Of a DNA stretch of 51,799 nt, positions 1 through 51,799 are shown one piece after another (the stretch's first letter is position 1; every line of letters begins with the position of its first letter). A program made the translations under genes and the position numbers. Below the pieces are notes generated by a model. The model was not told where the DNA came from. It saw only the letters and a program-made list of their open reading frames with translations, and did not search any database. The DNA comes from Henriciella sp. (GTDB lineage: Bacteria; Pseudomonadota; Alphaproteobacteria; Caulobacterales; Hyphomonadaceae), in assembly GCA_012960415.1 (NCBI GenBank), contig DUBH01000082.1:1173-52971 (forward strand). The letters run 5' to 3'.

Positions 1-238
1 CACTACTAGCCTGATTATCCGCCGTTGATTGCATTTCTCCAGTTATATAAGAAATAATATCTCCAGAAGATACACTTACATGCTCTGCTGAAAAACGAGT
101 ATTGTCATCAACATTTAAAGAAAAGTTATTACATCCGATTAAAACAATATTGCCGTCTACGAGTTCATCTTTTTGTATTCCCTGGCAAAGAATATTCGCA
201 ATCCCATCGCCAGCCTTAACAGTTACATAAATTTCCAT
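1..238 (-). CDS. Partial hypothetical protein in AT-rich end segment
   Basis: An open frame on the minus strand starts at the ATG at 236-238 and runs off the left end of the window (79 codons visible). A good ribosome binding site (GGAG, 247-250) lies 8 bases upstream. The N-terminus reads MEIYVTVKAGDGIANIL, which faintly recalls the start of a LysM-type repeat, but the match is too short to call. Later residues are rich in Asp, Asn, Ser and Val, with no membrane segment seen. It lies 14 bases downstream of the small membrane protein at 253-417 and probably forms an operon with it. Base composition is far more AT-rich than the genes from 597 onward, so it probably does not come from the same genome (see the tRNA at 470-546). 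Function unknown. Confidence 0.5.
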   Translation of the reverse strand, partial: MEIYVTVKAGDGIANILCQGIQKDELVDGNIVLIGCNNFSLNVDDNTRFSAEHVSVSSGDIISYITGEMQSTADNQASS

Positions 239-252
239 TTTATTTTCTCCAT

Positions 253-417
253 TTAAAATAAATTAATTAGCCAGTTAACAAAACTTGCCATAGTCCATAA
301 TACTAAAATTGCGATAGAAGATCGGAAAGTTTGCACAAAAATCTCCCAATTATGTGCAAAAGATTCGGCTGCTTCAATCTTTCTTAATTCTGGTGTTTTT
401 AATATTTTATTTTCCAT
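253..417 (-). CDS. 54-aa single-pass membrane peptide in AT-rich end segment
   Basis: Complete small ORF of 54 residues, ATG at 415-417, TAA at 253-255. Residues 1-30 are charged and polar (MENKILKTPELRKIEAAESF at the start); residues about 33-54 form one hydrophobic helix rich in Ile, Leu, Val and Trp, ending just before the stop. A TATAAT-like -10 box lies at 429-434 on the minus strand, only about 11 bases from the start codon, so the leader would be very short. The next gene (1-238) follows after 14 bases with its own Shine-Dalgarno site. I do not recognise the family. A single-pass peptide upstream of a secreted-looking product could be a phage or mobile-element membrane protein, but nothing here proves it. 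Confidence 0.45.
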   Translation of the reverse strand: MENKILKTPELRKIEAAESFAHNWEIFVQTFRSSIAILVLWTMASFVNWLINLF

Positions 418-469
418 ATTTGTCTTCTATTATACTATCTGTAATAAAAAATATCTTTAATATATTTTA

Positions 470-546
470 TGGTACACTCTACAGGACTCGAACCTGTGAC
501 CTACAGATTAGGAATCTGTTGCTCTATCCTGCTGAGCTACGGGGTC
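470..546 (-). tRNA. tRNA-Arg(CCU), chimeric: acceptor strands do not pair
   Basis: Read on the minus strand from 546 this is a tRNA with a normal D arm (GCTC...GAGC), anticodon arm ACAGA-TTCCTAA-TCTGT with anticodon CCT, T arm ACAGG-TTCGAGT-CCTGT and an encoded CCA (470-472). The acceptor stem is wrong: the 5' strand is GACCCCG (540-546) and the 3' strand AGAGTGT, giving only two Watson-Crick pairs and one G-U out of seven. GACCCCG fits an alphaproteobacterial tRNA-Arg(CCU) that would end CGGGGTC. AGAGTGT needs a partner ACACTCT from a different tRNA. Sequence beyond the 3' end (1-469) is AT-rich, beyond the 5' end GC-rich. The molecule as written should not be functional. Confidence 0.85.
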
Positions 547-596
547 GCGCGAGTTTTGGCGATAACGCGTTTTTGGATGGGTTAGAAGGGGTGGCG

Positions 597-1376
597 ATGC
601 GGAAGGGACTGGCGGCAGGGGCGTTTGCCCTCATCATGGTCACGGCCTGCGGCAAGGCAGGCCCACTATCTGAGATGGAGCCGGGAGAGCATGGCCGCGT
701 GGTGCGGATTATCGACGGCGATGCGCTCGTCCTCGATACCGGCCAGAGCGTGCGCCTTGTCGGCCTTGAGGCGCCCGCGATGAATTGGCGCGATGATGAC
801 CCGGACCCCTTCGCAGAGGACGCCTCCCGCATGCTCGAAGACATGGTTATGGGGCGCGAGGTCCGCCTCTACTATCCGGGGCTGACGCGAGACCGCTATG
901 ACCGCGCGCTCGCGCATGTCGAAACGGCCGATGCCAAAGGACCGGACTTCTGGGTGAATGAGGAAATGCTGCGCCGGGGCGGCGCGCGCCTTCGCATCTA
1001 TCCAGATACCTCCGCGGGCAGCGAAGCGCTGGTGAAGGCTGAAACGGCGGCGCGCAGCGAGCGGGCCGGTTTGTGGGAAGACGCTGCTTACCTGCCTGTA
1101 AAGGCGAGCGCGATAGACCGCGACACGCGCGGCTTTCTCATCGTTCTAGCAGAGCTCGGCGGCGAGGCTCCAATCCCCGCAGGGACCTATGGCGACCGCC
1201 CGGCCTGTGCCCGCTCAACAACTGACCGCATGCTGATCATCGACATTGCAAGGGGCGCTGAACGCCTTTGCGATCTCCCAGCTGGAACAGTGGGGGAGTT
1301 TCGGGGCTGGGTGTCGGGTGGACGCCTAGATCTCGTCCACCCGCTCCATTTCGAAAACCAGTCTTCGAAAGACTAG
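597..1376 (+). CDS. SNase-like (thermonuclease-fold) lipoprotein
   Basis: Predicted 259-residue lipoprotein. The start is ATG 597, preceded by AGAAGGGG; the frame stays open further upstream through the tRNA and AT-rich segment, but that part is not coding. A lipoprotein signal ends in VTAC, with Cys18 as the lipidated residue. A staphylococcal-nuclease-like domain spans about 33-150: IIDGDALVL with the calcium-type aspartates D40 and D42, VRL with R53, and DRYDR with R103. The segment normally GIDAPE reads GLEAPA (56-61), so the general-base glutamate is Ala61 and the following acidic loop is unusual. Nuclease activity is therefore doubtful. Residues 180-259 have no recognised domain. It converges on phaB with a 4-base tail overlap. 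Confidence 0.8.
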   Translation: MRKGLAAGAFALIMVTACGKAGPLSEMEPGEHGRVVRIIDGDALVLDTGQSVRLVGLEAPAMNWRDDDPDPFAEDASRMLEDMVMGREVRLYYPGLTRDRYDRALAHVETADAKGPDFWVNEEMLRRGGARLRIYPDTSAGSEALVKAETAARSERAGLWEDAAYLPVKASAIDRDTRGFLIVLAELGGEAPIPAGTYGDRPACARSTTDRMLIIDIARGAERLCDLPAGTVGEFRGWVSGGRLDLVHPLHFENQSSKD

Positions 1377-2098
1377 CCAGCGATATACTGCGCGCCGTTC
1401 ACCGTCATGGTGGCGCCGGTGATGAAGGCGGCTTCATCCTTGGAGAGGTAGGAGCACATGGATGCGATCTCCTCAGCCTTGCCGAGACGGCCAACCGGGA
1501 TGGTGCCGATGATGCTCTCCAGCACCTTCTCCGGCACAGCGCGGACCATGTCCGTGTCGATATAGCCAGGCGCGACAACATTCACGGTAATGCCCTTCTT
1601 GGCGCCTTCTTGCGCCAGCGCCTTGGTAAAGCCGATCAGGCCGGCCTTGGCAGCTGAATAGTTCGCCTGACCGAACTGACCCTTCTGGCCGTTGATCGAC
1701 GAGATGTTGATGATGCGGCCCCAATTGCGCTCGCGCATGCCGTCCCAGACCTGACGGGTCACGTTGAAAGCGGAGGTCAGGTCGACGCTGATGACCTCAT
1801 TCCACTGCTCAAGCGTCATCTTGTGGAATGGCGCGTCGCGCGTGATGCCCGCATTGTTGACGACGACATCGACAGGTCCAAGTTCGCTCTCGATCTGCTT
1901 GAGGCCTTCTTGCGTGCTCTCAAAGCTTGCGACGTCGAACTTGTAGCATTTGATGCCGAGGTCTGCCTCGCATTGGCGGGCAGCTTCCTCATTGCTAGCA
2001 AAGTTTGCTGCGACTGCGAAGCCGTCGGCTTTCAGCCGCTCGCTGATCGCGCGTCCAATCCCTCGTGTGCCACCGGTTACCAGTGCGACTTTTGCCAT
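1373..2098 (-). CDS. phaB: Acetoacetyl-CoA reductase PhaB
   Basis: NADPH-dependent reduction of acetoacetyl-CoA to (R)-3-hydroxybutyryl-CoA, the second step of polyhydroxybutyrate synthesis, in the cytoplasm. The 241-residue length is normal for PhaB. Short-chain dehydrogenase features are clear: nucleotide-binding TGGTRGIG (8-15), NNAG (81-84), Ser134, and Tyr147-x3-Lys151 within ANYSAAK. The SINGQKGQFGQANYSAAK stretch and VAPGYIDTDM are typical of PhaB rather than FabG. The ATG at 2096-2098 is preceded by an excellent ribosome site (GGAGGAGA). It diverges from phaR across 174 bases that hold TGC-rich repeats likely to be the PhaR operator. No phaA or phaC is in the window. Confidence 0.93.
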   Translation of the reverse strand: MAKVALVTGGTRGIGRAISERLKADGFAVAANFASNEEAARQCEADLGIKCYKFDVASFESTQEGLKQIESELGPVDVVVNNAGITRDAPFHKMTLEQWNEVISVDLTSAFNVTRQVWDGMRERNWGRIINISSINGQKGQFGQANYSAAKAGLIGFTKALAQEGAKKGITVNVVAPGYIDTDMVRAVPEKVLESIIGTIPVGRLGKAEEIASMCSYLSKDEAAFITGATMTVNGAQYIAG

Positions 2099-2272
2099 AT
2101 CTCTCCTCCAGGCGTGTTGCGCAGCAAAAAATTTTGTTGCGTCTGCTCAACTTGTTGTAAGCTGGGCCCTGTATAAGCCGGACGTATGATTTTGAAAGTC
2201 TCGCTATTTCATGCCATTCTAGGCTGAAATTACGATAAGAATCGCTCCCAAGGGCGAATTGAAGGGCATGAA
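2099..2272. promoter_or_regulatory. phaB-phaR divergent control region with candidate PhaR sites
   Basis: This 174-base intergenic region contains TTGCGCAGCAA (2117-2127), an inverted TTGC/GCAA repeat. An A/T tract AAAAAATTTTG and further GTTGC and CTGC copies follow up to about 2145. PhaR proteins of Paracoccus and Rhodobacter are known to bind TGC-rich inverted repeats upstream of phasin, phaR and PHB synthesis genes, and to bind poly(dA-dT). The sites lie within 45 bases of the phaB start, so repression of phaB is the natural inference. Core promoter hexamers were not identified with confidence. Confidence 0.5.
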
Positions 2273-2887
2273 ATGACCAAGGCAAACGGGACTGGTGAAA
2301 CAGTCATCATTAAGAAGTACGCCAACCGGCGTCTCTATGACACATCAACTTCATCCTATGTAACGCTCGACCACCTCGCAGATCTTGTGCGGCGCGAAGT
2401 AGACTTTGAAGTTCGCGACGCAAAATCGGGTGAGGATCTCACGCGTTCGGTCCTGACCCAGATCATTTTCGAGAAAGAGAACAAGGGCGACGGCGCCCTG
2501 CCACTCTCCTTCCTGCGACAGCTGATCGGCTTTTATGGAGGCGGTGCACAAAACATGCTGCCAGCCTGGCTGGACATGAGCATGAACAGCTTTGCCGAAA
2601 GCCAGGAACGCTGGAAAAAGGCGATGGGCGGTACCCATCCGATGGCTTTCTTCGAGACACAGACCCGCCGCAACATGGATATGTTCGAGCAGGCGATGAA
2701 GATGTTTGCCGTGCCGGGCGCTGCGGGCGCATCGGCTGCACCGCGTCAGGGCGAGGCTGAGAAGGCTCCAAGGTCGAGCGCAGGCAAGCAGGAATCATCC
2801 GGGGCCCGCGACGATGCAATGTCCGCGCTCAAGGCGCAGATGGAGCTTATGCAGAAACAGCTCGATTCACTGTCGTCCAAGTCCTGA
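2273..2887 (+). CDS. phaR: Polyhydroxyalkanoate synthesis repressor PhaR
   Basis: Transcriptional repressor that also senses PHA granules, releasing DNA when PHB accumulates. The 204-residue protein opens with the PHB_acc_N DNA-binding domain: IIKKYANRRLYDT (about 12-24), followed by YVTLDHLADLVR and FEVRDAKSGEDLTR. The following PHB_acc segment (about 80-145) contains LPAWLDMSMNSF. Residues 146-180 are a low-complexity Ala/Gly/Ser-rich linker. The C-terminus (about 182-200) is a short amphipathic helix with regular Leu and Met (ALKAQMELMQKQLDSL), probably for oligomerisation or granule binding. ATG 2273 is used; the overlapping ATG at 2270 is out of frame. It diverges from phaB. Confidence 0.93.
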   Translation: MTKANGTGETVIIKKYANRRLYDTSTSSYVTLDHLADLVRREVDFEVRDAKSGEDLTRSVLTQIIFEKENKGDGALPLSFLRQLIGFYGGGAQNMLPAWLDMSMNSFAESQERWKKAMGGTHPMAFFETQTRRNMDMFEQAMKMFAVPGAAGASAAPRQGEAEKAPRSSAGKQESSGARDDAMSALKAQMELMQKQLDSLSSKS

Positions 2888-2913
2888 GGCAGGTCCGTTT
2901 TAGGGGTGCGGGC

Positions 2914-3588
2914 TTAGCCGGCGCTTTCATCCAGCGCTTTCGCTGCATAGACATGCCCAAAATCACGCGCCTGAACGATCAGGGCGCAATCGCTTTCGCA
3001 TGTATAGGCGTAGGTGACGCTTCCGCCTGACCAGAGGCCGAGCGAGCGTGCTTCGATCACCGGATTGACCATGTTGCCGCTGCGCGCTTGATCGCGCGAA
3101 TATTCGACCAGCTGGACCTGCGCAGGCGAGGGAACAGCGCCCGTCAGCGTAAACCTGTTCCCAGAGATCGCCCTGATTTCAATCTCGTACGGCGTGTTGA
3201 CCGACCGCTGGCTGTCAATGTTGGCCTCAACCGTGGCTTTGCGTGTCGCCGGGCATTCTTTCTCGCCATTATAGACCGATTGCGGGGTATAGGGGCCGCG
3301 CAGACCAAAGCGCTCTGCATAGGCGGTCTGACGCGCCGCGGCGGTTGGAAGCGCCAGCGGGTCAGGCTCTCCGAGATAGTCCCAATAATCCACCGCCCAG
3401 GTCAGGATGAGAACGTCGTCGCCACGCTCGCTCTCGATCTCGCGAAGCGTGTCATAGGCTTGCGGACAGACCTTGCAGTTGTGCGAGGCGAACAGCTCCA
3501 CCAGCACCGGTGTCTCTGCAGATGCAGCACCAGTGCTGCAGCTGAAGATCAGGGCCGGAACGGCGAGAATCTTTTGGATCAGTTTCAT
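2914..3588 (-). CDS. DUF1223 family secreted thioredoxin-fold protein
   Basis: Predicted exported protein of 224 residues. The chosen ATG at 3586-3588 gives a signal peptide (MKLIQKILAVPALIFSCSTG then ASA) with likely cleavage before ETPVL. The upstream in-frame ATG at 3675 lies inside the hairpin at 3645-3684 and is unlikely. The mature protein begins VLVELFASHNCKVCPQA, the conserved DUF1223 segment with a CxxC-like pair in a thioredoxin fold. ILTWAVDYWDYLG and the family TPQSVYNG motif follow. The biochemical role of DUF1223 is not established; redox or metal handling in the periplasm is an inference. It lies downstream of acnA on the same strand, separated from it by a hairpin. Confidence 0.8.
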   Translation of the reverse strand: MKLIQKILAVPALIFSCSTGAASAETPVLVELFASHNCKVCPQAYDTLREIESERGDDVLILTWAVDYWDYLGEPDPLALPTAAARQTAYAERFGLRGPYTPQSVYNGEKECPATRKATVEANIDSQRSVNTPYEIEIRAISGNRFTLTGAVPSPAQVQLVEYSRDQARSGNMVNPVIEARSLGLWSGGSVTYAYTCESDCALIVQARDFGHVYAAKALDESAG

Positions 3589-3644
3589 GGAAAGCGCACT
3601 TACCGCCAGACGGGATGAAATTGAATTCACTAAGGCGTGAAATG

Positions 3645-3684
3645 AAGGTGCCGCCCTTCTTCCAAAGAGCGGCACCTTGTTTTT
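3645..3684. terminator. Hairpin between acnA and the DUF1223 gene
   Basis: Perfect 10-bp inverted repeat AAGGTGCCGC (3645-3654) and GCGGCACCTT (3669-3678), with a 14-base loop. It is followed on the plus strand by GTTTTT and on the minus strand by a weaker CATTTC. It lies 20 bases beyond the acnA stop, so it probably ends the acnA transcript even though the better T-run is on the other strand. Confidence 0.6.
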
Positions 3685-3703
3685 AAGCGATTTCTACACG
3701 CGC

Positions 3704-6472
3704 TTATGCGGCTTCGCGGGCGAGGTTTCGCAGAACGTAATGCAGGATGCCGCCATTGCGGTAGTAGTCGAGCTCGTTCTCGGTATCGATGCGCACCAGC
3801 GTGGAGACGGTCTGGGTGGAGCCGTCTGCCTTCTTGATGGTGACGTCGATGTCCTGACGCGGGCTGATGTCGCTGATGCCGGAAATGCTGACTTCCTCAG
3901 AGCCATCAAGGCCCAGTGACTGCCAGGACTGACCGTCCTTGAACTGCAGTGGAAGCACGCCCATGCCGATGAGGTTGGAGCGGTGAATACGCTCGAAGCT
4001 CTCCGCGACAACAGCCTGAACGCCGAGAAGGATCGTGCCTTTGGCCGCCCAGTCACGCGAAGAGCCAGTGCCGTATTCCTTGCCAGCGAAAACCACCAGC
4101 TGCTTACCGTCCTTCTGGTACTTCATGGCCGCATCATAGATGGCCATCTGCTCGCCAGATGGGTGATGGATGGTCACGCCGCCTTCGACACCCGGCACCA
4201 TCTGGTTCTTGATGCGGATATTGGCGAAGGTGCCGCGCATCATGACTTCGTGGTTACCACGGCGTGAGCCATAGGAGTTGAAGTCCATGACCTCGACACC
4301 GTGTTCCTGCAGGTAACGGCCGGCCGGGCTGGACGGCTTGATCGCGCCAGCAGGCGAAATGTGGTCGGTCGTGATGGAGTCGGCGAAGAGACCGAGGATG
4401 CGGGCATCCTTGACGTCCTCTGCCTTGTCGAGATCGACGGTCATGCCCTCGAAGTATGGCGGGTTCTGCACATAGGTCGATTCCGGCCAGGAATAGGTCT
4501 TCGAGCCGGTGACAGAGATGTTCTGCCAGTGCTCGTCACCCTCAAAGACGTTGCCATAGCGCTCAGAGAACATTTCCGGGGTCACAGACTCGCGCATGAC
4601 TTCGGCGATCTCTTTCGACGATGGCCAGATGTCCTTCAGGTAGACATCATTGCCGTCCTTGTCCTTGCCGAGCGGATCCTTGGTCAGATTGACGTGCAGG
4701 GAGCCAGCGATGGCATAGGCGACGACCAGTGGCGGCGATGCAAGATAGTTTGCGCGCACGTCCTGGCTGATTCGACCTTCAAAGTTACGGTTGCCCGAGA
4801 GGACAGAGCCGACAACGAGGTCATTTTCGTTCACAGCCTTGGAGATGGCTGGCGGCAGCGGACCGGAGTTACCGATACACGTCGTGCAGCCATAGCCGAC
4901 AAGGTTGAAGCCCATTGCATCCAGATCATCCTGCAGGCCTGCGCGAGCAAGATAGTCGGTCACGACCTTGGAGCCCGGTGCGAGCGAGGTCTTCACCCAC
5001 GGCTTGCGGGTCAAGCCCTTCTCGAGCGCGTTGCGGGCCAGAAGGCCAGCCGCCAGCATGACGGATGGGTTGGAGGTGTTCGTACAGGACGTGATAGCCG
5101 CGATAACGACGGAGCCATCATGGATGTGATAATCGGTGCCTTCGACCGAATGCATCGACACACCATAGGCTTCCGGGTCGGTATAGACGTTGGTTGCGCC
5201 CTCATCGAGGAAACGTGCTTCGCCCTTGGAGTCCGGCGTCGTGTCCGGGTCCTTTGCGCCGCCGCGAATTTCGTTCAGCGCATTACGGAACGCACCATCA
5301 GCTTCAGTCAGCAGGACGCGGTCCTGCGGGCGCTTTGGACCGGCCAGCGATGGAACGACGCTGCCAAGATCAAGCTCGAGCGTGGAAGTGTAGACCGGGT
5401 CGGCCTGTTCCGGACGCCAGTAACCCTGCGCCTTCGCATAGGCTTCGACCAGTTTCACGCGCTCTGGGTCGCGGCCGGTGTCGGAAAGGTACTGGATGGT
5501 CTCTTCGTCGACCGGGAAGAAGCCACAGGTTGCGCCATATTCAGGCGCCATGTTGGAGATGGTGGCTTCGTCTTCGAGGGTTAGGTTCGCAAGGCCCGGG
5601 CCGTAGAACTCAACGAACTTGCCGACGACGCCGTGCTTGCGCAGCATCTGGGTGACGGTCAGAACGAGGTCGGTCGCGGTTGCGCCCTCTGCGAGCTTGC
5701 CGGTCAGTTTGAAGCCGACAACTTCCGGGATCAGCATGGACACCGGCTGGCCGAGCATGGCCGCTTCAGCTTCGATGCCGCCAACGCCCCAGCCGAGAAC
5801 GGCGAGGCCGTTGATCATGGTGGTGTGGGAGTCGGTACCGACGCAGGTGTCGAAATAGGCAACGGTCTCGCCGTCTTCTTCCTTGGTCCAGACGGTCTGG
5901 CCAAGATATTCGAGGTTCACTTGGTGACAGATGCCGGTGCCTGGCGGGACAACGCGGAAATTGCGGAATGCCTTGGAGCCCCAGCGCAGGAACTCATAAC
6001 GCTCCAAATTGCGCTCATACTCGACTTTCACGTTCTTCTCGAAGCTCTCAGGGCCGCCGAAAAAGTCGACCATGACCGAGTGGTCGATGACGAGGTCGAC
6101 GGGAACGAGCGGGTTGATGGCTTCGGCATCGGCGCCGAGCTTTTCGGCCGCGTCACGCATGGCAGCAAGGTCAACAACAGCTGGAACGCCGGTGAAGTCC
6201 TGCATCAGGACGCGCGCCGGGCGGTAGGCGATCTCGTGGCTCATGTCGCCTTTGGTCTCGAGCCATTCTTTGAAGGCCAGGATGTCGGCTTTGGTGACCG
6301 TCTTGCCATCTTCATTGCGCAGCATGTTTTCCAGCAGCACCTTGAGCGAGGCAGGCAGGCGTGACACATCGCCCAGACCGTTTTCGCCAGCGGCGGAAAG
6401 CGAGTAGTAGACGTATGACTTGCCGTCGATATCGAGTGTGCGGCGTGAATTGAAACTGTCGAGGGATGGCAT
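3704..6472 (-). CDS. acnA: Aconitate hydratase AcnA
   Basis: TCA-cycle enzyme interconverting citrate and isocitrate with a [4Fe-4S] cluster. From the ATG at 6470-6472 ([13 protein letters not shown]) it has 922 residues; an in-frame ATG at 6496 would add eight residues but has no ribosome site. Cluster ligands are visible as Cys463 (SCTNTSNPS), Cys529 and Cys532 (GCTTCIG), each 28 residues beyond the E. coli AcnA ligands, so the protein is collinear with AcnA and not AcnB. The C-terminal swivel domain contains [13 protein letters not shown]. It diverges from ccmA across 135 bases, an arrangement common in alphaproteobacteria. Whether it also acts as an IRP-like RNA-binding protein cannot be judged. 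Confidence 0.96.
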
Positions 6473-6607
6473 CGTGGGAGTGACCTCTTCTTGCATGTGT
6501 CCGGTGGGCGCGCGCCGGTGCGCTGCGCTGGTTTGCCTGTCTCATATAGTCGATGTGCGGCATACGCAATTGCGCGGGGATGAGACTTCTTGCCAGAAAA
6601 CGCACAC

Positions 6608-7183
6608 ATGACGCCTGAGTTTCTGATCAGGGCGGCAGGCCTCGGCGCAATCCGGGGCGAACGCGTGCTGTTCTCCGACCTTTCCCTTGAGGTGAAAGTC
6701 GGTGAGGCGCTTGTGCTGCGCGGGGCAAATGGCGCCGGGAAATCGACGCTTCTTCGCATGCTGGGCGGCCTGTCGCGTCCGGACAGCGGGACGGTGGAGC
6801 GCCCGGTCCGGCACCACTGGATCGGCCATCGCAATGGGCTGAAGCCGCATGAAACGCCGCGCGCGCACCTGACGCATTGGGGGCGGGTCTGGGGCAGCAG
6901 TGCTGAAATGAAAGAGATCGCAGGCCAGATGGGAATTGAGCGGCCCTTCGATGTCGCAGGCCGTCTGCTTTCAGCGGGCCAGAAGCGCCGCACCGCCATT
7001 GCGCGCCTCTTGCTGGCGGATCGCCCGCTCTGGCTGCTGGATGAGCCATTCTCTGCACTGGACACCCAAGGCAAGGCGCTCGTCACCGGTCTCATCGACC
7101 AGCACAGGGCGTCTGGCGGCGCGGTGATCGCAGCGCTTCATGGCGAAGCGCCCTTCGAGGCGAGTGGTGAGGTGCAGCTATGA
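6608..7183 (+). CDS. ccmA: Heme exporter ATP-binding protein CcmA
   Basis: ATPase of the CcmABCD complex, which releases heme-loaded CcmE during cytochrome c maturation. The 191-residue length is normal. Walker A GANGAGKST is at residues 39-47, an ABC signature of the form LSAGQKRR at about 123-130, and Walker B PLWLLDEPF just after. LSAGQKRR rather than LSGGQ is usual for CcmA. I start at ATG 6608 (MTPEFLIRA); an in-frame ATG at 6590 would add six residues. It is the first gene of ccmABCDG and overlaps ccmB by four bases. Confidence 0.93.
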   Translation: MTPEFLIRAAGLGAIRGERVLFSDLSLEVKVGEALVLRGANGAGKSTLLRMLGGLSRPDSGTVERPVRHHWIGHRNGLKPHETPRAHLTHWGRVWGSSAEMKEIAGQMGIERPFDVAGRLLSAGQKRRTAIARLLLADRPLWLLDEPFSALDTQGKALVTGLIDQHRASGGAVIAALHGEAPFEASGEVQL

Positions 7184-7842
7184 AGACCCCCTCTCCCCTT
7201 CGTGCCGCTTTCCGTCAGGCGCTTGGTGAGGCCTGGGCAGGCGGCGCAGGTGTGTTGCTCCCGATCGGCTTCTTTGCAGGCGCGGCAATGCTGGTGCCGT
7301 TTACGGTGGGCAGTGAGGCCAGCCAGCTTTCCTCCATCGGCACGGGCATCCTCTGGGTCGCGCTTGCGCTTGCCTCCCTCGTTTCCATGGAGCGGGTCTT
7401 TCAGGCGGACCTTGAAGACGGCGTGCTGGAGCTCTGGGCGCAGGAGGAGACGCCGCTCTTTCTCGTCGCCGCAGCAAAAATTATCGCGCACTGGCTGGTA
7501 TCCGGCTTGCCGCTTGTCCTGCTGACGCCGCCCATAGGCATCGCGCTTCAGGTCGACCCGGGCGCGCTTGTGCCTGCCATGCTGGCCTATGGCCTTGGCG
7601 GTCTGGCCTTCTTCCTATGGGGCGGCGTTGCGGGGGCCCTGGCGGCAAGCGTGGCGCGCGGCGGGCTTCTCATATCTCTGCTCGCGCTGCCGCTCTTTGT
7701 GCCGACCGCGATCTTCGGGGCCCTTGCGACACTCGAAGGGCCTGGCGGGCCGAGCCTGCTTTTCCTCGCCGCCACGACGCTGTTTGCGCTCTCGATTGCA
7801 CCTTTCGCCGCATCTGCGGCGCTGCGCTTGGCGGTCGATTGA
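7180..7842 (+). CDS. ccmB: Heme exporter membrane protein CcmB
   Basis: Integral membrane subunit of the CcmABCD complex, 220 residues with about six hydrophobic helices. The conserved CcmB order is visible: a cytoplasmic SMERVFQADLEDGVLE segment near 68-83, then KIIAHWLVSGLPLVLLTPP and a Gly/Ala-rich final pair of helices. It starts by ATGA overlap with ccmA, implying translational coupling. The usual function, taken from the family, is to work with CcmA and CcmC in heme handling for CcmE. CcmE itself is not encoded here. Confidence 0.92.
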   Translation: MKTPSPLRAAFRQALGEAWAGGAGVLLPIGFFAGAAMLVPFTVGSEASQLSSIGTGILWVALALASLVSMERVFQADLEDGVLELWAQEETPLFLVAAAKIIAHWLVSGLPLVLLTPPIGIALQVDPGALVPAMLAYGLGGLAFFLWGGVAGALAASVARGGLLISLLALPLFVPTAIFGALATLEGPGGPSLLFLAATTLFALSIAPFAASAALRLAVD

Positions 7843-7864
7843 GAGACCTTTATCAGGAGAAGCC

Positions 7865-8596
7865 ATGATCAGGGCTTTTGCCAATCCGCATCGTTTCATG
7901 GCGCTTTCGCGCTGGCTCGCGCCTGCCTGTCTGGGCGTCGGCGCGCTGCTGATGGTGTGGAGCGTCTGGCAAGGCCTCTGGGTCGTGCCACACGATGACT
8001 ATCAGGGCGGCGACATCATGCGCGCCATGTTCGTCCATGTCCCGTCTGCCTGGCTCGCCATGGCAAGCTATATGGGCCTCGCCGCGACCGGCCTCATCTG
8101 GTTCGTCTGGCGCCATGAGCTTGCTGACATGGCGGCCAAATCCATCGCGCCGCTTGGCGCGGCCTATACGGCGATGTGCCTTGCGACCGGTTCTATCTGG
8201 GGCAAGCCGACCTGGGGCACCTGGTGGCTCTGGGATGATGCCCGCATGATGTCGGTGCTGGTCATGTTCTTCCTGTTCCTTGGGTACATGGCGCTGCGTG
8301 CGGCCATGGAGACGCGCCAGAAGGCAGCGCGCGCTGGCGCCATCCTCGCCATGGTCGGCGCCGTCAATGTGCCGCTCATCAAATTCTCGGTCGATATCTG
8401 GTCGTCCATCCATCAGGATGCGAGCGTGCTGCGCCTCGACGGACCGGCCATGCCGCCTGTCTATCTGACGCCGCTCCTGATTGGCGGACTGGCGCACATG
8501 ATCTTCTTTGCGGGCCTCACCATGATGCTGATGCGCGCTGAGGTCTGGGGGCGCCGCGGCGACGTTCTCATCGCGCGCAAGCTGTCGGGGGCCTGA
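7865..8596 (+). CDS. ccmC: Heme transporter CcmC
   Basis: Delivers heme to CcmE in the inner membrane. ATG 7865 (MIRAFANPHRF) follows AGGAGAAGCC, a strong ribosome site, and gives 243 residues, the usual size. The open frame continues upstream inside ccmB but is not coding there. Six membrane helices are predicted, and the tryptophan-rich heme-binding motif WGKPTWGTWWLWDDARM is plain. Conserved histidines flank it (HVPSAW before, SIHQ after). It lies 22 bases downstream of ccmB and 3 bases upstream of ccmD. Confidence 0.95.
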   Translation: MIRAFANPHRFMALSRWLAPACLGVGALLMVWSVWQGLWVVPHDDYQGGDIMRAMFVHVPSAWLAMASYMGLAATGLIWFVWRHELADMAAKSIAPLGAAYTAMCLATGSIWGKPTWGTWWLWDDARMMSVLVMFFLFLGYMALRAAMETRQKAARAGAILAMVGAVNVPLIKFSVDIWSSIHQDASVLRLDGPAMPPVYLTPLLIGGLAHMIFFAGLTMMLMRAEVWGRRGDVLIARKLSGA

Positions 8597-8599
8597 TCC

Positions 8600-8755
8600 A
8601 TGCTTCCAGTCTTTGAGCAGAACGCAGCCTTCATCTGGGCCATCTATGCAATCGGTGCGGTCGTGCCGGTCGGGCTGTTTGTCTATGCGCTCATCCGCGC
8701 GCGCATCGCCAAGCGCCGTCTGGACCGCCTGCAGGCCGAAAGGGAGCGGGGCTGA
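8600..8755 (+). CDS. ccmD: Heme exporter small subunit CcmD
   Basis: Small ORF of 51 residues. One hydrophobic helix spans about residues 11-32 (FIWAIYAIGAVVPVGLFVYA), followed by a basic cytoplasmic tail (RARIAKRRLDRLQAERERG). This is the standard CcmD layout: one membrane pass and a charged C-terminus, acting with CcmC to release holo-CcmE. It sits three bases after ccmC and overlaps ccmG at TGATG (8753-8757). Confidence 0.88.
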   Translation: MLPVFEQNAAFIWAIYAIGAVVPVGLFVYALIRARIAKRRLDRLQAERERG

Positions 8756-9276
8756 TGAAACGCTGGCTGCTTGTCATTCCAGTCGCTCTTCTTCTCGGGC
8801 TCGGCGTGCTTGGCGCCTACCAGCTGATGCAGCCCGATGATGAGAGCTTTGTCGCCAAGGCAGATCGGAGCGCGCCTGAGCGCGCTTTCCCACTGCTCGA
8901 TGCGCCAGAGCAGGAGATCAGCTTTGCCACCCCGCCCGGTGATGGCCCGGTCATGGTGAACCTGTTTGCCAGCTGGTGCGCGCCTTGCCGGGCTGAGCAT
9001 GGCGACATCACTGCGCTTGCAGAAACCTTTCCCGGGCAGGTCTACGGCCTTGCCTACAAGGATGCACCTGAAGCGACGCGCGCCTTTCTGGAAGAGCTTG
9101 GAAACCCGTTCGAGCAGATCGGTGTCGATCCGTCAGGGCAGGGCGGCCTCGACTTCGGCCTGACAGGTGTGCCCGAGACCTTTGTGATCAGCGCAGACGG
9201 GCAGATCATCCTGCATGTGCGCGGTCCGCTGGATGTCGAACGCAGCCAACAGGTCGCAGAAGCGCTCGGCGGCTAG
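8755..9276 (+). CDS. ccmG: Thiol:disulfide interchange protein CcmG/DsbE
   Basis: Membrane-anchored periplasmic thioredoxin that keeps apocytochrome c cysteines reduced. The 173-residue protein has an N-terminal uncleaved anchor (about 5-22). Its thioredoxin domain carries the active site WCAPC at 74-78 (Cys75, Cys78), then a cis-proline loop in GVPETFVIS. The acidic CcmG insert region is normal. It is the last gene of the ccm run here; ccmE, ccmF, ccmH and ccmI are not in the window and must lie elsewhere. It ends seven bases from the convergent marR-type gene. Confidence 0.93.
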   Translation: MKRWLLVIPVALLLGLGVLGAYQLMQPDDESFVAKADRSAPERAFPLLDAPEQEISFATPPGDGPVMVNLFASWCAPCRAEHGDITALAETFPGQVYGLAYKDAPEATRAFLEELGNPFEQIGVDPSGQGGLDFGLTGVPETFVISADGQIILHVRGPLDVERSQQVAEALGG

Positions 9277-9283
9277 GGCGCGC

Positions 9284-9886
9284 CTATTTCTTCTTTTTCT
9301 TTTTCTTCTTCTTGTCGGACTTCGATTTGTCCGCCTTGGCCGATTTGTCCTTCTTGGACTTCTTCGGCTTGTCCTTGGTGGCCTTGCCTGGGCCGGCGTC
9401 CGCGGCTTCTTCGGACACGACGTCCTCAACCTCCGGCTCTTCTTCCGGTGCGCCGATGGCGGCAAGCGACAGGATAAAGCCTGCGCGGCGGTTGGAGCGG
9501 ATCATGGCGAGCAGGGCGTTGTCCGCAGCTTCGACGCCCGGCAGCGCCGCATCATAGACTTCACGGCCCTTCGCAAGCAGGGATACTGCTTTGGCGCGGG
9601 CATCCTCTGGCGACGTCGTCCGCTCGATATAACCTGAGGCTTCCATCCGGCGGACCATTTCGGCCAGTGTGGAGCGGTCGATACCGGTGCGATCGACAAG
9701 GCTGGACTGGCTCTGGCCTTCTTCGCTCGCCAGCGCGGCGAGGACGGCAAACTGGCGAAGGGTCAGCCCCTGCGCAGCCAAAGCTTCAGTCGAAAGATTG
9801 ACCGCGGCCTGCTGAGCTCTGTGCAGCAAATGGCTGGGTGACGTAGAGAGATCGAAGCTCTGCGGGTCTTGTTGGTCAGCCATCAC
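9284..9886 (-). CDS. MarR-family regulator with lysine-rich C-terminal tail
   Basis: A 200-residue protein. Residues about 20-140 are a MarR winged helix: LTLRQFAVLAALASEEGQSQ, then SLVDRTGIDRSTLAEMVRRM (recognition helix region) and a wing with GYIERTTSPEDARAKAV. A dimerisation helix follows to about 150. Residues about 166-200 are an extreme tail of Lys, Asp and Ser ending in nine consecutive lysines, which MarR proteins normally lack. The tail is encoded by AAG/AAA-rich DNA running to the stop at 9284, so a slippage-prone run is possible. Start ATG 9886 (or the next Met codon at 9883). Target genes unknown; it diverges from the Nudix gene across 109 bases. Confidence 0.8.
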   Translation of the reverse strand: MMADQQDPQSFDLSTSPSHLLHRAQQAAVNLSTEALAAQGLTLRQFAVLAALASEEGQSQSSLVDRTGIDRSTLAEMVRRMEASGYIERTTSPEDARAKAVSLLAKGREVYDAALPGVEAADNALLAMIRSNRRAGFILSLAAIGAPEEEPEVEDVVSEEAADAGPGKATKDKPKKSKKDKSAKADKSKSDKKKKKKKKK

Positions 9887-9995
9887 GATCTATCCTTGCA
9901 GTTCACTTTACCTGATCCGTTACCAGACAGTATCTGGAAACAAACCGTGTGCGGATCAATGTGCGTTCGTAATAAACCATCACAATAACAGGCTG

Positions 9996-10532
9996 ATGAC
10001 ACAGACAGTGGACGAGAAATTCGAGCTTGGCGTTCCGAACGGCGATGACCGCGAACGCCGCATCTGCCAGACCTGCGGCTTCGTCGATTACCGCAATCCC
10101 CGCATCGTGGCTGGCTCGGTCGTGACCAAAGGCGACCAGATCCTGCTCTGCAAGCGCGCAATCGAGCCGCGCAAGGGGTTCTGGACGCTGCCAGCTGGAT
10201 ATATGGAGCTTGGCGAGACCGTCGAGGAAGCCGCCCAGCGCGAGGCCCGCGAGGAAGCTTGCGCCACCATCAATATCGACCGGATGTTGGCGACCTATTC
10301 CATTCCGCGTATCGGGCAGGTGCAGGTGATGTTCCGCGCCACTCTGGAATCGGACTTCAAGGCAGGCCCCGAAAGTCTCGATGTGCAGCTTTTCGACTGG
10401 AAGGATATTCCCTGGTCAGAGCTTGCTTTCCCGACAGTCGTCTGGGCGCTGACGCATTATGCTGAAACACGCGGAAAGGCGGATTTCGTGCCCTATGGCA
10501 ATCCGCCCAATACCGACAAGATTACGCGCTAG
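9996..10532 (+). CDS. Nudix hydrolase with N-terminal zinc-ribbon half
   Basis: Predicted 178-residue nucleotide-diphosphate hydrolase. A CQTCG pair (Cys24, Cys27) within RRICQTCGFVDYRNP is the half zinc ribbon seen in NudC-like and ADP-ribose-type Nudix proteins. The Nudix box begins GYMELGETVEEAAQREAREE at residue 68 and has the metal-binding REAREE core; the usual Gly after EE is replaced (EEACA). The substrate cannot be read from sequence; NADH or ADP-ribose are typical for relatives. The stop overlaps the end of the convergent YciB-like gene by 11 bases. Confidence 0.85.
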   Translation: MTQTVDEKFELGVPNGDDRERRICQTCGFVDYRNPRIVAGSVVTKGDQILLCKRAIEPRKGFWTLPAGYMELGETVEEAAQREAREEACATINIDRMLATYSIPRIGQVQVMFRATLESDFKAGPESLDVQLFDWKDIPWSELAFPTVVWALTHYAETRGKADFVPYGNPPNTDKITR

Positions 10533-11295
10533 CTTCGCTTTCGCGCTTGGCGGCGTCGTCATCGCCGTCGCGAAGATGCTTCATCGTATAGGGTACATTC
10601 GCCGCGCCGAAGGCCAGCGTGATGACCCAGGTGCCAAGCTTCCACCAGGTTGCCCAGGCATCCTCGAAATTGCGCGCCCCGAATGTGATGCCAAGGAAGT
10701 CATACTCCCCCGCGGGGGCCCAGAGCAGGCCTGCGATATAGAGCGGCTCTTCCAGCGGCGGCACGAAATAGCGCCAGACAAACTCATTGGCGGCCGCCAT
10801 GAAAACAAAATAGCCACCCCATCGGATCGCAAGCTGTGTCCAGGCATGGTCGGGCAGGTCGAACACCGTCTTGAACATCACTTTCCAGATGTTCGTGCCG
10901 AAGGCGAGCGAGCCGAAGATGAAGGCGGCAAGGATCAGCTGCTGGATGGTTGGCTTCGCATAGATGAAGCCCTTGTCCTGCAGCACGATGCCGATGATCC
11001 CGAAAGATCCGACGATACCTGCGCTAAGCAGTGTGAAGAGCGGCACGCGTCCGCCGGTCATCAGTCTGCGGGCGATAAATCCGACCGTCAGGACGATCAG
11101 CACGCCGGTCGCCCAGTAGAGCGCCGTATCGGAATTGATCGACATATTCACGTCGCCGATCGAGGTTTCGACGTCGATACCGAGCAGCCGGATCAGATTG
11201 TAGACCGCCACGAATGCGATCACGGGCAGCAATTCACCCCAGATCTGGTTGGCTTTGCTGGCGGCAGTGTCCAGGTCGGAGCTTTTGTCTGTCAT
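10522..11295 (-). CDS. YciB/IspZ-like inner-membrane protein (septation protein A family)
   Basis: A 257-residue polytopic membrane protein with about six hydrophobic helices. Family marks are KPTIQQLILAAFIFGSLAFG in the middle, and an RWGGYFVFMAAANEFVWR helix followed by a final TWVITLAFGAANVPYTMKHL. These correspond to the YciB segments KPT, a W-containing linker and the NEIVWR-type helix. The C-terminal tail is Asp/Lys/Glu-rich and hydrophilic. YciB proteins affect envelope integrity and septation in several bacteria; the mechanism is unclear. It follows the flippase gene on the same strand by eight bases and is probably co-transcribed with it. Confidence 0.72.
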   Translation of the reverse strand: MTDKSSDLDTAASKANQIWGELLPVIAFVAVYNLIRLLGIDVETSIGDVNMSINSDTALYWATGVLIVLTVGFIARRLMTGGRVPLFTLLSAGIVGSFGIIGIVLQDKGFIYAKPTIQQLILAAFIFGSLAFGTNIWKVMFKTVFDLPDHAWTQLAIRWGGYFVFMAAANEFVWRYFVPPLEEPLYIAGLLWAPAGEYDFLGITFGARNFEDAWATWWKLGTWVITLAFGAANVPYTMKHLRDGDDDAAKRESEASA

Positions 11296-11303
11296 GAAGC
11301 CTG

Positions 11304-12764
11304 TTACGTAGCTGGGGGCTCGGTGGATGCGTTGAGCCTGTCTTGCACGAATGATCTGGCACCTCCAGCATCAATCGCAAGCGCGGCTGCGGCGTACACA
11401 ATCGCCCCGGCGAAGGCTTTCGCGATGAGCTCTGGCCAACCGCCAAAATCCGGCATGATCGCGATGGCTGGCCACATGGCAAACGATGCGGCGAGAATCT
11501 TGAGCACCAGTAAGAACGGGAATGGGAAGGCCACATAGCGTCGCCCGCGTCCTGCGATAACCAGTATGCCGATCCCATAGCTCGTGATCGTTGCTGCAAC
11601 GGCACCGATAATTCCGAACTGCGGGATGAGTATGATGTTTGCGGCGATATTCACGCCCGCTGGGATCAGCATCAGCAGCGCTCGCTCCCCTGTTTTCTGG
11701 GCGAGCTGGAAGGCTTCGGCATAATAATGCATCAGAAGACCGTTCATCAGCCCGGCAAAGGCGATCCAGGGGATGATGCGCGCCGCCTGCTCGCGAAGGT
11801 CTTCGCCGATCAGCGCTTCGGAAAGCGGCTCTGCAACAAGCGCCAGCCCCATGGCGGCAGGCAGTCCTATCAGTAGCATGGTCGTCACAAGGCTACGTGC
11901 TTCGCGCCGTGCGGCGTCAGGGCCTTCCTCTTCGTAGGCGGCGAGCACAAGTGGCTGACCAGCCATGGCGGCCCAGGCGCAAAGGAGAAGGATCGTCTTG
12001 TCCGCAACGCCATAGCCCGCCGCATAAGCCCCGACAGCTGCCTCTCCGATGAAGAGTGAGATGAGAAACCGGTCAGCCACCGAAAGCAGAAGATCGAGTG
12101 ACAAGGCAGCCGCGATTGGCAGGCCATAGGAATAGTATGCGCGGATCTTGTCGGCGCGCGGAGAAGCGTCTTTCGCCTGGTTCTGTAGCCAGAACAGTTG
12201 GGGGATACCGACGATGAGACCGGCTATCACCAGACCCATGAAGGGGGCTGCGGCTCCAGCGTCCGTCAACCATGCGATGATGGCTCCGAGCGCGAACCCG
12301 CCGAGCAGCTTGAACGAATAGACCAGGACATAGCGTTGTACCTGCTGGCTTGCGCGATGTGCCTCCAGCGTAGCCTGAACCAGCGTGCCGATCGGCATGG
12401 AGAGCGCAATCCATGGCAGGAGTTGCAGGTAGCGCGGCATATGCGAGACGGCTGCGGCCAGTATCACCATCGCCAGTGCGGCCAGCAGCAAGGAGCGCAG
12501 CAGCAACGCCCGCACTGTCGCGAAATGCTCTGCAAGCGCGCGCTCACCTTCGGCGCGTGCCTTGGCGGTGTATCGATAGGCCGCCGCTTCGCCTGGCGCC
12601 AGCGTCAGCGTGTGGATCAGCGCCATCACGGACAGCATCAGCGCGTAACGGCCATACTCTTCCGGCCCCAGCAGGCGCGTGAAAACATAGACCGCCCCGA
12701 AGGAGGCGAGCGCGCTGGCGAGGTTAGCTGGCAGATAGCCTGCGAGGTGGCGGGCGAGTTTCAT
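11304..12764 (-). CDS. Oligosaccharide flippase family (Wzx/MATE-like) membrane protein
   Basis: A 486-residue protein with 12 to 14 hydrophobic helices. The N-terminus reads LARHLAGYLPANLASALASF then FTRLLGPEEYGRYALML, the hallmark start of polysaccharide flippases (PF01943/PF13440 type). The family is thought to move lipid-linked glycans across the inner membrane. No glycosyltransferase genes lie nearby, so the substrate is unknown. Start ATG 12764, MKLARHLAGYL. It is upstream of the YciB-like gene on the same strand and 35 bases after the DMT transporter gene, perhaps forming a three-gene membrane-protein operon. Confidence 0.82.
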   Translation of the reverse strand: MKLARHLAGYLPANLASALASFGAVYVFTRLLGPEEYGRYALMLSVMALIHTLTLAPGEAAAYRYTAKARAEGERALAEHFATVRALLLRSLLLAALAMVILAAAVSHMPRYLQLLPWIALSMPIGTLVQATLEAHRASQQVQRYVLVYSFKLLGGFALGAIIAWLTDAGAAAPFMGLVIAGLIVGIPQLFWLQNQAKDASPRADKIRAYYSYGLPIAAALSLDLLLSVADRFLISLFIGEAAVGAYAAGYGVADKTILLLCAWAAMAGQPLVLAAYEEEGPDAARREARSLVTTMLLIGLPAAMGLALVAEPLSEALIGEDLREQAARIIPWIAFAGLMNGLLMHYYAEAFQLAQKTGERALLMLIPAGVNIAANIILIPQFGIIGAVAATITSYGIGILVIAGRGRRYVAFPFPFLLVLKILAASFAMWPAIAIMPDFGGWPELIAKAFAGAIVYAAAALAIDAGGARSFVQDRLNASTEPPAT

Positions 12765-12799
12765 GAAGCTGCCCCTAGCAGCTATATCCGAAAGGAGGA

Positions 12800-13660
12800 T
12801 TAAAGGCTGGTCTCAAGCAGGAGGAGGCCCGCCGCGAGGACGCAGGCCGCTACAATCCGGCGCGGCCCGAACCCTTCCTTCAGGAAGACGGCCCCCAGGA
12901 TCGCCCCGAACACGACAGAAGTTTCGCGCATGGCTGTGACGGTGGCGGCATCGGTCATGGAAAAGGCAAGCAGCGCCGCGCCATAAGAGATGACCGAAGA
13001 AACGCCGCCGACCGCGCCGCCAACGAGCTGCGGGCGCAGGCGCTTGAAAAGCTGGCCGCGCCGCGTCCAGACCGTCACGGCGGTGGTACCCAGCCAGTCG
13101 AGCATGAAAAGCCAGACAATGAAGGTGAAACGGTTCTCTGCGAGGCGCACGCCATAGGCATCCGTCACTGAATAGAGCCCGATGCCGAGCGCGGTGAGCC
13201 CGGCCCACATGAGCGCGATCCGGTCCAGCGAGGCCTGATCCAAGGATTTTCCGGCGGGCAGCGCAAATACGATCAGCGCCAGTGTCGCCAGCGTCAGCCC
13301 CGCCCAGCCCAGCAGTGTCGGCATTTCCTGCAGGGCAAAGACCGCAATGATGGCGGTCGCAAGTGGCGCGAGGCCCCGCATAACGGGGAAGACCAGCGAC
13401 AGGTCGCCCCTGTGAAGGGCGCGGATCATGAAGAACTGGTAGATCCAGTGCGCGCCGATCGCCATCGCGATGGCTGGCCAGAGCGCGGCTTCTGGAAACG
13501 GCACGAAGAAGGCAAAAGGCAGAACACAGAGCGCCGAGGTGATCGACAGCACCATACGCGCGCTGAGCACGTCGCCGCCGCGCTTTACCGCAAAATTGGC
13601 AAGCGCGACTGTGACCGCTGACAGCAAGCAGAGAAGAAGGGGGAGCGTGGTCGCTGACAT
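12800..13660 (-). CDS. DMT-family (EamA) transporter
   Basis: A 286-residue protein with ten predicted helices in two EamA repeats. The first includes NFAVKRGGDVLSARMVL and ends SLVFPVMRGLAPLATAIIAV; the second includes ATVTAMRETSVVFGAILGAV followed by FLKEGFGPRRIVAACVLAAG. The R-x-x-x-P-like segment and the LKE motif near the end are typical of drug/metabolite exporters. Substrate unknown. Start ATG 13660. It is first in a same-strand series with the flippase and YciB-like genes. Confidence 0.85.
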   Translation of the reverse strand: MSATTLPLLLCLLSAVTVALANFAVKRGGDVLSARMVLSITSALCVLPFAFFVPFPEAALWPAIAMAIGAHWIYQFFMIRALHRGDLSLVFPVMRGLAPLATAIIAVFALQEMPTLLGWAGLTLATLALIVFALPAGKSLDQASLDRIALMWAGLTALGIGLYSVTDAYGVRLAENRFTFIVWLFMLDWLGTTAVTVWTRRGQLFKRLRPQLVGGAVGGVSSVISYGAALLAFSMTDAATVTAMRETSVVFGAILGAVFLKEGFGPRRIVAACVLAAGLLLLETSL

Positions 13661-14085
13661 GGCCTGCCCTGTCGGGCTGGAGTGGCCTTATTGTCAAGCT
13701 GGATGGGTGGGAAAGGAATGCACAAGGACCACATGCGCCGTCTTAGCGCTCGTGTCCCGTCGACCTAGTAACTAGGTGGGTGCCGGTTAGGATAGGCCAC
13801 GGCCAGTCCCAGCGCCAGCTCCCTTGACGGAACGTAAGGTCGGCGGACAGCTGGCTTCCTCGAACGCCGCAGCCCTTGTGCTATCCTATGAGATAATGCG
13901 CCGGGTAGGGTTTGAACAGGGGCAATGCACGTCGGTTCGTCGCAGGAGACGCGCATCGGGATTGATGACAGCGACTTCATGAAAAACCATTAAATTACAA
14001 AGCGCTCACATCGCCCCTCAACGGGTTGAACCATAGCTGTCGATCTGTTTGGCTCCTCCGCGCTAACAAGGAAAGGAGAGCATCC
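13661..14085. other. Gene-poor stretch upstream of the DUF4168 gene
   Basis: About 425 bases with no convincing coding sequence on either strand. A 71-codon frame on the minus strand (13765-13980) lacks a ribosome site and protein-like composition. The stretch holds a perfect 7-bp palindrome ACCTAGT-A-ACTAGGT (13763-13777) containing two CTAG words, and an A/T-richer patch near 13978-14000 that probably belongs to the promoter of the gene at 14086. I see no tRNA, riboswitch or terminator with a clear T-run. Confidence 0.4.
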
Positions 14086-14478
14086 ATGTCTCTCAACAGA
14101 TTTCGTTTCGGCACCGGCGCCGCCCTCGCAGTAGCCATGACCTTTGCAGGCGGCGCGGCTGTCGCTCAGCAAACTGCACCTCAGCAGGCCCAGCCGCAGA
14201 TGCAGCAGCCAGAGATCGATCCAGTCAGCGATGCAGAGATCGAGCAGTTCGTTGCTGCCAATGGCGCACTCACGGAAATTGCTGAAGAAGCAACGCCGAA
14301 GCTGCAGGCCGCCGAAGATCAGGAAGCCGCCCAGGCCATCGAAGCTGAGGCCCAGGCCGATATGATTGCAGCCATCAAGGCCGAAGGCCTGACCGCGCAG
14401 CGCTTCACGCAGATCGTACAGCTGGCGCAGGTCGATGCTGAGCTTGCCACCAAGATCCGCACGGAAATGAACAGCTAG
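14086..14478 (+). CDS. DUF4168 domain secreted protein
   Basis: A 130-residue exported protein. ATG 14086 follows AAGGAGAG at ideal spacing. A signal peptide (MSLNRFRFGTGAALAVAMTF, then AGGAAVA) is followed by a Gln/Pro-rich linker (QQTAPQQAQPQMQQPEIDP). A helical, acidic Ala/Glu-rich domain covers about 45-130 with the DUF4168 pattern: IEQFVAANGALTEI at its start and LTAQRFTQIVQLAQVDAEL at its end. The function of DUF4168 is unknown. It is monocistronic, with a strong terminator at 14506. Confidence 0.75.
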   Translation: MSLNRFRFGTGAALAVAMTFAGGAAVAQQTAPQQAQPQMQQPEIDPVSDAEIEQFVAANGALTEIAEEATPKLQAAEDQEAAQAIEAEAQADMIAAIKAEGLTAQRFTQIVQLAQVDAELATKIRTEMNS

Positions 14479-14505
14479 GGCGCTGTTAAAGCCTGATTAT
14501 TCAAG

Positions 14506-14541
14506 ACAGGGCCCTGCCGGTACGGTGGGGCCCTGTTTTTT
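14506..14541 (+). terminator. Rho-independent terminator of the DUF4168 gene
   Basis: Perfect 9-bp inverted repeat ACAGGGCCC (14506-14514) and GGGCCCTGT (14528-14536), followed by six T residues. It lies 28 bases after the stop codon of the DUF4168 gene. Confidence 0.9.
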
Positions 14542-14652
14542 CGCAGATAGAATTTCCGCCTTCTGATCGCCCGGTTTAGGGCTTGTCTTGGTCACTCTGT
14601 GGTGAGACGTTTCCCTTAGGTGCAGGCATCAGGCCTGCGGGAGGTCCGGACG

Positions 14653-15177
14653 ATGAGATACTTGCTGCTAGCTGGTGCGCTTGCGCTTTCCGCCTGCGGA
14701 GGCGATGCGCCTGACGAAGAGGCCCAGACCACGCCGGTTGAGGCAGGCCCGATGGTCGGCGATGAAGTGCCGGTTGAGCAGCAGCCCCTGCCAGAAATTG
14801 TCTCGCCGCTCGCAGAGGCAGATCCGTTAACGCCCGGTACGTATTGCTATTTCCGTCATGACGCGAACGTTACTGAAGGCCTTGAGGTCATGGTCAATAG
14901 TGATGGCACGGTCAGCGGCGACAATTGGGGCATTATTCACCAGGAGGCGGCTGGCTATTACGCAGCCTTCTCGACAGTCCTGACCAGCGGCATGATCGAT
15001 GATACAGCGGCGGTGATGTTCGACACCCAGACTGATGTCGACGGCGACAGCCAGGGGGGCAGCGCCATCTGGTATCTCGCCACCGAAGGCGCGGTCCCTG
15101 ACGGGCTCGACATCATGCTGGAGCCTGCCGAGTGCGAAGGCTTGGAAGAGCGGGTTCAGGAAGCCGGCGCGCCTTAG
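14653..15177 (+). CDS. Putative lipoprotein of unknown function
   Basis: A 174-residue protein; ATG 14653 (MRYLLLAGALALSAC) follows GGGAGGTCC. The lipobox is LSAC with Cys15. A Pro/Glu/Val-rich acidic linker (about 18-62) leads to a compact domain with TPGTYCYFRHD, DGTVSGDNWG and a terminal EPAECEGL. The two conserved-looking cysteines (in YCYF and AECE) could form a disulfide. Overall composition is strongly acidic, as expected of a periplasm-facing protein. I do not recognise the family. It ends before the shared terminator at 15199-15232. Confidence 0.65.
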   Translation: MRYLLLAGALALSACGGDAPDEEAQTTPVEAGPMVGDEVPVEQQPLPEIVSPLAEADPLTPGTYCYFRHDANVTEGLEVMVNSDGTVSGDNWGIIHQEAAGYYAAFSTVLTSGMIDDTAAVMFDTQTDVDGDSQGGSAIWYLATEGAVPDGLDIMLEPAECEGLEERVQEAGAP

Positions 15178-15198
15178 GCGCCGGTCTGAGCGGCATAG

Positions 15199-15232
15199 AA
15201 AAAGCCCCAGCTTTTCAAGGCCGGGGCTTTCT
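15199..15232. terminator. Bidirectional terminator
   Basis: Inverted repeat AAAGCCCC (15201-15208) and GGGGCTTT (15223-15230), with A residues before and TT/CTT after. It sits between the convergent lipoprotein gene (ends 15177) and the RcnB-like gene (ends 15253) and can serve both. Confidence 0.8.
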
Positions 15233-15252
15233 TGTGTCTGTCGAGAGGCTGC

Positions 15253-15639
15253 CTAGTTAAGCAGTTGCGTCACAAGCTGGGTCGCCAGCTGAACCATGAC
15301 GATGTCGCCATCGACTTCGGCGTAATAATAGCCGTCGCGCGGGGCGTTCAGACCATAGCGGTCATAGTCGCGGATCACGCGATAGTCGTTATAGGTGCGG
15401 TCATTGTAGCGAATGGCGTCGCGCTGGCCGTCTTCATAGCCTTCATTATAGGCGCGCTGCTCATCGCGGCGGTCGTCATACCGGTCGCGGTAGTCGCTGC
15501 GATCGACACCCGGAGTACACCAGCCCTTCTTGGCGTGGCCTGGCGGGCAATGCTGTGGGTCAGCAAAGGCCGGGGTTGCAGTGGCCGCAAAAGCAGCGGC
15601 GGCAGCGCCATAAGCGCCGAATTTAATGAGCTTTTTCAT
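15253..15639 (-). CDS. RcnB-like secreted protein
   Basis: A 128-residue exported protein. ATG 15639 (MKKLIKFGAYGAAAAAFAAT) is preceded by AAGAGG and gives a clean signal peptide ending near PAFA. The mature part starts with CPPGHAKKGWCTPG, then a Tyr/Asp/Arg-rich region (RSDYRDRYDDRRDEQRAY). It ends with the RcnB-type fold VIRDYDRYGLNAPRDGYYYA and VDGDIVMVQLATQLV. RcnB of E. coli is a periplasmic nickel/cobalt homeostasis protein. In alphaproteobacteria many paralogues exist and the metal link is only an inference. An upstream in-frame ATG at 15687 would destroy the signal peptide. Confidence 0.78.
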   Translation of the reverse strand: MKKLIKFGAYGAAAAAFAATATPAFADPQHCPPGHAKKGWCTPGVDRSDYRDRYDDRRDEQRAYNEGYEDGQRDAIRYNDRTYNDYRVIRDYDRYGLNAPRDGYYYAEVDGDIVMVQLATQLVTQLLN

Positions 15640-15735
15640 GAGCCTCTTGTCCTTTCGATGCGTTCTGCACGGCATTGAAACGGACATAGGGAATAAGCGG
15701 TTCCCGTGAGCAGGCTTAACTTGAATTAAGAAAAG

Positions 15736-16146
15736 CTACTTCGCAAACAGGCGGGACATGTCGGCGAACGCCTTGATTTCTATGGCATTACCTGAAGGGT
15801 CGGTGAAGAACATGGTCGCCTGCTCGCCCGGCTCACCCTTGAAGCGGATATAGGGCTCGATCAGGAATTCCACTTTACCTTCAAGGCGTTGGCGAAGCGC
15901 CTCCCAGCTTTCTATGTCCAGCACCAGCCCGAAATGGCGCACGGGCACGCCTTTCCCGTCGACTTCATTAGTTTGAGCCGTTCCGCATAGCTCTGGTGCG
16001 AGATGCGCGACGATCTGGTGCCCATAGAAGTCAAAATCGACCCATTCAGGGCTCGACCGCCCTTCCGGGCAGCCCAGAAGCTCCCCGTAAAAGCTGCGCG
16101 CGGCGGAAAGGTCATGGACCGGAAAGGCAAGATGAAAGGGATGCAT
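15736..16146 (-). CDS. VOC (glyoxalase/bleomycin resistance) family protein
   Basis: A 136-residue protein from ATG 16146 ([20 protein letters not shown]). The frame runs upstream to 16467 but that part is not protein-like. The VOC fold is clear: [20 protein letters not shown] at the start, [14 protein letters not shown] in the middle, then [20 protein letters not shown] and [15 protein letters not shown] near the end. Metal-ligand candidates are His5, the His in RHFG and the Glu in NAIEIK. It is a single-domain protein that would dimerise; the substrate is unknown. Relatives are often annotated as dioxygenase or extradiol-like. Confidence 0.85.
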
Positions 16147-16348
16147 GGCGTGGAAACTCGCGTGGAAGCCCCGGCGGGTCAATCTCGATTTTCCGGTCGG
16201 ATGGTGGGGGGAAACCCGGGCGTCTGGACAGTGCAGTGACGGTGCACTGGCGGTGCATGGGCGGTGTTTTTTGGAAGAGGCGTCTGCGCTCACCGGCAGG
16301 TGGAAAGCACGTAAGCATTTAGACTTGGGCGTTTCGCTAGCGAAGGGG

Positions 16349-17098
16349 CTACCGGAGCGCTTCTGCTTTCTCGTTCTCGAGATCGAGTTTCTTGTTCTGT
16401 ATGTTTGGATCTTTGGAACTCTGCACACAACTGTTCCATGTTTTTGCGATTTGAACCGAATGTTCATGGAAGTCGTCTATTTGCTCGACAATCTTCTTGG
16501 CGAACTCGCTAAGAAGCTCCATTTCGACAATGATTTCCGAGTGGTCTTTGGTATTAAACTCGCCCTCAATAGTTTGAGCTCTTGTTCTCTTAGCTCCAGC
16601 AGCCAGCATCATCTTGTGAAGGTCCTGCTTCCGTGAAGAAAAGGACTGAACGTTAGAAAGAATAGAGTTTCTGAGCCGATAAAGTTCGGCGATCTGATTA
16701 ATGAGCTCAGACGACAGAAACTCACCCAGTCCAAAAAACGTTTCTCCGCTTACAAACTTCGCGGGCTTTTCGCCACCCATGAGCGGATCCATAATCTGCG
16801 CTGGATTGATCGGCCGCTTTTTCCCAAGAAATATCTCTCGGTACGAATTTTTCAGCGCAAAAACGTCATTGAAAGTGTCGATGATGTCGAAATAGAGAAG
16901 GAAGAGCTTTTGCCTGAGCGCCGTAGTTTCACGCTCTGCTTCCCGCTTTTCTTTTCTTGCGCTGAAAAAAAGCGTCACAAAAAAGGTGATGCCTCCCCCT
17001 AGCAGAACGCCGATAATCGAAATGAAGAATTGCGTGAGCCAGCTACTTTGCTTTTGCTCAAACGCAAAAAATACAAAAGTCGGCAGCTCCCACTCCAT
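16349..17098 (-). CDS. Membrane-anchored protein of unknown function (AT-richer insert)
   Basis: A 249-residue protein starting at ATG 17098 just past gyrB. A TTG at 17104 is an alternative start. One strong hydrophobic segment (about 21-44, [20 protein letters not shown]) is followed by a basic stretch ([12 protein letters not shown]) and a long cytoplasmic helical region with coiled-coil character (about 50-249). It contains no enzyme motif I recognise. Base composition is clearly lower in GC than gyrB, and codons such as TTT, AAA and AGA are common. This suggests recent acquisition or a fast-evolving accessory gene at the end of the replication operon. Single-pass proteins with this layout are often part of phage-defence or stress modules, but no partner gene is present. 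Confidence 0.6.
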
Positions 17099-17107
17099 TC
17101 GCAAAGC

Positions 17108-19555
<2,448 letters not shown>

Positions 19556-19661
19556 TCACAATTGTTTGAAATTATAGAGGATTTGCCCAGAGAAGGGAAA
19601 TCGCCGCCCCTTTTGCAGGGGCGTTATTCCAGTGTGTTTTCAGGGGCTTGCGGGGGGCAGC

Positions 19662-19696
19662 GGCGGGGCCTGCAAAAATTTGCGGCAGGCCCCGCC
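19662..19696. terminator. Hairpin between crotonase and gyrB genes
   Basis: Perfect 12-bp inverted repeat GGCGGGGCCTGC (19662-19673) and GCAGGCCCCGCC (19685-19696) with an 11-base A/T-containing loop, 32 bases beyond the crotonase stop. It lacks a T-run on the minus strand, so it could be a weak or factor-assisted terminator, or an mRNA-stabilising stem. Confidence 0.45.
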
Positions 19697-19727
19697 AGAA
19701 TGCCGGCAAAACCGGGCTGAGGCAGCC

Positions 19728-20492
19728 CTAGTCCTTGAAGACGGGTGCGCGCTTCTCGCGGAAGGCGGCAGCGGCTTCGGCGAACTCCGCGGACTGGAGC
19801 TGGGCGGCAAAAATCTCGCCCTCGGCGCGCATCTGGTTGGCGATGGCGTCGCGCGAATGGTTGATCAGCGCCTTGGATTTCAGCACCGCATTTGGCGGTG
19901 AGGCCGCGATCTTGCGGGCTGTGTCCATGGCCGTCTTCATGAGGGCGCTATCTTCCACCACGCGGGAGACGAGGCCGCAGCCGAGCGCTTCATTCGCGCT
20001 GAGAATCCGTCCGGCGAGCAGGACTTCATTTGCCATGGAGCGGCCCACAACGGCTGGCAGGGTGAGCGAGGAGCCTGCCTCTGGCACCAGGCCGAGCTGG
20101 GTGAACGGCGCGCGGAAGTTGGCGCTCTCAGCGGCAAAAGAGATGTCGCAATGGAGCAGCATGGTGAGGCCAACGCCAATGGCGGGGCCATTGACCGCGG
20201 CGATGAGCGGCTTTTCAGCGTCGCGGATGGCATTGAGAAAGCGGGTAACTGGCGGCGTGCCGCTCTCGCGCTCCTCGATAGAGGCAAAATCTGAGAGGTC
20301 ATTGCCAGCGGTGAACATATCGCCTTCGCCGGTAAAGACGATTGCGCGGATGGACTTGTCGCTATTGGCGCCGTTCACCGCATCGGCCATCGCGCCATAC
20401 ATGGCCTGCGTCAGCGCATTCTTGCGCTCAGGGCGCGCAATGGTGATCGTCAGGATGTAGTTCTCAAGATGGGTCTTGATATGCTCGCTCAT
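19728..20492 (-). CDS. Enoyl-CoA hydratase/isomerase family protein
   Basis: A 254-residue crotonase-fold enzyme acting on acyl-CoA thioesters. The oxyanion-hole segments are visible as FTAGNDLSDFASIEE (about 57-71) and NGPAIGVGLTMLLHCDISFA (about 103-122). The residue after the second Gly pair is not the catalytic Glu of true hydratases (IGVGLTM rather than GGGCELA), so an isomerase or other crotonase activity is more likely than a standard hydratase. LVPEAGSSLTLPAVVG is like enoyl-CoA isomerase (PaaG/ECI type) proteins. It lies between the kinase and gyrB and has no obvious role in replication. Confidence 0.83.
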   Translation of the reverse strand: MSEHIKTHLENYILTITIARPERKNALTQAMYGAMADAVNGANSDKSIRAIVFTGEGDMFTAGNDLSDFASIEERESGTPPVTRFLNAIRDAEKPLIAAVNGPAIGVGLTMLLHCDISFAAESANFRAPFTQLGLVPEAGSSLTLPAVVGRSMANEVLLAGRILSANEALGCGLVSRVVEDSALMKTAMDTARKIAASPPNAVLKSKALINHSRDAIANQMRAEGEIFAAQLQSAEFAEAAAAFREKRAPVFKD

Positions 20493-20594
20493 GGCTGGCG
20501 GCTCCGCTTTGGCTGTGTTCCCGCATGCTTGTGGCGCAGGCAGCGTGCCTGAGGCAAGCCGTTCCGTTGCGGGGGTCCAGCTGGAGACGTGCTC

Positions 20595-21704
20595 CTAAAC
20601 CTGTTCTGAGGCCAGCACGCGCTCTGGCAGCGCTGATACGGAGTAGCGATAGCTGCCGGGTTGAATATCGACCTCGGCTTCGCCGCCGAACGTTTTTGGG
20701 GCAATGCGTTTGAGTATGACGCTGCCGAAGCCGCCCTTCGCCTTCTTCACACTCGCATCGACGCGCGGCGTCTTGAGGCTTTCTTCCCAAGAGAAATGAA
20801 GGCGGTCGTCGGAGGACCAGCCAAAGCGGGCCGTGCCGCCTTCACCGCCAAGCGCGCCATGCTTGACCGAATTGATGCCAAGCTCATGGAGCATGAGGGA
20901 CATGGCGAAAGCCGCGCGCGGCGTGATCTCGAAATCTTCTTCAGCTTCAACGCTGACAACAGGTTCGCCTGCGCCCGCTTCGAAGGCCGCGAGTGTCTGC
21001 TTGGCCAGCTCGCGCATGGACACGGATTCGGTGCCGCTTGAGGCGATGAGGGACTGAGTGAGGGCGAGTGCGTTCACCTTCTCGCGCAGGCGCGAGACAT
21101 ATTCCTCGTGCTCGAGGTCTGCCTTGTCGAGCAGGGAGATGAGCGATGAGACGTGGGCGTACATGTTGCCCATGCGGTGCTGCAGCTCGCGATTGATAAC
21201 GGAAAGCTCGCTCATTTCGCGCAGCTTTTCATCTCGCTGGATAAGGCCGATCACGCTGTCGCGGATATCGCACAGGATTTCGCGGTCAGTTTCGTCAAAG
21301 GTCTCGCGCGGCTCATAGTCGATCACGCAAAGCGTACCGATCGCATGGCCATCGGCCGTGATGAGCGGGGCGCCGGCATAGAAGCGGATATGCGGCTCAC
21401 CCGTAACAAGCGGGTTGTCAGCAAAGCGGGGATCCTTCGTCGCGTCGAGGACAACCGTGATATCGGCGCTCTCGATCGCGTGTGTGCAGAAGGAAATGTC
21501 GCGGCTGGTTTCCTCGCCGTCAAAGCCATAGCAGGACTTGAACCACTGGCGATCACTGCCGACGAGCGAGACGAGCGCGGTCTCGGCCTCCAGCGAATTG
21601 GCAGCCAGACGGGTCAGCCGGTCAAAACGCTCGTCCTGCTTGCTATCGAGCAGGTTGGTGTCTGCTAGCGCCCTCAGTCGCTCTGCTTCGCTCATAGTCC
21701 CCAA
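20595..21704 (-). CDS. GAF-domain sensor histidine kinase (HWE/HisKA_2 type)
   Basis: A 369-residue cytoplasmic kinase. Residues about 20-160 are a GAF domain (FDRLTRLAANSLEAETALVS at its start, DITVVLDATKDPRFADNPLV further in). The phospho-acceptor motif is NRELQHRMGNMYAHVSSLIS, with the His in HRMGN (about 178) as in HisKA_2/HWE kinases. The ATPase part has FAMSLMLHELGINSVKHGAL (N box) and a G box (KAKGGFGSVILKR). No transmembrane segment and no partner regulator are nearby. HWE kinases often feed the PhyR general stress response in alphaproteobacteria; that is a family-level inference. It sits between recF and the crotonase gene. Confidence 0.87.
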   Translation of the reverse strand: MGTMSEAERLRALADTNLLDSKQDERFDRLTRLAANSLEAETALVSLVGSDRQWFKSCYGFDGEETSRDISFCTHAIESADITVVLDATKDPRFADNPLVTGEPHIRFYAGAPLITADGHAIGTLCVIDYEPRETFDETDREILCDIRDSVIGLIQRDEKLREMSELSVINRELQHRMGNMYAHVSSLISLLDKADLEHEEYVSRLREKVNALALTQSLIASSGTESVSMRELAKQTLAAFEAGAGEPVVSVEAEEDFEITPRAAFAMSLMLHELGINSVKHGALGGEGGTARFGWSSDDRLHFSWEESLKTPRVDASVKKAKGGFGSVILKRIAPKTFGGEAEVDIQPGSYRYSVSALPERVLASEQV

Positions 21705-21835
21705 CGCGCCCGCGCAATCAAGGCGGGTGTACCTCCGTTAAACTCAACACAGAAGTGTTCAGTCTGCGGCCTGATTGCAAGGCCGCGAAGTCATGCGAAC
21801 ACTTGCCTGAAGTTAAAAAATGAAAGGAAAAAGGT

Positions 21836-22948
21836 CTAGGCCAAAATAGCTGCGCCGCCGGCATCGACCTCAATATGCTGGGCGCGGTCACCAAAGGCGT
21901 CGAAGAGAAAGCGCTCTGTTCCTGTCAGCCAGCTCTGGCCGGGAAGAGCGCTCAATTCATCAAACAGGGCCGCGCGCCGGTCAGCGTCGAGATGGGCGGC
22001 TGCCTCGTCCAGCAAAAGAAGCGGAGCAGGGCCGCCACCATCGCTTGTCAATGCTGTTGCGGAGGCAAGGATGAGGCCGATGAGAAGCGCTTTCTGCTGT
22101 CCGGTTGAGGCGTCCCCCGCGACCATGCCTGTCGGCCGGTGGATGACCTTGAGGTCGCTGCGGTGCGGGCCGGTCAGTGTGCGGCCAGCGGCGGCGTCGC
22201 GCCTGCGCATGGTGCGATAGGTTTCGACGAGGCCTTCGAAGATCGTCTTGAAATCCTCGCCTGCGGCGGCCGAGGTTTCGGCCTCACCTTCTAGAGAGAG
22301 ATCGCCCTTGGGAAAATAGCCCTCGGGCCGGGCATCGACAGCGGCCTGCAGGCCTTCAAGCACTCCCGCCCGGTTAATCGCGAGCTCTGCGCCCGCCTCG
22401 GCCATGCGGGTCTCAATCGCGTCGGCCCAGGCCGGATCGACATGGCCGCGCTCAAGAAGGGCGTTTCGCTCTCGCATGGCGCGCTCATAGCGGGCAGCCG
22501 CCGTGCCGTGTGAGGGAATATGCGCCATGACCTGACGGTCAAAGAAACGTCGCCGGTCGGATGCGCCGCCTCGAAAGATGGAGTCCATGGCAGGGGTCAG
22601 CCAGACGATGCGGACAAGCTCTGCGAGGTCACCTGCCTGCGCCGGGGCCCCGTCGATGCGGATCACACGCTTGGCGGAACTGCCATCTGTTTCAAGACCA
22701 ACACCAATGCGTCTGTCATCGAGATTGGCAGAGACGGTCCAGCCAGCGTCTGCGCCATGGCGGGTCAGCTCAGATAGAGAGGCACTGCGCAGCCCGCGGC
22801 CCGGCCCAAGTTGCGAGATAGCTTCCAGCAGATTGGTCTTGCCGGCGCCATTTGCCCCGAACAGGCAGACATGCCGCCCGTCTAGGTCGAGCGACAGGCT
22901 CTCATAATTGCGAAAATCCTTGAGGCGCAGGCGGGTAAGGGCGGTCAT
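21836..22948 (-). CDS. recF: DNA replication and repair protein RecF
   Basis: SMC-like ATPase that helps load RecA at gaps. 370 residues, normal size. Walker A is GANGAGKTNLLEAISQLGPG, with RLKDFRNYESLSLDLDGRHV before it. The signature region is DASTGQQKALLIGLILA and Walker B LLLLDEAAAHLDADRRAALF. Ten bases separate the recF start from the dnaN stop, so dnaN and recF are probably co-transcribed. Start ATG 22948 (MTALTRLRL). Confidence 0.95.
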   Translation of the reverse strand: MTALTRLRLKDFRNYESLSLDLDGRHVCLFGANGAGKTNLLEAISQLGPGRGLRSASLSELTRHGADAGWTVSANLDDRRIGVGLETDGSSAKRVIRIDGAPAQAGDLAELVRIVWLTPAMDSIFRGGASDRRRFFDRQVMAHIPSHGTAAARYERAMRERNALLERGHVDPAWADAIETRMAEAGAELAINRAGVLEGLQAAVDARPEGYFPKGDLSLEGEAETSAAAGEDFKTIFEGLVETYRTMRRRDAAAGRTLTGPHRSDLKVIHRPTGMVAGDASTGQQKALLIGLILASATALTSDGGGPAPLLLLDEAAAHLDADRRAALFDELSALPGQSWLTGTERFLFDAFGDRAQHIEVDAGGAAILA

Positions 22949-22957
22949 CGCCCCCGC

Positions 22958-24076
22958 TTACACCCGAAGCGGCATCAGCACATAACGTGCAGCCGGATCT
23001 GCAGGATCAAGGATGAGGGCAGGGGAGGCCGGGTCGTTCAGCATGAACTCGGCGTCCTCCGCCTCAATCTGCGCGGTCACATCGAGCAGGTATTTGGCGT
23101 TGAAGCCGATTTCCATCGCCTCGGCGCTATAGTCGCACTCAATCTCTTCATGGCCCTGACCGGTTTCGGCCGAGTTCACGGCGAGCACGAGGCGGCCGTC
23201 ATCGAGCGAGAGTTTCACTGAACGCGAGCGCTCTGCCGACACCGTCGAGACGCGATCGACAGCGGACTCGAACGCCTTGTTGTCGATGACGAGGCGCTTG
23301 TCGTTGCCCTTCGGGATGACGCGCTGATAGTCCGGAAAGGCGCCGTCGATAAGCTTTGATGTCAGCACGGCGCGGCCAGCGCGGAAGACGATCTTGGTCT
23401 CAGAGACGGAGACCGACACATCGCCATCAGCGCTGTCGATCAGGCGGCGCACTTCGGCCACGGCCTTGCGCGGAACGATAACGCCGTCGAGGCCTTCGGC
23501 GCCCGATGGCGCCGCGCAATCAGCGAGCGCGAGACGGTGACCATCGGTTGCAACCGCGCGGAGCACCTTGCCTTTGTCGCCATCGGCGGTGTGCAGATAG
23601 ACGCCGTTGAGATAGTAGCGCGTCTCTTCGGTAGAGATTGCAAAGCGGGTCTTGTCGATAAGGCGGCGAAGATCGGCAGCCTCCACATCGAAGGTCACGG
23701 CGTCGTCGTCGCCCGTCATCGTCTGGAAGTCGCTGGCCGGGAGCGTTGGCAGCGCGAAGTTTGCGCGGCCGGAGCGGATCGTCAGGCGGCGGTTTTCCGG
23801 GTTCAGCTCCAGCTCGACATCAGCGCCGGATGGCAGCTTGCGGACAACATCGAACAGCGTGCCGGCGGGCGCGGTCACGGCGCCTTCGCTGGCAATAGTT
23901 GCGTCGGCGCTATCGACGGCCTCGATGTCGAGGTCCGTCGCAACGAAGGTGACTTCGCCGCCCTTTGCTTCCATCAGGACGTTGGAAAGGATCGGAATGG
24001 TGTTGCGGCGCTCGACCACGTTCTGCACGTGCGACAGCGCGTTGAGCAGGTCACTTCGTTCAATCGTCAGCTTCAT
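22958..24076 (-). CDS. dnaN: DNA polymerase III beta sliding clamp
   Basis: Ring-shaped processivity clamp. 372 residues in three similar domains: MKLTIERSDLLNALSHVQNV opens domain 1, TRYYLNGVYLHTADGDKGKV lies in domain 2, and the end is the conserved clamp C-terminus SPALILDPADPAARYVLMPL followed by RV. Good start at ATG 24076. It lies 185 bases downstream of the dnaA stop, with hairpins between, and 9 bases upstream of recF. Confidence 0.97.
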   Translation of the reverse strand: MKLTIERSDLLNALSHVQNVVERRNTIPILSNVLMEAKGGEVTFVATDLDIEAVDSADATIASEGAVTAPAGTLFDVVRKLPSGADVELELNPENRRLTIRSGRANFALPTLPASDFQTMTGDDDAVTFDVEAADLRRLIDKTRFAISTEETRYYLNGVYLHTADGDKGKVLRAVATDGHRLALADCAAPSGAEGLDGVIVPRKAVAEVRRLIDSADGDVSVSVSETKIVFRAGRAVLTSKLIDGAFPDYQRVIPKGNDKRLVIDNKAFESAVDRVSTVSAERSRSVKLSLDDGRLVLAVNSAETGQGHEEIECDYSAEAMEIGFNAKYLLDVTAQIEAEDAEFMLNDPASPALILDPADPAARYVLMPLRV

Positions 24077-24122
24077 GCGTCAGCCCATTACAACGGCCTG
24101 GTTAAGGCCGCATCCTTTCCTG

Positions 24123-24180
24123 CCCGTCTGCACGGGCGTTAAACTCGAATCGGCCCGCCTCCTGCGGGGAGACGGGCCGA
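24123..24180. terminator. Hairpins between dnaA and dnaN
   Basis: Two stems lie in the 185-base gap. One is CCCGT (24123-24127) with ACGGG (24132-24136). The other, stronger, is TCGGCCCG (24150-24157) with CGGGCCGA (24173-24180), with CTCC/GGGG pairing inside. Neither has a long T-run. They may reduce dnaA-dnaN read-through. Confidence 0.4.
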
Positions 24181-24261
24181 GTACACTTGTCAAAATCGCT
24201 GAAATTGCAAGCCCTGTGCGGCCAAACGCTGCGTAGAAATCTGGCCTCAGGTCGAATGCGT

Positions 24262-25731
24262 TCAGCCGTTACCTTCAGACTGGATGTCGAAGACCGCTTC
24301 ACGGACCTGTTCAACCTGCCGGACCATTTCCGGATCGGTCTGAAGCTGGCCTTTCACCTTGCGCCATGCGTGGATGACGGTGGTGTGGTCCTTCTTGCAG
24401 AAAGAGCGGGCAATCTGCGGCAGCGATTTGTCGGTCATCTCGCGGCAGAGATACATGGCGACCTGGCGCGGCGCGCAGACATTGCGCGACTTGCTGGAGC
24501 TTTCGATCTCGGACTTGGAGAGGTTGTAGCTGCGCATGGCGGCCCGCTTGATATTGTCGAGCGATGGCGCCTGATACTCGCCCTGCTGACGGCGAAGGAC
24601 CGTGCACAGCATTTCGAAGGTTGGCGCGATCTCACCGTAGCGGGTTTCTGACTGCAGGGAGTAGAGCACGCCGCAAAGGTCACGGCCCGGGCCGCGAACG
24701 GTGGCGACGATCTTCTCGCGCATGTCTTCGTCAATCTCGAAGTTCGGCTGGCCCTGCTGGATGAGGTTCGCATGAAGGCTGACGATCTGGCGGCGCATTT
24801 CCTGGTCAGGAAGGCCAACCTCGACAGCGGCGGCGCCCATCAGTTCGCCGCGCATACGTGCGGAGAAGCCTTTGAGGTCACCCGGCGCCTCATCAGCGGT
24901 CAGGATCACCCGGCCACCTTCGGCGGTGACGGCGCGCAGGGACGCAAAGAAAGCCTCATCGGTCTTCTTCTTGTTTGCGATCCATTGCAGATCGTCGATC
25001 AGCAGAAGGTCATTGTCGCGGACCTGCGACTTCAGGCGGCGGGTGTCGCCATCACGCGCGCCGTCAACAAAGGCCGTCATGAATTCTTCAGCTGACATAT
25101 AGGTCACGCGGCGGCCATCGTCCTGGCGGATGACGGCTTTCTCGATCGAGCGCAGGATGTGCGTCTTACCGGTGCCCTGACGGCCATAGATGAGGGCGAC
25201 GTCAGCGTGGACCTGCTTGTTCTCGACCGTGACTTCCGCGAGGCGGACAGCGGCGCGATTGGTGTCACCGACGATCAGCGTCTCGAAGCTCATTGCGCTG
25301 CCATGACGTCCCGGGGTTGCGGAGGACGTTTCAGGCGCCGCGGCTTCTGCCTTGCTGACAGCTTCGGTGTTGCCGGACCAAGGATAGCCGACAAGGTCAC
25401 GTGTATCTTCTGGAATATCCTTCCAGCAGGCGATTTTCAGTGCGCGGCCACGTGGGTCGGCCTTGCGCCAGGCGCGGCGCAGCATGGGGCGGTGCTGGCT
25501 GTTGATGCGCTCATAGGCAAGCTGGTCGCGCGCCGCGATCAGCACGGTGCCATTGTCGTCGGCGACAAAGCGCAAATCTGAAATCCATTTATCGAAGTCG
25601 TGTGGAGACGACTCTTGGCGTGCATCTTCAAGAACCGTGCGCCACAGATCCATGCCCCTGTGATCATCGCCGCGCCGGGTGTCAGTGTTTCTTTCACTTT
25701 CGTGCCTGCCAGATTCTTCCTGCAGCCCCAT
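24262..25731 (-). CDS. dnaA: Chromosomal replication initiator DnaA (divergent motifs)
   Basis: Initiator AAA+ ATPase, 489 residues. Domain I starts at about 28 ([20 protein letters not shown]), domain II is a linker at about 115-148, and domain III has Walker A GRQGTGKT (183-190) and Walker B LLLIDDLQ (242-249). Domain IV ends with [20 protein letters not shown]. Compared with the usual GxxGLGKTH Walker A, LRSRF arginine-finger box and FGGRDHTTV signature, this copy has [19 protein letters not shown] and FCKKDHTTV. The HTTV core is intact. Start ATG 25731 has AGGGGAAG upstream; ATG 25653 (MDLWRTVLE) is an alternative with AGGGG. Position between rpsT and dnaN supports identity as the real initiator and not a HdaA-type paralogue. 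Confidence 0.93.
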
Positions 25732-25789
25732 AGGAACTTCCCCTTTTTTCTGTGTTTTGTCCTATTCTCTACGCGTCGACTCAGACCAT

Positions 25790-26126
25790 AGCTCGGGTGT
25801 TCGGGCCCAATGGGAGCCCGTCCAAAATCTGCCGTGCAAAGATCAAATTCCGTCGATGGCTGAAGTTAACCACAGGGCTTCCAAACCTGTCTACAAGCCT
25901 TTTTGGGAATCTTCGGCACTTCTGGAGTTGACTCATTTCTGTCACCGAAAAAGCGGCGATGAATCAAACTCGTAAGCTTGTGTAAAAATATATAGGTACG
26001 ATTTGTGCCGTTTTTACACTTTGATGTTCCGATTATGTTCTGTCAACGGAATCGGCTTCTAATTGCTGTGTAAAACACGATTTTTGACACCAAAAATATG
26101 CAATTTTCAATCAATGTTTAAGCAAT
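25790..26126. promoter_or_regulatory. AT-rich dnaA-rpsT intergenic region, candidate oriC and dnaA promoter
   Basis: This is the longest AT-rich stretch inside the GC-rich body; the part from 25,975 is visibly about one-third GC. It has one near-consensus DnaA box, TTAACCACA (25866-25874, one mismatch to TTATCCACA). Three GTGTAAAA octamers are present: TGTGTAAAA at 25979-25987 and 26067-26075, and inverted TTTTACACT at 26012-26020. The first and third form an inverted repeat GTGTAAAAA/TTTTTACAC. These differ from TGTGGATAA at two positions. The region must hold the dnaA promoter. Origin function is suggested by composition, repeats and neighbouring genes, but in Caulobacter the origin lies elsewhere (near hemE), so this is not assured. 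Confidence 0.5.
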
Positions 26127-26160
26127 GAAAAAAGGCCTGCATGATCGCTCATGCAGGCCT
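26127..26160 (-). terminator. Rho-independent terminator of rpsT
   Basis: Perfect 12-bp inverted repeat AGGCCTGCATGA (26133-26144) and TCATGCAGGCCT (26149-26160) with loop TCGC. On the minus strand it is followed by a T-run (six T). It lies 36 bases after the rpsT stop. Confidence 0.93.
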
Positions 26161-26195
26161 CGTCGTTTTTCAAGGACAGCCCTTGGAGGGTTGTC

Positions 26196-26459
26196 TTAGC
26201 CCATCGCCTTAATGCGCGCGCTGAGGCGCGAAATTTTGCGGGAGGACGTATTCTTGTGAAGAATGCCCTTGCCAGCAGCGCGCATGATTTCCGGCTGGGC
26301 GGCCTGGAGAGCGGTCTGCGCAGCGGACTTGTCGCCCGATGCAATCGCTTCCTCGACCTTGCGGATAAAGCTGCGCATCCGCGAACGGCGTGCGGTGTTG
26401 ATTTCCGTGCGGCGCGCGATCTTGCGCACCATCTTCTTGGCTGAGCGTGTGTTCGCCAT
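26196..26459 (-). CDS. rpsT: 30S ribosomal protein S20
   Basis: 87-residue basic ribosomal protein binding 16S rRNA. It starts [20 protein letters not shown] at ATG 26459, the universal S20 N-terminus, and ends with [20 protein letters not shown]. Any upstream in-frame start (26525) is not supported. Neighbouring dnaA on the same strand is a common alphaproteobacterial order. It has its own strong terminator (26127-26160). Confidence 0.97.
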
Positions 26460-26644
26460 CAAAAACTCCTGAGTGTCCCGTCGGACGCAAGCGGCGGACA
26501 TACCCAAAGGCCCCCTCGGCGTCAACTGTGATGGGCTGCAACGGCTGAAGAAAGCGCAGCGGCCCGTGCGGGTGCGTCGGTCAGGCGCAGGAACGCGCCC
26601 ACCCCCGCACGCTTTCTACCTTATCAGACATAAGGAATGACGCC

Positions 26645-27754
26645 ATGACCCAATCCGCCCGCGCTGCCATTGTAGACAAGGCAGAAGCCGAATTTCGCCT
26701 GACTGATGTTGAGATAGATGAGCCCGGTCCCCATGAAGTGCGGATCCGCATCGTGGCAACGGGGCTCTGTCATACAGACCTCGCGGTTCGCGATGGGATG
26801 CTGCCGACCAACTTCCCCGTTGTGCTGGGACATGAGGGCGCCGGTGTGATCGAGGCCGCTGGCGAACATGTCCACGGGCTGAAAACTGGCGACAGGGTCG
26901 TATTGAGCTATGGCTCCTGCGGGGACTGTCGGCCCTGCATGGAGGGCGACCCGGCCTATTGTGATGAGTTCACCGACCTCAACTTCCTGAACAGGCGTCT
27001 CGGCAGCGATCAGAAAGTGTTCAAGGCTGAGGTGAATGCCGCTTTCTTCCAGCAGTCCTCATTTGCGACCTTCGCTATCGCGCATGAGCGCAATGTCGTG
27101 AAAGTGCCGGATGAGGCGCCGCTCAAGCTGCTTGGGCCGCTTGGCTGCGGGATCCAGACTGGCGCTGGCGCCGTGCTCAACACGCTCGCCCCGCGCGCAG
27201 GCACGTCGATCGCCGTCAGCGGGGTTGGCAGCGTCGGACTTTCCGCCGTGATGGCGGCAAAGCTCGCCGGCTGTCATCCGATTATCGCCATCGACATGCA
27301 GGAAGAACGCCTGAAGCTCGCAAAGGAGCTTGGCGCAACCCATACGATCAAGGCGGATGAAGGCGAGGTGCCGGAAATGATCCGCGAAATTGCGCCAGAA
27401 GGCGTCGACGCAGTCATAGAGTGCTCGGGCGCCAAACCGGCGGCGCGGGCAGGCTGGGCTTCTCTTGCCAATCGCGGGGCACTTCTCATCGTTGGCGCGC
27501 CTCCCGGCGGGACCGACTACGACTTCGATGCCAATGAACACATTCTGAGCGGCCGAAAGATAATTGGCTGTGTTGAGGGTGATAGCGTCGTGAAGGTCTT
27601 CATTCCTCGCCTTATCCAGCATTATCTCGACGGCAATTTCCCATTCGACAGGCTGGTCAGCGAGTACAGCTTCGATGACATCAATAAAGCCGTCCACGAC
27701 ATGGAAGAAGGAAAGGCGATCAAGCCGATCCTGATCATGGATGAAGACGCCTAG
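26645..27754 (+). CDS. Zinc-dependent NAD(P) alcohol dehydrogenase
   Basis: 369-residue medium-chain dehydrogenase. Catalytic zinc ligands are in GLCHTDLAVRDG and GHEGAGVIEAAG, with a further ligand in the TGAGAVLNTL region replaced as in class III-like enzymes. The structural zinc lobe is CGDCRPCMEGDPAYC with four cysteines. The Rossmann motif is VSGVGSVGLSAVMAAKLAG, followed by IIAIDMQEERLKLAKELGA, where Asp after the second strand points to NAD rather than NADP. The sequence resembles aryl-alcohol or geraniol dehydrogenases more than simple ethanol dehydrogenases. ATG 26645 is preceded by AAGGAATGACGCC. Followed by a strong bidirectional terminator. Confidence 0.88.
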   Translation: MTQSARAAIVDKAEAEFRLTDVEIDEPGPHEVRIRIVATGLCHTDLAVRDGMLPTNFPVVLGHEGAGVIEAAGEHVHGLKTGDRVVLSYGSCGDCRPCMEGDPAYCDEFTDLNFLNRRLGSDQKVFKAEVNAAFFQQSSFATFAIAHERNVVKVPDEAPLKLLGPLGCGIQTGAGAVLNTLAPRAGTSIAVSGVGSVGLSAVMAAKLAGCHPIIAIDMQEERLKLAKELGATHTIKADEGEVPEMIREIAPEGVDAVIECSGAKPAARAGWASLANRGALLIVGAPPGGTDYDFDANEHILSGRKIIGCVEGDSVVKVFIPRLIQHYLDGNFPFDRLVSEYSFDDINKAVHDMEEGKAIKPILIMDEDA

Positions 27755-27774
27755 AAAGGTCTGTCAGCTGAAAC

Positions 27775-27816
27775 AAAAAAGAGGCGCATCGGGCCAGTCC
27801 CGGTGCGCCTCTTTTC
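27775..27816. terminator. Bidirectional terminator between ADH and crotonase genes
   Basis: Stem GAGGCGCATCGGG (27781-27793) and CCCGGTGCGCCTC (27799-27811), 13 bp with one G-U pair. Six A residues precede it and four T follow it. It serves the convergent genes ending at 27754 and 27839. Confidence 0.93.
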
Positions 27817-27838
27817 ATTTTGAGTGTTGTGCAGACCC

Positions 27839-28615
27839 TTAGCGGTTCTTGAAGTGTGGCTCGCGCTTCTCGACGAAGGCTTCCATGCCTTCTTTCTGGT
27901 CTTCGGTGGCGAAGAGGGAATGGAAAAGACGGCGCTCAAACATCACGCCCTGGCTGAGCGTGGTCTCATAAGCGGCGTTGACCATTTCCTTGGTCATCAT
28001 CGCGGTCGCGCGCGGCAGGGACGCAATCTTGCGCGCGACGGACCGGGCTTCGTCCATGAGGTCATCGGTCGGCACAATGCGCGAGACGAGGCCGCAGCGC
28101 TCAGCTTCCTCAGCATCCATCATGCGGCCGGTGAGGCACATTTCCATGGCTTTGGACTTGCCTGCGAAGCGGGTCAGACGCTGCGTGCCGCCTGCGCCTG
28201 GTGAAACGCCGATGGTGATTTCCGGCTGGCCGAATTTTGCGTTTTCAGCCGCGAGGATAAAGTCACACATCATGGCAAGCTCACAGCCGCCGCCAAGGGC
28301 GTAGCCGGACACTGCCGCGATGACCGGCTTGCGCATCCGGGAGGCGCGCTCCCAGTTGCGGGTGATGAAGTCACTATAATAGGCGTCGAGATAGGATTGC
28401 TCGCGCATTTCCTTGATGTCGGCGCCAGCGGCGAATGCCTTCTTGGAGCCGGTAATGACGATGCAACCGATTGAGGCGTCATTGTCGAACCGGTCGAGCG
28501 CTTCGGTCAGCTCATCCATGAGTGCATTATTGAATGCGTTGAGCGCGTCTGGACGGTTCAGCGTGATGATGGCGACTGCCTCATCCACCTCAGTCAAAAG
28601 CGTTTCATAGGCCAT
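27839..28615 (-). CDS. Enoyl-CoA hydratase (crotonase)
   Basis: 258 residues from ATG 28615 ([20 protein letters not shown]). Hydrates trans-2-enoyl-CoA in beta-oxidation. Both catalytic glutamates of crotonase are present: [15 protein letters not shown] and [20 protein letters not shown]. The oxyanion-hole segment [10 protein letters not shown] is also standard. The C-terminus [10 protein letters not shown] is typical. This is the true hydratase of the two crotonase-fold genes in the window (compare 19728-20492). It lies divergent from the gamma-glutamyltransferase gene across about 100 bases. Confidence 0.92.
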
Positions 28616-28717
28616 GATAAGATCTGGTTCCTGTGCTTGCTTGCCTTTCGCGGTCTCTGCCGCAAGTTTGGGAGGGATAGGGGAAGATCGACCCCTCGTC
28701 GATAGGGAGTGACCAGC

Positions 28718-30604
28718 ATGACAATGACAAGCCTGAAGAGTTCTGTGGGTGGAGGCGCCTTCCTCCTGGCGGCCATGACGGCCTTCTGTCCGGCCGCAGC
28801 GGCTCAAGCACCCGGCGCCGAGGATGGTGATGCGGGCGCCCTGCCAGCCCCTTTTGAATACAGTGATCCGGCCGAAGGTGACCGGATGCCGTCGGGCCGC
28901 GATATCGGTACGCGTTCATCAGTCGTCGCCCCGAATGCAGCTGCGGCGACGGCACATCCGCTGGCAACCCGCATCGCGCTCAATGTGATGGAAGATGGCG
29001 GCAATGCCGTTGATGCGGCGATTGCGGCCAATGCCATGCTGGGCCTTGTCGAGCCGACGGGCAACGGCATTGGCGGCGATCTCTTCGCAATCGTGTGGGA
29101 TCCGGAAACGAGCACGCTCTACGGCTACAATGGCTCTGGCCGCTCTGCGATGGGTGCGACGCTGGAAGACATGCAGGCGGCGGCGGATGAGTTTATGGAC
29201 GGTGAGGAAATCCCGCCTTATGGCGCCGCCCCGGTGACTGTGCCCGGCACGGTGGATGGCTGGTTCGCCCTGCATGACAAGTTCGGCAGCGTTGGCATGG
29301 ACGAACTGCTCGCTCCGACCGTCAGCTATGCCCGCGAAGGCGCGCCGATCCCGGAAGTCATTGCTTATTATTGGGGCCGCAGCGCCGCCAACTTCCCGCG
29401 CTATGCCGAAAGCGGCATGATCGAGGAATTCGACAATGCGCGTGAGACCTTCTTCTCACCCACGCCGCGCGAAGGCTCTCTCTTTACCAATCCAGACCTT
29501 GCCAACACGCTGGAAAAGATCGGCGCCGAAGGCCGCTCTGCTTTCTATGAGGGCGACATCGCACGCACCATGGGCGCCTATTTCGAGCGGATTGGCGGGT
29601 ATCTTCGCTATGAGGATTTCGCCGCCCATGAAGGCGAGTGGACCGAGCCGCTGTGTGTCGATTATCGCGAGACGCGCCTCTGTGAGCTGGGGCCCAACAC
29701 GCAGGGCGTAGCCGCGCTCCAGATGCTGCAGATGCTCGAAGGCTTCGACCTTCGCGGCATGGGCTTTGGCTCGCCTGACTCCATCATGGCGCAGGTCGAG
29801 GCGAAACGCCTTGCCTTTGCGGACCGCGCGAAAGGCTATGCCGACCCGGAATTCAGCGGCATCGACCCGGAGGTCTTTATTCGTGACGGCTATAATGTCG
29901 AACGCGCTGAGGCGATCGACCTGACGGCACCTATGTCTCAGGTCGATGCGGGTATGGACTTTGCGGCAATGGCGGCCGACGAGACGCTGGAAGATGGCGA
30001 CACGACCTATCTCACTGTCGCTGACCAGAATGGCATGATGGTCTCGCTGATCCCGTCGAATTATCGCGGCATGGGCACCGGCCTCGTCGCAGACGGTCTC
30101 GGCTTTATGTTCCAGGATCGCGGCCAGCTCTTCAGCCTCGACCCGGAGCATCCGAATGCGTTCGAGCCGGGCAAGCGGCCCTTCCACACGATCATCCCGG
30201 CCTTTGCCTACAAGCAGGTCGACGGTGAGTATCAGCCCTGGATGAGCTTTGGCCTGATGGGCGGCGGCATGCAGCCACAAGGCCATGTCCAGATCATCCT
30301 GAACCTCATCGATTATGACATGGGCCTTCAGGAAGCTGGCGATGCTGCCCGCTGGGAGCATACAGGCGGCTGCGAGCCAACAGATGACTATGCTGGCGAC
30401 ACCTGCATCAACGATATCGGCACCGTGCATCTGGAAAGCGGCATCCCGCCTGAAACCCGCGCCGAGCTGGAAGCGCGCGGCTACACGGTCGAGTGCTGCA
30501 GTGCCAATGGCGGCGGCTATCAGGCGATCATGAAGGACTTTGAGTCCGGTGCATGGATTGCTGCGACCGAGATGCGCAAGGACGGGGCCGCGGGCGGGTT
30601 CTAG
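28718..30604 (+). CDS. ggt: Gamma-glutamyltransferase
   Basis: Periplasmic Ntn hydrolase cleaving the gamma-glutamyl bond of glutathione. 628 residues from ATG 28718, which has AGGGAG eight bases upstream; a GTG at 28709 is less likely. A signal peptide ends about residue 30 (AAAA then QAPG). The large-subunit motif [18 protein letters not shown] is present. The nucleophile is probably Thr429 in [12 protein letters not shown], the autoprocessing site that would begin the small subunit. Later [20 protein letters not shown] and [17 protein letters not shown] are conserved. A Cys-containing segment near residue 550-590 could form disulfides in the periplasm. Followed by a hairpin at 30633. Confidence 0.92.
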
Positions 30605-30632
30605 CCCGATACGAATAGGTTGATGAAGTTGT

Positions 30633-30665
30633 GAAAGCCGTCCCTCCCTGAGGGGCGGCTTTCTT
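30633..30665 (+). terminator. Hairpin after ggt
   Basis: Stem GAAAGCCGTCCC (30633-30644) and GGGGCGGCTTTC (30652-30663), 12 bp with one wobble pair and a short loop. It is followed by TT then AC, so the T-run is weak. It lies between convergent ggt and the SLC13 gene. Confidence 0.7.
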
Positions 30666-32475
30666 ACAATGGCCAGAAGAGCGGAATGACAAACATCGCG
30701 ACGGCGAAGAAGAAGAGATTCAACGGCAGGCCGATGCGGGCAAAGTCGCTGAACTTGTAGCCGCCCGCAGTGTAGACCAGCGTATTGGTCTGGTAGCCAA
30801 TGGGGGTCGCAAAGCTCGCGCTGGCCGCAAACATCACTGCAACCACGAAGGCGCGGGGGTCGACCTCGAGGCTCTGAGCAAGACCTATGGCAATCGGCGT
30901 CATCAGGATGGCGGTCGCATTGTTGGAGATGAGCTCAGTTATGGTGGAGGTCAGAAGGTAGACCACGGCGAGCGCAGCGAGCGGGCCGAAGACGCCAACC
31001 GGGGCCGCGATTGAGTTCACGAGCAGGGCGGCCGCCCCTGAATTCTCCATCGCCATACCGAGCGCCAGCATGCCGAAAATGAGCATCAGAATATCCCACT
31101 GGATGGCCTTGTAGGCTTCCTGATGGTCGATACATCCGAGTGCAATCACGATGGCCGCCGCGATGAGGGCAAGCCCCGCAATGGGCATGATGCCAAGCGC
31201 CGCCAGCGCCATGACGGCGATGACAGCGCCGATCGCAATCGGAGCCTTATCACGGCGGAGCGGGCGTTCGGAGGTTTCTGTCAGATTGCTCAGCATCAGA
31301 TCGTCGAACATCTGGCGCATGCCTGCTGGTGGGCCTTCGACCAGAACCGTGTCACCGAGATTGAAGCGGATGCCGCGCCCCTCGAGGCTGATATTTTCAC
31401 CTCGCCGGTGGATTGCGAGCGCGTAGACGCCGTAGAGACGCACAAGGCCTGCACCAACAATCGGGCGGCCAACCAGGCGCGATTCAGGACCAACCACGCC
31501 TTCCATGAGGACTGTTTCACTGGCCTGGACCGGTTCGATGGCGTGGCGCTGGCTCTCGCTGCCGGATCCGATGGCAACATCGCCTGCCTCTCGAAGGCTG
31601 AGCATTTCGGAGACGGGAGAGCGCAAGACGAGACGGTCACCGGCCTCAAGCACAAGCGACGCCAGCTCATCGCGACGCGAGCGGTTGGCGCGCATGACGT
31701 CGATGACGGTGAAGCCCTTTTCGGGCGTGAAGCCGGTTTCCTTGATTGTCTTTCCGATAAGGACCGAATCGACGGGTACGAGGACCTGCGCAATGAAACG
31801 GCGGTTCTTCGTGGTCGGCAGAAGGTCGGCCAGCGTGTCGCGATAAGGCAGCAGCCAGCGGCTGGCGAGCGCCATATAGAGAACACCGGCGACCGCCATG
31901 ATGATGCCTGCGCCTGTGATCTCGAAAATGCCGAATGGGGCAAGCCCCGCCTTTTGCGCGACGCCGTCGACCAGAAGATTGGTCGAGGTGCCGATCAGCG
32001 TGGTCATGCCGCCGAAAATAGAGGCAAACGAGAGCGGGATCAGGAGGCGCGAGGCTGATGTGCCAATCGTCTGGGCAAGCCTGATGGCCACGGGGATCAG
32101 AATGACCACGATCGGCGTGTTGTTCATGAAGGCCGACAGCGCCACGACAATTGCCATCAGGGCGATGACTGCGACAAGCGGTGTCCAGTTCTTGGCGATA
32201 CGGATGACCCAGTTACCGGCAGCGGCAATGACGCCTGTGCGTTCAAGCGCAGCCGACAGCACGAACATCGCCGCGATTGTGATTGGCGCCGCGTTGGAAA
32301 AGACACCCAGCGTCTCGGGCACCGAAAGGATGCCGGTCAGCAGCAGGGCGGACATGGCGAGCAGGGCCACGACATCAGCCGGGATTTTCTCGCGCAGGAA
32401 GCTGACGAAGACGGCAACCAGCAGCACAAAGACAAGTGCGATCTGGAATTCCTGCGGCAGGACAATGTCAGGCAT
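30664..32475 (-). CDS. SLC13/DASS-type permease with two TrkA-C (RCK_C) domains
   Basis: 603 residues. N-terminal membrane half (about 1-200) and C-terminal membrane half (about 400-603) have the ArsB/SLC13 pattern, with FMNNTPIVVILIPVAIRLAQ and later STITELISNNATAILMTPIA; each has the conserved N-N/T-P substrate/sodium loop. Between them lie two RCK_C-like domains (about 225-300, with DSVLIGKTIKETGF, and about 315-395, with PESRLVGRPIVGAG). The family transports dicarboxylates, sulfate or other anions with sodium; the substrate here is not defined. Start ATG 32475 (MPDIVLPQEFQ). Confidence 0.87.
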   Translation of the reverse strand: MPDIVLPQEFQIALVFVLLVAVFVSFLREKIPADVVALLAMSALLLTGILSVPETLGVFSNAAPITIAAMFVLSAALERTGVIAAAGNWVIRIAKNWTPLVAVIALMAIVVALSAFMNNTPIVVILIPVAIRLAQTIGTSASRLLIPLSFASIFGGMTTLIGTSTNLLVDGVAQKAGLAPFGIFEITGAGIIMAVAGVLYMALASRWLLPYRDTLADLLPTTKNRRFIAQVLVPVDSVLIGKTIKETGFTPEKGFTVIDVMRANRSRRDELASLVLEAGDRLVLRSPVSEMLSLREAGDVAIGSGSESQRHAIEPVQASETVLMEGVVGPESRLVGRPIVGAGLVRLYGVYALAIHRRGENISLEGRGIRFNLGDTVLVEGPPAGMRQMFDDLMLSNLTETSERPLRRDKAPIAIGAVIAVMALAALGIMPIAGLALIAAAIVIALGCIDHQEAYKAIQWDILMLIFGMLALGMAMENSGAAALLVNSIAAPVGVFGPLAALAVVYLLTSTITELISNNATAILMTPIAIGLAQSLEVDPRAFVVAVMFAASASFATPIGYQTNTLVYTAGGYKFSDFARIGLPLNLFFFAVAMFVIPLFWPL

Positions 32476-32605
32476 AAAGGCGGGGCCCCGGTCGTTTCTC
32501 TCTATCGATAGACGACTTGAGGCAGGGTCAACGCAACCGTCAATTTAGAAGAACTCCTGATGTGGCGTATGTCCGAATGCATGGCTGGCGCCTCTGATCG
32601 TTGCG

Positions 32606-35289
32606 CTATCGCTCTGATTTCAGGCGGTAGAGAAGGTCGAGTGCTTCGCGCGGCGTCAGATCATCCGGGCTGACGGCGTCGAGCAGCTTGAGGGCGGGAT
32701 GGTCCTCGGCCGGGGCGAAGGCTTCGGGTTCTTCGGCGACGGACGCGAAAAGCGGCAGGGCATCGACTGCATCCGGTTTGGCTTCGAGCTTCTTCAGGAC
32801 CTGTTCGGCGCGGCGCACCGCGCGGGCTGGAAGGCCGGCGAGCCGTGCGACCTGTACCCCATAGGAGCGATCTGCAGGGCCGCTTGCAATGTCATGCAGG
32901 AAGACGAGCTCATCCTTCCACTCCTTGGCACGGAGCGAAAGATTGGCGGCATAGGCCAGGTCTTCGGCAAGGCCCGTCAGCTCGTGATAATGGGTGGCGA
33001 AAAGGGCCCGGCACTTATTGGTGTTGTGGAGGTGTTCGACCGCGGACCAGGCAATCGCGAGGCCGTCATAGGTCGAGGTGCCGCGGCCAACTTCGTCCAG
33101 AATGACGAAGCTGCGTTCGGTCGCCTGGTTCAGGATGGCGGCGGTCTCAACCATTTCGACCATGAAGGTGGAGCGCCCGCGCGACAGGTCGTCAGAGGCA
33201 CCGACGCGCGAGAAGATGCGGTCTGCAATGCCGAGCCGGATCGATTTGGCCGGTACAAAGAGCCCTGCTTGCGCAAGGATAACGGCAAGGCAGGCCTGAC
33301 GCAGATAAGTAGACTTACCTGCCATGTTCGGGCCTGTGACGAGCGCAAGACGCGGCGCGAGCGCGCCCGACGCATCGAGGCTCAGATTGTTCGCGGTGAA
33401 GCCTTCTCCTGTCGCCTTCAGCGCGGCCTCGACGACGGGGTGGCGCAGGGCTTCAGCCTCGAACACTGGCTCATCTGCGAGGACAGGGCGCACAGCATCA
33501 TTGGCGTCTGCCCAGTCTGCAGCGGCGGCGGCAACATCAATCTCTGCCAGCGCATGGGCGGCCGTAGAGACGGCGTCATTCACGCCTTCGATGCGCAGGC
33601 AAAGCTCGCGAAAGAGCTCAATCTCGCGGGTCTGGGCGGCTTCTTCGGCGCGGGAGATGCGGCCTGCAAGGTCCGACAGCTCCGGCGTCGAGAAGCGCAT
33701 ATTCGACGCGAGCGTCTGGCGGTGGATGAAGGTCTCGGCATGCGGCGGCTTTAGCAACGCATCGCCGTGGCGGGCGGGCACGTCGATGAAATAGCCGAGG
33801 ACATTGTTGAACTTGATTTTCAGCGCACTGATGCCCGTCTCGTCGCAATAGCGGGCTTGAAGCTCTGCGATGATCTTGCGGCTGTCCCGGCGTAGCGACC
33901 GTGACTCATCCAGAGCCGTGTCCCAGCCATCGGCGATAAAGCCGCCATCGCGTGCAAGTGTCGGCAGGTCTTCAGCCAGCGCACTTTCCAGATCGTAGGC
34001 GAGCTGGGCGAGGTCTTCATGGCGCGCCGGGTCGAGGGCGGAGACCGCATCGGCGAGTAGCTGAGGCAGGCCTGTCTGCAAAGCCGCCAGCATGGAGGCA
34101 AGTGATGCGCCTTCCCTGATCGCCACGGCGATAGATCTGAGGTCACGCGGGCCGCCGCGCTCCAGCCGGATGCGCGTGCGGGCGCGCTCAAGGTCCGGCG
34201 TGGCTTTCAAACAGGCGCGCACATCGCTGCGCAGGTCGCTTTCCTGCAGAAAGAAAGAGACCGCGTCATAGCGTGCCTCGATCGTTTCACGCGCGCATTC
34301 CGGACGCGACAACCGGTCAGCGAAAAGCCGTGCGCCGGGGGCGGTGAGTGTGCGGTCGATCGTGGCGAGAAGCGTGCCCTTGCGCCCGCCATTCATGGCA
34401 ATGTCGATCTCGAGGCTCCCGCGCGCGTGGCCGGATCGATGGACAGGCTGGCAGACTGACCGCGCCGGTTTGGCGGGTCGAGGCGGATGTCAGCGCCCGC
34501 CTGAGTCAGGCTGAGATAGTCGAGCAGGAGGCCGCAGGCGCAAAGCTCCGCCTTGGTGAAGCTACCAAACCCGTCCAGCGCGGCTAGCTTGTAGGCAGAT
34601 TTCAGCGCGCTTTCGCCGGAGGAGACGCTCGCGGCCCGCGATGGCCGACGCGTGACCGGCATTCGCAGAGATGCGAGCGCCTGACGCAGGAGCGGCCGGG
34701 CCTCATCATCCTCAGTCACCAACAGCTCACTGATTGGCAGGCTGGCGGCTTTCTCGCCCAGCGTTTCGGGCGAAACCTCTATGATCTCGAACGCGCCAGT
34801 GGATACATCGCAGGCGGCAATGGCGGCCTCTGTGCCCCCCGCCGCAAGCGCGATGGCGGCCAGCACCTGTCCCTGACGTGAAGACAGGATCGTGTCTTCG
34901 GTGATCGTGCCGGGCGTCACGACGCGCACGACTTCGCGGTTCACGATGGATTTGGAGCCACGCTTTTTCGCTTCGGCCGGGCTTTCGGTCTGCTCGCAGA
35001 CGGCAACGCGCTCACCGGACTTGATGAGGCGGGCGAGATAAGCCTCTGACGCGTGATACGGCACGCCCGCCATCGGAATTGGCTTGCCATCATGCTCGCC
35101 GCGCGCCGTCAGCGTAATGTCGAGGATCTCGGCCGCGCGTACGGCATCCTCGAAGAACAACTCGTAGAAATCGCCCATGCGAAAGAAAAGCAGGGCGTCC
35201 TGGTGGCTCGACTTGATGTCGAGATATTGCGCCATGAAGGGCGTCGGAGCCTTTTTCTCAGGCACGGGTGGGGCGGCGGTGTCTGGCAT
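32606..35289 (-). pseudogene. mutS: DNA mismatch repair protein MutS, frameshifted into two ORFs
   Basis: Mismatch recognition ATPase. The N-terminal ORF starts at ATG 35289 ([13 protein letters not shown]) with the mismatch-binding FYELF in [11 protein letters not shown], and runs through SIDPATR before shifting and stopping at 34393. The C-terminal ORF (32606-34396) starts [10 protein letters not shown] and has Walker A GPNMAGKSTYLRQ and DEVGRGTSTYDGLAIAW. The shift lies in a CG repeat at 34420-34427. Removing two bases restores [14 protein letters not shown] in register with other MutS proteins. The two ORFs overlap as ATGA (34393-34396). Together they cover a normal MutS length of about 893 residues with all domains. 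A sequencing error, a real mutator allele, or a split protein by coupled re-initiation are all possible. Confidence 0.9.
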
Positions 35290-35419
35290 CGGATCAAACT
35301 TAACGGATTCGCATGGGAGGTGTGCAACCCAAATAACCAGTACTGCGCGGGTTGTCGGCAATTCCGCAGCGGCTTAGACACAGTCGAAAGTCGTAGTTTA
35401 AACCTGAAGGCCAATTGCC

Positions 35420-37748
35420 ATGACGTCCAAGCGTCCAACCTTTACCGATAAGGAAGCGCTCGACTTCCATAGTCAGCCAACGCCGGGCAAATTGTCGGTC
35501 ACACCGACCAAGCCAATGGCAACGCAGCGCGACCTGTCGCTCGCCTACAGCCCTGGTGTTGCCGTTCCGGTGAAGGCCATCGCCGAGGACAAAGACCTTG
35601 CCTACGAGTACACCTCGAAGGGCAATATGGTCGCCGTTATCTCGAACGGGACCGCCATTCTGGGCCTTGGCGACCTTGGCGCGATGGCATCGAAGCCCGT
35701 CATGGAGGGCAAGTCGGTCCTCTTTAAACGCTTTGCGGACGTCGTGTGCGCGAAGCCTGCGCGCTCGCCGCAGGCTTTGTCGCTCTGTCGATGTCGAAGT
35801 GTTCTCCAAGGACACTGAAGAGCTGATCACCACGATCCGCAACATTGGTGAGACCTGGGGCGGCATCAACCTCGAGGACATCGCAAGCCCTGAGTGCTTC
35901 ATTATCGAGAGCCGTCTTCGCGAAGAACTCGACATCCCGGTCTTCCACGATGACCAGCACGGCACCGCGATCATCGCCGCCGCTGGCCTGATCAACGCCT
36001 GCAACATCACGGGCCGCGAACTGAACGATGTGAAGGTCGCCATTTCGGGCGCAGGCGCGGCGGGCCTCTCCTGCGCAGGCCTCATCCGCCATCTTGGAGT
36101 GCGGCCAGAGAACATCCTCATGTGCGATAGTCGCGGCGTCGTCTATGAAGGCCGCACCGAGAAAATGGACCAGTTCAAGTCTGCTTTCGCGGTGAAGACC
36201 GAGAAGCGCACCCTGTCCGAAGCGATGGAAGGCGCAGACGTCTTCCTCGGCCTGTCGATTGCAGGCGCGGTCACCAAGGAAATGGTCGCGAGCATGGCGC
36301 CAAATCCGATCATCTTCGCCATGGCGAACCCGGACCCGGAAATCACGCCGGAAGAGATCAAGCAGGTGCGCGACGATGCCATCATCGCAACGGGCCGCTC
36401 TGACTATCCGAACCAGGTCAACAATGTCCTCGGCTTTCCTTACATCTTCCGCGGCGCGCTCGACGTGCGTGCGCGTTCGATCAATGAGGAGATGAAAGTT
36501 GCAGCTGCGCAGGCGCTGGCTGAGCTCGCACGCGAAGACGTGCCAGACGAAGTGGCCGCCGCCTATCACGGCTCGCGCCCGCAATTTGGCCGCGACTATA
36601 TCATTCCGACGCCGTTCGACCCGCGTCTCATCAGCTTCATTCCGCCCTTCGTGGCGCAGGCTGCCATGGACACCGGCGTTGCGCGCAAGGAAATTCCGGA
36701 CATGGACGAGTATCGCCGCATGCTGGCGCGCCGTCTCGACCCGACCGCCTCCTTCGTGCAGAGCGTTCAGGCTGCCGTTCGCGAGAAGAAAGCCCGCATC
36801 GTGTTTGCGGAGGGCGAAGAGCCATCCGTCGTTCGCGCCGCCTTCTCGTTCAAGAACCAGGGTCTTGGCGACCCTGTTCTGATCGGCCGTGAGGAGCAGG
36901 TCACGCGCACCATGCAGCAGATGGGTGTGCCGGAAGGCTCGCTTGAGATCATCAATGCGCGCCTGTCAGACCGTAATCCGGAATACACCGATTACCTCTA
37001 TGACCGCCTGAAGCGTCAGGGCTTCCTGCGCCGCGACGCCCAGCGCCTCGTCAACCAGGACCGTAACGTGTTCGGCTCCTGCATGCTGAAATTCGGTGAT
37101 GCAGACGGCATGATCACAGGTGTGACGCGCAATTATGACGTCGCCCTCAAAGACGTGCAGACCGTGCTCGATCCGATTCCGGGCAAGCAGGTCATCGGCA
37201 TGTCCATGGTGATCAACCGCGGCAAGACGATCTTCATCGCTGATACCTCGATCACCGAACTGCCTGTGGCCGAAGACCTTGTCGGTATCGCTTGCGAGGC
37301 GGCAAGCTCTGTGAAAAGCCTCGGCTTTACCCCGCGCGTCGCCTTCGTGTCCTATTCGACCTTCGGCAACCCGATGGGCGAACGCGCCGAGAAAGTCCGC
37401 GAAGCTGTCGCCATGCTTGATGCGCGCGATGACATCGACTTCGAATATGAAGGCGACATTTCGGTCGACGTCGCGATGAACCCGGGCCACAAGCTGGTCT
37501 ATCCGTTCTCGCGCCTCACCGATGCGGCCAACGTGCTCGTCATGCCGGCCATTCACTCGGCGGCGATTGCAACGAAGATCCTGACCTCGATGAGCCGCGC
37601 GACCGTTATCGGCCCGATCCTGCTCGGCTTCGAGAAGCCGGTTCAGATCGCTTCGCTGGGCGCAACGGTGAACGATATCGTGAACCTTGCGACCTTCGCA
37701 GCTTTCGACATCGACAAGCTCGGCCACATCAAGGCTGCTGCTGAGTAA
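35420..37748 (+). pseudogene. maeB: NADP-dependent malic enzyme with phosphotransacetylase-like domain, disrupted by hairpin insertion
   Basis: Multimodular MaeB: malic enzyme domain (oxidative decarboxylation of malate to pyruvate) followed by a phosphotransacetylase-like domain without that activity. The ORF from ATG 35420 runs through [20 protein letters not shown] and [17 protein letters not shown], then goes out of frame. The rest continues in another frame from [12 protein letters not shown] (about 35790) through FHDDQHGTAIIAAAGLINA, ISGAGAAGLSCAGL and the PTA-like region to 37748. Where relatives have about one codon between ADV and SVDVEV, this sequence has 40 bases (35752-35791), a net +37. 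They contain AAGCCTGCG (35755-35763) and CGCAGGCTT (35771-35779), a 9-bp perfect stem extendable to 12 pairs. Each ORF alone lacks a complete malic domain. Confidence 0.9.
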
Positions 37749-37782
37749 GCTAGTTACGGGCGACAGCCAGAAGCGATTTCAG

Positions 37783-37821
37783 AGGCCCGATATCAGCTCT
37801 TGGCTGGTGTCGGGCCTTTTT
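37783..37821 (+). terminator. Rho-independent terminator of maeB
   Basis: Stem AGGCCCGATATCAGC (37783-37797) and GCTGGTGTCGGGCCT (37803-37817), 15 bp with wobbles, followed by TTTT. Its right arm lies inside the 3' end of the convergent ampG gene (37793 onward). Confidence 0.9.
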
Positions 37822-39259
37822 CATTGGGGACGCCTTCGTTCGGCAAGTCTTCCGGCTCGTCGATCCTTATGCCCTTGGCATGGTCCGGGCCGTAGCGCAT
37901 CACGAACAGGATGAGGAGCACTGGCGGAATCGTATATAGCGCAGTGACCGTGAAGAAGCCTGCCCAACCGATCGATTCTGACAGCGGACCTGACGTCGTG
38001 GTCGCGGCGAGCTTGCAGAAAAATGAATAGGCCGAGCTGAGCAGGGCGTACTGGGTCGCCGCAAACTTACGATCAGCCAGCGATGACATATAAGCGATAA
38101 AGACCGAGCCGACGAAACCGGCTGCCAGATTGTCCGCAACGATGACGCCCATCAGCGCCCAGACTGTTGGTGTATGGACGACGGCACCGGGCGGGGGTTC
38201 GACGCCTTGCGAGACAGCATTTGCAACGATGTCGAGATTTGGCCCGGCAGCGACGGCTAGCGCGGCAAATGCGCCGTTGGTCAGCAGGGTGATTACGCCG
38301 CCAGCGATCATCGCACGCATGAGATTGTAGCGCACAGCAACGAAGCCACCGACGAACCCGCCGACAATAATCGGCCACGGGCCGAGGATGCCCTGGATCC
38401 AGCCGACGGTCTCACGGCTATAACCAAGGTCGACATAGAATGGGCTCGCCATAACGCCCATGGTGAAGTCGCTGATACGATAGAGCGTGACGATGCCAGC
38501 GACCGGGATGGCCCAGATGCCGAACTTCCGTACGAGCTGCCAGAACGGTTCGATTACCGCATCTTTCACCTTGCCGGCGAAGGACTTGCTCTCTTCGGCA
38601 AAGCGTTCAATCCGGTCTGGCTCAGAGATGACGAATATGACGATGGCCCCGATCACCAGCATGATCACAGCCATCAGCGCATAAGCAAAATGCCAGCTGG
38701 TGGCCCCGGCGATCACCATCCCCATGCCTGAAAACATGATCGCGAAGCGGTAACCGAGATTATAGATGGCGGCCATGTTGGCCTGCTCTTCATTCGGTGC
38801 AGACTCGATGCGCCATGCGTCTACCGCGATATCGAGCGTTGCGCCCGAGAAGGCGAGGACAAGCGCACCGATCACGACCGGCGTCAGAGCGATGGCTGGG
38901 TCACTGGAGCTGATCAGGAAGAGACCGAGCGACGTTCCGCAAATGGCGAGGATCATCCAGCCACGCCGCTGCCCGAGCCAACCTGTGAGAAAGGGCAGCT
39001 TGATCCTGTCGACGGCGGGCGCCCACAGGAACTTCAGCGAGTAGGCAAATGAAACGGCATAGAGCCCACCAATCGAAGCGCGGTCGATCCCGGATTCCCT
39101 CAGCCAGAATGACAGCTTGGAGAAAACCATCATCAGGGGCAGGCCTGAAGCGAAGCCCAAGACAAGCATGAATGCGATGGTTGGTTTCAGGTAACTCTTG
39201 AAGGCGCTCGATAGCGTCTCGCGTTGGTTTGGTGCCCCAGACTGCGTCGTGTTGCTCAT
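37793..39259 (-). CDS. ampG: AmpG-type muropeptide MFS transporter
   Basis: Inner-membrane permease importing anhydro-muropeptides for peptidoglycan recycling. 488 residues from ATG 39259 (MSNTTQSGAPNQRETL); the longer frame upstream is in the kinase gene. Twelve to fourteen helices. AmpG-like marks are FASGLPLMMVFSKLSFWLRE near the start, SFAYSLKFLWAPAVDRIKLP, then GATLDIAVDAWRIES and FTMGVMASPFYVDLGYS. The start overlaps the stop of the kinase gene by four bases (ATGA), so it is translationally coupled to it. I recall a close ampG/shkA neighbourhood in Caulobacter, which fits. The 3' end overlaps the maeB terminator. Confidence 0.85.
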   Translation of the reverse strand: MSNTTQSGAPNQRETLSSAFKSYLKPTIAFMLVLGFASGLPLMMVFSKLSFWLRESGIDRASIGGLYAVSFAYSLKFLWAPAVDRIKLPFLTGWLGQRRGWMILAICGTSLGLFLISSSDPAIALTPVVIGALVLAFSGATLDIAVDAWRIESAPNEEQANMAAIYNLGYRFAIMFSGMGMVIAGATSWHFAYALMAVIMLVIGAIVIFVISEPDRIERFAEESKSFAGKVKDAVIEPFWQLVRKFGIWAIPVAGIVTLYRISDFTMGVMASPFYVDLGYSRETVGWIQGILGPWPIIVGGFVGGFVAVRYNLMRAMIAGGVITLLTNGAFAALAVAAGPNLDIVANAVSQGVEPPPGAVVHTPTVWALMGVIVADNLAAGFVGSVFIAYMSSLADRKFAATQYALLSSAYSFFCKLAATTTSGPLSESIGWAGFFTVTALYTIPPVLLILFVMRYGPDHAKGIRIDEPEDLPNEGVPNEKGPTPAKS

Positions 39260-40728
39260 GCGGCGCCTTGCCGGCGCGCGGTCCAGTCCGTGGCGAGACG
39301 GCGGAGGGCTTCGGCATCGAGCGGCTTGGCGGCAACGCCATCGGCGCCGCACTTGCGCGCCCGGCGCTCGATTTCAGGGTTAATTTCTGCAGAGATCGCA
39401 ATGATCGGCATGGTCTGTCCGGCCTCTCTAAGGGCTTTCATTGCTTCATAGCCGTCCATGATCGGCATGCGCAAATCCATAAATACCAGGGCAGGCGCAA
39501 TTGTTTCGGCAACGTCAACGGCTTCACGCCCGGTTGAAGCGACTGTGACGCTGAATCCTGCCGATTCCAAGGCACGCCGTGCAATCAGCGCGTTGACCGG
39601 ATTGTCGTCAGCGATGAGGACGCGGCCATCGGCCGATGCGGCGACTTCTTCCTCTCCGCCCTTGCCGCCTTTTGACACCAGCAGGATACGTTCGACGAGG
39701 GATGAGTCGCGAAGCGGACGCACGAGCCAGCCAGTAACGCCCATCTTGTGGAACCGGCTGAGAAGGCCGCGATCGGCTGGGCGCACCACGACAAGCACTG
39801 GCGCCACGGAAGTCAGCGCCTTCAGACTGCGTTCGGGAAGCTCTGCAGCAGCAATGATGAGTGTTGGCTGGGCGCGGCGCGCTTCCTCGGCTGTATGAAC
39901 CAGTGAGACACGCGCTTCGTGTTCATCCAGCGCGCCCCACGCCGACAGGGACGTGGAAGGCGGAAGACCGGCAAAGGCGACGTGAATGCCGGCGAGCCTG
40001 TCTGAGCGGATCGTGTCTGCGTCTTCGATGATGTCAGCGGGTGCGTCCGCGCGAAAACAGGTGCCGTGACCTGGCGCGCTTTGCAGGGTGATCGAGCCGC
40101 CCATGGCTTCGCTGAGACGTTTGACGATAGCGAGGCCGAGCCCGACACCGCCATCCTTGCGGGCATCATCGGCAGAAGTCTGCCGGAAAGCATCGAACAG
40201 GCGGGTCTGGTCTGCCGCGGCGATGCCCGGGCCCGTGTCGCGGACATTGAAGATGAGTTTGCCGTGCCGATAGTCCATATCGACCAGCACGCCGCCGCTT
40301 TCGGTGAATTTGAGCGCGTTGCCGACAAGGTTGAACAGGATCTGGCGCAGCTTGCCTGCGTCAGCCTTCATACGAGCGGGCACGCCGGGCCGGCAAAGAA
40401 CGCCGAGGTCGAGACCCGCTGCATGGGCGCGCGGCGACAGAAGCTCTGTAACTTCACGGGCAAGATCGCGCACGCAGAAGACTTCTGGCTCAAGCTCCGG
40501 CGCCGCGGTGTCGAGGCGGGCATAGTCGAGAATGTTGTTGAGCAGATCGAGAAGACGTGAGCCGGACGCGCGGATCGCTTCGGCATACTCTTTCTGCGCC
40601 GGATCGAGCTCTGTTTCCAGAAGCAGCGACACCGTGCCGAGAATGCCGTTCAGGGGCGTGCGAATTTCGTGGCTGGTCGTTGCCAGAAAGGCCTGCTCGG
40701 CCGATGGGGCGTCATTCTTCTCTGTCAT
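39256..40728 (-). CDS. Sensor-less hybrid histidine kinase, ShkA-like
   Basis: 490 residues from ATG 40728, which has GGAG eight bases upstream. There is no sensor or membrane region: phospho-acceptor His20 lies in TTSHEIRTPLNG. The ATPase has NLVGNALKFTE (about 133-143), RDTGPGIAAAD and GGVGLGLAIVKRLSEAMGG. Residues about 246-352 are a receiver-like domain without an acceptor Asp, containing WLVRPLR (334-340). Residues 368-485 are a true receiver with ADDN and Asp418 (FMDLRMPIMDG). The order DHp-CA-pseudoreceiver-receiver is that of Caulobacter ShkA, where c-di-GMP binds the pseudoreceiver. The arginine and proline positions I recall for that site (R320, P338, R340 here) fit, but its Tyr is Trp334. 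Confidence 0.85.
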   Translation of the reverse strand: MTEKNDAPSAEQAFLATTSHEIRTPLNGILGTVSLLLETELDPAQKEYAEAIRASGSRLLDLLNNILDYARLDTAAPELEPEVFCVRDLAREVTELLSPRAHAAGLDLGVLCRPGVPARMKADAGKLRQILFNLVGNALKFTESGGVLVDMDYRHGKLIFNVRDTGPGIAAADQTRLFDAFRQTSADDARKDGGVGLGLAIVKRLSEAMGGSITLQSAPGHGTCFRADAPADIIEDADTIRSDRLAGIHVAFAGLPPSTSLSAWGALDEHEARVSLVHTAEEARRAQPTLIIAAAELPERSLKALTSVAPVLVVVRPADRGLLSRFHKMGVTGWLVRPLRDSSLVERILLVSKGGKGGEEEVAASADGRVLIADDNPVNALIARRALESAGFSVTVASTGREAVDVAETIAPALVFMDLRMPIMDGYEAMKALREAGQTMPIIAISAEINPEIERRARKCGADGVAAKPLDAEALRRLATDWTARRQGAA

Positions 40729-40780
40729 GGCGGTAACTCCTACCGCCAAAGATTGAGCAATGACTTAACTGGCAAGGCGC

Positions 40781-42331
40781 CTAGTGGGCGAGTGAACGGG
40801 CATTGCCAACCGTCTCACCTTCGGGCGGGCGGCGGCGATAGGACAGCGCTTCAGCGACATGGAGACGCCGCACCCCGCCTGCGCCGTCAAGGTCTGCAAT
40901 CGTGCGGGCGACCTTAAGCACCCTGTGATAGGCACGCGCCGACAGGGCGAGCTTTGCGGCCGCGTCCGCAAGCAGGGCATTGGCCGCTTCATCCGGTGAC
41001 GCGATGTCCGTCAGGCTGCGCGTCGGGGCGTCGGCGTTGATGGGGCGGCGGCCATCGCTTGCGCCCAGTTTCTCGAACCGGTCGGTCTGGATATCGCGCG
41101 CCTGCTGCACGCGCGCAGACGCCTCAGCGGTGCCTTCGGTCGGGGCGGGCAGGGTGAGGTCGATCGCGGTCACGGGCGGGGTGTCGAAGAACAGGTCAAT
41201 CCGGTCAAAGAAAGGCCCGGAGATGCGGGACTGGTACTGGCGTGCGCAGGCAGGTCCGCGCCTGCAGGCGCCGTCACCCGGCCCACCTCCGCAGCGGCAG
41301 GGGTTCATGGCCGCAACAAGCTGGAAGCGGGCCGGGTATCTCACATGGCGGTTGGCGCGGGAAATCACGACCGCGCCTTCTTCCAGCGGCTGGCGAAGGC
41401 TGTCGAGAACCTGGGCCGGAAACTCCGGCAGCTCATCCAGAAACAGCACGCCGTGATGGGCGAGAGAAACTTCGCCCGGCCTTGCCTTGATGCCGCCGCC
41501 CACAAGGGCTGCCATGGAGGCTGAATGATGAGGCGCGCGGAAGGGGCGCTGGCGCGAAAGCTTGCCGCGCTCCAGCATGCCAGCAACCGACTGGATCTGA
41601 GAAACCTCCAGCAACTCAGTCGCCGAAAGCGGCGGCAGCAGACCGGGGAGCCGCTGGGCCAGCATCGACTTGCCTGAGCCAGGCGGCCCGCAGAAGAGCA
41701 GATTGTGCCCACCTGCTGCGGCAATCTCCAGCACGCGCTTTGCGCCGTCCTGACCCTTCACGTCGGCAAGGTCCGGCACGGCCTGCGGCGGCGCAAGCTC
41801 TCCAGCGACAGGTGCGGGCAGGCTGATCCGGCCAGCAAAATGATTGATCATGGCGATGAGGCTCGGCACGGCCAGTGTCCCCTCACCAGCCCAAGCCGCT
41901 TCAGGGCCGCAGACTTCCGGGCAGATGAGCCGCAGATCCATTGCCTGGGCGGCCATGGCGGCTGGCAGGACGCCGAGCGTTGGTCCCAGCGCGCCGTCCA
42001 GCGACAGCTCTCCAATCGCGGCATGCCCATCCAGCGCATCCGGCGCAATGACGCCCATGGCGGCCAGCATGGCGAGCGCGATGGCAAGGTCATAATGGCT
42101 GCCTTCCTTGGGAAGGTCAGCGGGCGCCAGATTGACGGTGATCCGCTTGGGCGGCGTGGCGAGGCCTATGGCGGAAAAGGCGGCGCGCACGCGCTCCTTG
42201 CTCTCGCCGACGGCCTTGTCCGGCAGGCCGACGATTGTGAAAAACGGATTGCCTGAACTGATCTGGACCTGAACGTCGACAGGCTTGGCCTCGATACCCT
42301 CGAAGGCAAAAGTCGTGACGCGGCAGACCAT
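40781..42331 (-). CDS. comM: YifB/ComM-family Mg-chelatase-like AAA+ ATPase
   Basis: 516 residues. N-terminal Lon-like/chelatase-associated domain (about 1-170: FEGIEAKPVDVQVQISSGNP and VGLPDKAVGESKERVRAAFS), then an AAA+ core with Walker A FCGPPGSGKSMLAQRLPGLL and Walker B HHGVLFLDELPEF. The C-terminal lid ends with RAYHRVLKVARTIADLDGAG. ComM is a hexameric helicase promoting branch migration during natural transformation; in non-competent bacteria its role is unclear. A ComM-like protein near gshB and the yraN/rsmI group is usual in proteobacteria. A GxCxxG-like Cys motif at NPCRCGGGPGDGACRRGPAC may bind metal. Confidence 0.93.
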   Translation of the reverse strand: MVCRVTTFAFEGIEAKPVDVQVQISSGNPFFTIVGLPDKAVGESKERVRAAFSAIGLATPPKRITVNLAPADLPKEGSHYDLAIALAMLAAMGVIAPDALDGHAAIGELSLDGALGPTLGVLPAAMAAQAMDLRLICPEVCGPEAAWAGEGTLAVPSLIAMINHFAGRISLPAPVAGELAPPQAVPDLADVKGQDGAKRVLEIAAAGGHNLLFCGPPGSGKSMLAQRLPGLLPPLSATELLEVSQIQSVAGMLERGKLSRQRPFRAPHHSASMAALVGGGIKARPGEVSLAHHGVLFLDELPEFPAQVLDSLRQPLEEGAVVISRANRHVRYPARFQLVAAMNPCRCGGGPGDGACRRGPACARQYQSRISGPFFDRIDLFFDTPPVTAIDLTLPAPTEGTAEASARVQQARDIQTDRFEKLGASDGRRPINADAPTRSLTDIASPDEAANALLADAAAKLALSARAYHRVLKVARTIADLDGAGGVRRLHVAEALSYRRRPPEGETVGNARSLAH

Positions 42332-42417
42332 GGCGATATCCTTTCGCTATCCGGCCTAGCATGAGACACGGAACAAAGAAAGAACAATATCGCCCGAAGG
42401 TTTAAGTTCGTGAAGGC

Positions 42418-42834
42418 CTAGTCGAGACGAATGATGTCGTCATCGTCCTCAGTGTTGACTTCACGCGGCTCCGTACGGCTGCGGTTTGCAATGTCCGTCG
42501 CCGGATTGTTGAGGCCGGGCACAGCCACTTCAGGAACATCCGCCAGAGTGCTCGAAGCAGAACCAGCCGGCATCGGGATATCATTGGTGGGCGCGGGCGC
42601 ATCCGGTGTGCGGAGATTGAAACCACCGGACGCTTGCGGGGCAGGCGCGACTTCACCGCCGGGAATGCGCAGATTGAAGCGCGAGCGGCTGGACGTGTTT
42701 GCGGCAGGCGTCTCAACGGCTGCTGGCGCGGCAGTCTCAGCGGAGACATTTTCCGGTTCAGCAGGCACCTGCTCTGAACAGGCAGTCCCTGCCAGAGCAA
42801 TCGCGAGGCCTGCGGCGAGCGAGAGAGCTTTCAT
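42418..42834 (-). CDS. Small lipoprotein with FNLR repeats
   Basis: 138 residues from ATG 42834, which has GGAG at good spacing; ATG 42840 is too close to that site. The lipobox is AGTAC with the Cys at about 19, followed by SEQVPAEPENVSAETAAPAA. The mature chain is Pro/Ala/Glu-rich and probably unstructured. Two short similar units, RFNLRIPGGE and GFNLRTPDAP, occur about 22 residues apart. It ends with an acidic EDDDDIIRLD. I do not recognise the family. It lies between comM and gshB, both on the same strand. Confidence 0.6.
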   Translation of the reverse strand: MKALSLAAGLAIALAGTACSEQVPAEPENVSAETAAPAAVETPAANTSSRSRFNLRIPGGEVAPAPQASGGFNLRTPDAPAPTNDIPMPAGSASSTLADVPEVAVPGLNNPATDIANRSRTEPREVNTEDDDDIIRLD

Positions 42835-42861
42835 ATTCATTTCTCCAGAGTGTGCACGACC

Positions 42862-43812
42862 TCAGGATTTGGCAACTCTATCTTGCACACAATCCCAGAA
42901 AATGGCCGCCGCATCGATGCCGGAAAAGCGTTTCAGCTCCTGTATGCCGGTCGGCGAGGTCACATTTACTTCGGTGAGCTTGTCGCCGATCACATCTATA
43001 CCGACAAAGAGCTGGTCGCGCCGGCGCAGTTCCGGGCCAATGATATCACAGATGCGCCGATCAATGTCAGAAAGCTCGGTCGGCTCTGCCGTCCCGCCAA
43101 CATGCATGTTGGAGCGGGTCTCGCCTTTTTTCGGGCGGCGATTGATCGCGCCGACCGCTTCACCATTCACGAGGATGACGCGCTTGTCGCCATTGCTGAC
43201 AGCCGGCAGGAAGGCCTGCGCAATCAATGGTTCGCGGGTGCGCTCCAGAAACATCTCCACCAGGGAGGAGAAGTTGCTGTCATCTTCCTTCATACGGAAG
43301 ACGCCCGCACCGCCATTTCCGTAGAGCGGCTTTATGATGATGTCGCGGTGGCGCTGGCGAAAAGCCTCGATGGCCTTCAGGTCGCGGGAGATCAGTGTGT
43401 CAGGAATGATCTCCGGGAAGAGAAGGGGAAAAAGCTTTTCCGGGCCAGAACGGACGAACTCCGGATCATTAAGAACCAGCGTCTGGCCTTTGAGAAGCTC
43501 AAGCAGGTGGCAGGCGGTGATATAGGACATGTCGAATGGTGGGTCCTGACGCATCAGGACGACATCGATATCGCTTGCCAGATCAAGCACCGTTTCATCG
43601 CCAAAGACGCCCGGTGTCTCCTTCACGCGCTGGACCGTTGCCGGACGCGCGCGTGCGAGCAGCCTGCCTGTGTCAAAGCTCAGATGCTGCGGGCCATAGA
43701 CAAAAAGCTTGTGGCCACGTGCCTGCGCTTCTTCAGCCAGGGCAAAGGTGGTGTCGGCGTTGATATTGACCTCTTCCAGCGGGTCCATCTGGATCGCGAT
43801 CCGCAAGCTCAT
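42862..43812 (-). CDS. gshB: Glutathione synthase
   Basis: ATP-grasp ligase joining gamma-glutamylcysteine and glycine. 316 residues, the normal bacterial size. It starts MSLRIAIQMDPLEEVNINAD, with the conserved DVVLMRQDPPFDMSYITACH motif near 85. The ATP-grasp core includes IIKPLYGNGGAGVFRMKEDD, AQAFLPAVSNGDKRVILVNG and NMHVGGTAEPTELSD, ending FVGIDVIGDKLTEVNVTSPT. Start ATG 43812. It is 28 bases upstream of the FNLR lipoprotein gene and may be co-transcribed with it and comM. Confidence 0.95.
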   Translation of the reverse strand: MSLRIAIQMDPLEEVNINADTTFALAEEAQARGHKLFVYGPQHLSFDTGRLLARARPATVQRVKETPGVFGDETVLDLASDIDVVLMRQDPPFDMSYITACHLLELLKGQTLVLNDPEFVRSGPEKLFPLLFPEIIPDTLISRDLKAIEAFRQRHRDIIIKPLYGNGGAGVFRMKEDDSNFSSLVEMFLERTREPLIAQAFLPAVSNGDKRVILVNGEAVGAINRRPKKGETRSNMHVGGTAEPTELSDIDRRICDIIGPELRRRDQLFVGIDVIGDKLTEVNVTSPTGIQELKRFSGIDAAAIFWDCVQDRVAKS

Positions 43813-43910
43813 GGCGCCTTGCCCTCCATCAAATCTCTTCTGTCTGGCTATATGAAGATGATTGCCTGCTTTGATAAGCGTCTAGCGGGCATTGCTTTGG
43901 CGGCAGGCAT

Positions 43911-43945
43911 AAAAAACGCCCCCTCCATAACGGAGAGGGCGCTTT
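43911..43945 (-). terminator. Rho-independent terminator of the fasciclin gene
   Basis: Stem CGCCCCCTCC (43917-43926) and GGAGAGGGCG (43932-43941) with loop ATAAC. On the minus strand it is followed by a T-run (six T). It lies 28 bases beyond the fasciclin stop. Confidence 0.88.
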
Positions 43946-43969
43946 CGCAATCCCTGGGAGGAAGGGGAT

Positions 43970-44476
43970 TTATTCTGGCAGGATGACGCCGTCGATGGCG
44001 TGGATAACACCGTTCGAGGTGTAAACGTCTGCCATGATGACTTCTGCACCGCCGACCGTGATCGTGCCGCCGGTGTTGACGACTTCGATGGTCTCGCCGC
44101 CAAGGGTTTCCACTTCGGTCGTGCCTTCAGCGATGTCCTTGGACTTGATCTTGCCGGCAACGACGTGGAGTTTAAGGATCGCCTGCAGCTGGTCGATGTT
44201 CTCGTCCATCAGCAGGGTCTCGACGGTGCCTTCTGGCAGCGCTGCGAACGCGTCGTTGGTTGGTGCGAAGACCGTGAATGGGCCGTCGCCTTGCAGCGCT
44301 TCGACCAGACCGGCTTCAGACACTGCGGTCACGAGGGTCGAAAAGTCTTCCTTGGAAGATGCCGTCTCGACGATGTCCTTCTTGTCGGACATTTCTGAAT
44401 GGTTGTGAGCGAAAGCAACGCCTGCGCCGCCAACAAAGAGAGCGGTGGCTGCGACGGATGCAAAGAATGTTTTCAT
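43970..44476 (-). CDS. Fasciclin (FAS1) domain secreted protein
   Basis: 168 residues from ATG 44476 (MKTFFASVAATALFVGGAGV), preceded by AAAGGAG. Signal peptide cleaved near AFA-HNHSE. One FAS1 domain covers about 40-168, with DFSTLVTAVSEAGLVEAL, GPFTVFAPTNDAFAALPEGT (H1 box), LKLHVVAGKI and the final VIHAIDGVILPE (H2 box). FAS1 proteins mediate adhesion or protein interaction at the surface. The 265-base upstream region has an A/T-rich patch near 44535-44570 that probably includes its promoter. Own terminator present. Confidence 0.92.
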   Translation of the reverse strand: MKTFFASVAATALFVGGAGVAFAHNHSEMSDKKDIVETASSKEDFSTLVTAVSEAGLVEALQGDGPFTVFAPTNDAFAALPEGTVETLLMDENIDQLQAILKLHVVAGKIKSKDIAEGTTEVETLGGETIEVVNTGGTITVGGAEVIMADVYTSNGVIHAIDGVILPE

Positions 44477-44741
44477 GGGAGGAGCTCCTTTAGGTTGTGG
44501 TGCTCTCTCTACGTTGCGCTTGCGCGGCTGGATTATTAAAATTTTTAAATAAATCAACCACTTAAAATTCGGACATACGCATGCCGATACTTTTGTTACG
44601 GTGCGCGTCGCCGCTTGGATCAACTTGTGATCACCGCGTCGCCAAGGCAGCGGGCTATAGGTGATTGGCTGTGCCCTGTTGGCCGGGCGCATGAGCTGGT
44701 CCATATTCCGGGGCAAGCAAAAGTCGAAATCGGACCCTTCC

Positions 44742-45551
44742 ATGATGAAAGCGTATTCCGCCCTCACTGGCCTCGCCCTTCTCGCTGCCTGCGCGCAGTC
44801 TCCACAGGCTGCTTCTCCGGGCGGCACGGTGACCAGTCCGGAAACGGGCGGAGACGGCTTTGCTGGGATCGTGGCTGAAACGAACGTCTTCGGCTCCCTC
44901 ACCTATCGCCAGCGTATTGCTCTTCCCCAGGATGCTGTTGCTCATCTCGTTGTGCGAGATCCGAATGCCGAAGGCGCGCCAGTTCTCGCGGAACGCAGCT
45001 TCGCCCTGAATGGCCGTCAGGTTCCTATCCCCTTCGAAATCGTCGTGCGCGACGGTGATGCCGAAGAAGACGCTCCGTCGCTGGATTTCAGTGCAGATAT
45101 CCGCACCGCTGATGGTGAAAGCTTATGGCAGACAGAAGCGGCGACCCGATTTGTCGCCGACGATGCGCGCAAGGACCTGGGCATGGTGCAGCTCTCTCCA
45201 GCCGGGGCAGGGCTTGTGACGCTGGATGATGTTGCCGGACGCGACTGGATGATCGCGCGCCTCAACGGAGAGCCGGTCATGACATCCGCGCCGATTGTTC
45301 TGCGCTTCGATGAGAAGGGGCAGATCAGCGGCAATGCGTCCTGCAACGCCTACACAGCAAGCGGTACGATCGAGGGCGGCATCCTCTCTATCGGTCCAAT
45401 TGCCCTCACGCGCAAAGCCTGCATGCCCGAAGTCATGGAGCAGGAAGCCTTCTTCCTCGACCTGATGGAGAATGTCTCACAGATGCAGATCGATGAGACC
45501 GGTCTTCTCACCATGACGTCGGACTGGGGCGAGACGCTGACGGCCCGCTAG
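44742..45551 (+). CDS. YbaY-META two-domain lipoprotein
   Basis: 269 residues from ATG 44742 (MMKAYSALTGLALLAACAQ), with lipobox LAAC. Two domains: a YbaY/YscW-like immunoglobulin-type domain (about 45-140), with LTYRQRIALPQDAVAHLVVR and GRQVPIPFEIVV; and a META domain (about 165-269), with WMIARLNGEPV, FDEKGQISGNASCNAYTA and LTRKACMPEVMEQEAFFLDL. The META cysteines in ASCNAY and KACMP are those usually disulfide-bonded. The pairing of YbaY and META domains occurs in proteobacterial lipoproteins linked to envelope stress. Function unknown. An in-frame extension upstream to 44661 lacks a signal and is unlikely. Weak ribosome site. Confidence 0.82.
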   Translation: MMKAYSALTGLALLAACAQSPQAASPGGTVTSPETGGDGFAGIVAETNVFGSLTYRQRIALPQDAVAHLVVRDPNAEGAPVLAERSFALNGRQVPIPFEIVVRDGDAEEDAPSLDFSADIRTADGESLWQTEAATRFVADDARKDLGMVQLSPAGAGLVTLDDVAGRDWMIARLNGEPVMTSAPIVLRFDEKGQISGNASCNAYTASGTIEGGILSIGPIALTRKACMPEVMEQEAFFLDLMENVSQMQIDETGLLTMTSDWGETLTAR

Positions 45552-45563
45552 GGACGCCGCCTT

Positions 45564-46199
45564 CTAGTAGACAGCACCGCCAAGCAGCTCGTCGTCAGGT
45601 GCACGAGTGACGGCACCTGCACGGCGAGGCGTCTCGCGCACGCGCACATAGGAGACGACCCGGTTCACGCCGCCGACGAGGCTCGCTTTCTCTGCGGCGG
45701 CCTCAAGCTCTGCGTCAGAGCGGGCGATGCCCATGAGATAGACCACGCCATTATAGGTCTCGACGTTGAAATTCACGCTCTTGATATCGCGCGCGGCGAT
45801 CAGGGAAGAGCGCACGCGAGCCGTGATGAGCTCATCTGAGGCATTGGCGAAAAAGCCCCCGGGCGCTTCGATCTGGATCTCATTCGCGACGTCGGTCACG
45901 CGGGTAGAGCTCCAGGCGATGTCTTCCGCCTTTACGCGCATCTCCGGGCTGGAGACGCGGCCTGAGAGTAGGGCGAGCCCGTTGGAGACCTCGACATCCA
46001 CCTCGCCATAGCCGCCTTCGCTGAGGAGCTTGGCCTTGATTTCATTCGACGCCGATGCGTCGTCGACCGCTTCGCCGACCGTGCGGTCCTGGACAGCGGC
46101 GACACCGACCGCACCTGCCGTGCCAACAGCGGCGGCAACGCAGCCGCCCAGCGCAAACGTGCTCAGAAGGAGCGGCGCCATGAGACGTGTGATAGCCAT
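45564..46199 (-). CDS. BON-domain outer-membrane lipoprotein (DolP/YraP-like)
   Basis: 211 residues from ATG 46199 (MAITRLMAPLLLSTFALGGC), preceded by AAGAGGCTCAC. Lipobox LGGC. Two BON domains: about 55-115 (IKAKLLSEGGYGEVDVEVSN, ALLSGRVSSPEMRVKAEDIA) and about 130-195 (ITARVRSSLIAARDIKSVNF, YLMGIARSDAELEAAAEKAS). E. coli DolP has this twin-BON layout and supports outer-membrane integrity and BAM function. It lies just after yraN on the same strand, as in the E. coli rsmI-lpoA-yraN-diaA-dolP group. Confidence 0.88.
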   Translation of the reverse strand: MAITRLMAPLLLSTFALGGCVAAAVGTAGAVGVAAVQDRTVGEAVDDASASNEIKAKLLSEGGYGEVDVEVSNGLALLSGRVSSPEMRVKAEDIAWSSTRVTDVANEIQIEAPGGFFANASDELITARVRSSLIAARDIKSVNFNVETYNGVVYLMGIARSDAELEAAAEKASLVGGVNRVVSYVRVRETPRRAGAVTRAPDDELLGGAVY

Positions 46200-46237
46200 G
46201 TGAGCCTCTTCGGTTCTTACTCTAGTTCGTAACTGCC

Positions 46238-46624
46238 CTAGCGTCCGCTTGGGGCGAAATCTGGGCGCCACTGGTCAGCCAGGTGCATGGGCCTGCGGCG
46301 CGGCTGGATCACCATCAGATCGAAGCGCCAGCTGAGCGCGCGAAGGTCAGGCCGCCGTGCAGTCCAGCTGTCAGCCGCGCGATTGATGCGTTTCCAGGAA
46401 GAAGCAGTGACCGCATTCGCGGCGGTTGTGAAGTCAGCGCGTGCCTTCACCTCGACAAAGGCGAGGACGCTGCCCCTGCGCGCAATCAGGTCAATTTCGC
46501 CGACAGGCAGGCGAACCCGCCTAGCGAGGATGCGGTAGCCCTTCAGGCAAAGCCAGAGCGCGGCCAGCGTTTCGGCGCGGCGCCCGCGCGTTTCTGCTGC
46601 CTGGCGTCGTCCCTTCCTAGCCAT
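46238..46624 (-). CDS. yraN: YraN/UPF0102 family endonuclease-like protein
   Basis: 128 residues. Family core: LCLKGYRILARRVRLPVGEI followed by DLIARRGSVLAFVEVKARAD, in which Glu of GEIDLI, Asp and the ExK pair form the PD-(D/E)XK-like site; a RLRNR-like end is not present. YraN resembles Holliday-junction resolvases, but activity is unproved. ATG 46624 overlaps the end of rsmI by 8 bases, so the two are coupled. Confidence 0.9.
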   Translation of the reverse strand: MARKGRRQAAETRGRRAETLAALWLCLKGYRILARRVRLPVGEIDLIARRGSVLAFVEVKARADFTTAANAVTASSWKRINRAADSWTARRPDLRALSWRFDLMVIQPRRRPMHLADQWRPDFAPSGR

Positions 46625-47540
46625 TCTTCAGCTGCAGGGCGCGCTGGTATAGGTCGCGCTTCGAAAGACCGAAGACATCGGCGACCTCATTGGCGGCCGC
46701 CTTCATTGGCAGGCGCTGCATGGCGTCCAGAAGCGCGGCGTCGATATCGCCCGCCTCGGCCTCCTGCACTTCTGGCGGGCCGATCAGCACCACGATCTCG
46801 CCCTTCGGGGCTCCATTGGTTTCATAGTGAGCCGCCAGCTCTTCCAGCGTCCCGCTGCGCACTTCTTCAAACAGCTTGGTCAGTTCGCGCGCGACAACGC
46901 AGTCCCGCTTCGGCCCCAGCGTCTCTGAAAGGTCTGCCAGTGAGGCGGAGAGCCGCGAGCCGCCTTCATAGAAGATGAGCGTGGACGGCACCGCCTTCAG
47001 CTCCTCGGCGGCACGTTTGCGTGGACCCGTCTTCGGCGGAAGGAACCCGCAGAACATGAATCGGTCGCTCGCAAGACCGGAAGCGACAAGACCAGCGAGC
47101 ATCGCAGATGCACCCGGCACAGGCACGACGCGCACCCCCGCTTCCCGCGCTTCATGCACCAGCTTCCACCCCGGATCGGAGACAAGCGGCGTACCTGCAT
47201 CCGAGATCAGCGCCAGGCGTGCCCCGCCTGCGAGGCGTTCGATCAGGCCGGGGCGGCGCTCGGCCCCATTATGGTCATGATAGGGGCTCAGTTTTGCATG
47301 AATGCCATGGGCATCAAGCAGCTTGCGGGCAACGCGCGTATCCTCTGCGAGGATCTCGTCCACAGCGGCGAGCGTGTCCAAAGCACGAAGTGTAATATCT
47401 CTGAGGTTGCCGATTGGCGTCGACACAATGTAGAGCCCGGGATCAAGACGCGTGACTTCATGTTGCGCGGGCCTCGGCCCGGCACTAGTCTCGCCAGACC
47501 TCTGGTCGCTCGATCGAGAAGAAGGAAAACTTGATGACAT
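46617..47540 (-). CDS. rsmI: 16S rRNA (cytidine-1402-2'-O)-methyltransferase
   Basis: Methylates the ribose of C1402 in the 30S decoding centre. From ATG 47540 it has 307 residues; the catalytic domain begins at about 30 (LDPGLYIVSTPIGNLRDITL). Other marks are AEDTRVARKLLDAHGI, DAGTPLVSDPGWKLVHEARE and the SAM segment VPGASAMLAGLVASGL, then FCGFLPPK and RELTKLFEEV. The precise start is uncertain: 47552 and 47591 are also open, and 47540 overlaps the divergent activator gene start at 47534 by seven bases. C-terminal region overlaps yraN by eight bases. Confidence 0.9.
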   Translation of the reverse strand: MSSSFPSSRSSDQRSGETSAGPRPAQHEVTRLDPGLYIVSTPIGNLRDITLRALDTLAAVDEILAEDTRVARKLLDAHGIHAKLSPYHDHNGAERRPGLIERLAGGARLALISDAGTPLVSDPGWKLVHEAREAGVRVVPVPGASAMLAGLVASGLASDRFMFCGFLPPKTGPRKRAAEELKAVPSTLIFYEGGSRLSASLADLSETLGPKRDCVVARELTKLFEEVRSGTLEELAAHYETNGAPKGEIVVLIGPPEVQEAEAGDIDAALLDAMQRLPMKAAANEVADVFGLSKRDLYQRALQLKNG

Positions 47541-48865
47541 CTGGTCTACCATCGCGCTTTGCGCGTCTTGCGCCAAGCCTTGTGCTGGCAAGTTTTCTGC
47601 TGGTGACCGCCTGCGCGACCGGTCCGGCGCGTCAGCCTGCCCCGATCGAGACCGGGCAAAGCCGCGGCGACCGCGGAAACGACCGCACAGATCGCGGTAA
47701 CCAGGGCGTCGAGGAAGAGGGTCTTGATGGCCTCCACGACGATCAAGGCATCACGCCAGCCGACAATGTGCCCGAAGCTGACAATGGCTATTTCACGCCG
47801 GACTTCATGGGCGACCGCGACCTGTTCCGCATTGGTGTCCTCCTGCCATTCTCGCATCCCAATTCCGGTGTGCGCGCCGAAGCCGAAGGCATGCTGGCCG
47901 GAATAGAGATGGCGCTCTTCGACCATGCAGGCGAGAACATGCTTGTCCTTCCGAAAGATACGGCCGGCTCTCAAAGCCAGGCCATCGCCATGGCTGAAGA
48001 AGTGCTGGATGAAGGCGCAGATGTCATTCTCGGCCCGCTCTTCGGCACCAATATCGAAGCGCTCAACCGTGAGGGTCTTGGATCCGAGACGCAGATTATC
48101 GGCTTCTCCAATGATAGCAGTGTGGCAGGCGGAAACACCTGGCTTGCTTCCATCACGCCTGAGCAGGAAGTTGCGGCGCTCGTCAGCTATGCCATGTCAC
48201 AAGGCTATCGCCAGTTTGCCTATTTCGGGCCTCAAAGCGACCTTGGGCAACGCATCGAAACCGCGCTTCAGCGCGAAGCGAGCCGTGTTGGCGGCCGCGT
48301 GGCGGCGAGCGGGTTTTATCCTGAAAGCACGCAGTCGCCCGACTCCGAGGCGCGCTACATCGCGAATGCGGTCAACAACGCCCAGCAGGGTGGCGGCAAG
48401 GTCGCTATCCTGATCCCAGAGCGCGGCACACAGCTTCGCCGGGTCGGCCCGCTTCTCAGCTATTACGGGATGAGCCGCAGTGTGCAGATGATGGGCCTTT
48501 CCGGCTGGGACGATCAGTCGATCTGGCGAGAGCCGTCGCTGCGTGGCGGCTGGTTTGTTGCGCCATCACGTGACGACGTTCAGGCCTTCAACACCAAGTT
48601 CCAGCGCATCTATGGAACGGGGCCCAGTGCCCTTGCTTCTACCGCGTACGACGCAGCCGCCCTCGTCAGCCAGCTTGGCGCGGACGGCGAAGTCACGCGC
48701 GAAGAGATTGCCTCGCGGGATGGATATCTCGGTGTAAACGGTGTCTTCCGGTTTGACGGCTCCGGCACGACTGAGCGCCGCCTCTCGATCTATGAGGTCT
48801 CGGGCTCACAGGGCGCGGTTGAGATTAACAAGGCCGCGCAGACCTTTGATCCGGGCACCAGCTAG
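47534..48865 (+). CDS. Penicillin-binding protein activator (LpoA-like lipoprotein)
   Basis: 443 residues from ATG 47534, preceded by AAGGAAA. Lipoprotein signal with lipobox VTAC. The Arg/Asp/Gly-rich linker (about 35-80) leads to a type I periplasmic-binding fold: FRIGVLLPFSHPNSGVRAEA, GADVILGPLFGTNIEALNRE and the RGTQLRRVGPLLSYYG region. This matches the C-terminal domain of E. coli LpoA, which activates PBP1A from the outer membrane. The N-terminal TPR part of LpoA is absent, as usual in alphaproteobacteria. Head to head with rsmI, as in many proteobacteria. Confidence 0.87.
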   Translation: MTSGLPSRFARLAPSLVLASFLLVTACATGPARQPAPIETGQSRGDRGNDRTDRGNQGVEEEGLDGLHDDQGITPADNVPEADNGYFTPDFMGDRDLFRIGVLLPFSHPNSGVRAEAEGMLAGIEMALFDHAGENMLVLPKDTAGSQSQAIAMAEEVLDEGADVILGPLFGTNIEALNREGLGSETQIIGFSNDSSVAGGNTWLASITPEQEVAALVSYAMSQGYRQFAYFGPQSDLGQRIETALQREASRVGGRVAASGFYPESTQSPDSEARYIANAVNNAQQGGGKVAILIPERGTQLRRVGPLLSYYGMSRSVQMMGLSGWDDQSIWREPSLRGGWFVAPSRDDVQAFNTKFQRIYGTGPSALASTAYDAAALVSQLGADGEVTREEIASRDGYLGVNGVFRFDGSGTTERRLSIYEVSGSQGAVEINKAAQTFDPGTS

Positions 48866-48880
48866 TCGGCTACGCCGCTT

Positions 48881-49285
48881 CTAGGCGTCGTCATTCTGAG
48901 GTTCTGGAAGGTCGAGCAGCCTGCGGGCGGCCTTACGGTGACGTTCGCGTACCTGCGCCCCGACAATCGACAGGGCGGTCGCGAGCACCGTCGCATCGTC
49001 TGCAAAGCCGAAGCCCACAACGAAGTCCGGCACCCAGTCGGTCGGTAGTACGAAGTAACCAAGCGCGGCGAACAAGACCGCCTTGGCCTTGCGCGGCGTG
49101 GCTGGATCGACTGCCGCATAATACGCAGCCGCCAGATCATCCGCAAACGGGACGCGTCCAGCGACCCTGAAAAGCTTCGGCATGAAGCCCTTCCGGGTGC
49201 GCCGACGGTCGCGTTCAAGCGCCAGCGGCAGGGCGCGCGGCCCATCCTCTCCGTTCTCGATCACAATTTCCGTTGGGTGACGCAT
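48881..49285 (-). CDS. YkvA (DUF1232) family protein
   Basis: 134 residues from ATG 49285 (MRHPTEIVIENGEDG); ATG 49291 is also open. The DUF1232 core is LFAALGYFVLPTDWVPDFVV then GFGFADDATVLATALSIVG. The N-terminal half is soluble and rich in Arg (LERDRRRTRKGF), and the core helix is hydrophobic, so membrane attachment is likely. Function of the family is not known. It ends 15 bases after the LpoA-like gene, in convergent orientation. Confidence 0.82.
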   Translation of the reverse strand: MRHPTEIVIENGEDGPRALPLALERDRRRTRKGFMPKLFRVAGRVPFADDLAAAYYAAVDPATPRKAKAVLFAALGYFVLPTDWVPDFVVGFGFADDATVLATALSIVGAQVRERHRKAARRLLDLPEPQNDDA

Positions 49286-49353
49286 TGGCACAGCCTTTCT
49301 TGCCTCTATAGATCGCTCGCATCAGCCGAACGTTCAAGGGAGACCTATCAGAC

Positions 49354-50133
49354 ATGAAACTCAGCTCAGACATCAGCGCGGTTATCACAGGCGGCGCATC
49401 GGGCCTCGGCGCGGCCACTGCAAGACAACTCGCCTCCCACGGCGTGAAGGTCGCTCTGTTCGACCTCAACGAAGAAAAGGGCGAAGCCCTCGCCAAGGAA
49501 CTCGGCGGCGTCTTCTGTAAGGTGAACGTCACCGATGAAGCTTCTGTCGACGCCGGCTTCAAGAAGTCGCGCGAAGCCATCGGCCAGGAGCGTATCCTCG
49601 TGAACTGCGCCGGCACGGGCAACGCGATCAAGACCGCAAGCCGTGACAAGAACACGGGCGAGATCAGCCACTTCCCGCTCGACAAGTTCGACCTGATTAT
49701 CCAGATCAACCTCGTCGGCACCTTCCGCTGCATCGCGAAGTCTGCCGCTGGTATGATGACGCTGGACCCGATCGACGGTGAACGCGGCGCAATCGTCAAC
49801 ACCGCTTCGGTTGCTGCTGAAGACGGCCAGATCGGTCAGGCAGCTTACTCCGCGTCCAAGGGCGGCGTTGTCGGCATGACGCTTCCAATCGCACGTGACC
49901 TCTCGCGCGAACTGATCCGCGTCAACACGATCCTGCCGGGCATCTTCAACACCCCGCTGCTGCAGGGCGCCCCGGAGAACGTCAAGCAGGCGCTGGGTGC
50001 GCAGGTGCCGAACCCGGCCCGCCTCGGCAACCCGGAAGAGTATGCATCGCTCGCAGAGCAGATGATCACCAACGCCTACTTCAACGGCGAAGATGTCCGC
50101 CTCGACGGCGCTATCCGGATGGCACCGCGCTAG
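49354..50133 (+). CDS. HSD10-like short-chain dehydrogenase (3-hydroxyacyl-CoA type)
   Basis: 259 residues. SDR motifs: ITGGASGLG (11-19), Asp37 after the second strand indicating NAD, NCAG (84-87), Ser152, and Tyr165-x3-Lys169 in YSASK. The segment SHFPLDKFDLIIQINLVGTF and the GQIGQAAYSASKGGVVGMTL region resemble type II 3-hydroxyacyl-CoA dehydrogenase (17-beta-HSD10). The likely reaction is oxidation of short branched 3-hydroxyacyl-CoAs. Start ATG 49354. It diverges from the ykvA-type gene. Followed by a strong terminator. With the two crotonase genes and the alcohol dehydrogenase it fits fatty or branched acid catabolism, though they are not in one operon. Confidence 0.9.
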   Translation: MKLSSDISAVITGGASGLGAATARQLASHGVKVALFDLNEEKGEALAKELGGVFCKVNVTDEASVDAGFKKSREAIGQERILVNCAGTGNAIKTASRDKNTGEISHFPLDKFDLIIQINLVGTFRCIAKSAAGMMTLDPIDGERGAIVNTASVAAEDGQIGQAAYSASKGGVVGMTLPIARDLSRELIRVNTILPGIFNTPLLQGAPENVKQALGAQVPNPARLGNPEEYASLAEQMITNAYFNGEDVRLDGAIRMAPR

Positions 50134-50158
50134 GCGTCTGCCTCTCGCCCACAGAAAA

Positions 50159-50187
50159 GCCCGCCTGACTAAGGCGGGTTTTTTTGT
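50159..50187 (+). terminator. Rho-independent terminator of the SDR gene
   Basis: Stem CCCGCCT (50160-50166) and AGGCGGG (50172-50178), with A residues before and seven T after. It lies about 26 bases beyond the SDR stop and separates it from the convergent lipoprotein gene. Confidence 0.92.
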
Positions 50188-50209
50188 GGCGGAATATCAG
50201 ATCAGCCGT

Positions 50210-50761
50210 TTAACGCGGCTGCGGCCGCATGATCGTGCCGGACAGGTTCGCGAGAACGTCACGCGCGTCGAAATAGGCCGGATCATCCGGAGATGGCCCA
50301 CGGCCCATCATGATTTCTGCGGACGCTTCGAACCGCGTCACTTCACGATAGTCCGGCGCGCGCGAATAGAACGGGTCGTTAAAGCTGCTCCAGTGGTGGG
50401 GGTAGTACGCGATCGCACGCCCCCGCGGTCCATAGAACCGGTAATGCGGGCTGAAATGGCTGTAAGTGCCGCCAACGGGGACAAAGCTGCGGTCGGCATC
50501 CGTCGTGCGACGGACCATGCGGAAATTGTCATAGCCCGTCTGCACGGTCAGCTCTGCTGCGCGATAGAGAAGGTAGGTTTCCACTGTCTGGCGGTCCGTC
50601 AGGCTGTTGCCCGAGAAGTTCACGACCCAGCGGTTCTGCTCGATCTGCTGTTCGGTATAGCCGCGGTCAGATGGCGTTGCCGCCTGATAAGGCGTTGCTG
50701 TCGCACAGGCACCAAGTAGCGCGAGCGATGCGAGAGCCGGGATGAGGTAGGTCTTTGTCAT
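50210..50761 (-). CDS. CC0125/CC1285-family lipoprotein
   Basis: 183 residues from ATG 50761 (MTKTYLIPALASLALLGACA) with lipobox LGAC. The mature protein has TPYQAATPSDRGYTEQQIEQ and YLLYRAAELTVQTGYDNFRM, the marks of this alphaproteobacterial lipoprotein family, followed by a Tyr/His/Pro-rich segment. No biochemical role is known. The same family is found mainly in Caulobacterales, supporting the taxonomic reading. A longer frame to 50818 has no signal sequence and is rejected. Confidence 0.85.
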   Translation of the reverse strand: MTKTYLIPALASLALLGACATATPYQAATPSDRGYTEQQIEQNRWVVNFSGNSLTDRQTVETYLLYRAAELTVQTGYDNFRMVRRTTDADRSFVPVGGTYSHFSPHYRFYGPRGRAIAYYPHHWSSFNDPFYSRAPDYREVTRFEASAEIMMGRGPSPDDPAYFDARDVLANLSGTIMRPQPR

Positions 50762-50866
50762 GGCTTTGAACCCTGAACTGTTTCTATCAGAACTATATCG
50801 GGTGAAGCTGAATGCCATACAACCGCGCGATCAAACTGCTGTGATTGCTGCAGGCCCGTTATGATT

Positions 50867-51385
50867 CTAGCACGTGCCGCGGGGTGGGTAGTTCTTCTTC
50901 TCGACGAACTCGATGGTATCGATAACATCATCGAGTGCGGGGCGGGCAAACGGGACCGACTGCACCCAGCCCATGTGATAGTCTGTGCCCTTGAAGACGA
51001 GCATGGCGGGTTCGGCAAAGACGTCCGGCTCATCTTCATTGATGGCGCTGGAGGTAAACAGGCCAAACTTCTCGATGAAGTCCTCACCAATCTCATAGGC
51101 GATCGGCAGCTGGTCCAGCTCCCATTCCTTATGCGCTTTGTCCGCGCGCGACTTTTCTTCCATCGTCGCAGCGACAACACTGATGCCCTTGCCAGCGATG
51201 TCTTTGAGCTTGCCGGTCAGTTCTTTCAGCTGCTTCTTGCAGAGCGGGCAATGCAGGCCGCGATAGACGACAATCATCCGCCAGGGATGGGCCTCGTCAT
51301 CCTGCTCGCTCAGCATCCAGTTGGTGCCGTTGATGAGATTGAGGGAAAGGGGGCCTGCGTCCTGGCCGGGCTTGATCTGCGTCAT
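50867..51385 (-). CDS. Peroxiredoxin-like (AhpC/TSA fold) protein
   Basis: 172 residues from ATG 51385, preceded by AGGAG. The redox site is YRGLHCPLCKKQLKEL with Cys46 and Cys49. Catalytic threonine of true peroxiredoxins (PxxxTxxC) is absent; this CPLC type is annotated as peroxiredoxin-like family in alphaproteobacteria. The rest has the thioredoxin fold with GKGISVVAATMEEKSRADKA and the PAMLVFKGTDY strand. It could act as a thiol reductase rather than a peroxidase. It is the last intact gene of the chromosome-like body; a hairpin and the AT-rich right end lie upstream. Confidence 0.8.
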   Translation of the reverse strand: MTQIKPGQDAGPLSLNLINGTNWMLSEQDDEAHPWRMIVVYRGLHCPLCKKQLKELTGKLKDIAGKGISVVAATMEEKSRADKAHKEWELDQLPIAYEIGEDFIEKFGLFTSSAINEDEPDVFAEPAMLVFKGTDYHMGWVQSVPFARPALDDVIDTIEFVEKKNYPPRGTC

Positions 51386-51465
51386 GTGCGCTCCTGTCTG
51401 TTTGATACCTGAAGCCAACAGACGAGATGAGGGCGCGTTCCGGGGCGGCTTCTGTATCGCGACAA

Positions 51466-51520
51466 AAAAGCCCGCGGGTTTGACGCCGCGGGGGCGGGCA
51501 GGGCCGGGTCCGCCTTTTTT
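51466..51520. terminator. Bidirectional hairpin at right edge of GC-rich body
   Basis: On the minus strand, stem CCCGCGG and CCGCGGG (about 51472-51493) with loop CGTCAAA, followed by CTTTTTTG, is a good terminator. It would serve a minus-strand gene to the right that is no longer in this sequence. On the plus strand a second stem, GGCGG/CCGCC, is followed by six T at 51515-51520. Base composition changes to AT-rich right after it. Confidence 0.6.
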
Positions 51521-51527
51521 GTTTCCT

Positions 51528-51799
51528 GTTTTGGTTTATATTTTTGGCCAAAGAACCGATAGCGATGTGGTAGTAGATGAACTTGGAGTTCGCAAGGCTA
51601 AACTTAAGCACTGTCGTAATACTTTTCCAACTGATCCATTGGAGTTAAGAGATGGTTGGAATTTTGTTGTATCGGATTTAGTGCGAGTGGCGCAGCAACC
51701 TAGTGTCGAAGAAATTTTTGCTTTAGATTTTGTAGAAGGTGTCCAGAGTCTTGGTTTAAATGATGTTTTAAGCAGTGCAACTCAGGTAGAAGGAGTTTT
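51528..51799 (+). CDS. Partial hypothetical protein in AT-rich right end
   Basis: An open frame of 90 codons runs to the window end without a start codon of its own in the AT-rich part (the frame is open further left into the hairpin). It has protein-like composition: RTDSDVVVDELGVRKAKLKH, then TFPTDPLELRDGWNFVVSDL and QQPSVEEIFALDFVEG, mostly helical and soluble. Codons such as TTA, GTA, GAA and AAT are frequent, unlike the rest of the window. I do not recognise the family. The frame probably begins inside a gene whose 5' end was lost at a join near 51,516-51,530. Whether it comes from the same source as the left AT-rich end cannot be told. Confidence 0.45.

Follow-up and report, generated by a model that had tools for sequence, protein, structure and literature searches.

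Short-patch double illegitimate recombination (SPDIR), reportedly presented in PNAS in 2016, is said to replace a few bases by a short segment that comes from an unlinked part of the same genome. Microhomology is expected at the junctions of such events, and RecA, RecJ and replication are involved. Short palindromes inside genes are known from the REP and BIME sequences and from the Rickettsia palindromic elements. The process of SPDIR is also named in a further article (PMC7192050). In T4 gene 60, a case of translational bypassing, a stop codon follows the take-off codon (PMC5009743).

Here we describe an insertion that breaks maeB, the gene of an NADP-dependent malic enzyme, in a 51,799-nucleotide stretch of DNA from Henriciella sp. 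(the window). In this lineage, maeB has probably undergone a recent mutation in which about one base, after codon 108, gave way to a 38-39-base copy of part of an unlinked gene on contig C83. An exact intragenomic source can be named for a small gene-breaking bacterial insertion. The coordinates of the features are collected in Table 1.

Table 1. Features at and around the maeB insertion (window positions unless another contig or locus is given).
Feature	Position	Strand	Remarks
maeB 5′ part, malic enzyme N-terminal domain	35420-35818	+	profile positions 9-106 of 764; in frame to 35743, out of frame across the insert, stop at 35816-35818
maeB remainder (rest of malic domain, NAD-binding domain, PTA-like domain)	35784-37748	+	open; frame differs from that of the start
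39 bases equal to G000:C83:41152-41114 (minus strand)	35744-35782	+	identical
Hairpin with 7-base loop	35753-35777	+	arms 35753-35761 and 35769-35777
Left-border GTCG	35741-35744	+	belongs to the target
Right-border GTCG	35779-35782	+	within the copied source sequence
mutS, divergent neighbour, in two ORFs	32606-35361	-	34393-35361 N-terminal, 32606-34396 C-terminal; separate from the insertion
Adjacent Ku and LigD genes	L088 2396-5751		complete bacterial end-joining pair

The insertion in maeB

The maeB gene starts at 35420 and is read in its normal frame up to the GTC at 35741-35743 (codon 108). A sequence-only reading of this DNA had proposed that a net +37, hairpin-bearing insertion follows there, with 40 bases where relatives have about one residue, and that the rest of the gene is intact. 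This description holds: the extra bases are present in the assembly at 35744-35783, 40 of them separate the GTC from the TCT at 35784-35786 where relatives have a single codon, and past the break another frame stays open as far as 37748, while the upstream frame stops at 35818. Profile matches identify the two parts as consecutive stretches of an NADP-dependent malic enzyme.

A maeB match was found in 26 of the 28 other genomes of the genus, and the insert is missing from all 26. The uninterrupted stretch FAD[VI]DS[VIF]D[VI]EV stands in 25 genus relatives, and L014 has FADVDSIDIEV. Beyond the genus, where the best 80 of 593 confirmed loci were compared, the spacing is identical by pattern in 71 and the same with another residue in three; the remaining six could not be read, as the match ran in the wrong frame. 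The maeB insert is the sole insertion of at least 6 bases relative to all four relatives aligned across the window (46.6-49.4 kb aligned to each).

Elsewhere in the window, positions 27753-27776 are 13-17 bases longer than in the three relatives that cover them, and an inverted repeat (27768-27824) adjoins; extra bases as such are thus not unique to maeB. One-base length differences from the covering relatives occur at 16207, 19724 and 44498.

The source of the inserted segment

The search of the whole genome that the sequence-only reading had proposed for the insert was run with the 39-mer at 35744-35782. The 3.52-Mb assembly holds exactly one other copy, at C83:41152-41114 on the minus strand, identical in 39/39 bases. 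It lies inside an unrelated ORF of 553 amino acids without a Pfam match, which by its look we take to be a membrane protein; the adjoining gene was recognised by eye and is presumably metK. The source is thus retained at its own place, and the insert is identical to a segment on another contig.

Relatives of the source ORF were found in 13 of the 28 other genus genomes, and four of these were compared by an ungapped scan of 33 residues around the segment. Identical residues number 29/33 in G016, 24/33 in G003, 16/33 in G002 and 12/33 in G004, in a scan that is blind to indels and weak for the distant G002 and G004. Over the whole ORF, identity is 93% to G016 and 82% to G003, and these two near relatives have the peptide REACALA(A/G)GF in place. 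Since the nearest relatives of the source carry the segment in place while the relatives of maeB are free of the insert, maeB is the recipient; as judged from these alignments, the segment is native to the C83 ORF and was copied into maeB.

A phage or foreign origin of the insert was rejected, the exact 39-mer being missing from the viral_contigs and genome_contigs collections (which may leave out the genome itself).

At the left junction, one base (G) is common to source and target, so that 38-39 bases were copied. The copied tract ends on the right in GTCG, after which the alignment loses one base. About one base that relatives have is missing from the maeB site, which amounts to the replacement of about one base by 38. 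Junction microhomology thus comprises one base on the left and, on the right, the terminal GTCG with one base missing after it.

The earlier reading had also noted a GTCG at both borders, as a short target duplication would give. The right copy is where it was seen, at 35779-35782, but the left one is at 35741-35744 and not at 35749-35752. The right GTCG is moreover part of the source sequence, and the apparent duplication is therefore no footprint of transposition. Together with the hairpin, the paired GTCG had favoured a mobile palindrome (REP-, BIME-, MITE- or RPE-like) inserted in maeB. This explanation is now very improbable: the genome has two copies only, as does the arm pattern when loops of 0-25 bases are allowed, the second copy is part of an ORF, and the segment is present in the ORF's nearest relatives too, and no copy with up to 3 mismatches occurs in the 28 other genus genomes. 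Searches for exact and near copies, for the arm pattern and among the 25 longest of the 88 inverted repeats in the window returned the source copy only. That no second copy of the 9-bp arms exists in the window needs a small amendment, in that a lone further copy of the left arm, AAGCCTGCG, occurs at 9477, while the full copy of the insert is on the other contig. A hairpin within an insertion need not, then, mean a mobile element.

The hairpin within the copied tract

Both hairpin arms were found as described, AAGCCTGCG at 35753 and CGCAGGCTT at 35769. With RNA parameters the 39-mer folds at -20.5 kcal/mol. Equally stable 39-mers make up 7/1623 in the source gene (overlapping windows, which are not independent), 32/7395 of those sampled in the window, and 29/5791 (plus strand) and 28/5791 (minus strand) of those sampled in C83; with DNA parameters the counts are 5/1623 in the source gene and 37/7395 in the window. 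The insert 39-mer thereby ranks at 0.3-0.5% in hairpin stability. A 71-mer around the insert has a z-score of -2.7, and 2 of 200 shuffles are as stable.

The copied tract nearly coincides with an unusually strong hairpin. We infer that a single-stranded scrap protected by its hairpin may have been captured into maeB; the link between hairpin and capture is drawn from one traced event.

A stable hairpin between two matched GTC codons (35741 and 35787) in fitting frames, with a downstream gene part under purifying selection (see below), recalls programmed bypassing or frameshifting in the manner of T4 gene 60, which would restore MaeB and which had been raised speculatively before. Several features make this extremely unlikely. 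The putative take-off codon in maeB is followed by GTG and not by a stop, whereas gene 60 has a stop there (PMC5009743). Landing on the second GTC would leave the protein three residues short where the spacing is constant among relatives. The insert is missing from the relatives examined, which leaves no conserved signal, and at the source the same hairpin sits inside an open ORF.

Age of the break and metabolic context

The part of maeB downstream of the insert has a dN/dS of 0.021-0.035 against the four nearest relatives; two relatives further away give 0.040 and 0.045. When the changes were divided by hand in a three-point comparison with L004 and L005, about 8 non-synonymous and 68 synonymous ones fell to the lineage's own branch, and about 9 and 56 to the L004 side. 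Two pairs of close relatives have still lower values (L003-L004, 0.003; L005-L006, 0.004). An old pseudogene was rejected on these values, which show purifying selection even though the two close pairs are lower still. The low dN/dS implies that the break is either very recent or an artefact.

The sequence-only reading had allowed for a full MaeB elsewhere in the genome, which would make the present copy a plain pseudogene. The whole genome yields a single Malic_M match, and a second malic enzyme was rejected on this count. Neither Pfam family of PEPCK was found in the genome. The change of frame therefore likely destroys the sole malic enzyme recognised in the genome. With PEPCK also missing from the matches, a loss would be notable, and an artefact is worth checking.

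Artefact, neighbouring frame breaks and a second insertion

If the insert were an artefact of the assembly or of the library, 38 source bases would have been pasted into maeB by a chimera or by gap filling, and the gene of the living cell would be intact. The purifying selection on maeB until now, and its standing as the only malic enzyme in a genome with no PEPCK of either Pfam type, speak for this reading. So does the draft itself, which is in 86 contigs, with six N runs of 10-88 bases in C83. Bordering the 10-N gap at C83:17385 are 31 A-rich bases (G000:C83:17354-17384) that G016 lacks; their last 27 occur at no second place in the genome, and the stretch is probably an assembly edge fault.

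A further point for an artefact is that mutS and maeB are broken side by side. A net gain of 2 bases in a CG-rich run near 34419 splits mutS, which is uninterrupted in the four relatives compared; the break lies 1.3 kb from the maeB insert, and substitution density is ordinary there too. If real, the mutS break would leave a strain without MutS. When ORFs of G016 were matched to this genome, frame breaks appeared on C83 in 5 of 136, three of them at N gaps, and within the window in 2 of 41, namely mutS and maeB; the same two genes are the broken ones among 41 when G001 is used. In the reverse survey, with the genome's own ORFs against G016, 3 of 133 were broken on C83 (two at N gaps of its own assembly), and the one broken among 43 in the window was a frame that runs antisense to maeB. 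Near position 69250 of G000:C83, another ORF is frame-broken relative to G016, close to the C-terminal end of a protein of 367 amino acids.

Against an artefact, the window contains no N, and joining by a shared k-mer would presumably not make a left junction with only one base in common with the source. The C83 gap-edge sequence, having no second copy in the genome, differs in kind from the maeB insert. Around the site, lineage-specific substitutions occur at an ordinary density of about 2%; the uninterrupted site of G016 has no special structure (of the 60-mers sampled, 43% are at least as stable); and the four of the six C83 gaps that were checked do not lie at strong hairpins. A local misassembly was rejected on these last three observations. 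The artefact that the earlier reading had listed among its options is on balance unlikely, but with the draft gapped and mutS broken as well it retains a share of the probability that deserves attention.

A second frame-breaking insertion was observed on C83, in a gene named by eye as CheY-like (155196-155228; L075 15196-15228), where about 33 bases stand against about 10 in G016. It adds a net 23 bases and breaks the frame, in a comparison made with G016 only. The insert folds at -20.1 kcal/mol, and 11 of 5791 sampled 33-mers are as stable. Its best match in its own genome covers 22 bases, 2 of them mismatched, with 16 identical bases; in the sequence used for the null comparison its longest match is 13, which falls within the null range (10-15), and no source is claimed. 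About 200 kb aligned to relatives thus contain two frame-breaking hairpin insertions (maeB and CheY-like), each in the top 0.2-0.5% of hairpin stability. The CheY-like insertion would either lend weight to structure-guided capture or point to a systematic error.

A further and rather unlikely reading is that this lineage, from which mutS seems to have been lost, preferentially takes up hairpin-forming fragments of its own coding DNA into other genes. If true, structure-guided capture would be a distinct route to new palindromes and frameshifts in bacterial genes, and a bias of capture towards hairpins would link the structure of DNA to the way in which genes gain new palindromes.

Possible mechanism and comparison with known systems

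On the preferred account of a recent copying event, the cell itself would have made the insertion. A short single-stranded fragment of its own DNA may have been incorporated at a replication fork, which would be short-patch double illegitimate recombination. Alternatively, Ku/LigD end joining could have used filler DNA that was either captured or copied; the two genes are next to each other on contig C54, and the LigD has phosphoesterase, ligase and polymerase domains. By either route, the hairpin of the fragment may have helped its capture, for example by shielding it from exonucleases. Both mechanisms fit the anatomy of the site: the thin microhomology speaks more for end joining, and the fact that an intragenomic segment took the place of one base speaks more for short-patch recombination. 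Thin junction microhomology, the gapped draft assembly and the mutS break 1.3 kb away count against the account as a whole.

The literature searched yielded no description of a similar event in a related bacterium. The insert resembles the REP and BIME sequences and the Rickettsia palindromic elements in being a short palindrome within a gene, but differs from them in having no family of copies and a source in plain coding DNA. Template switching during replication would likewise give a copied tract with short homology (GTCG) at its end, whereas here the jump would have been to a gene on another contig and not to a nearby strand. The nearly microhomology-free left junction and the lost base would fit Ku/LigD end joining; a small literature search, including the available part of PMC1378119, found no case of unlinked short filler in bacterial Ku/LigD joining. 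SPDIR, like the event in maeB, replaces a few bases by a short intragenomic segment at an unlinked place; it differs in the organism, and the microhomology at maeB is thin. The maeB insert is a natural candidate for an intragenomic short-patch insertion outside Acinetobacter.
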